Below, piece by piece: positions 1 through 34,525 of a DNA stretch of 34,525 nt (the stretch's first letter is position 1; every line of letters starts with the position of its first letter). Below the pieces are notes generated by a model. It was not told the origin of the DNA. It saw only the letters and a list, made by a program, of their open reading frames with translations, and searched no databases. The stretch comes from a virus, in IMG/VR virus record IMGVR_UViG_3300022223_000016, positions 1 to 34,525 of that record. One strand, given 5' to 3'. A program made the translations under genes and the position numbers.

Positions 1-1
1 C

Positions 2-1165
2 AAAACAATAGATAAACTTAAAGATCTGGGATTTAAAGTATCTACTCTCGAGGGGTTTTCTTTAAGTATTCAGGATCTTTATAACAAAAAATTAATCGAT
101 AAAGCTGATGAGCTAAAAGGAACTCACGAGCAAGATCATGAAGTGATGGGTAATAAAGAAATAACCGATGAGTTGAAAAGTATGCCGTTCTCTGTTTATA
201 TTGAGAGTGGGTCTAGAGGATCTTGGGATCAAGCAAAGCAGCTTTCATATAGTAGAGGTTATGTTGCAGATTTTAAAAATAATATCAAACCCAATCTAAT
301 TAGATCGTCATTTGTAAAAGGTCTTACCAAGAAAGAATATTTTGATAGTTGTTGGGGCTCTAGAAAGGGGTTGCTTGATACCGCTCTTTCAACTGGAGAA
401 TCTGGATATCTAACTAGACAGCTTATTTACAGTACTGTGTTTATTGAATTGGGTGATACAGAGGATTGCAAAACCACCGATGGCATAGAAGTAACAATTG
501 GAACCGAAGAAATAGCGAATACGTTTAAATGGAGGTATCAAATTACCGATACCGGATTGAAACTTATTAAGAACGAGAAGGAATTAATAGGTCAAACTAT
601 TAAAATTCGATCTCCTGTATATTGTAAATCCAAGAAAATATGTAAAAAATGTTACGGAACCTTGTATGGAATATTACATTCTAATCAAATAGGTGTCATT
701 GCTACCCAGGCGTTAGGAGAAAGAACCACGCAATTAGTTCTTAGAACTTTCCATCTTAGCGGGGTTGTCGGGTCTGGCGGTGATAACTCTTCTAAGAATG
801 ATGATATTATTACCGGGATCGGTGCTATTAATAGATTACTACATAAACCACAATCGTTTAAATTCGAACGACCAGAGCAATTTTTACACGAAATTTATTC
901 TATCTTTGATCAATACGGAAGTATTCAGCATATTCATTATGAGGTAGTATGTACTGCATTAATGTGGAGCAAAAACGATCCGTGGAGATTAGTTAAATCT
1001 AGGGATACGGTTAGGCCGGAATGGGTTAGCATATTGAAGGTACCAGATAAAACATCTTGGGTAATCGGAACTGCGTTCTCTAATTTAAAATCCAAGATGT
1101 TAGATAGTCTTGTCAATAGTAGACAAGACACAGATATTGTTCTTTCAGATTTATTTAAATATTAA
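2..1165 (+). CDS. RNA polymerase beta-prime subunit, C-terminal part (5' truncated by window edge)
   Basis: The reading frame is open from the first bases of the window, so the gene begins upstream; the GTG at 143 is internal to the similarity. In order it shows a G-F-S-L-S-I-Q-D-L segment like the beta-prime region after the active site, an SGSRGSWDQAKQL segment, the RKGLLDTAL-T--SGYLTR block, a four-cysteine zinc site (cysteine codons at 467, 623, 641 and 650) and the trigger-loop block GVIATQALGERTTQLVLRTFH. The trigger-loop Arg and His are kept, while the usual Met before the Arg is Leu. The catalytic NADFDGD motif is not in the window. It lies upstream, either in this gene or in a separate one, since large phages often split beta-prime. 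The beta gene follows after 17 bases with a GGAG ribosome site, so the two are probably co-transcribed. The family assignment is firm; whether the subunit is split cannot be judged here. Confidence 0.93.
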   Translation, partial: KTIDKLKDLGFKVSTLEGFSLSIQDLYNKKLIDKADELKGTHEQDHEVMGNKEITDELKSMPFSVYIESGSRGSWDQAKQLSYSRGYVADFKNNIKPNLIRSSFVKGLTKKEYFDSCWGSRKGLLDTALSTGESGYLTRQLIYSTVFIELGDTEDCKTTDGIEVTIGTEEIANTFKWRYQITDTGLKLIKNEKELIGQTIKIRSPVYCKSKKICKKCYGTLYGILHSNQIGVIATQALGERTTQLVLRTFHLSGVVGSGGDNSSKNDDIITGIGAINRLLHKPQSFKFERPEQFLHEIYSIFDQYGSIQHIHYEVVCTALMWSKNDPWRLVKSRDTVRPEWVSILKVPDKTSWVIGTAFSNLKSKMLDSLVNSRQDTDIVLSDLFKY

Positions 1166-1182
1166 TTCGGAGATTATATTTA

Positions 1183-4100
1183 ATGAGTAATATACTTAAT
1201 AGACGATCAGATGAATGGGATTTGGATAAAATAGCAAGTAATATATATAAAATGTTTTCTGCCGGAGTTAACGTAAATGGTTATAAAACAATCAATTACG
1301 AATGGCTTAAGAAAGGCGAACGCCGCAAGGAAGATCTAAAAACAGATAAATATAAAACTCTGAAAATAAATATTTCTACTCCAAATAACGAAACCTTGTT
1401 TTATACTATCGATGTTCCTATTTTGATAGATAATCATTTTTTTCAAATTGGCGGGGTTAAAAAAATACCCATTTATCAATTGATAGATCGCCATATTATA
1501 CATCGCGCCGAAGAACCCGACAAGATTAGATTAAAAACAAATATTACATCCGCGATATATAATAAAAAAGATATGATGGTAACTATTAATAATACACCCG
1601 TGTATTATCCATTACTATTAGTTAATACCATAAACAAAGAAACGTTTGACGGATATCTCGAGTCTCTTAATTTAGACAATATAGATCCTGCCGCTCAAAC
1701 TCATCTAGAAAATATTATAACAGAAACTGATAGATTATATAAAAAATATTCGAACAATTCTGGTCATGATATGGAAGAAGATTTGGGAGAAATATTGTTA
1801 GGATCTACCAAAAATCCGGATCCGAGAAAAAAAGCCAAGCAGTTTTTGCATTCCCTGAAGGCATCATATGAGATCGATATATTCAATAAAGAATTCATTA
1901 GTGGCCCTACGCTCATAACCGAATTTATACAAGCTATTGTAGATGGGCCACTTTCTGTCACCGATGTTAATAATAAACGCATACGATTTTCAGAATATAT
2001 CTTGTCTGGGTTGATTAAATATGTATATGGCCTTTCGGTAGCATTATTTAAAAAGATAGGGACAAAATATAATATCCCCAATAATGTTATTATCTCTTCG
2101 TGTTCTGTATCAGATATCGTTCGGGTGCATTCTGCTGTTAATCCAATAGGGGAAGTAGCTGCTTTATATCAAGCAACTCTCGTGGGGCCGGGCGGATTTA
2201 AAAAAGAAAATATTCCTCCCGATCTCAGGAATATGGATGATAGTCAATATGGTTACATTTGCCCCGCCGATACCCCGGATAGGGATAGCTGTGGTGTATT
2301 GTTAAATATGGTACCGGATGTATCTATTGACAAACTCGGGAAGTTCGAAAAGTTTGATGATCATGCAAATAAGGATATTACTAGTTATCCTATTAAATAT
2401 GTTCCTTTTATGGAAAATGATGATCAGACCCGCCTTCAAATGGCGACTAGCCAGATGAAGCAAAGTATCTATATAGAAAACTCTGAAAAGCCAATAATAA
2501 GATCTGGAAACGAAGGTCTGAATATAGAATCTACAACGTTCTACAATAAAGCTCCAAAAAACGGAAAGGTTATATTTAAAAATCACAGATTGTTAATTGT
2601 TTTATATGATGATAATACGCCGGAGATCTATGATCTTGGCTATAATAATTTATATCAGAGTATTTCAGATGTAATGTTGACATCTTTAAATATTGGCGAT
2701 ACATTTAAGATTGGCGATTGCATTACGTATTCTTCTTATATACAAGATGGCGAAGTAGCTCTTGGTAAAAATTTATTAACTGGTATTTGTATTTGGAAAG
2801 GATATAATTACGAAGACGGAATTGTTATATCCGAAAGTGTAAGTAAAAATGGATTTACGTCCCCGCATATGATAGATCTGTCCTTTACTATAGATAGTGG
2901 GAAGATTCTATTATCTTTAGACGATGATGAATACAAGCCATTGCCTAGCGTCGGAGAGACCATTAAAAGCGGAGATGCGTATGCAAAATTGAAGATTATA
3001 TCAACCGATATAGGACTTGAAAATATAAATAATCAGCCTAACGAATATAGGGCCCCGAGAGATTGTGAGATTGTTTCGGTTACTGTATATTCTAACTCAT
3101 GGAATAAAAAAATACACGAGTTTAATAAATTTATAGGGAGGATGAATTCTTATCAGTTAGAGGAATATTCATCTATTAAAGATGCTCTATCTCCGTATAT
3201 ATCCAAGCAAAAAATTACTGAACTAGTCAACGATCACGGCATTCTAACTCAAGAAGAAACTTCTAAAAAGAAATTTTCAAGAAAAGGAACATACATAAAT
3301 GGAACTTATATAGAAATCAAAGCCATTTACAAAGAATCGATTGGAGTTGGTGATAAAATAGCTAATAGACATGGTAATAAAGGTGTTATATCACGGGTCG
3401 TTCCAGATGAAGAAATGCCTGTTACCGAAGACGGTAGAAAGCTAGATATTATAATAAACCCCCTTGGTATATTATCCAGAATGAATTCCGGTCAGTTGTA
3501 TGAATTGCATTTATCGGAAGCTTTACAAAAGGGAAAAGAAAATATCTTAGAAATGATATATCAAAACGAAAAAATTCATAATATATATAAATATTATGAA
3601 GGGATACTTGAATTGTCTATTAATGATTCTGAAATAAAGAAAAAATTATTTGATGAATTTAAAGTGACATTGGAAACCAATCCTAATAATATCGACAAAA
3701 TTATTTATTCTATACAAAAACCGTTTGATAGCATTAGTCCTGATAATCTGAATATTTTAATGGAATATACGGGAGCTAAATATAAAACGGCTGTTTATGA
3801 TCCTGAATACAAAGTATATCTAAAAAATCCAATATCAGTTGGGTATATCTTTTTTACAAAATTGATTCATCGCGCATCAGAAAAAATTTCGGCTCGATCT
3901 ATAGGTCCATATTCCCAGAAAACTCTTCAACCAATGGGCGGCCGCACAAACAAAGGCGGTCATAGATTGGGAGAAATGGAGGTGTGGGCATTACTCGGGC
4001 ACGGAGCACACGGCATGACAAAGAACCTATTAACTACACATTCGGATAGTATAGGGCTTAAAAATAAACTTTTATCAGAAATGTTAGATAACCCGGAGTT

Positions 4101-4197
4101 ATCGGATTCCGATTATTCCGACGAAACCCCTCAATCTCTAGTATTATTGGTTTCTTATCTGAAATCAATAGGGATTGATATAAACCAACGTAAATAA
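1183..4197 (+). CDS. RNA polymerase beta subunit, single polypeptide
   Basis: This 1004-residue protein is a complete but compact beta subunit (the E. coli protein is 1342 residues), and it lacks room for the lineage-specific insertions. Recognisable blocks in order are GPGG (335-338) followed by YICPADTPDRDSCGVLL (the PIETPEGPNIGLI region), YEDGIVISES, GVGDKIANRHGNKGVIS (around 721-737), DIIINPLGILSRMN and, near the C-terminus, GPYSQKTLQPMGGR with GEMEVWAL (930-937). N- and C-lobes are in one chain, whereas several jumbo-phage polymerases split beta. With beta-prime next door it should form a phage multisubunit RNAP for phage promoters. Aligning the segment before GPGG with E. coli shows substitutions at the main rifampicin-contact positions. 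A GGAG site lies about eight bases before the ATG. Function is very secure; the promoter class it serves is inferred. Confidence 0.96.
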   Translation: MSNILNRRSDEWDLDKIASNIYKMFSAGVNVNGYKTINYEWLKKGERRKEDLKTDKYKTLKINISTPNNETLFYTIDVPILIDNHFFQIGGVKKIPIYQLIDRHIIHRAEEPDKIRLKTNITSAIYNKKDMMVTINNTPVYYPLLLVNTINKETFDGYLESLNLDNIDPAAQTHLENIITETDRLYKKYSNNSGHDMEEDLGEILLGSTKNPDPRKKAKQFLHSLKASYEIDIFNKEFISGPTLITEFIQAIVDGPLSVTDVNNKRIRFSEYILSGLIKYVYGLSVALFKKIGTKYNIPNNVIISSCSVSDIVRVHSAVNPIGEVAALYQATLVGPGGFKKENIPPDLRNMDDSQYGYICPADTPDRDSCGVLLNMVPDVSIDKLGKFEKFDDHANKDITSYPIKYVPFMENDDQTRLQMATSQMKQSIYIENSEKPIIRSGNEGLNIESTTFYNKAPKNGKVIFKNHRLLIVLYDDNTPEIYDLGYNNLYQSISDVMLTSLNIGDTFKIGDCITYSSYIQDGEVALGKNLLTGICIWKGYNYEDGIVISESVSKNGFTSPHMIDLSFTIDSGKILLSLDDDEYKPLPSVGETIKSGDAYAKLKIISTDIGLENINNQPNEYRAPRDCEIVSVTVYSNSWNKKIHEFNKFIGRMNSYQLEEYSSIKDALSPYISKQKITELVNDHGILTQEETSKKKFSRKGTYINGTYIEIKAIYKESIGVGDKIANRHGNKGVISRVVPDEEMPVTEDGRKLDIIINPLGILSRMNSGQLYELHLSEALQKGKENILEMIYQNEKIHNIYKYYEGILELSINDSEIKKKLFDEFKVTLETNPNNIDKIIYSIQKPFDSISPDNLNILMEYTGAKYKTAVYDPEYKVYLKNPISVGYIFFTKLIHRASEKISARSIGPYSQKTLQPMGGRTNKGGHRLGEMEVWALLGHGAHGMTKNLLTTHSDSIGLKNKLLSEMLDNPELSDSDYSDETPQSLVLLVSYLKSIGIDINQRK

Positions 4198-4211
4198 AAG
4201 ACAGTTAATAT

Positions 4212-4742
4212 ATGATAAAACCTTCGTCAAAACATCCAACGAAATATACTAATATTAAAAACAATCTAATCGATTTAGGTATTTTATTAGGTGTCAATCC
4301 GGATATAGATAAAGAGTTAGTTAAATGGTTGGATTCTCTATTTACCAATCCGGATTGTATAGATAAACAGATAGAAAAACTATTTATTCCAGCCCACACC
4401 AATAACGAACATTCTATGTCCAAGGTTGGCCCCATTTCGATTACATCCTTGGACAAAGAATTTTTGTCTCCTGTCAATTATAATATATCACTCATATATA
4501 TATCCGATCCCACTACCAAACTTAGATTATCAGCCATTACCAAATTTATAACACTATTTGCATCTTATATATCAACCCACGAGGAGCTATCTCAGGCAAT
4601 AACTAAAAAATTAGTTAATTGCGGATTTAATTCGTTCATATTAAAAATCGAAAGTATAAGAATAGATCCACTTGAAGGAATAGTCGCAAAACATAGTAGT
4701 AACCAAACGGGTGCTGCTTCGCTATTAAAACAACTTGTATAG
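4212..4742 (+). CDS. Hypothetical protein downstream of RNAP beta
   Basis: This 176-residue protein starts 14 bases after the beta gene and is not recognised. It is hydrophilic and Ile/Ser/Lys-rich, with no signal peptide, membrane segment or cysteine motif. The middle segment LIYISDPTTKLRLSAITKFITLFASYIS looks alpha-helical. There is no strong Shine-Dalgarno before the ATG (only AAAAGACAG), so translation may be coupled to the beta gene. Its stop lies 13 bases before the start of the next gene. The position suggests a transcription-linked or virion-packaged accessory of the polymerase, but nothing in the sequence proves it. Confidence 0.75.
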   Translation: MIKPSSKHPTKYTNIKNNLIDLGILLGVNPDIDKELVKWLDSLFTNPDCIDKQIEKLFIPAHTNNEHSMSKVGPISITSLDKEFLSPVNYNISLIYISDPTTKLRLSAITKFITLFASYISTHEELSQAITKKLVNCGFNSFILKIESIRIDPLEGIVAKHSSNQTGAASLLKQLV

Positions 4743-4755
4743 AAAGGCTATCAAT

Positions 4756-6579
4756 ATGCCAACTCCTACATCTACAGATATAAGCAATATAGATTTCGAA
4801 TCTCTTGTTCGGAGATCCGATGTTGCGTTTCTAGGCTTCGTTAGAAAAGGGCCGATGAGAGATAGCATCCGGGACAATTATATAAAATGTTGGAATTTGA
4901 TAGATGTCGTAAATTTCTATAACCGCCTTAATGTAACTACGGTTCATAATAATTCGCAAAAATCTGTTTTTGAATATTCTTCTAGCTTATCTCTAGCAGA
5001 TATTGAATATAACAGCCTCGTCAGATCTTCCGATTACATGATAGGTGGGACCGGAAATATGTTATCGAATCATAGGCGTTCAGAATCGCCCGCTCGAGGA
5101 ATCGACTCATCTACTATAGGAATATTCAAAGGCATCAATCATGCAGGTTATGATCATAAATGGTTTTTTAGAACCCCCTCAGAACTCGAGAGGTATAAAT
5201 TATTAATTGGAATTACCCCCGATTCGGTGCGTGGAATACATGTCAATTACAAAGCACCAATTCACGGCGGAAATGGAATTCGAGTTATTGTAAAGAGCCA
5301 AGTTGGATCGGCTGGGGTAACTTCCTATGAATATTATTCCTTAATAAAAACTATTCTAACAAATTATTATATGTATGATAGTGACGTTATTGATATAGCT
5401 TTGTTAGAATCCATACCATATCACGACTCGGCGTCTAAGAATTTTTTAAGTTTACATGCATTAATATTATTTGCAAGTGGATTTATGCATACATCGACCC
5501 CAGGAGGGGAAATTAAGCTCGAATCATTACCGCAAATGATAAGCGATTATGTAAATCAATTCATGACTATTAATGTTTCAAACCAAGAACCGCTTCGCAT
5601 AACTATCTTATGTGATTTGGATACCCACTCTAATATAAGATATACGAATATATGTCTCTCGGACGGACATTCTAGCTATCCATTATTTTTCTCGTACGAT
5701 AATGATGGGACGCGCCCCATCACACTAACCGGGGTTATTGCTTCCACATATTATCATTTACGGAACTTCGAACTAAGTGTAAAATCGACCTCTTTAAATT
5801 TCTATCAACGGGTTCTTGATTTATATCATAATTCGGTAATATCGAATTATAATAAGAAGATGATAAATTTTACTGGAAAAGGAGATCATACTTCTTATGA
5901 ATGGGAAATGTTTTCCGGATATCACAGTGCTCTTAAATTACAAGAAAATATAAAAGTAATGTCATTCGATGATAAACCCAATATCCCCAATATTCCCAAG
6001 AAAAGCATGCTTCTAGATAGAAAAAACTACATATGCAGAGAGGTTAATTATTCTATTGCTGAAACGAGCTATCATTTATATCGAAATCATTATGATGCAC
6101 AGAGTGGTTGGAATTCTCTAAGAAATAGAAACACATTGTTTCTAAGAGACTGGGATGCGGTATCTATTCGAGAAAGAACAGCCCAGTTACTTGGATTTAC
6201 AGGCGATGATGGAGAAGGATTTAATACCGATATACAAATGATATTAGCCGAAAACTTTATGCGTCTGGAAATAACTAATAAAATTATCGGGATTTTCTCT
6301 GATGGGTTTTCGTTTTATCGTATTACAATTCCTGAAGAACCTCAATCATCTAAAGTAGCCCCTTCTAAACCGAAGAGAATAACTAAGCCTACTTCTACTG
6401 AGAAACCGCCTACTCTTATTAAAATCATGGGACTAGATGCAGCTCTTGATGAGGATAATAATGCAACAGTTTCTATTCCAATATCGGATCCTCCATCGTT
6501 TACCTATATAGTAGATGACGAGGACGGCGATGATGGCTATGATGACGATGATGACGATGATGACGAAACTCTATTTTAA
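4756..6579 (+). CDS. Large hypothetical protein with poly-Asp C-terminal tail
   Basis: This protein of 607 residues is of unknown family. I chose the ATG at 4756 over an upstream in-frame TTG at 4735 because AGAAAGG sits eight bases before it and the TTG would overlap the previous gene. The body is a mixed alpha/beta globular protein without membrane segments. Around residues 535-560 comes a Pro/Ser/Thr/Lys-rich linker (SKPKRITKPTSTEKPP). The extreme C-terminus is strongly acidic, with about 14 Asp/Glu in the last 22 residues, encoded by a GAT/GAC repeat. Acidic tails of this kind occur in DNA mimics, assembly factors and partners of basic proteins; which applies is unknown. It lies in the RNAP cluster, so a transcription-associated or packaged virion protein is conceivable. 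Confidence 0.8.
   Translation: MPTPTSTDISNIDFESLVRRSDVAFLGFVRKGPMRDSIRDNYIKCWNLIDVVNFYNRLNVTTVHNNSQKSVFEYSSSLSLADIEYNSLVRSSDYMIGGTGNMLSNHRRSESPARGIDSSTIGIFKGINHAGYDHKWFFRTPSELERYKLLIGITPDSVRGIHVNYKAPIHGGNGIRVIVKSQVGSAGVTSYEYYSLIKTILTNYYMYDSDVIDIALLESIPYHDSASKNFLSLHALILFASGFMHTSTPGGEIKLESLPQMISDYVNQFMTINVSNQEPLRITILCDLDTHSNIRYTNICLSDGHSSYPLFFSYDNDGTRPITLTGVIASTYYHLRNFELSVKSTSLNFYQRVLDLYHNSVISNYNKKMINFTGKGDHTSYEWEMFSGYHSALKLQENIKVMSFDDKPNIPNIPKKSMLLDRKNYICREVNYSIAETSYHLYRNHYDAQSGWNSLRNRNTLFLRDWDAVSIRERTAQLLGFTGDDGEGFNTDIQMILAENFMRLEITNKIIGIFSDGFSFYRITIPEEPQSSKVAPSKPKRITKPTSTEKPPTLIKIMGLDAALDEDNNATVSIPISDPPSFTYIVDDEDGDDGYDDDDDDDDETLF
6516..6567 (+). repeat. GAT/GAC trinucleotide-type simple repeat
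   Basis: This is a run of GAT, GAC and GAG codons with few interruptions at the 3' end of the preceding gene. It encodes the Asp-rich tail. Repeat tracts of this kind can change length by slippage, so tail length may vary between relatives. Confidence 0.7.
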
Positions 6580-6593
6580 CTAGCATTATAATC

Positions 6594-7382
6594 GTGAATA
6601 ATAAATATAATAAATATCGAAAAAATAAAATTATCAAAGCGGTGTGTACCAATAAGGATCCCCCATCTATGGTACACACCGGGGTGTATGAATATGATAT
6701 AACTGCATGTTATTACAATATATTGAAATCTATAGGCGCAAAGGAATTATCTAATGTAGCATATATTGATAAGAAAACTAGAAATATACAGTTAGGATTA
6801 TTACAGAGAGACAATCCGGGATTAGCAAAGTTCCTAATTGCGTCTGCCGAAACATTAATTTCTAGCACTATAGATGATAATAATTTGGATCGGGCAACCG
6901 ATATTATAGATATCAAGCGAGATGGTTTTATTAGTAAAAAACCACTAACTAAGATATCCATAGGACAGCCCCTTATCCTTAAGCATAAATTTAAAATATT
7001 TATTAAATCCTGCTTCAAGTATACAATATATATAGCGATAGACGATTATAATAATATTCATATCAAAGGAATGAGTAAATATCCTATCAATACAAATTTT
7101 TATTACTTGTTCAATGATTTAAATTTTAATAATAAATCCTCTATAACAGATCAACTATCTTTTATAAGACGCAAATATTTTAAATCCGAATTGGTGTCGT
7201 GGTTTTCAATAGAAAATACGAACAATGGAAACGTAGAGATACCTCTTAAAATAGGCGGGTTTGCTAATATTAAAAAATCCGTAATATCTGAATTGGATCC
7301 AGATGATATAGATAAGAATAGAATGTGGAATGAATACATGTGGCCTTTTGTAAAAGCAATTTTAATCGATTATATATATTAA
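6594..7382 (+). CDS. Hypothetical protein with polymerase-palm-like motifs (weak)
   Basis: This 262-residue protein starts at a GTG, the first plausible start after an upstream frame that is open but lacks ATG. There is no clear ribosome site, so the start is uncertain. The N-terminal part has VYEYDITACYYNIL, which resembles motif A of DNA polymerases (D-x-x-S-L-Y-P-S-I), and about 70 residues later DIIDIKRDGFIS, loosely resembling a motif C strand-turn-strand. Only one Asp of the usual pair is obvious in the second motif. The rest is Lys/Ile/Asn-rich with no other landmark. It may be a degenerate or very divergent polymerase-like domain, or the resemblance may be chance. It lies directly after the acidic-tail gene and ends just before a small acidic protein. 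Confidence 0.72.
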   Translation: MNNKYNKYRKNKIIKAVCTNKDPPSMVHTGVYEYDITACYYNILKSIGAKELSNVAYIDKKTRNIQLGLLQRDNPGLAKFLIASAETLISSTIDDNNLDRATDIIDIKRDGFISKKPLTKISIGQPLILKHKFKIFIKSCFKYTIYIAIDDYNNIHIKGMSKYPINTNFYYLFNDLNFNNKSSITDQLSFIRRKYFKSELVSWFSIENTNNGNVEIPLKIGGFANIKKSVISELDPDDIDKNRMWNEYMWPFVKAILIDYIY

Positions 7383-7392
7383 ATTGTGATCG

Positions 7393-7420
7393 TTGTGATT
7401 AACATGGCGATTTTTATAAT
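7393..7420 (+). promoter_or_regulatory. Candidate sigma70-type promoter
   Basis: TTGTGA (7393-7398) is followed after 16 bases by a perfect TATAAT (7415-7420), just before a small acidic gene and the MoxR/VWA pair. The -35 box matches TTGACA at four of six positions and is itself part of a tandem TTGTGAT repeat (7384 and 7393). In AT-rich DNA a TATAAT alone is weak evidence. Confidence 0.35.
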
Positions 7421-7448
7421 ATTAATACCAATTCATGGAGATTTCTTT

Positions 7449-7649
7449 ATGCCTGATTCTCTAAATGAACATCAACAAGCGGCGGGTATGGAATCGGCTT
7501 ATAGGTCGCAAAAAGATGATGGTAGTTCTGGTGATGACGACGGCGATGACAACAAAAAGAAAAAATATGATTCAGATGAAATGTCGGACGAAGAAATTTT
7601 GGCATGGAATGCTAAAGAAGCATTGCTGTTTATTGTGAATTTGTTTTAA
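7449..7649 (+). CDS. Small acidic hypothetical protein
   Basis: I start this 66-residue protein at the ATG preceded by ATGGAGA (7435-7441), which gives ideal spacing. A longer frame from a GTG at 7386 would add 21 hydrophobic residues and lacks a ribosome site. The protein has an Asp/Gly-rich centre (SSGDDDGDDN), a short KKKK cluster and a helical C-terminus with EEILAWNAKEALLFIVNLF. No family is recognised. It precedes the MoxR-type ATPase by 38 bases and could be a small partner of that system or an unrelated phage accessory protein. If the GTG start were used, the extension would look like a membrane anchor. Confidence 0.6.
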   Translation: MPDSLNEHQQAAGMESAYRSQKDDGSSGDDDGDDNKKKKYDSDEMSDEEILAWNAKEALLFIVNLF

Positions 7650-7667
7650 ACCAAACCCCAAAAACCA

Positions 7668-7684
7668 TTAGAGAGGATCTCTAA
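7668..7684 (+). promoter_or_regulatory. Hairpin over the ribosome site of the MoxR-type ATPase gene
   Basis: TTAGAGA and TCTCTAA form a perfect 7-bp stem with a GGA loop ending three bases before the ATG at 7688. The ribosome-binding purines (AGAGAGGA) are inside this hairpin, so translation initiation could be controlled by its opening. A GGA in a hairpin loop over a ribosome site also resembles CsrA/Rsm-type binding sites; that link is inference. Confidence 0.5.
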
Positions 7685-7687
7685 ATT

Positions 7688-8977
7688 ATGACCAGTATGA
7701 CTAAAAAAGAATCGGCCGCTAATAAAAGTCACGAGCGCCAATATGTCCCACTTCACAATCTCATTTACAACACCATTCCTTCTTTTATCTCCGCGAAAGA
7801 GGCCGGTAAAGAAGTGGCGGTTCCGTATATCGTTGGTACTCCTGGAGGCGGAAAAACAAAAATGTTTCTTTCTGCGTTCGGAAGCAGCGAAACCAAAGTA
7901 CTGGCATATACGCCCGGACTTGAGCGCGTTGAGAAGTTTGGCGGAATTCCGGAAATCCAGGAAAAGGTTATTAATGGAAATACGGTTCTGACTACTCAAT
8001 GGACGATGCCGCAATTGATTTCCGATATCAACCAAGCCCTCGAAAGTCACGCTCGGGTTATTGTGCTGTTCGATGATTGGCACATCTGCGATCCAGAAAT
8101 CCAAAAGATTGGATTTGAGGTGTTCACTCATTACAGCCTCAATGGGCACAAGTTTGATGCGCGGAAAGTTCACTTTGTTTTGATGGGCAATGACAAATCG
8201 ACAGCCGGAGCAAAGCTTCAGCTTTCGGCAATTAAAAATCGCTGTGCCATGTATTATGCAAAAAGCGATATTCAATATTGGATCCAAAATTACGCCGTAC
8301 CAACGGGGATTCACCCAACTCTCCTCAGCTTTTTCGAAATGTCCAGTAACACCGGGTTTTTCCAAGAAGAAGAATCGACATCAAATCAGTTCGGATCTCC
8401 GCGATCGTGGTCTTCATTTGGTCACATCCTGAAAGAAGTTGAAAAATGTTCCCCAGCTGATGGACCATCCCCGGGTGATATTTTGGCATGTCTCGAAGCC
8501 AGTGTGAGCTCATCCGCGGCCCAGGCGTTTTTTGCGTACTATCAGGTGTATTCAAAGGTGCCGATCGATAAGATCTATCGGGATAAGAAGGTAACGATTC
8601 CGGCCGATCAAACCGACCGCTACGCATTGATGTCTGCATTGTACGAAAAATTGGTATCCGTATTTGTGGATGCGCACATCGAAGAAAAGAAGAATACGAA
8701 GGAGAGCAAAAAGAAAGCCGAAACCATGCGGGATACAAATCGCGAAGTGCTTATTTCATTCACGGATGGGATGATGAAGCAGGGATCGAAAGAATTGGTT
8801 ATCTCAATGGTTTCAAAATTGACCTCGACTCCGTTCCACGAAAGCGGCGCGGATCCAAGTCAAATGTTGGTCGATTTCATGGACCACAAAGACGCGCCAG
8901 CATTGGCAGATGCCATCAGTGAGGTATCTGGAAAGGCAAATCGCTGGAGTCATCAAAGAGGGCTTAAAAAGCTCTAG
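7688..8977 (+). CDS. MoxR-type AAA+ ATPase
   Basis: The 429-residue protein has a Walker A motif GTPGGGKT (50-57), a Walker B strand VIVLFDD (124-130), a sensor-1 strand FVLMGND (Asn168) and a downstream AIKNRC segment with a candidate arginine finger (Arg185). This arrangement fits MoxR/RavA-like ATPases, which act with VWA-domain partners as chaperones for assembling or remodelling protein complexes. The next gene supplies such a partner. The C-terminal half is helical, with a Lys/Glu-rich stretch around 335-355. The gene is markedly richer in GC than its flanks and uses different codons, suggesting a separate origin or different selection. Its ribosome site lies in a small hairpin. A phage gene with this pairing may help capsid or tail assembly; the substrate is unknown. 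Confidence 0.88.
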   Translation: MTSMTKKESAANKSHERQYVPLHNLIYNTIPSFISAKEAGKEVAVPYIVGTPGGGKTKMFLSAFGSSETKVLAYTPGLERVEKFGGIPEIQEKVINGNTVLTTQWTMPQLISDINQALESHARVIVLFDDWHICDPEIQKIGFEVFTHYSLNGHKFDARKVHFVLMGNDKSTAGAKLQLSAIKNRCAMYYAKSDIQYWIQNYAVPTGIHPTLLSFFEMSSNTGFFQEEESTSNQFGSPRSWSSFGHILKEVEKCSPADGPSPGDILACLEASVSSSAAQAFFAYYQVYSKVPIDKIYRDKKVTIPADQTDRYALMSALYEKLVSVFVDAHIEEKKNTKESKKKAETMRDTNREVLISFTDGMMKQGSKELVISMVSKLTSTPFHESGADPSQMLVDFMDHKDAPALADAISEVSGKANRWSHQRGLKKL

Positions 8978-8996
8978 ATATATAATTACGTTAGTA

Positions 8997-9020
8997 AGGG
9001 GTAGTATAAATACTACCCCT
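8997..9020 (+). terminator. Perfect 10-bp hairpin between the ATPase and VWA genes
   Basis: AGGGGTAGTA (8997-9006) and TACTACCCCT (9011-9020) pair perfectly around a TAAA loop. The bases after it (CACTTTAAC) are not a real U-run. It is therefore better read as a weak terminator, processing site or mRNA-stabilising hairpin that sets the relative output of the two partner genes. Confidence 0.6.
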
Positions 9021-9043
9021 CACTTTAACTCGCGCGAGGACCG

Positions 9044-10570
9044 ATGCAATTTAAAAATTTACAAGAAGTTAAGGATGCTAAAGCTACAAGCGTCAACGAA
9101 CTTTATGAAATACTGAAGGAATGTAATTTGATTTTGATGCACGAACCAAAACTGGAATTTTTTGGTATCCTGCTGTATGCAATGACTTACAAGGTTATTG
9201 ATGCAAAACAAAGTTTGGCACGTATTCCGACTCCTGGATATACGGATGGCAAAACCATTACATTGGTAGGAAATCTCAAGCTTGTCAATGAAAATGGAGA
9301 AGGAGTCGTATTCGAACACACCATTGATGGATTGTTGGTAGTATTGCTACACGAACTTCTTCATATCTTAAACATGCATGTTACAAGAACAGGTACCGAT
9401 AGGAACCCAACTATCTGGAATTTGGCGGTAGATCATATTGTGAACCGAACCATTATTCATGGATTCAGTGATAGAAACTCAAGAATGTCTGATATAGGGG
9501 AGAGATTTAAAGATGTGATTACAACCGCAAAAATGATTTATTTCGATGATATCCATACCGAGTTTCCGGATATCACCGCCGAAGAACTTTATGACAAAAT
9601 GATGAAGCAGGAAAACGGCTTCAAAGTAACCACCAAGGAAATGGAAATAACAATTCCTGGGGGCTCACCGGATGGCGAGGGAGAAGGCAATGCCCAATCC
9701 GAAGAAGAAGGGAAGGAGGGTGATGGGAAGCAAGCCAATGGATCAAATCCGGGCAATTCCCAAGGTATTACGTATAAGTACATAGAAATTGAAAAAGACG
9801 GCAAAAAATATTATGCGCCGTTGGATACCGAAGCTCCCTCCGCGCTGTCCGAAGAAGATCTCCAACAAGCTCAGAAGGATATGTATGACAAAGCAAAGAG
9901 CTTGTGGAACTCCGGTCAAATGTCTCATATGAAAGGTAATACCCCGGGCTCGTTCTCCACTATGTTTGACAAATTATTCGAAATCAAACTTCCGTGGGAC
10001 GATCTCCTGTCTAATGCGATTTTATATCCTGTTCAAAACCAGTCATCAAGAACCTGGTCGACGAAAAACATGTTTTTCAGAAATGTAAGAGTTCCGGGTG
10101 AGAAAGATACGTCTCTCTCAGCAAAGACTCTACTTGCCGTAGTGGATTCGTCTGGATCTATTTCTGATTCAAATCTCAGAAAATTCTTTGGAGTTTTACT
10201 GGGATCTAGAACCTATTTTTCGGATATTCATATCGTAGTCCATGATCATGGAGTACAAGGAGAATTAGAAATCTCTGAGTATGAGTTAAAAAATGAATCG
10301 GCCCTGGTAGATAAAATCAAATCCTATCATGTTCCTGGTAGAGGCGGTACATCTCATCATGAAGCATTTGAGAGGTCGGAGGAAATTTGTGAAGATAAAG
10401 CAGTTAGTTCTGTAATCTTCTTAACCGATTATTATTCAGATGTTCAGCATGTGTATAAGGACTATGACTTCATCAAGGAAATCGATTCGATATGGGCAAT
10501 AGTAGACAATCCAAGTTTGTCGGACGTTGGATTGGAAAATTGCGATACAACAACGATCCAATTGAATTAA
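9044..10570 (+). CDS. Metallopeptidase-like / VWA-domain protein, partner of the MoxR ATPase
   Basis: The 508-residue protein has two domains. The N-terminal one contains a zinc-peptidase-like HELLH (103-107) followed by NLAVDHIVNR, the pattern of the DUF2201-type putative metallopeptidase domain. A Gly/Glu/Asp-rich low-complexity linker covers about 207-240. The C-terminal domain is VWA-like with an apparently complete MIDAS: D-x-S-x-S at 368-372, Thr436 in GRGGTS and Asp462 in FLTDYYSD. MoxR ATPases typically pair with MIDAS proteins of this kind, the ATPase driving metal-dependent remodelling of a client. The ATG has CGAGGA six bases upstream. Whether the HExxH is catalytic is unknown. Its position just before packaging and tail genes suggests a role in virion assembly, which is inference. 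Confidence 0.88.
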   Translation: MQFKNLQEVKDAKATSVNELYEILKECNLILMHEPKLEFFGILLYAMTYKVIDAKQSLARIPTPGYTDGKTITLVGNLKLVNENGEGVVFEHTIDGLLVVLLHELLHILNMHVTRTGTDRNPTIWNLAVDHIVNRTIIHGFSDRNSRMSDIGERFKDVITTAKMIYFDDIHTEFPDITAEELYDKMMKQENGFKVTTKEMEITIPGGSPDGEGEGNAQSEEEGKEGDGKQANGSNPGNSQGITYKYIEIEKDGKKYYAPLDTEAPSALSEEDLQQAQKDMYDKAKSLWNSGQMSHMKGNTPGSFSTMFDKLFEIKLPWDDLLSNAILYPVQNQSSRTWSTKNMFFRNVRVPGEKDTSLSAKTLLAVVDSSGSISDSNLRKFFGVLLGSRTYFSDIHIVVHDHGVQGELEISEYELKNESALVDKIKSYHVPGRGGTSHHEAFERSEEICEDKAVSSVIFLTDYYSDVQHVYKDYDFIKEIDSIWAIVDNPSLSDVGLENCDTTTIQLN

Positions 10571-10884
10571 AGCATGATTCATATATACATCTCTTCGTTC
10601 TGTCTGATGTGGCAGATCGGAGAGTTGTATATTTTAAAGTTATCAAAGAAGAAAATTTTATACGAATGCGGTGGTTTAAGATGTTGAAGTTATTTAAAAA
10701 CATCGATAAATCCATGAGAGAAATCGAATTCGATTTAAAAAGATTTCAAATGAGGATTCCGCCAGCACAGGCTTATAAGTTAGTATTAAATCAACAATTA
10801 TCAGAAGCAGAACTACAAATCTATGTAAATACGCTTCAAGAAAAATCATTAATATTACTAGAATACTTTATTAATACGGATTAA
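10492..10884 (+). CDS. Small hypothetical protein, start uncertain
   Basis: The frame encodes up to 130 residues. The most upstream ATG (10492) overlaps the end of the VWA gene by 79 bases in another frame and has AAGGA 11 bases before it. Later in-frame starts at 10666 or 10681 would give about 70 residues with no overlap. The C-terminal half is helical and charged (IDKSMREIEFDLKRFQMRI), followed by QAYKLVLNQQLSEAELQIYVNTLQEK. No family is recognised. The frame stays open through the 95 bases after the VWA stop and reads like protein (HLFVLSDVADRRVVYFKVI), which favours a start upstream of 10609. The next gene begins two bases after this stop. Confidence 0.55.
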   Translation: MGNSRQSKFVGRWIGKLRYNNDPIELKHDSYIHLFVLSDVADRRVVYFKVIKEENFIRMRWFKMLKLFKNIDKSMREIEFDLKRFQMRIPPAQAYKLVLNQQLSEAELQIYVNTLQEKSLILLEYFINTD

Positions 10885-10886
10885 TA

Positions 10887-11105
10887 ATGAGTGATGGAAA
10901 CGGAAGTTTTTGGGGTGTAGTTCGTGATATATTCAATACAAATAAAATAGATTTGACATTTGATAAATCGGAGAGCGAATTGGAATTCAAGGTAACTAAC
11001 AAAGAATCCAAGACCGCTAATAGCATTAGCGTATCAAATGGAAGAACAAAAGTTACTTTAGGAGAACAAACCGAAAAAATGATTGACGCCGAATCTACAG
11101 AATAA
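10887..11105 (+). CDS. Small hypothetical protein
   Basis: This 72-residue protein is not recognised. It starts two bases after the preceding stop (TAATAATG) with no ribosome site of its own, so it is probably translated by coupling. The sequence is Ser/Thr/Lys/Glu-rich with alternating polar and hydrophobic residues (KIDLTFDKSESELEFKVTN), consistent with a small beta-rich fold. Its stop codon lies inside the first of three hairpins that fill the space up to the terminase gene. Confidence 0.6.
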   Translation: MSDGNGSFWGVVRDIFNTNKIDLTFDKSESELEFKVTNKESKTANSISVSNGRTKVTLGEQTEKMIDAESTE

Positions 11106-11209
11106 CCGCAATGACGCGGTTATAAACCCCCATAATCTCAGGATGGTGGTTTAGGAAGAACGCCGTTGGACAAGGATAACCTCCTGTCTATAACGGCGTT
11201 CTTTTTTTT
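11103..11209 (+). ncRNA. Candidate structured noncoding RNA / three-hairpin leader before terminase
   Basis: Three hairpins stand head to tail. HP1 is TAACCGC/GCGGTTA with a 6-base loop (11103-11122). HP2 is AAACCCCCAT/ATGGTGGTTT with one mismatch and a 9-base loop (11124-11152). HP3 is a 12-bp stem ending in a T-run (11156-11209). Together they make a compact 107-base structure that is noncoding apart from the stop codon of the preceding gene. It could be a small RNA released from the 3' end of that mRNA or merely a compound terminator. No known RNA family is recognised. Confidence 0.4.
11156..11209 (+). terminator. Strong intrinsic terminator before terminase
   Basis: AAGAACGCCGTT (11156-11167) pairs perfectly with AACGGCGTTCTT (11192-11203), followed by a continuous T-run to 11209. 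The 24-base loop can itself pair (GGACA/TGTCT and AGG/CCT). The loop includes ACCTCCT (11179-11185), the anti-Shine-Dalgarno sequence of 16S rRNA. This separates the RNAP/ATPase gene block from the terminase/tail block. Confidence 0.85.
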
Positions 11210-11235
11210 GTCTTTTTTCAAAATCCTGAAAAATA

Positions 11236-11243
11236 CGAGGAAA
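11236..11243 (+). promoter_or_regulatory. Variant of the candidate phage promoter octamer
   Basis: CGAGGAAA lies in AT-rich DNA 43 bases before the terminase ATG and just after the terminator. It differs at one position from the exact octamer CGAGGACA seen before three leftward units. The contexts are alike (AAAATA before, AAATTATT after). As a single variant it is weaker evidence than the exact copies. Confidence 0.4.
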
Positions 11244-11285
11244 AATTATTTGATAACAGTAAGTTTCAACTAATTTGAGGTTTTA

Positions 11286-13094
11286 ATGCCAGCTGCTAGA
11301 AAACGCGGAAGAAAGCCCTCTAAAGAGTTCAAAGGTAAACTCAACGAGCAAGAGCAATTAAAGAATATTGCTCACTATATAGAGTGGAAAAATAATCCGG
11401 TCAAATTTATCGAAGAGTGTGTAGAATTACCGGAAGCTGGTGGTAATATAGGATTTAAATTATACGAGCCACAAAAAAGAGTATTAAAATCGTTTTTCGA
11501 TAATCATCATCTAGTATTATTAAAAAGTCGACAGACCGGGTTCAGTACATTGCTACAAGCCATTTCTGTATATGTAATGTTATTTCACAAAAACACTATA
11601 ATAGGAATAGCATCTCGTAGCGGGACCGAAGCTTCTGATTTTTCCAGAAAAGCTACGGCTATGATGGATAGAGTGGCAGATAACTTTCCATGGTTATTTC
11701 CTGGTTATAAAGCATGTACAGCACAGAGTATGATATTAAAGAACGGCAGCCAATTGTGGAGTGCGGCAGTTAGTCCTTCGAATCCCGGAGGACTATTTCG
11801 TGGTAAATCAATTTCGTTTTTAATTTTGGACGAGGTAGCACATATAAATAAAATCGACGAGGCATGGACAGGGGTGGCACCAGCCACATCTAAAGCACAA
11901 GCAGCAGCAGCGAAAAAAGGCATCCCGTTTGGAACCGTGTTAATATCGACACCGAACAAAACTAACGGAACTGGTAAATTTTATTTTCAAGCGTGGTCCG
12001 ATGCTGTTAAAGGAGACAATTTATTTACTCCGGAACAAATACATTGGTCTGAAATTGAGGAATTCGCAAACGATCCTGAATGGTATATAAAACAATGTAA
12101 AATTCTTCAAAATAATCCCAAAAAAATAGCACAGGAATTAGAACTAAAATTTGTTGGTGATGAATCGAGTTTATTTTCGGAGGAAACCCAAGAGGCATTA
12201 CAGGAGTGCGGTGAAGATCCTATAAGAAAGATAGACGCCGGGCCGCATGCAAACGGAGCCACGATTAATCTGTTTGAAGAATTAGATAGAAGAAAATTTT
12301 ATTTAATTGGAGTAGATAGTGCCAGTGCGGCGGGCACAGATTATTCTACTATAGAAGTAATGCATGTTGGAACTATGAATCAAGTAGCAGAATTTCGCGG
12401 CAAACTTGAACCTAAGAAGTTCGCAGAAGTGGTTAAGAAGGTTGCAAATTTAATGCCTAATCATTTAATAGTTGTCGAAAACAGCGGGGGATATGGATTA
12501 ACGGTTTTAAATGAATTACAGTTTGATGATACCGGCGGGTATAATCTCTTTGGAGAACAGAGGGTGTCAAAAGCTACTAAACGAAGATCTAGTAGCAATC
12601 AATTTGTTTATGGATTATCGACAAACGCAAAAACCAGACCACTTATATTAGATGCATTATATACATACGCTACAGATTTCACAGAGTGTATAAAATCAAA
12701 AGAATTGGCGCTGGAGTTATTAGCATTAACTAGTAAGAAAAATAAAATAGAAGCGGATGTCGGATTTAATGATGATTTATGTATGGCAATGGGATTTATT
12801 TTATACGTAAGAGAATATGCCAAAGAATCATTATCCGGATTTAATGACGCCGAAACATATGACGAAATAGATGATATCACTATAAATACTCTTGATATTA
12901 TAGGATATAATACCGAAGATACCGCCGGATCTATAGATGGCAATTCTATGTTCGGAAACTTAAATTTTCACTCACAGCTTTCTAATCAACTATTACGAGG
13001 TACTAGTATAGAAAGAGTACATAGGAAATTGAGATTGAAAGAAATACAATATAAACGGGAATTAGAAGAACGGAGAGAGGCCAATGCGGACTAA
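11286..13094 (+). CDS. Terminase large subunit (T4 gp17-like)
   Basis: This 602-residue packaging motor has both expected domains. The ATPase shows a Walker A-like SRQTGFST (81-88), the Walker B FLILDE (178-183) and the coupling motif STPN (221-224). The nuclease shows D344 in IGVDSA, E398 in VVENSGG and D496/D497 in NDDLCMAMGF, matching the RNase H-like acidic triad of large terminases. The length is close to T4 gp17. The basic N-terminus (MPAARKRGRKPSK) may contact DNA. A GAGG site precedes the ATG. It is the first gene of the unit after a strong terminator and a promoter-like element. No small terminase is recognisable beside it. The last 11 bases overlap the next gene. Confidence 0.95.
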   Translation: MPAARKRGRKPSKEFKGKLNEQEQLKNIAHYIEWKNNPVKFIEECVELPEAGGNIGFKLYEPQKRVLKSFFDNHHLVLLKSRQTGFSTLLQAISVYVMLFHKNTIIGIASRSGTEASDFSRKATAMMDRVADNFPWLFPGYKACTAQSMILKNGSQLWSAAVSPSNPGGLFRGKSISFLILDEVAHINKIDEAWTGVAPATSKAQAAAAKKGIPFGTVLISTPNKTNGTGKFYFQAWSDAVKGDNLFTPEQIHWSEIEEFANDPEWYIKQCKILQNNPKKIAQELELKFVGDESSLFSEETQEALQECGEDPIRKIDAGPHANGATINLFEELDRRKFYLIGVDSASAAGTDYSTIEVMHVGTMNQVAEFRGKLEPKKFAEVVKKVANLMPNHLIVVENSGGYGLTVLNELQFDDTGGYNLFGEQRVSKATKRRSSSNQFVYGLSTNAKTRPLILDALYTYATDFTECIKSKELALELLALTSKKNKIEADVGFNDDLCMAMGFILYVREYAKESLSGFNDAETYDEIDDITINTLDIIGYNTEDTAGSIDGNSMFGNLNFHSQLSNQLLRGTSIERVHRKLRLKEIQYKRELEERREANAD

Positions 13095-14031
13095 ATTTCC
13101 TTTAAATGAATTTCTAGGATCTGCTCCGTCCTCGCTTACACCGTATAGAGAAGTAGCTGATAACATAGTTGTGTTTTCTAACTCAAGATTGGAAACCGAA
13201 TTTAAAGACATCATTCATACTAATTATTCTCCGGTTATAAAAGGAAAATTGATAGAGATGATGAATGATAAAAAATTACTATATGGTTACCTAGAGAAAA
13301 CAGGATTTGTTGGATTCTTTCTTAAAAAATTCAAAAGTAGCACCGCATCATATAAAAATAAAAATGGGATTCCTTCTAGCACAGCCGGATTTTATTCTCC
13401 AATTACTAATACTATATCAATCGTATTAAATCCAAAACGAGTTTCATTATTTGGAATTGTAGATTCCAAAGTATTATTAAATGTTTTAAATCATGAATTG
13501 GGTCATTATATCTCATATAATAATATAGATTCCGTTTGGAATATTAAGAAGAAAGAATTGGTTGATTATTATCACCAGTTAATAATTAATTTATGCGATG
13601 GCGAAGCAACGGTAGATAAAAGAAAGTTAGAAAAACTATTATACGAACTATATAAATTAGAAATAACTGGTTATCATAAATCTAATGATCAATGGATAAA
13701 TCTAGCGTATAATAAGTGGTTAGCTCTTTTTGTATCGGGAGGAGTACAAACAAATTTTCCATATAAGAAAGCGTTGTATACTTTATTTTTTCCATATTTA
13801 TATTTCATTTTGAGAACAAGTTATTACCCGGACAAATCTTATAAACCACCACCGGTGACCCCGGGATTTATCAATAATTCATTACGATGTTTTTATGCAC
13901 CATATACATCCGTATTTAAAATGGATGTTAGATCATATACATTATGCGGCCAGGAAGCATTAACTATTACTGAGCCCATAGCCGTAACAAACGGCGTTAA
14001 GTTCGATCAACGATTACTAACTTTAATTTAA
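13084..14031 (+). CDS. HExxH-containing putative metallopeptidase next to terminase
   Basis: The 315-residue protein has LLNVLNHELGHYISYNN (about 131-147) with a zinc-metallopeptidase HELGH (137-141) in a predicted helix. A third zinc ligand is not obvious from sequence; several acidic residues follow (for example DGEATVDKR). A hydrophobic patch, LYTLFFPYLYFIL (around 231-243), could be a membrane or packing helix. It overlaps the terminase by 11 bases and precedes the tape measure by 12, so it is translated with virion genes. A virion-maturation protease, or a structural protein keeping a vestigial fold, is possible. T4-type prohead proteases are serine enzymes, so this is not a gp21 relative. 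No family is recognised with confidence. Confidence 0.75.
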   Translation: MRTKFPLNEFLGSAPSSLTPYREVADNIVVFSNSRLETEFKDIIHTNYSPVIKGKLIEMMNDKKLLYGYLEKTGFVGFFLKKFKSSTASYKNKNGIPSSTAGFYSPITNTISIVLNPKRVSLFGIVDSKVLLNVLNHELGHYISYNNIDSVWNIKKKELVDYYHQLIINLCDGEATVDKRKLEKLLYELYKLEITGYHKSNDQWINLAYNKWLALFVSGGVQTNFPYKKALYTLFFPYLYFILRTSYYPDKSYKPPPVTPGFINNSLRCFYAPYTSVFKMDVRSYTLCGQEALTITEPIAVTNGVKFDQRLLTLI

Positions 14032-14043
14032 AGAGATATATCT

Positions 14044-17000
14044 ATGCCAAAGAATTCATCTGGATCGTACAGCGATTCCTCTATTAAGACTTTAGTAGCG
14101 GAACTACGAGCCTCACAAAAAACAACCGATCAAAATATTTCTAAACTTGTTTCCGGAATAGGAGATCTTAAAGGTGTAGTATCTAAAAATCAAGAAACAG
14201 CTGGTGGTAACTCTGGGCACATAGAAAAATTAAATGGAAATATTCAAGATCTACAACAAACAATTCGCGATTTAAAATTAGAACATCGAAAACTAGGAAA
14301 ATCTATAGGGGAGACGGGGAATTCGTTTGAAAAATCAACTAAGACTATAGATCAATCTGTACAATCATTCGAAAGAACCTCGGAAAAACATATACAAACT
14401 AATGAACAAATGATTGATACCATGGGATCTTTAGAAAAAACTACAAGAGAAACTAATGATACAATGAGTCATTTAGCTTCTACAATGAGATCCTTGACTA
14501 CCACTCTCGCGATTACTACAATGAGTTTAGCTACGGGAGCTGCTTTATTATACGCCAAGACAAGTCTTCGTGCTGTCAAGATCGGAGGCAAAGCAATTTC
14601 GTTACCGTTTAGAGCAGCAGCTGCGCCTATAAGTCCGCAACTTAATAGAGGCAAAGAGGATGCGCGAGAAGCGTTCGCATCATTCAAAAACTTATTGGGC
14701 ATGGGTTTAATCGGGGGTATCGGAGCAAATCCGGCAGTGGCAGAGGCTGCAAGGGCGTCATGGGGGGCTATAGGCGGGGGTGTCGGAGCTGCTGGTCGTG
14801 GTGTAGGAAGAGCAGCAAAGGCCGTCACTAGTGAGATGATGAGCGTCGGGGGAGCTGTAGGAAGAGGAGGGTTAAAGGTTGCGCGTGGGGGCGTCAAATT
14901 GCTTACTGGTGGGCTTTTAGGTAGAGGGGGAGGTGGTAGAGGGGGAGCACAGCTAGCATACAATGTAGGCTCGGATGGGAGTATTCAGGACATATCTATA
15001 TCTAATTCTGTATCATCTAATAAAAATTCTACAAGCCTCGGCGGAGAACTTACTCAGATAAAGTTATTATTAGAAGAGGGATTTAGTAAAAAGAAAAAAG
15101 GTATATTTAATAGATTTATAAATACTGGATTTGGTCTTGTAAAGGGAATAATTGGATATGCTCTTCCTATGTTTGGAGCTGGTTATAGAAGTGAATTACC
15201 CAATCCAAATAGAATCGGAATATTTAACGCGATGTATAAAGCGTTATCATTAATATATGTACATGGCAGATTCTCGGCCGATGAAAATAATGCATTATTA
15301 ATTAATATCGCATCTATGTTAAAAGCTGGATTTAAATTAGATATGCCTATATATCAACCAAAGTCCAGAACTATACGTCAAATGGTATCCAGGTTTGTAG
15401 TTAGAAAATTATTTGGTCAGGATCAAATAGATCCAAAGCAATTGATACCCCTGCTAGCCGGAGGGGCCGCAGTTGCTACCATGGTAGGGGCTTCTGTAGT
15501 TAGCAAGGGGAAAGCAGCAGTTGGTGCTGCCAAGGGAAAATACGCAGCAATGGGCGGGGCCGCCGGTATAGGAAAATCCATGAAGGGGGGAATCCAGGGT
15601 GCGGGCGCAGCCATTACAGAAGGTGCTAAAAAGGCATTGGCTCAAGCACAACAAGAAAAAAATCAGTTAATGGATCTGTGGAACAATACGGATGGTTCTA
15701 ATATTTTAGATAAGATTGGTAATTTCGCTGGGGCCCTCATGCAACATATCGGAGGAAGAATTTCTGATGGATCTGCGTTTCTTTTTGAAAGACTAAATCA
15801 AGAAGTAAAGGGCAATGGAACTTTTATGGATAGAATAGCGTATGCGTGGCAAGAGCTTGTACCTGGAATATTAAAAAAAGGATTTTTCGGTGAGGATGGA
15901 AAGGGCGGTGTGTTAGGTATTGTAAGTTTATCATTCAAAGGATTTGGAGAAACTATTGATACCGTAACAGGGATATTGAAGAGTCTTCTTAAATTAGATT
16001 TTGCTGGTGCGGGCGCTGGTGCTATGGATTTATTGGATCCAAATAAAGGAACCCTTGGGAGAATTTTTAGTTTCCACATTGGTATGTTTTCAATGGATTT
16101 TATGAAAGATCTCCGTCTATTTATCACAGAAAAAATATTACCAAAAAGCCTTCATAAAATCCATGAAGGTATAGAAGAAACTCTATTAAAATTTATATGG
16201 ATGCCAATTAAAATAATGGAAAACATATTCGGTGGGGAAGTCGCTGGAGGAGAAAATATGACATTTGCTCAGAGAATGTGGGAAAGAGTAAAGATGTCAA
16301 TGGAACCAATTAAAGACTTCTTCACTTCTATGCTAGGGTCTTTAAATACTATGTCGAAAACATTTAAAGAATATATAGCACAGGGGTTTGTTAAAACTAT
16401 AGTATCTGATATAGGAACAATTGCTAAAAACTTAGGACATATAGCCGGAGATGTAGCTGGTAGGGTAGGAAGAACCGCATCATATGGATTGGGAGGAAAT
16501 ATTCCTGGTACAGTAGCGGGTATGGCTACTGGGGGTTACGTGGATGCTCCTATTGGAACTGGAGTACCAATAACCGTTCACGGCAAAGAACTAATTGTAC
16601 CAGCGGATCAACCAGACTTCTGGACGCCTATAACTACTAGATTAGATTCTATAGTTTCTCTATTACAAGATGGTGGCGTTGGGGGAAATACAACCATCAT
16701 CAATAAAAAGGGAGGTGGTATATTATCGACTATAGCCGGATCATTAATTACATTGCCATTTAAATTATCTGCTGGCTTGGCTTCTGGATTTGGAAAAGTA
16801 TTCATGGGGTATTTAAACTTAAAGTTTACTGCATTAACTGCGGCTATTAAAATAGGTACATCTGCCATCACTAATAGCATGCCGGTTATTACAGGTGCTT
16901 TAGGAGGAATGATTAGTTTAACTAGTGGTTTATTTAGTGCTATATTACACGGCCCGAAATTAGCATTGAAAGCGATATCCATGCCATTTAAATTATTTAA

Positions 17001-18015
17001 TTTTGCATTCAAACCATTCTCGTGGATAAAAAATCTGGCAACAGCCGGATTTAAACGGGTAAGACGTGCATTAATGGGAGAAACCAAAGTATCAGAGGAT
17101 GCCAATGGAAATCCTATATACGCAAGATGGCCAGTGACAATTATCAAATTATTGAAGCAGATTAGAGATAGAGTCGGGGACGGCGGTTTGGGTAAAACTA
17201 TGTTAACGGTAGGACAAATTTTTGTTAGTGCCCTATCCGGTATTGCGTCCATACTGGCTGGCGGACTGGGAATGATTGGGAGCGGACTTCAAGCAATAGC
17301 CATGGCGATGGCCGGATCCGCCATGTTTGGTGGAAGTAGTATTCTAGATTTAATACCTGGTAAAAAGGGAAAGGGGTTTAAAGGATTACTTAAAGGCGGT
17401 GGCGGATTACTTAAAGGCGGTGGCGGATTCCTTAAAGGCCTTGGGGGCGCAGCAAAAGGATTCGGGCGCGGAATCCCATTAGTGGGAAGCGCTTTAGGTG
17501 CAAGTGCTACGATAGCATCTGCTTACGACACCTATAGCTCCGGCGCAACTGATATGGAAAAGAATAAGGCAATATATAAAGGAGTTGGGCAAGTCAGTGG
17601 GGGCCTTCTTGGAGGAGCAGGTGGAGCTGCGATGGGTGCAGCAATCGGAACTGCTATTTTTCCAGGGGTAGGAACTCTTATAGGAGCCGGTATAGGGGCA
17701 TGGGCTGGAGGAGCTGCTGGGGAAGGAGCTGGTGGTTATTTAGGAGAAGGTGCTTATAATTTAGCAAATTCTACAGATACTATAACAAGACAGAAATCAC
17801 GACAAGAACAAATTCGAGCCAGTATGCAGTCATCTAGATTAACTCCGGAATTAAGAAATATGACACAAGATTTAATAGAGTCCCAAGAAAAAAGTGCCAA
17901 AGGAGTTTCGAGTGCGATAATCCAAACCAACAATACTAATGTTGTTAATAGCAATACAACCAATAATCGCGGGCGTCCTATGGATCCTGCTACTGCAAAT
18001 GGAAATTTGCAGTAA
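14044..18015 (+). CDS. Tail tape measure protein
   Basis: This is the longest gene here (1323 residues) and has the usual tape-measure make-up. An N-terminal helical/coiled-coil region rich in Gln, Asn, Lys and Glu (about 15-135) is followed by a hydrophobic stretch (about 155-180). Then come very Gly/Ala-rich segments, amphipathic helices in the middle, and the motif GGYVDAPIGTGVPITVHGKELIVP (about 835-858), which is common in phage tape measures. The last third has long hydrophobic Gly-zipper-like segments and an Asn/Thr-rich C-terminus (TNNTNVVNSNTTNN). At about 1.5 angstrom per residue it would correspond to a tail near 200 nm; this rule is approximate. Unusually, it is on the opposite strand from sheath, tube and chaperone-like genes. 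Confidence 0.88.
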   Translation: MPKNSSGSYSDSSIKTLVAELRASQKTTDQNISKLVSGIGDLKGVVSKNQETAGGNSGHIEKLNGNIQDLQQTIRDLKLEHRKLGKSIGETGNSFEKSTKTIDQSVQSFERTSEKHIQTNEQMIDTMGSLEKTTRETNDTMSHLASTMRSLTTTLAITTMSLATGAALLYAKTSLRAVKIGGKAISLPFRAAAAPISPQLNRGKEDAREAFASFKNLLGMGLIGGIGANPAVAEAARASWGAIGGGVGAAGRGVGRAAKAVTSEMMSVGGAVGRGGLKVARGGVKLLTGGLLGRGGGGRGGAQLAYNVGSDGSIQDISISNSVSSNKNSTSLGGELTQIKLLLEEGFSKKKKGIFNRFINTGFGLVKGIIGYALPMFGAGYRSELPNPNRIGIFNAMYKALSLIYVHGRFSADENNALLINIASMLKAGFKLDMPIYQPKSRTIRQMVSRFVVRKLFGQDQIDPKQLIPLLAGGAAVATMVGASVVSKGKAAVGAAKGKYAAMGGAAGIGKSMKGGIQGAGAAITEGAKKALAQAQQEKNQLMDLWNNTDGSNILDKIGNFAGALMQHIGGRISDGSAFLFERLNQEVKGNGTFMDRIAYAWQELVPGILKKGFFGEDGKGGVLGIVSLSFKGFGETIDTVTGILKSLLKLDFAGAGAGAMDLLDPNKGTLGRIFSFHIGMFSMDFMKDLRLFITEKILPKSLHKIHEGIEETLLKFIWMPIKIMENIFGGEVAGGENMTFAQRMWERVKMSMEPIKDFFTSMLGSLNTMSKTFKEYIAQGFVKTIVSDIGTIAKNLGHIAGDVAGRVGRTASYGLGGNIPGTVAGMATGGYVDAPIGTGVPITVHGKELIVPADQPDFWTPITTRLDSIVSLLQDGGVGGNTTIINKKGGGILSTIAGSLITLPFKLSAGLASGFGKVFMGYLNLKFTALTAAIKIGTSAITNSMPVITGALGGMISLTSGLFSAILHGPKLALKAISMPFKLFNFAFKPFSWIKNLATAGFKRVRRALMGETKVSEDANGNPIYARWPVTIIKLLKQIRDRVGDGGLGKTMLTVGQIFVSALSGIASILAGGLGMIGSGLQAIAMAMAGSAMFGGSSILDLIPGKKGKGFKGLLKGGGGLLKGGGGFLKGLGGAAKGFGRGIPLVGSALGASATIASAYDTYSSGATDMEKNKAIYKGVGQVSGGLLGGAGGAAMGAAIGTAIFPGVGTLIGAGIGAWAGGAAGEGAGGYLGEGAYNLANSTDTITRQKSRQEQIRASMQSSRLTPELRNMTQDLIESQEKSAKGVSSAIIQTNNTNVVNSNTTNNRGRPMDPATANGNLQ
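17383..17442 (+). repeat. 21-base tandem repeat in the tape measure gene
   Basis: A 21-base unit starting GGATTACTTAAAGG occurs twice exactly (17383-17403 and 17404-17424), with a third degenerate copy to about 17442. It encodes G-L-L-K-G-G-G repeats. In-frame units like this let the protein change length by seven residues. Confidence 0.85.
17991..18014 (+). promoter_or_regulatory. 10-bp hairpin with GNRA loop over the tape-measure stop codon
   Basis: TACTGCAAAT and ATTTGCAGTA pair perfectly around a GGAA tetraloop. The stop codon (18013-18015) lies at its base. No U-run follows, so it is more likely an mRNA-stabilising, processing or translation-uncoupling element than a terminator. Confidence 0.6.
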
Positions 18016-18046
18016 TCATAAATATTGATAAGGGATATATATTATA

Positions 18047-19294
18047 ATGAGTCTTGGAGAATATGATGCGGTAGGAAAGAAAACTTCTCTTCATACTGAT
18101 ACTATTTATAAAAAGAAAAAAAGTCATAGATCGGATATTATAGGACTTCCTCCTATAGCACACGTTGCGGATAATCATCACGTGGTTCACGTATCTTCGT
18201 CATCTATGCCGGTTGCAAGTTTTTATCCTATGTGGCCAACGATGGCTGGCGAGGAACTTGGTCTAAAATTATATAACTTAGATTTCGATCTTGGAAAAGC
18301 AAAGTATGCAGAAATCTTAAACGATATGGGGTTAGAGAAGGTTACAGTTCCTGTACAAATAGCATTTTTAAATGATGTTGCTATAACCGATTCTGTAATC
18401 AGTTCATTTGGAGAATCTAAGTTTGAAGAAGTTGGTAATAATGCATCGTCTTTATTAAGCGATATACGTTTAGTAACAGGATCTAACAGCGGTGGCGAGG
18501 GATTGCAGGCACTTGCCTCTAAGATGCATAACGAAGGAGGTGTACTAGCTAGTATTGCCGGTGCTGGGGTCGGGGCCGCCGGATGGGTAACCGAACAAGG
18601 AGAGGGATTATTAGATGCTGTTGGGGAGGGCCTTGGAAAAATATTATCCGGTAGTAAAATTAACTTTCCCAAGGTATGGAGAGGTACCTCATTTGATCCT
18701 ACTTACACACTAACCGTTAGATTATATAATCCAAATACAAATAGCGAACAATTATATTTCGATAGAATTGTAAAACCTTTAATGAGAATTATGGCACTGT
18801 GTTTGCCGGTTGCGGATTCTAAATATACATATCACCAGAGTTTAATGGCAAAGATAGATGCTAGTCCATTATTTAAAATACAGGGAGGATATATTTCCAG
18901 TATGGAAATAATAAAAGGAGGGGATTCAAATGATATAAGTTGGAAGCAACGTCCGAATACAGTCGATGTACGATTGACAGTCCAATCACTTTATAATTCA
19001 TTAATACACGAACCATCGGATAAAACCAGAAGAAGTGACAAACCCACATTTAGAAAGTATATTAATGATATGTTTCCGGAATACAAAGGCGATGAGAACG
19101 AATTTAATACGACAATAAAAGAAAACCAGACATTTACTGGTAGAGCCAGTACTTTAAACCCAGAATCCACATATTTCAAATACGGTCGGCCAGAAGCAAG
19201 AAACGCGCAAAAGGAAGCTAGAGATAGAGTCGCACAGGAGGCTGCAGATAAAGACGCACAGTTGAAAAAGATTAAAGCAATATTATCTAGATAA
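18047..19294 (+). CDS. Putative tail/baseplate structural protein
   Basis: The 415-residue protein is not assigned to a family. Its N-terminal third is hydrophilic. Residues about 165-205 are Gly/Ala-rich and helical (IAGAGVGAAGWVTEQGEG). The centre has a beta-rich block (YTLTVRLYNPN, then YFDRIVKPLMRIMALCLP). Then comes LFKIQGGYISSMEIIKGGDSN, followed by WKQRPNTVDVRLTVQSLY, which reads like a tail-tube or baseplate-hub beta-barrel in which a symmetric strand pair is followed by W and VDV. The C-terminus is a charged helix (REARDRVAQEAADKDAQLKK). Placement after the tape measure supports a tail-terminus or baseplate role. AAGGG before the ATG is the ribosome site. It ends on the convergent palindrome. 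Confidence 0.75.
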   Translation: MSLGEYDAVGKKTSLHTDTIYKKKKSHRSDIIGLPPIAHVADNHHVVHVSSSSMPVASFYPMWPTMAGEELGLKLYNLDFDLGKAKYAEILNDMGLEKVTVPVQIAFLNDVAITDSVISSFGESKFEEVGNNASSLLSDIRLVTGSNSGGEGLQALASKMHNEGGVLASIAGAGVGAAGWVTEQGEGLLDAVGEGLGKILSGSKINFPKVWRGTSFDPTYTLTVRLYNPNTNSEQLYFDRIVKPLMRIMALCLPVADSKYTYHQSLMAKIDASPLFKIQGGYISSMEIIKGGDSNDISWKQRPNTVDVRLTVQSLYNSLIHEPSDKTRRSDKPTFRKYINDMFPEYKGDENEFNTTIKENQTFTGRASTLNPESTYFKYGRPEARNAQKEARDRVAQEAADKDAQLKKIKAILSR

Positions 19295-19298
19295 TATT
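19279..19298. terminator. Perfect 20-bp palindrome at the convergent gene junction
   Basis: The sequence from 19279 to 19298 is its own reverse complement (AATATTATCT and its mirror) and overlaps both converging stop codons. In RNA it gives an 8-bp stem with a CTAG loop from either direction. In the leftward transcript it is followed by a U-rich stretch (GCTTTAATCTTTTTC). The stem is AT-rich, so it is a weak bidirectional terminator at best. Confidence 0.55.
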
Positions 19299-20376
19299 AA
19301 GCACATATTCGATGCTTTAAAAATAATGTTATATAATTATTAAAAAATAATTGAAGGCTTGCTGGGTCGGCTGTTTTGACAGAGTATATTCCTAGGTTAT
19401 TCATAAAATCTTTAACTGCGTCTTTGTATACATGGGTCCCTACCTTTGTGGTGGGGGCCAATAATTTTCGTATGAACCCCATTCTTTTATTTTCTATACA
19501 CACGTTCTTTAATGGCTGTATCCTGCCCATAAGAATTAGAATAAATTTTAATTCTTCTTTTTTCTCTATAGTCGATATACTCCGAACTATCTCAACACAT
19601 AAATCCCGCCTCAGCCCACTTATCATCGACGCTCTCTGAAAAGCTACCGAATCCATTTGTTTATATGTAGTTATTCTATTAGATATTTCATCGGCAATTA
19701 ATTTTTCTCTTTCTTGTTCCGATTCGCTCTCTCTATCATCTCTCGATACAATACCAGTTTCTTTTGAATTATATAACCTATAATATGCTTCTGCAAATGA
19801 TTTAATCGATTGTGCAATTCTAGTTCTCAATATTTGAAGGGCTTGTAATAACTCATAATCGTTGATTCTAGTTCGTTTAAACGATTCTTTATGTTTTTTA
19901 TATTCCAAATCAGCTATATAAGATATGGCCCCGGGTATCCCATTATGTCTTTTATATAAATGTTTGACTGATAAAGACTCCACTGCTTGTGGCCAAAGAT
20001 CTTCTCTACAGAATTTACCCATAACTTTCATAAGAAAACTACCATAGAATTTTATTGCCAACAACTCATAAAGCATAGTGGCTAACTTTTCTTTTTTTGT
20101 TCTTGTAAAATGAATAACACATATGACCAATAAGAGAGTAGTATGATCTTTTATTATTTTAAATTTTCCATATTGTGGTCTAAATTGACGGTAGAAGTCT
20201 TTTATGTCCGCGTCTGTAATTTTAAGATAAGCGTATAAATCCTTTTTATAACTAGTAAATTTTGGATAATAACAAGGCCGGGTCATATTCGTCAATTCTG
20301 TAGCAATCATTTTACTAAGAAGTCTCTCGATTTCTCGGTCGTTTTGTTTTTCTGGAGAAAAAGTAAAGGTTATCAT
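19297..20376 (-). CDS. Hypothetical protein, last gene of the leftward unit
   Basis: The 359-residue protein is basic, mostly helical and not recognised. It opens with MITFTFSPEKQNDREIERLL and contains a charged segment around 212-232 (RDDRESESEQEREK). A hydrophobic stretch (TTLLLVICVIHFT, about 79-91) is too short and isolated to call a membrane helix. It lies four bases after the gp6-like baseplate gene in the same transcription direction, so it is probably made late with tail proteins. A baseplate or tail-assembly role is inferred from position only. Confidence 0.7.
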   Translation of the reverse strand: MITFTFSPEKQNDREIERLLSKMIATELTNMTRPCYYPKFTSYKKDLYAYLKITDADIKDFYRQFRPQYGKFKIIKDHTTLLLVICVIHFTRTKKEKLATMLYELLAIKFYGSFLMKVMGKFCREDLWPQAVESLSVKHLYKRHNGIPGAISYIADLEYKKHKESFKRTRINDYELLQALQILRTRIAQSIKSFAEAYYRLYNSKETGIVSRDDRESESEQEREKLIADEISNRITTYKQMDSVAFQRASMISGLRRDLCVEIVRSISTIEKKEELKFILILMGRIQPLKNVCIENKRMGFIRKLLAPTTKVGTHVYKDAVKDFMNNLGIYSVKTADPASLQLFFNNYITLFLKHRICA

Positions 20377-20380
20377 TTAA

Positions 20381-22948
20381 TTAACGAACCTCAATTGTAA
20401 TGTTTCGGGTATCTATAAATATAAGCTCCGGGGTATATGTAGATAATTCCGTAGCGGTTAAATCGTCAACAGGATCAAAATTAAAAAATATATCATGGGA
20501 CGGTTTTAATACCCTGCACCCATCAACGCCGGTTACAGAATTTACAGCATCAGTAATCATCGAAATGTATATCGTTTTATTATATCCAAATTTATTATAT
20601 AACGAATCAATTATAGCATTCTTCACGCTATTACTAATTGATTGATCGCTATACGAATATGATTTATTTTTGAACACAATTAATGAAATATCCAGAGGTA
20701 TTGATTGAATTGGAGTTACAAACACCGTTCCATTATATAATAACTTTGTAGCATCTTCGGTACTCGTAAACATATCATTCAAACTCAAATTCTTAAATTT
20801 CCACGTGGTATCAGTAGAACTATAGGTGGCTATAAACCCCCCCGTACGCCCCCATGGATTGATATCTGATGATACGGCATATCGATCTCCGCCGACGGGT
20901 GTCGCTATATCTGTGGCAACAGGATTTGTTTTAATCACATCTAAATGCTGTGTTTTATTTAATAGCATATTGGTAGATTTCCCGGTTGTGTTACTAAATT
21001 TTAAATTCATAAATTCAGTTAACATTTTATACGAAGCCGGATTAAATAATATAATTTTATCATATATCTGTTTAGCAAATGCATTTGTATCTATAGATTC
21101 GTAAAAATCGGTTTTCATAAGCGGAACGTCGTATACAGTAACCCCAGTAATTGCGTTTGTTGTTGCATCCCTAATAACATCCACATTGCTATTCATAAAC
21201 AGCCGCATGTTTTTTGTTATTAATATTTTAGATTCAACCGACAGCAACGCAGCCGCTGTATTATCATATAAGTCGAAATTGAATGTTACATCCCCTTCTT
21301 CTATTAATGATAATGGAATATTAGCATAGAAATAATATATACTGTTTGTATCATCATAAAAATGCCCCATTACATATTCTGTACCATCCCAGACTGTGGT
21401 AGCAGTTGCTGTATATGATGAGTAATCATCCGCTCTTACTTTTGAATAAGATAATTTAACTTCTATATAATCGGTTATACCAATTGTAGTAAATTTGAAA
21501 TCTGCTTGGGACGGGTGTATTCTAGTTTCTTCGATATGAGATTTTAATATATTGACCTCGGCAGATCTCTTTTCTATAATATATTTATACTCCGTCGTCT
21601 TATTATCTAAATCTACAGATATATCGAATAGAGTATTATATGATTCTCCGTTTATTAGAAACGCATCTCCCGCTTTTACTTGGTATCCGTTTGTTGCATC
21701 CGTAGCAATTGCCTCGTTTCTCATAGGAACCACTGTATCTTCATATATTAAATCCGTAAATACAGCTACTTCGTTTTGCTTCAAATCACTTTGTTTCAAT
21801 ATTGGTATAGAATTTCTAATAGGAAAATCCTTTACAATTCCACTAATATTTTCATAGTCGTATTCAGATACAACTCTCTCTTTCGTGGTAACACCAAGTA
21901 TGGCTTGAGATCTAACTTCGTCAATAGTCGGAGAATCCTTTCCTCCACTAGATGGTTCTACGTTAACACAAGTTATTTTTACTTTTTTTCGTATGTTGGT
22001 AGGAACCCCCGAAACAAGAACACTATCTACAATATAAATCTTATCCGGATCTATTATAGAACCACTAATAACATTTCCTTCCGAACCAGAGGTAGTATTG
22101 ATAAGTAAATTAATAGTAGTTCCAGAACCAGGAGATTCTCCAATTAGGTCGTTACCGAAAAAGAATTTTACGTCGTCGCCTATAATTCTAAATACATATC
22201 CCAATACCCCGGCATCAATCATATATAAAGAAGGATAACTAGTCCAACTATAGGTTGCCGGATCATCTGGTATATTCGATGTAACAAATACCCCGGATAC
22301 CGATCCCCCTATAGTTTCTCGGTGGGAATAAAATTCATATGGTTTTAGTGTAGGAACCACTGTTTGAAAGCTATTACTTTCTGTTTGAGTTACCTCTATT
22401 AGAAATGATACTTCGTTTCCGCTTATAAGAGACGGTATAACTCTAGTACCACCAGTATCTAAATATTCGGTAATTGTTGCAGCGGAAAGAGTTCCATTAG
22501 ATACAACTAAATCCACGATAGTTTTTCTTTTTGGAGAAAATACTATATTACCGGCCTTGAATTTATACGGAAGAGGATCTTCATATCCCGTTTTAACTCC
22601 CTCTAATGTTATAGTAGCACTACTTGTGAAATCAACATTAATAGTTACTAGAACTTCGGCTGTAGCTGGCGTTGCCAATGACTGAGAATAACCGAGCATT
22701 GCAGCGATACTATCAACTGATTCTTTTTGAACCGCCTTGGTCAAAAAGAATTCTCTATATACGCTACTGTTATAGAATAACAAGTTGGCGGTTTGAATAG
22801 AAATTATATTAATTAAATATGATATGTAATCTTGTTTTTCTAAATTCAAACTTTCAAGTTGAAGATATTCCTGGGTTAATTTTACTAACTCATCCCGGAT
22901 TTTTTCCCGCGAATTAAATATTTCTACTGATGTATCATTATTACTCAT
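20381..22948 (-). CDS. Baseplate wedge protein, gp6/J-like
   Basis: The 855-residue protein fits the gp6/baseplate-J family. Its N-terminus is helical, with LINIISIQTANLLFYNSSVYREFF and then SVDSIAAMLGYS (sites where J-like proteins anchor). A beta-rich centre follows, and then the family block GGKDSPTIDEVRSQAILGVTT followed by ERVVSEYDYENI, which matches the R-x-V-T-x-x-D-Y signature. About residues 680-745 carry a P-x-G-x-RY ... W ... LYNGT-FV segment like the inserted DUF2793-type module also seen in the I-like protein upstream. The C-terminus ends in the J-like pattern FGYNKTIYISMITDAVNSVTGVDGC. It would join gp25-like protein to form wedge cores. It is longer than T4 gp6 (about 660) because of the insert. 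Confidence 0.88.
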   Translation of the reverse strand: MSNNDTSVEIFNSREKIRDELVKLTQEYLQLESLNLEKQDYISYLINIISIQTANLLFYNSSVYREFFLTKAVQKESVDSIAAMLGYSQSLATPATAEVLVTINVDFTSSATITLEGVKTGYEDPLPYKFKAGNIVFSPKRKTIVDLVVSNGTLSAATITEYLDTGGTRVIPSLISGNEVSFLIEVTQTESNSFQTVVPTLKPYEFYSHRETIGGSVSGVFVTSNIPDDPATYSWTSYPSLYMIDAGVLGYVFRIIGDDVKFFFGNDLIGESPGSGTTINLLINTTSGSEGNVISGSIIDPDKIYIVDSVLVSGVPTNIRKKVKITCVNVEPSSGGKDSPTIDEVRSQAILGVTTKERVVSEYDYENISGIVKDFPIRNSIPILKQSDLKQNEVAVFTDLIYEDTVVPMRNEAIATDATNGYQVKAGDAFLINGESYNTLFDISVDLDNKTTEYKYIIEKRSAEVNILKSHIEETRIHPSQADFKFTTIGITDYIEVKLSYSKVRADDYSSYTATATTVWDGTEYVMGHFYDDTNSIYYFYANIPLSLIEEGDVTFNFDLYDNTAAALLSVESKILITKNMRLFMNSNVDVIRDATTNAITGVTVYDVPLMKTDFYESIDTNAFAKQIYDKIILFNPASYKMLTEFMNLKFSNTTGKSTNMLLNKTQHLDVIKTNPVATDIATPVGGDRYAVSSDINPWGRTGGFIATYSSTDTTWKFKNLSLNDMFTSTEDATKLLYNGTVFVTPIQSIPLDISLIVFKNKSYSYSDQSISNSVKNAIIDSLYNKFGYNKTIYISMITDAVNSVTGVDGCRVLKPSHDIFFNFDPVDDLTATELSTYTPELIFIDTRNITIEVR

Positions 22949-22954
22949 ATGTTG

Positions 22955-23617
22955 TTATCCGTTAGAAAGATAGAACCCGGTTGTCGTGTTATAAACAGAG
23001 GTATTAATATTTGAGGCAAGAAGTTTACTTTTTTCTTCTAGTTTAATTAAATTTTTAGCATTATCCCAATGAACTATTTTGTTTATATAATCTAAATAAT
23101 ACCAATGTGATGTAATTTGAGTTTCTATTTGATTTGTCCGTACTGGAGATATCTTTAAGATGCAATTATAATAATCAACATAATCTCCCATATTAGCTTT
23201 ATGGATGTTTGTAACAGAGAATATGTTATTAGATAGCTGTTTGTTATTTAGGCCAAAACTTAAATCCATAAAATCTCCGACGTTTGGTCTCAATCCGTAT
23301 TCCGTAGAAAACACCGCTTTAGTTTCTAATCCTTCTCGATAGTTAAAACCTCTTTCTGACGATAGCTTTTGAAGGGATACTTGATCTATTCCAAACACAG
23401 GAAATAATACAATTTTTTTAAACACCATACCAGATAATTCGCCAATTCCCTGCGATTCATATGTACCACCCAATAAGTCTTCGTTTTCCAGTACAGAATT
23501 TTCAAAATCTATAGAGTAATATGTAACAGGAAACGACGGGGTATATTTTGCATATTGCTTATATACAAAATCATAATATTTTTGTATATAATCATTTCTC
23601 CTTAAAATTTCATACAT
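22955..23617 (-). CDS. Putative baseplate/tail protein between gp25-like and gp6-like genes
   Basis: The 220-residue protein begins on the last base of the gp25-like stop codon (TAATG overlap), so the two are translationally coupled. It has aromatic-rich beta segments: SFPVTYYSIDFENSVLENEDLLGGTYE, then VFKKIVLFPVFGID and SHWYYLDYINKIVHWD. These resemble virion structural proteins of large myoviruses without an assignable family. The conserved place between gp25 and gp6 suggests a wedge component. No catalytic motif is seen. Confidence 0.72.
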   Translation of the reverse strand: MYEILRRNDYIQKYYDFVYKQYAKYTPSFPVTYYSIDFENSVLENEDLLGGTYESQGIGELSGMVFKKIVLFPVFGIDQVSLQKLSSERGFNYREGLETKAVFSTEYGLRPNVGDFMDLSFGLNNKQLSNNIFSVTNIHKANMGDYVDYYNCILKISPVRTNQIETQITSHWYYLDYINKIVHWDNAKNLIKLEEKSKLLASNINTSVYNTTTGFYLSNG

Positions 23618-24051
23618 TAAATTTCTCCATCGATTGTTCTTAATAATGAATCATCAAACGTAACCGTATGAACGAGATTTTCCCCTTCATATTCTATAAT
23701 AACTTCTACATTAAACCCAAGCTTGTTAGAAAAATACTGAATGTTATGAGTTATTACGGTACTAGGTATTCCCAAACTGCTTGCTATATCATTTAGGTCT
23801 TGAGTTATCTGTTCCTTGGTTTCGTCATCTGCCGGTTCGTGTAGATATAAATGTATGGCATTACCAAATTTTGGATCGAACGGATAAGTTCCCCTAGGGA
23901 TAGATAATAAATATAAATAACGCTTCAGTAAAACATCTATCTCGAATATTGTTTTGAAATCTCCGGACGGACCGATAACATTGTCCATATCATGGACTTT
24001 CGCTTTTTCTTTAATTCTTTTGATAAATGTATCTAAATTTGATTTAGCCAT
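23617..24051 (-). CDS. Baseplate wedge protein, gp25-like
   Basis: The 144-residue protein matches the gp25/W family in length and pattern. IDVLLKRYLYLLSIPRGTYPFDPKFGNAIHLYLHEPADD has the RG-x-x-x-x-x-P-x-FG-x-x-I core, and an acidic-basic helical region and a beta-strand end follow (FNVEVIIEYEGENL). The family initiates sheath assembly on the baseplate. AGGA lies eight bases before the ATG, downstream of a 10-bp hairpin. It is followed, with one-base overlap, by the next baseplate gene. Confidence 0.93.
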   Translation of the reverse strand: MAKSNLDTFIKRIKEKAKVHDMDNVIGPSGDFKTIFEIDVLLKRYLYLLSIPRGTYPFDPKFGNAIHLYLHEPADDETKEQITQDLNDIASSLGIPSTVITHNIQYFSNKLGFNVEVIIEYEGENLVHTVTFDDSLLRTIDGEI

Positions 24052-24066
24052 TTATAATCCTAAATA

Positions 24067-24111
24067 AGTCGCCGAAACAATTCCTACAATAAATAAGAAC
24101 GTTCGGCGACT
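24067..24111 (-). promoter_or_regulatory. 10-bp hairpin in the leader of the gp25-like gene
   Basis: AGTCGCCGAA (24067-24076) and TTCGGCGACT (24102-24111) pair perfectly around a 25-base loop. In the leftward transcript it lies between the chaperone-extension stop and the gp25-like ribosome site, followed by TTATTTAGG, which is too weak a U-run for a confident terminator. An attenuator, processing or stability element is equally likely. Confidence 0.6.
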
Positions 24112-24143
24112 AGTTTCATGTGTTATTAATAAAGGTATAGATA

Positions 24144-24392
24144 TTATCGGTTTCTTGCAGCCATCCTCTGCTGACTTTTTTGCTTCCGTTCCATTTTCTC
24201 GTGTTCTTCTGCCATATGCTTAGCTTTCTTTTCTTCTAAATCAACTTTCCATTTAATGGTTTCTAAAAAGAACTTATATGGCATAGCTTGAATCGTTATC
24301 CAATCTTGCTTCATTGTTTCCATCAAATAACGAAGGTGCTCATTATGGTTTTTTATGAACACAGATTGTGCGGAGCTATCTAACGACCATCC
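24144..24392 (-). CDS. +1-frame extension of the chaperone-like gene (82 residues)
   Basis: The frame continues, shifted by +1, from the FF codons at the end of the upstream gene. It encodes GWSLDSSAQSVFIKNHNEHLRY and then METMKQDWITIQAMPYKFF. It ends in a strongly charged helix (KWKVDLEEKKAKHMAEEHEK, then MERKQKSQQRMAARNR). It lacks a convincing start or ribosome site of its own; in-frame ATGs upstream lie deep inside the other gene. Fusion by a +1 slip at TTT TTT CGG gives a 419-residue long form. This mirrors the short/long pair of tail-assembly chaperones. An independently initiated protein starting at the ATG near 24424 or 24430 is the alternative. Confidence 0.65.
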   Translation of the reverse strand, partial: GWSLDSSAQSVFIKNHNEHLRYLMETMKQDWITIQAMPYKFFLETIKWKVDLEEKKAKHMAEEHEKMERKQKSQQRMAARNR

Positions 24393-25404
24393 GAAAAAAT
24401 TGTTCAGTAATATCCATCCCATATTCATTTTCTGAATCGCATTGATTACAAGACCAATGCTGATTGAGAGATACACCATATTGACCAAATTCTTTTTTAT
24501 ATTCGTCAAATATATGAAGTCGGTCTTTACTAGGCAACTGCTGATATCCGATCAATACATCGTCTCGACCAGTCACAGCGCCAGTCATGGTTTGATTAGA
24601 ATCGTATATTTCAAATCTAGATATAATCATTAGTTCACTAAGTAGATCCCTTAGTTCCCTATTAATTGTTGCTTTATCTGTTAATACTAATTCTTCGTCG
24701 GAAACAGTAGGGACTTTCAAAACAGCTACAATTTTTGATAATGGTAGAGTAACCCTAACTTCTCTATCTAAGATATCAGAATTTACTGTTTGTGGTGGCG
24801 GAGGACTTTGTTTTGATTGTACTAATGCGGCCTCGCGCTTTGCATCGGCTCTATCTTTAGCCCATTGGATTTGATCTTCATCAGATAACCCCTCTGGAGG
24901 TTCTTCATCAGGAATATTCTCTGTGCGGCTAATAGATTCCTCCATAACACTGTCTGGCTGAAACTCCAATGGATTGCCATATTTATGTGCCTTGTATACA
25001 CCCTCTAATGTCTTCGGGTACATATCTACAGTCATCATATCACTAAGTTTTAAATTTAATTTTTCTTTCTCATTACATTCTTGACAGACAACTCCTATAC
25101 TCTCGACTTCATTTGAAAATGTGGCTTGATACAATCCATACAACAGAGCTTCTCTGTCTCTAGTGGTAATCATTTTACTAAATGATTCAAAATCTCGCAT
25201 ATACGCGGGTTTATTTACAATAGACGAATATACTACTCTATTTAAAATAAACGGAACTCGGGCCGCAGTAGTAATTGAAGATTTTAGTTTTGCCACTTCT
25301 GCTACATTTAAACATCTTACTTCTAATACTATTCCAGTATGAGGGGTCTGTATTGTGTATACTGGATACTCAATATTAAACCCCTTAAAAATGTGCTCAG
25401 ACAT
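24376..25404 (-). CDS. Tail-assembly chaperone / gp26-like baseplate hub assembly protein, short form
   Basis: The 342-residue protein has two CxxC pairs, C107/C110 (CQEC) and C319/C322 (CNQC), probably one zinc site. An N-terminal beta-rich part (YPVYTIQTPHTGIVLEVRCLNV) is followed by helices and an acidic, Pro-rich linker (about 155-205). This resembles T4 gp26-type hub-assembly proteins and sits between tube and gp25-like genes, where tail chaperones are expected. The frame stops five codons after TTT TTT (FF at 336-337), then CGG. A +1 slip there would produce the extended form. GAGG lies about 12 bases before the ATG. Family assignment is moderate; the coding call is firm. Confidence 0.8.
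   Translation of the reverse strand: MSEHIFKGFNIEYPVYTIQTPHTGIVLEVRCLNVAEVAKLKSSITTAARVPFILNRVVYSSIVNKPAYMRDFESFSKMITTRDREALLYGLYQATFSNEVESIGVVCQECNEKEKLNLKLSDMMTVDMYPKTLEGVYKAHKYGNPLEFQPDSVMEESISRTENIPDEEPPEGLSDEDQIQWAKDRADAKREAALVQSKQSPPPPQTVNSDILDREVRVTLPLSKIVAVLKVPTVSDEELVLTDKATINRELRDLLSELMIISRFEIYDSNQTMTGAVTGRDDVLIGYQQLPSKDRLHIFDEYKKEFGQYGVSLNQHWSCNQCDSENEYGMDITEQFFRMVVR
24393..24399 (-). promoter_or_regulatory. Candidate +1 programmed frameshift site
   Basis: In the leftward mRNA this reads TTT TTT C, followed by GG. A Phe-tRNA on the second TTT can move one base forward to TTC, its preferred codon, while the next zero-frame codon CGG is an uncommon arginine codon in AT-rich genes. 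The new frame is open for 82 codons; the zero frame stops five codons on. Confidence 0.55.
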
Positions 25405-25504
25405 TTATACATTTACCTCGATATTACTTATTATGAAAAAGATAACAATTAGTTTGAAAATAAATATAACGTAGGTATTTTAATAATTTTAGGTTCCAGC
25501 TGGT

Positions 25505-26122
25505 TTAATATTTATATGAATCCATGATACCATCGACAACTTTTTTGCTACCCATCGATTCATGTAATTTAAGACATTTATCAGCAACCCATTTTTCAGT
25601 AAATACATAATCGGTTCTGAAATCAATATCTATTTCTAATTTATCGTTAGCGGTAACATCATGTCCGAACATATCAACTGGATCTTTAGTTGGATAAATA
25701 CCAGATAAACATGCTGCGAATTGTATTCTTTTCGCATCGGGTGTAGTTGTCCAGTAGTATAAATCAGTTGCGTATTTAGGTCTTGTGTATCCAGACATTG
25801 TATCTGCAAATTCGATTGCAGCTCCAACTCTATAATCTCTAATCAGCCTTACCCACGCACTAAATATAGAACGTATGGGGGTATCCTGAGATTCTAAAAA
25901 TCTCATAGATACGTCGTTACCCTGATCTATTGCTGTAGGGGCTGTCCATCTAATACCACCAAGACCATTGAAATCTGTGGTTGTTATGTTGATTGGAGGT
26001 AAAGTAACAGATAAACACGAAGCGGATAAAATCCGTTCAATTTCGGAATTATTTAGTTTGAGACCGTTTGGATGATCTCTCGCAATTATATCAGCAAACC
26101 CAGGTAACGAGGAAAACTTCAT
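25505..26122 (-). CDS. Tail tube protein
   Basis: The 205-residue protein has the size and layout of gp19-like tube subunits. Its N-terminus includes LSASCLSVTLPPINITTTDF. GLGGIRWTAPTAIDQGNDVSMRFLES contains the beta-hairpin typical of tube proteins, and IFSAWVRLIRDYRVG is a helix. It closes with KLEIDIDFRTDYVF and a short helical C-terminus. It is separated from the sheath gene by a terminator and a new promoter-like octamer. Its ATG overlaps the stop of a 35-residue gene (ATGA), so expression is coupled to that small gene. It stacks to form the tail's inner tube. Confidence 0.87.
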   Translation of the reverse strand: MKFSSLPGFADIIARDHPNGLKLNNSEIERILSASCLSVTLPPINITTTDFNGLGGIRWTAPTAIDQGNDVSMRFLESQDTPIRSIFSAWVRLIRDYRVGAAIEFADTMSGYTRPKYATDLYYWTTTPDAKRIQFAACLSGIYPTKDPVDMFGHDVTANDKLEIDIDFRTDYVFTEKWVADKCLKLHESMGSKKVVDGIMDSYKY

Positions 26123-26226
26123 AAAGAATAACCTGTAATATAAGGATCTACGTGCTTACCACCCACCGATCCAGAAAACTTTCTACTGAATTGGTTGGTC
26201 TGCAGACCTCCAAAAAAATCAGGCAT
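26119..26226 (-). CDS. 35-residue microprotein coupled to the tail tube gene
   Basis: A short leftward frame starts at an ATG with GGAG at proper spacing (TATGGAGTAATTAAA before it) and ends TTATGA, its stop overlapping the tube start codon. The product is MPDFFGGLQTNQFSRKF continuing to SGSVGGKHVDPYITGYSL. It is Gly-rich, with aromatic and polar residues and no membrane segment. It is the first gene after the promoter-like octamer at 26299. Good initiation context and ATGA coupling make it likely real. The function is unknown; a small tail or tube-assembly component is possible. Confidence 0.72.
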   Translation of the reverse strand: MPDFFGGLQTNQFSRKFSGSVGGKHVDPYITGYSL

Positions 26227-26266
26227 TTTAATTACTCCATATAATTATATAAAAATTAAACTTAAA

Positions 26267-26286
26267 AATATATAGCGCTATATATT
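26267..26286 (-). promoter_or_regulatory. Perfect 20-bp palindrome in the tube leader
   Basis: The sequence around TAGCGCTA is self-complementary over 20 bases. It lies just downstream of the promoter-like octamer in the leftward direction, so it would be in the 5' leader RNA as an 8-bp hairpin with a GCGC loop or act as a double-stranded protein site. Confidence 0.6.
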
Positions 26287-26298
26287 CTTCTGAATATA

Positions 26299-26306
26299 TG
26301 TCCTCG
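26299..26306 (-). promoter_or_regulatory. Candidate phage promoter octamer (tube unit)
   Basis: Leftward CGAGGACA, preceded by TATTATA and followed by TATATTCA, lies 73 bases before the 35-residue gene and immediately after the sheath terminator. It is one of three exact copies, all intergenic and in the same orientation. Confidence 0.6.
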
Positions 26307-26325
26307 TATAATAGAGAATAATAAC

Positions 26326-26377
26326 AAAAAAATTCCGCGGACATTGACCAAATTCCAAGTATCTGGTTGTCCGCGGA
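26326..26377 (-). terminator. Intrinsic terminator of the tail sheath gene
   Basis: TGTCCGCGGA and TCCGCGGACA form a perfect 10-bp, GC-rich stem (26334-26343 with 26368-26377) around a 24-base loop with an inner ACCA/TGGT pair. In the leftward transcript it is followed by A and then seven U residues. This is a textbook Rho-independent terminator. Confidence 0.9.
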
Positions 26378-26404
26378 TTGTGTAGAATTAACTACATGCT
26401 GAAA

Positions 26405-28075
26405 TTATTTAATAAAGAAATCCATATGAACTTGTCGAATAATATTCGTAGGATCTAATATAACCGATGCTTTAACGTTACCTCGTTTTTGATCGTACTC
26501 ATTAGCACCAACATCTACGCTGAAACCATATAGACCACGCTCGTTCTGAATTTCATTTAAGAAATCTGTTATATCACGAGAGATTTTATCATATTCTTCT
26601 GCATCATTCTTTTCATGAACATAGTATATGGTGTAGTTCGTAAGAGCTCTTTTAATATAAAGATACAATCTAACGATATGAACTTGTTGTAATTTAGATG
26701 GCCGCTTCTGCGAGGTCAATTGATCCCACAGCATTGTACCGATATTCATTGCAACAATGGGATTGATTTGATTTAGATAAAGGGTATCTCTATCGGATAA
26801 TAGCGGGGTATATCTAACTTCTTTAATATCATTTAATATACCGCGATTAGGTCCTGCAAACGAAGTATGAACATTTGCAATTTTATCCGTGTATGTAATT
26901 AACTTAGCTACATGATATGTAGGCGGTACCCAAATATCACGCCCAGTAAATTGATCATATACACGAGAATAAATATCAACCAACATAACGTTCTTAGAAC
27001 TATATGTTTGGTTAGTAGTACGCTCGGTAGTAGAATCCGCGACGGAAAAATTATCCCCATTGTCGACTATTGCAATGCAGTCATCTCTAGTGGTTGCCAT
27101 ATCAACGATTTTATCTTTAACATCTTTTGGATAACCGGCATCGAATAACACTGAAAATAAATAATTTTCAACGTCTCTGACTTCAGTCATAAAAGTTGTC
27201 CCATCCGGTTTTAGTAATGTTCCGCCGTATGCTTGTGATAATATTTGTGTTGCTACGGTAGTAGATAGTTTATTATCGACATCGAATAAAGTACCAGAGC
27301 TACCAAATTGCAGCTGAACACCATTTGCAAAAGCCGACCCAGTAGAAAAATCTACAGATGCATTAATCGCAGCTTTACACGCATCTGCGTCTCCCTTTGC
27401 TTTGACATCGGGACTGTACGCGTTAACAACATCGACAATCCAAGCGGATTCGCCCGTATCGTCTAACTCATTAGGATCGAAAGATACCTCAAACGGCCCA
27501 GCTGAGTTAACCCATCTATCTGCTCCTGTTTCGGGATCAACCGTATCTAACTTCTTTTGTATTTCCAATATATAATACCCATCAGAAGCCTTGGAAGAAT
27601 TAGTATGCGCTTCTAATATAAATCTATAATCATTATAATATTCCCCTCTACCGGTTCCGTAAAAGGTCACACATTGTTCTGGTTTAGAGGTAAACGCGGA
27701 GTCCAATAATGCTGTCGTAGATACTGCAATGCTACTAGTCGCATCCACAGCTGCACTTGTTGTATCGGCAAAAATAGATACGTTAGCATAAGCAGCATCT
27801 GCGGGAAGTACACGCGATACAAAAAGAGAGTCACTTTGCGATAAAAATTTACTTGCGACATATGGGCCCATTCCATATGCTGATGACCCAGTATAGTTAA
27901 TATTTGGGCGGCCAAAGTCAGTAAAGAAATCTCTACCATTGGTTCCAACAACAACGTTGTCAGGACCCTTTTCACTAATGAACGCAATATATCCAATTGT
28001 ACCAGGAATTGCTTGTACATATTGCGATAGATCGGTCAGTGTTGAAAACACACCGATACTTACATTGCTCGCCAT
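26405..28075 (-). CDS. Tail sheath protein
   Basis: The 556-residue protein has the contractile-sheath N-terminus GTIGYIAFISEKGPDNVVVGTNGRDFFTDFGRP, followed by GPYVASKFLSQSDSLFVSRVLP. Its C-terminal part has IVAMNIGTMLWDQLTSQKRPSKLQQVHIVRLYLYIKRAL, then the last strands KASVILDPTNIIRQVHMDFFIK, where sheath subunits link to neighbours. The size is close to typical sheaths. AAGGA lies eight bases before the ATG. It forms its own transcription unit: a promoter-like octamer at 28150 upstream and a strong terminator downstream, fitting the high copy number of this protein. Confidence 0.93.
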   Translation of the reverse strand: MASNVSIGVFSTLTDLSQYVQAIPGTIGYIAFISEKGPDNVVVGTNGRDFFTDFGRPNINYTGSSAYGMGPYVASKFLSQSDSLFVSRVLPADAAYANVSIFADTTSAAVDATSSIAVSTTALLDSAFTSKPEQCVTFYGTGRGEYYNDYRFILEAHTNSSKASDGYYILEIQKKLDTVDPETGADRWVNSAGPFEVSFDPNELDDTGESAWIVDVVNAYSPDVKAKGDADACKAAINASVDFSTGSAFANGVQLQFGSSGTLFDVDNKLSTTVATQILSQAYGGTLLKPDGTTFMTEVRDVENYLFSVLFDAGYPKDVKDKIVDMATTRDDCIAIVDNGDNFSVADSTTERTTNQTYSSKNVMLVDIYSRVYDQFTGRDIWVPPTYHVAKLITYTDKIANVHTSFAGPNRGILNDIKEVRYTPLLSDRDTLYLNQINPIVAMNIGTMLWDQLTSQKRPSKLQQVHIVRLYLYIKRALTNYTIYYVHEKNDAEEYDKISRDITDFLNEIQNERGLYGFSVDVGANEYDQKRGNVKASVILDPTNIIRQVHMDFFIK

Positions 28076-28208
28076 ATTATATAAATCCTTAATATAAATT
28101 TTTATAACTTAAAAATAAAAATTGTGCAAAAAGCATAATCTTGTAGATTTGTCCTCGATTTATTCCCTACATATAATCCAAACTTTATTAATAAAACCAA
28201 TTAGTTAA
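28076..28208. other. Intergenic region upstream of the sheath gene
   Basis: These 133 AT-rich bases hold the octamer CGAGGACA (leftward) and the AAGGA ribosome site of the sheath gene. They also hold two 12-base palindromes (TTTATTAATAAA and TTAGTTAACTAA) close to the stop of the preceding leftward gene. These make weak AT hairpins rather than a convincing terminator. Confidence 0.6.
28150..28157 (-). promoter_or_regulatory. Candidate phage promoter octamer (sheath unit)
   Basis: Leftward CGAGGACA, preceded by AATAAAT and followed by AAATCTAC, lies 75 bases before the sheath ATG. It is identical to the copies at 26299 and 33290. Confidence 0.6.
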
Positions 28209-28967
28209 CTAAAAGTATAAATACCAGGATATAATTAATTCTCGGTTTGCTGTTTTTCGAATGGCAGGAAAGCATACTCTTGCAAACATTTTCATATCCC
28301 CGGATCCAAAAGAATAACTAGTAGATCCACTCGGAGAGATAAATAGACCAGCCTCCGAAAGATCAAGATATGACGCCGGATCTGTTCCACCATTATATTC
28401 CGATGCTGAAATAGAGGTTTGTATATTGCATAATAAAAACTTATCGCATGAATATATGAATCCGTCTATATCATCTGTCTCTGTACAACTCGGATCTAAA
28501 ATAGCATTATCAACCTCCGGATCATTTGTTAATTTTGGATAGGTCGCGTCAAAAGTATGATAATCTAATCCGTCAACTGTCGTGTAATTAGTACCTGCTC
28601 CAACACTAGCGTGTTCGGCTAATCCATAATCCTTTAATTCTGGAGATAATGGAACTAATGGAGTTCCGGCAACAGTACCGCCGGTGCCAAATGCCATCCA
28701 CGAAATAAAATTATTATGCCAATTCGATCTACTAGCTAGGGATTTATTTATTGCTCTTTGCACCAACCAGCTTCGTCCACGATATACAACTAAATTAGAG
28801 GTATCGAACAATAATATTTTTTTTCCGGAACCGATATCCCTTTCCATAATTCGGACTCGGCCTTTTATATCCATAGGCGGAGATTGAATGCCGCCATTAA
28901 TTGCCACTTTATCTGATGGAGTATGGCCATCTTTAAATTTTACTTTGGTTGTTGTTATATCAGCCAT
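28209..28967 (-). CDS. Putative virion structural / tail protein
   Basis: The 252-residue protein is not assigned to a family. It has ILLFDTSNLVVYRGRSWLVQRAINKS and NFISWMAFGTGGT, a pattern seen in tail-fibre-region and baseplate-associated proteins of large phages. The C-terminal part is beta-rich, with SDLSEAGLF-like strands and FARVCFPAI; it ends in ELIISWYLYF. It closes the transcription unit that begins at 33238. A role at the baseplate periphery or fibre attachment is inferred from the neighbours. Confidence 0.72.
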   Translation of the reverse strand: MADITTTKVKFKDGHTPSDKVAINGGIQSPPMDIKGRVRIMERDIGSGKKILLFDTSNLVVYRGRSWLVQRAINKSLASRSNWHNNFISWMAFGTGGTVAGTPLVPLSPELKDYGLAEHASVGAGTNYTTVDGLDYHTFDATYPKLTNDPEVDNAILDPSCTETDDIDGFIYSCDKFLLCNIQTSISASEYNGGTDPASYLDLSEAGLFISPSGSTSYSFGSGDMKMFARVCFPAIRKTANRELIISWYLYF

Positions 28968-28976
28968 TTACAATCC

Positions 28977-30848
28977 TTATGTTAAATCAGTTATTATATA
29001 AGAAAATGAATCTCGAACAGCGCCAAAATCAAATAAAACATCTCTTGATAACTGATCGAAAAATTGAATATCTTCGTAAAAATAATGCGAAGAATCTTGC
29101 ACAACTAAAAAATCTCCAATTGGATCTTTAATAGTATATACAGTTAGAAAGTCTCTTAAGTATGCTCTATATGGTTTAAAGAAATTTATAACCTCTTTTA
29201 ATTGTGATACTATATTCGCGCCACCTATAGTATAAACAAACTCGCGTTTGAACATCTTTGCATTTATAACATAATATTCTAAATCAGTTAAGAATGTAGA
29301 TATAACGCTATCTTCCCCAGATATATCTACCGCGTCATCTATATCAACTTTAAAATTATAGAATCCTGCCATTAAAATGATATCAGATATTTTCGTTAAT
29401 TGAACAGCATTGTCTAGTGATATAATGGACGGAATTTCTCTAGTTAGTTTTTGAAATCGAGATTCCAAAGACGCCTTCCGTTCTTCATATGTCCAGATGC
29501 GTTTATCGAATTCTGTTTCTAACTCATTAATAACTATATCATAATCTACGTCGTCTTTATCGTCGCGAATTCCAGCGGTTTCTATATCAAGAGGAGCATT
29601 TATACCGTTGTAATATACATATTTTTTTCCTATATCATCTTCCAACGAATATGTTGTTTCATATAAGTAAAACAATGCAAGTAATATTTCTAAAATAGAA
29701 AAGGTTCCATTGAAATTAGATAAAGTGACCGGTTCATAAAGACTTCCGCTTAATGTATTATTCAACTCAGAAACAGGAAATTTTATAGTTGTGTTGACCC
29801 AAACAGTTCCATTGTAAACATAATGAGTATCTGTTTCGGTTGACAGAACCACCATATCCTTTTCTGGAGGAGTATAACTCCAACCGGTTCCTGTATATTT
29901 AATTACATAATTGGGATATTCTTCTATGCCCGACGTTTCATCAACTTCTATATCTCCCATTGTAAAAACATTGTCAGCATATATATAAGTATCACCAGTG
30001 GTGGGGGTTGCAGGAATAACCGTCACTACACCCAATATATTATCGGTATGTGGTTTTAATACATAGTTCAGCCAGTATGTATAACTTTCCTGAATAGTCC
30101 TGTGTAAAATAGATAATCCATATAATACTTCCGATAAATTGGCACCGCTGTGTAATGAAAATTGAGTTGTGAGAGATGGGAGTTTTATAACATTGGAATC
30201 ATACAAGGTTGATATTTCGGCTTCTGAAATCTTCCAAAATTTATTACCTTCTATGAATGTAGAATAAGGAATAACTTGTCTATATGTAGCATTATCTACA
30301 GCTGTTTCTGGATATACAGGAACGGCCTCAGCTACAAACACTCCATCCCGCTTGTGTACCCACCATTCGGATAAAACGATATTAGTTATTCCGGTATACT
30401 GCAATATTTTTACAAGCGCTTCTGGGGTTCCTTTCTTTTTATATAGGTTTATTATATCTTGAATCAACAAGGCTTTAAATTGGGTGTTAATTACTTTACT
30501 AGGATATGGAAATCCAAAGCTTAACAATAATTCATCCAGTTCGATATCATCTAATGAAAATAAATCTACTAATCTTTTGTTTTGTGTAGAAAGTGCTCTA
30601 TGTACGGAGTACCAGTCTATCATCATCTGACGCACGCGCTTATGGTCCTCTGAAAAATATGGAGGAACATCTAATACACGTTCAAAATAATGCTCTGAGG
30701 TTTCGTACTCCCCTAGTAAAAGATCTGATAAATTAAAAGGAATAGAGTTATCTGCTGCATATTCTCTTAATTGATCCGACGTCAGTGTATTCTTTTTCTT
30801 GATATACTGAATTAATTTATAGAATAAATCTATATTAGCGTGAGCCAT
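28977..30848 (-). CDS. Baseplate protein, tail protein I-like, with inserted module
   Basis: The 623-residue protein contains LLIQDIINLYKKKGTPEALVKILQYTGI (about 128-155), the core of P2 I-like/gp7-type baseplate proteins, and an N-terminal helical region. About residues 278-352 hold VIPATPTTGDTYIYA ... YTGTGWSYTPP ... THYVYNGTVWV, which matches the layout of DUF2793-type modules found in phage tails. The helical C-terminal part includes RKASLESRFQKLTREIPSI and VVDDAVDISGE-like acidic residues. It would sit in the wedge next to the gp6-like protein, which seems to carry a related insertion. The upstream gene ends three bases before its start. Confidence 0.8.
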   Translation of the reverse strand: MAHANIDLFYKLIQYIKKKNTLTSDQLREYAADNSIPFNLSDLLLGEYETSEHYFERVLDVPPYFSEDHKRVRQMMIDWYSVHRALSTQNKRLVDLFSLDDIELDELLLSFGFPYPSKVINTQFKALLIQDIINLYKKKGTPEALVKILQYTGITNIVLSEWWVHKRDGVFVAEAVPVYPETAVDNATYRQVIPYSTFIEGNKFWKISEAEISTLYDSNVIKLPSLTTQFSLHSGANLSEVLYGLSILHRTIQESYTYWLNYVLKPHTDNILGVVTVIPATPTTGDTYIYADNVFTMGDIEVDETSGIEEYPNYVIKYTGTGWSYTPPEKDMVVLSTETDTHYVYNGTVWVNTTIKFPVSELNNTLSGSLYEPVTLSNFNGTFSILEILLALFYLYETTYSLEDDIGKKYVYYNGINAPLDIETAGIRDDKDDVDYDIVINELETEFDKRIWTYEERKASLESRFQKLTREIPSIISLDNAVQLTKISDIILMAGFYNFKVDIDDAVDISGEDSVISTFLTDLEYYVINAKMFKREFVYTIGGANIVSQLKEVINFFKPYRAYLRDFLTVYTIKDPIGDFLVVQDSSHYFYEDIQFFDQLSRDVLFDFGAVRDSFSYIITDLT

Positions 30849-30851
30849 ACA

Positions 30852-31700
30852 TTAGACCTGTTTATAATATTCAACTACAATTATATCGCCCTCAGAAATA
30901 GTTGTTACTGGCGTAACGGTTGTAGACGTGCTATCTGAAGCAATTGAGTAATTAGGGAAGTCTATTCTGTTTCCATTTAGCGCCAAAAATATTTTATCGC
31001 TTTCTGTACTATAAGGAACGTCTAAAATAGTAATAAACCCATTGGTGGAATCCGAAGCACTTACTGTGTTTATGGATCTAAGAGGACGCAAGTTGATTTC
31101 GCCGCTATCAATAAGAGTTGACCACGACTTCATTATGATGTGCGCCTCATTAAATACATATAGTTCAAATAGCTGTTCTAACGGAGTGTCCGATATAGTA
31201 GTCTCTATATTTGTGGTAGTGAAATAATCGAAATTGTTATTTATCATCATATCCAAATATCGATGTATACTTCTCGGTAATTTTTTTGTCAGTGTATTTA
31301 TATCGATGTCTATAATATCTACAGGAGCACCCAGCCTATACAACAATAGTTTATCCAATAATAAAATATCTTCTGCCTCTATTGTATATACATTTACATA
31401 ATTTGTACTATCGGTAGTTACATACGTAGATACTCCGGATGTAGTTCTTGGTATAACAAACATCCTCCGGAATAATTCTTCTTTCTGATATTTAAGTTCA
31501 AATACACTAAACCCATAGTTATATGTCGAATACGAATACGCATTATTGAATAATAGTTCTATAAAACTATTCGGTGGTAACAAAGATGCACTGAAGTCTT
31601 GAATTACTGGAAGTTTAAGATCTGCGAATTGTAAATCTCCGCGTGTGCGCCAGTAATCATAAAAATAATAATTTAATTCGGGTGTAAATATATATGCCAT
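30852..31700 (-). CDS. Putative baseplate/tail structural protein
   Basis: The 282-residue protein is unrecognised. The N-terminus is aromatic-rich (FTPELNYYFYDYWRTRGDLQF), the middle mainly helical (LLLDKLLLYRLGAPVDII), and the last about 75 residues form a beta domain with FITILDVPYSTESDKIFLALNG and SEGDIIVVEYY, like a small fibre- or baseplate-type beta sandwich. It is packed one to three bases from neighbours on both sides, so it belongs to the baseplate operon. No enzymatic motif is seen. Confidence 0.7.
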   Translation of the reverse strand: MAYIFTPELNYYFYDYWRTRGDLQFADLKLPVIQDFSASLLPPNSFIELLFNNAYSYSTYNYGFSVFELKYQKEELFRRMFVIPRTTSGVSTYVTTDSTNYVNVYTIEAEDILLLDKLLLYRLGAPVDIIDIDINTLTKKLPRSIHRYLDMMINNNFDYFTTTNIETTISDTPLEQLFELYVFNEAHIIMKSWSTLIDSGEINLRPLRSINTVSASDSTNGFITILDVPYSTESDKIFLALNGNRIDFPNYSIASDSTSTTVTPVTTISEGDIIVVEYYKQV

Positions 31701-31701
31701 A

Positions 31702-32622
31702 TTATCCCGCTGGTAATTTGAATACGCATGGATCCATCAATGATCTTATCTGCTGATTAGAACCTGATAAATCATACATAGAATTTAACATTGAATTATA
31801 AACTCGTTCTACTTTATCTTGAATTCCTTGTAATAGAGCAAAGTTGGCTGCTGATATTTGATTAGTACCATCTCCTATAGATGGATATAATGAGGCCCCC
31901 GTAAAAATAATATCGGTTTCCTTTACAATTATGGGCTCTCCGTTGTTAGCAATATCATTAAACGATTTAACGCTATATGATAAGCCTATATCCCCAAGGA
32001 TTGATACAACTTCATCTCGCCAAAAAGAACCGTCGTAGTTACATAATGCTTCTAAGCACCCTATTAAATCATCTAATATCCCGACCAAATCTATATCAAT
32101 AGATCCGAATGATACTCTAAGCAACGGTATCTTCAAAGCGAGATCTATTTCCGGTAATGTGAACTGACCATCTATACATTCCAGAATAGCCGGTAATGTA
32201 GCATTCGGACCAACTGCATTCGAAGCTAGAGGAGATGATAAAAACGCCGCAGCTATTCTCCAATCCGGAGCATACGTATAAGTATTATCTGCATTTTGAA
32301 TTTGCTTAAATACCTTACTAACGGCAGGACTATTTTTTACGTATGGGCAATTCTTAACGAAATCATCAAAGTCAGAACCGAAATCGTTTTTGTTCTCAAC
32401 CATAAAAAGAAAGTTATCTAATATCGAAGTGAGTGAATCAATCTCCGCCTGCAGTGCTTCCGTTGTCGATGCTATCCATCCGTTTATAAGGGTATCTATT
32501 TCTAATTTAATTGGAAATAACTTATCCGCTATAGATTGTATTTGATCGATCAATCCCTGTAAATCTTTTTTTAATAATTTACATAGCAAACATCGGGTAG
32601 ATGTTAATACTCCACCAGCCAT
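31702..32622 (-). CDS. Hypothetical structural protein with N-terminal CxxC
   Basis: The 306-residue protein begins MAGGVLTSTRCLLCKLLKKDL and continues with a coiled-coil-like helical region (about 16-80). Further Cys residues occur at KNCPYV, LECIDG, IGCLEALCNYDG and DPCVF. The cysteines could make disulfides in the virion or a metal site; they are unusually many for this genome. No family was recognised. It stands one base from the next gene, so it is part of the same operon. Confidence 0.7.
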   Translation of the reverse strand: MAGGVLTSTRCLLCKLLKKDLQGLIDQIQSIADKLFPIKLEIDTLINGWIASTTEALQAEIDSLTSILDNFLFMVENKNDFGSDFDDFVKNCPYVKNSPAVSKVFKQIQNADNTYTYAPDWRIAAAFLSSPLASNAVGPNATLPAILECIDGQFTLPEIDLALKIPLLRVSFGSIDIDLVGILDDLIGCLEALCNYDGSFWRDEVVSILGDIGLSYSVKSFNDIANNGEPIIVKETDIIFTGASLYPSIGDGTNQISAANFALLQGIQDKVERVYNSMLNSMYDLSGSNQQIRSLMDPCVFKLPAG

Positions 32623-32635
32623 ATAGTTCTATCCT

Positions 32636-33238
32636 TTATATTGTTGTTCTTAGATCGGACTGGGCTTTAGTTAAGCGATCTGTCCATTTAGTGATTTGAT
32701 TCTTAATGGGCTCCAAACACTTTTCTTTTTTTTCGGGGGATCCTGCTCCATTGCATTTATACTCGAAAGATTTGATTTTGCGTAAAGCATCCGATATAGC
32801 TCTAACTTTACATTGTGCTTGTGTTTTGCCGGTTAGATTTTTACATCTTTCCATAGCCCTTCTATACTCAAACGAAGCCATACTAGACGAAGTAGATCCG
32901 GCGGCGGCGTTAGCAGAATCGATCTTTCTATCTACTCCTACCTCTGCCTCCAAAATATGAGGGATTGTAGATTCAATTACCTCCACATAAGCTTCGTCTA
33001 GATTCATATCCGGATTCATTTCTATTAATTTCATCATCGGGATTATTATGGATTCAAATATTTTAATCTTTTTAATTCCTGCGAGTTTATTTCTCGATTT
33101 ATGAAGCTGCTTTATCCGTCTAGTTTGTCCCGCTGGACTTTCATAACTAACCATGATGTGCTCAATTAGAATAGATTCTATAAAACAATCCATCATCGCG
33201 TTGAGCTCTTCTAAATCTTCTAGTATATATTCGTCCAT
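32636..33238 (-). CDS. Hypothetical helical protein with Cys-rich C-terminus, first gene of the leftward unit
   Basis: This 200-residue protein is almost entirely helical and acidic at its N-terminus (MDEYILEDLEELNAMMDCF). The C-terminal 75 residues repeat a C-x(n)-C hairpin pattern: RCKNLTGKTQAQCKVRA and YKCNGAGSPEKKEKCLEPI. That suggests two disulfide- or metal-stabilised helical turns. It is the first gene 52 bases after the promoter-like octamer. There is no obvious ribosome site, so its leader may use another initiation signal. No family is recognised. Confidence 0.7.
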   Translation of the reverse strand: MDEYILEDLEELNAMMDCFIESILIEHIMVSYESPAGQTRRIKQLHKSRNKLAGIKKIKIFESIIIPMMKLIEMNPDMNLDEAYVEVIESTIPHILEAEVGVDRKIDSANAAAGSTSSSMASFEYRRAMERCKNLTGKTQAQCKVRAISDALRKIKSFEYKCNGAGSPEKKEKCLEPIKNQITKWTDRLTKAQSDLRTTI

Positions 33239-33420
33239 AATAATCTATAAATAAGGTGTTGGTTAATAATAGTATATAACCTGATATTTTGTCCTCGAAT
33301 AACGTCATAAACGGAACTACTAATTTGACTATATATATGAAGTTTTGAGCATACAGGGTTTATGGAATATTCTGTGTGTTTATTGGAACTGATCAGAACC
33401 TTCAACACAGGAGAATTAAA
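33239..33420. other. Divergent intergenic control region
   Basis: These 182 bases separate the leftward structural operon from the rightward GC-rich gene. They hold a leader hairpin (GGTTA/TAACC, 33261-33281) and the leftward octamer. They also hold a TTGACT-containing AT-rich stretch (33326) that may be a rightward promoter without a clear -10 box, and the AGGAG site for 33421. No tRNA or other gene is seen. Confidence 0.6.
33290..33297 (-). promoter_or_regulatory. Candidate phage promoter octamer (leftward structural operon)
   Basis: Leftward CGAGGACA, preceded by GTTATT and followed by AAATATCA, lies 52 bases before the first leftward gene. It is one of three exact intergenic copies. Confidence 0.6.
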
Positions 33421-33777
33421 ATGAAACTGAGACCTTCCAATAATGGTATCCGTGGTATCCGTCTCAACAACTTGTCCACTGACGGCGGGTTGTCCGAAGC
33501 CAACAAAAACCGCCTCATTGGCGCTGGCGTTACCGCCGGTCTCGGTGCGGTGGCCGGCGGGATTGTTTGGGGTGTGAAAGCCTGGAACAAACCCGAGAAC
33601 GTGGCGAAGAGGGCAGAGAAGGCCAAGGTGAAAGCCGAGACCAAAGCTGCCGAAGCGGAAAAGAAGGCCGCCGAGGCCAAGAAGACCGCGGATGACAAAC
33701 AGGCCAAGGCCGACGCCGAGAAGGCCGCCAAGGAAAAGGCCGACGCCGAAAAGGCCAAGGCCGAGTCGGGAAATTAG
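33421..33777 (+). CDS. Membrane/helix protein, short (zero-frame) product of a frameshifted gene
   Basis: The 118-residue protein starts at an ATG with AGGAG seven bases upstream; an in-frame GTG at 33376 lacks such a site. It has a polar N-terminus and then a glycine-zipper hydrophobic segment, RLIGAGVTAGLGAVAGGIVWG (about 31-51), long enough to cross a membrane. From about 60 to 115 it is an almost uninterrupted Ala/Lys/Glu/Asp helix like TolA-type or single-helix spacers. Its codons are much richer in GC than the neighbouring genes. The frame ends AESGN-stop with the last codons inside the slippery heptamer GGGAAAT, so a fraction of ribosomes probably continue in the -1 frame. The function is unknown; an envelope-inserted or virion-tethering protein is possible. 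Confidence 0.8.
   Translation: MKLRPSNNGIRGIRLNNLSTDGGLSEANKNRLIGAGVTAGLGAVAGGIVWGVKAWNKPENVAKRAEKAKVKAETKAAEAEKKAAEAKKTADDKQAKADAEKAAKEKADAEKAKAESGN
33768..33774 (+). promoter_or_regulatory. -1 programmed frameshift slippery heptamer GGGAAAT
   Basis: In the zero frame it reads G GGA AAT directly before TAG, a perfect X-XXY-YYZ site. Seven bases on, a 5-bp hairpin (33782-33794, CTCTT/AGGAG) begins at the usual stimulator distance. A stronger 8-bp hairpin follows at 33849-33868. AGGAGG (33776-33781) overlaps the stop. Lambda's tail frameshift uses the similar GGGAAAG. Confidence 0.75.
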
Positions 33778-34525
33778 GAGGCTCTTCCCAGGAGACGAAT
33801 ACGGCGGAAACGTCGAATAAATCTTCTGGGAGTGAAGATGGAGCCACCGGGGGTTCTCAGGAGCCCCCACCGACTTCTTCCAAGAAGGAAGACAATGCCG
33901 ACCAAACATCTTCTGGCGGTGAAAGTGCTGCAAATGAGATTTTTCCAAAGATCCGTTTCGCTATGATTTACATGGCAGATTTGGCGGATCAAGTCGCCTC
34001 AGAAAAGTTCGAGGTAACTGGCGATGAAAAAGATCTTCTTAGTGCGGTGATGCAGCAAGCCAATATGATGCTTTATTATTATAAAGCTTCCACTCAGGAA
34101 AAATTGAAGTTTGTCGATCCCGACCATGCGGCGCACATGAAAGAGTGGTTCGGATCCAATTTCTTCGATCTTCTCGATATCCTGGTGGACTCTCTTTCCA
34201 AAGTGCTGGGGCCTCCTGTAGAAATACCGGAGGAAGAATCGGAAGAGGAAAAACATATCGCATACTTCGAGATCATAGAATCCTCCCAGAAAACAATTCT
34301 GAATGCGTGTAATAACGGCGCACTCGGGAAAATTCTCGATGGGTTGGATGGCTTGAAGGTTGCTTTGGACGATCCATCCATATCGAATATGGACTTGTAT
34401 CGGGGGTTCGTTCCTTCCGATCCGGATTCTCCAGACGTGTCCCTCTTCAAGGCGCTTGCATCCAGCGATGCCACCACTCCCCTTCTGAAGTTCCATGCCC
34501 AAAGCATTATCAAGCGGCATGAAGA
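33775..34525 (+). CDS. -1-frame continuation: linker plus C-terminal domain (3' truncated by window edge)
   Basis: After the slip the frame reads GKLGGSSQETNTAETSNKSSG and continues as a typical Ser/Gly/Glu/Pro linker (to about 33920). A globular, mostly helical domain follows (KIRFAMIYMADLADQVASEK, then WFGSNFFDLLDILVDSLSKV). It stays open to the last base, so the protein continues beyond the window. Between the zero-frame stop and 33963 the frame contains no ATG, GTG or TTG, and the ATG at 33963 has no ribosome site. The domain is therefore best explained as part of a fusion with the membrane/helix protein. The other frames here are Arg-rich or broken. No family is recognised. The GC-rich composition continues from the first part. 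Confidence 0.75.
33849..33868 (+). promoter_or_regulatory. Strong 8-bp hairpin within the -1-frame linker
   Basis: GGGGGTTC pairs with GGAGCCCC and its extension around a TCAG loop (one G-U). It lies about 75 bases after the slippery site, too far for a classic stimulator by itself, but could act through a longer-range fold. Confidence 0.45.

Follow-up and report, generated by a model that had tools for sequence, protein, structure and literature searches.

How is the gene at the far end of this phage contig translated: only as the 118-residue protein of its annotated frame, or also as a longer product, made by ribosomes that shift into the -1 frame immediately ahead of the stop codon? Most phage frameshifts on record belong to tail chaperone and capsid genes, and a gene caller would cut a protein of the longer kind short at residue 118. 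The stretch of DNA analyzed here (the window, 34,525 nucleotides) is a linear IMG/VR contig fragment from an uncultured large phage. The gene, which is known from this one contig, has its 0-frame stop 750 bases from the contig end (Table 1). The initial annotation proposed a -1 frameshift, and the elements of such a site are all seen in the sequence: a slippery heptamer, an adjacent 0-frame stop, a strong predicted 3' structure at canonical spacing, and an open -1 frame that lacks a start. A programmed -1 ribosomal frameshift is probably the best explanation for this arrangement.

Table 1. Features of the contig-edge gene and other regions referred to in the text (window coordinates unless another contig is named).
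Feature	Coordinates	Strand	Basis
Ribosome-binding region, AGGAG plus spacer, ahead of ATG 33421	33410-33420	+	sequence
0-frame ORF, 118 aa: basic N-terminus, glycine-rich hydrophobic segment (residues 33-53), Lys/Ala-rich helix	33421-33777	+	
Slippery heptamer G_GGA_AAT (GGGAAAT)	33768-33774	+	sequence, in-frame heptamer scan
0-frame stop TAG	33775-33777	+	
-1 frame extension, at least 250 codons, ending with the contig: Ser/Thr/Glu/Gly-rich linker (to about 33938), then helical domain	33774-34525	+	
Main hairpin (33780-33785/33840-33845, 33786-33795/33822-33831, 33802-33806/33811-33815; GAAA loop; -30.4 kcal/mol)	33780-33845	+	predicted
Second hairpin, GGGGGUUC-UCAG-GAGCCCCC, 8-bp GC stem, no U tract	33849-33868	+	predicted
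Tape-measure gene	14044-18015		
RNA polymerase gene sets	window 2-4197; G003 about 119489-129837; G004 about 177552-186668		

The contig codes for RNA polymerase beta' and beta, a T4-type large terminase, a tape measure, a contractile sheath and baseplate proteins. Single-sequence scans with the RNA polymerase beta and with the terminase found no relatives. With RNA polymerase beta and sheath alignments as queries, relatives were recovered that include contigs of 236 kb (G004) and 275 kb (G003). These are collinear with the window from 2 to 31700 at most of the conserved genes, with 41-45% identity in RNA polymerase beta and 43-50% in the sheath. In the syntenic relatives other genes occupy the place corresponding to the contig-edge gene, and no homologue of either of its parts was found in them. 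Homology searches with both parts (phages, plasmids, IMG/VR, GTDB genomes, PDB, Pfam, PHROGs, NCBIfam) gave nothing usable: the C part had no PHROG, Pfam or NCBIfam match, and the N part had weak low-complexity matches only. The lone viral match, in L002, spans 15 residues inside an unrelated long ORF and was rejected as a homologue. The gene is the sole one found on the + strand at that contig end. GC content rises abruptly from 0.27-0.33 to about 0.6 at 33401-33501, and the 0-frame ORF has a GC of 0.59 and a GC3 of 0.71, where the contig values are about 0.35 and 0.28; the -1 part has 0.48 and 0.51. Since the gene is GC-rich and absent from the relatives, it is probably an accessory, acquired gene.

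Other features of these genomes deserve mention in their own right. Besides orthologues of the window's RNA polymerase pair, the relatives carry a second, divergent beta/beta'-like gene set, which suggests that they have two RNA polymerases of their own, like phiKZ-like phages. An ATPase gene and a VWA/metallopeptidase-like (DUF2201) gene at 7688-10570, GC-richer (0.40-0.46) than the contig, are kept as a pair in G002-G004. The Tail_P2_I-like protein of 623 aa encoded at 28977-30848 has its homologue within an ORF of about 2,600-2,760 aa in G003 and G001 (G003:C1:238803-246677). Both the G002 terminase homologue (G002:C1:20801-22506) and the G004 baseplate homologue (G004:C1:118751-121336) are seemingly split into two ORFs, which appears to reflect an inserted element, an intron or an assembly error. 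The intergenic region upstream of the window's terminase gene (11100-11220) holds several hairpins and a strong intrinsic terminator (GAACGCCGTT...AACGGCGTTC followed by T8), and is among the contig's most stable folds. A conserved-looking phage protein (L119:9722-11239(-), L126:3-1154, L133:963-2174), sited similarly upstream of tail genes, combines an acidic helical N part with a long basic stretch of Ala, Gly and Lys, a single hydrophobic segment and a C-terminus bearing a Cys pair; window 32636-33238 gives a weak match to one of these three.

The heptamer had been described as lying in frame directly before the stop codon, and the ORF does end TCG GGA AAT TAG. X_XXY_YYZ heptamers are frequent in the window's genes (81 of 10,373 in-frame positions), so the heptamer alone is weak evidence; the one at 33768-33774 is the only one of the 81 that touches a stop. 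The -1 frame is stop-free from 33696 to the contig end, and its 250 codons after the heptamer hold no stop, with 12 and 10 in the other two frames over the same length; none of 3,000 dinucleotide shuffles left this frame open. It encodes, much as first described, a linker and then a helical domain, the helices coming from a low-confidence model. It also contains no ATG, GTG or TTG upstream of 33963, where the first ordinary start lies 63 codons in, and that ATG has neither a clear ribosome site nor a Shine-Dalgarno sequence ahead of it. The initial annotation further placed the switch between natural reading frames at the heptamer. Amino-acid composition agrees, favoring frame 0 before the heptamer and the -1 frame after it; the preference for the latter is strong from 33963 and weak in the linker (33778-33962).

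The structure that follows is larger than was first thought. Instead of a small hairpin seven bases on, a 66-nt hairpin of -30.4 kcal/mol is predicted after a spacer of 5 nt, with a second hairpin behind it. In the main hairpin, which has about 21 pairs at pair probabilities of 0.82-1.0, GGCUCUUCCCAGGAGA pairs with UCUUCUGGGA and GGAGCC, and the inner stem is capped by a GAAA tetraloop; the bases from the third of the heptamer through 33776 are predicted to be unpaired. According to empirical rules, bacterial stimulators start 4-10 nt past the motif, have G-C as the first pair, span 17-140 nt and have a stability of at least 7.6 kcal/mol (PMC4066793), and the 33780-33845 hairpin falls within all of these ranges. 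No clear upstream Shine-Dalgarno stimulator was seen, and Rfam gave no match. The second hairpin was rejected as a terminator because it has no U tract.

How unusual is this fold? The contig was surveyed in 100-nt windows tiled every 20 nt on both strands (n = 3,444), and the segment 33775-33874, the start of which was fixed by the heptamer end and not optimized, out-folds all of those sampled, with a GC-corrected residual of -5.1 sd. Tiled windows that overlap this segment likewise rank near the top. Over 126 nt, z was -5.5 relative to dinucleotide shuffles, and the regional fold was reached by 0 of 2,000 synonymous shuffles that left the protein of the -1 frame and its codon usage unchanged. 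The fold 3' of 33768-33774 is the strongest among the 81 in-frame heptamers, at -49.8 versus -30.8 for the next.

A wider comparison took in 2,870 distinct ORFs from the window and from related or RNA polymerase-sharing phage contigs. Among these there are 162 heptamers no more than 5 codons from a stop, 25 of which are followed by at least 60 stop-free codons in the -1 frame. The majority of the 25 have a start codon no more than a few codons away, being ordinary neighbors, and none approaches the structure found here (next best -26.4). Only at this ORF end do a heptamer, a long -1 extension lacking a start and a fold of this kind occur together. An ORF at L047:302-1381 ends near a TTTTTTT heptamer and has a 240-codon -1 extension that is start-less for 48 codons; this could be either a homopolymer error or another frameshift.

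If the site works as a programmed frameshift, the majority of ribosomes would translate the 0-frame ORF and stop at TAG, yielding the 118-aa protein. The hairpin at 33780 would be met with GGA and AAT in the P and A sites, and some ribosomes would step back one base onto GGG AAA, then read TTA GGA GGC and onward, appending the disordered linker and the helical domain. The outcome would be two products with a common N-terminus, in a ratio set by the slip, with the distal domain only on the longer. The junction was originally given as GKLGGSSQ; because AAT would be decoded as Asn before the slip, the standard mechanism predicts mostly ...AESGN-LGGSSQ... in its place, and the predicted trans-frame tryptic peptide spanning the slip is AESGNLGGSSQETNTAETSNK.

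Both slippage and the slip rate are inferred, and the heptamer is not of the best kind. When heptamers were compared systematically in E. coli, nearly all exceeded background if given a strong pseudoknot, and those with a purine/pyrimidine-mixed second codon, such as AAU, shifted poorly (PMC4066793). G_GGA_AAT belongs to this AAU class and is expected to be weak in E. coli, which counts against the frameshift reading; E. coli may not represent the host. The low-efficiency G_GGA_AAC is nonetheless used by IS elements (PMC4066793), and G_GGA_AAC and G_GGA_AAG serve the g-t genes of archaeal tailed viruses (PMC5009743). A site that slips rarely would fit a long form made in small amounts, and the strong hairpin may compensate for the poor heptamer.

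Could the two frames simply be one? A continuous ORF would look like this if the contig were missing a base near the GGGAAA run, by a sequencing or assembly error or a fresh strain mutation, and any single-base change within about 80 nt (33697-33777) gives the same picture. The site is also close to the end of a single metagenome contig and beside strong hairpins. Elsewhere, however, the assembly is clean, since none of the matches to relatives' proteins, which cover 24,343 window bases with the gene itself outside that coverage, switches frame. This puts the indel rate at no more than about 1.2e-4 per base, so that about 0.01 would be expected in the 80-nt interval. An indel would also leave unexplained why the switch falls exactly at an X_XXY_YYZ heptamer that is followed, at canonical spacing, by the strongest RNA structure of the contig. 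Viral contigs, searched with a pattern tolerant of base-count changes, held no second copy of the site, although such collections may omit very near records. We regard an indel as rather improbable.

Translation of the downstream part as a gene of its own is less likely still. It would start at ATG 33963, perhaps coupled through the overlap of that codon (ATGA) with the TGA of a frame-0 continuation (33838-33966), or at a non-AUG codon, for example ACG 33801 after AGGAG at 33790-33794. AGGAG-like sequences do occur at 33776-33781 and 33790-33794, but they are mostly buried in stems with pair probabilities near 1. The 63 codons without an ordinary start and the missing Shine-Dalgarno sequence speak against this view too, and a start at 33963 would not account for the 186 nt of open, linker-like frame ahead of it; the frame-0 continuation is Arg-rich and has a poor composition score.

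A pseudogene in decay, or foreign or host DNA joined by chance to the contig end, would agree with the sharp GC change and the absence of the gene from syntenic relatives, but this is very unlikely: both parts look like intact, natural frames, the genes at 7688-10570 are also GC-richer and yet conserved in relatives, and bacterial genomes and plasmids gave no match. Bypassing of the T4 gene 60 kind, from the AAT before the stop to the AAT at 33798, would skip part of the hairpin and give a product without AESGNLGGSSQETN; it has matched codons in the right frame, AGGAG ahead of the landing codon and a stop immediately past the take-off, as in gene 60 (PMC5009743), but chance alone often supplies a matching codon within about 50 nt (hand estimate about 0.3), the take-off codon lies outside any stem and a standard slippery site suffices, so we give it hardly any credence.

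What would the frameshift products be? The N part starts with a basic region and goes on with a single hydrophobic, glycine-rich stretch (Kyte-Doolittle mean, calculated by hand, about 1.7 over 19 residues) and a Lys/Ala helix, a layout that we take to resemble TolA domains I-II, as a resemblance and not a membership. From that one stretch we infer a membrane role and location. Single-sequence AlphaFold renders the C part as all helices with a mean pLDDT of 52, too poor for a fold search, and the -1 part can be described, with low confidence, as a disordered linker plus a helical domain. The simplest view is of a membrane-tethered pair with the distal domain only in the long form. More speculatively, the gene might stand for a new family of accessory phage proteins, distinct from the usual frameshifted tail, capsid and transposase genes. 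In such a family, strongly stimulated -1 slippage on a non-classical G_GGA_AAU heptamer would determine how much protein is made as a membrane-anchored Lys/Ala coil alone and how much carries a helical distal domain on the same anchor. If the frameshift is real, finding so well stimulated a site in a putative membrane protein, and in a large phage that has its own multisubunit RNA polymerase, would widen the list of phage frameshifts, and would test whether a strong hairpin makes the poor G_GGA_AAU useful in a non-enteric host.

Among known systems, the lambda-type tail assembly chaperone G/GT is similar in having a -1 shift at G_GGA_AAN near the 3' end of the short gene, and in a long form that gains a C-terminal domain (PMC5009743). 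The link to lambda-like tail genes made in the initial annotation is nevertheless not supported. The gene matches no known chaperone family, begins at 33421, away from the interval between major tail gene and tape measure in which such chaperones are encoded, and lies on the strand opposite to the neighboring, divergently oriented tail operon. Its architecture, a hydrophobic segment and a Lys/Ala helix, is also different, and it has a strong hairpin, whereas some tailed-phage sites have none. The E. coli dnaX and IS3/IS911 signals share an X_XXY_YYZ heptamer and a stable 3' stem-loop at short spacing (PMC3711429, PMC4066793), but have AAG or AAA in the A site where AAU is found here, and an upstream Shine-Dalgarno stimulator that is not clearly present here; the product is neither a polymerase subunit nor a transposase. 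An IS-element (IS3/IS1 transposase) frameshift was dropped because OrfA/OrfB domains were not found with Pfam or NCBIfam. In T3/T7 gene 10 and Lactobacillus phage A2, a -1 frameshift likewise adds an extra domain to a fraction of the protein (PMC5009743); the proteins extended there belong to the capsid or tail and frequently carry Ig-like domains, whereas the extension here is predicted, by a low-confidence model, to be all-helical. The mechanism is already known, and its use in such a gene appears to be new.
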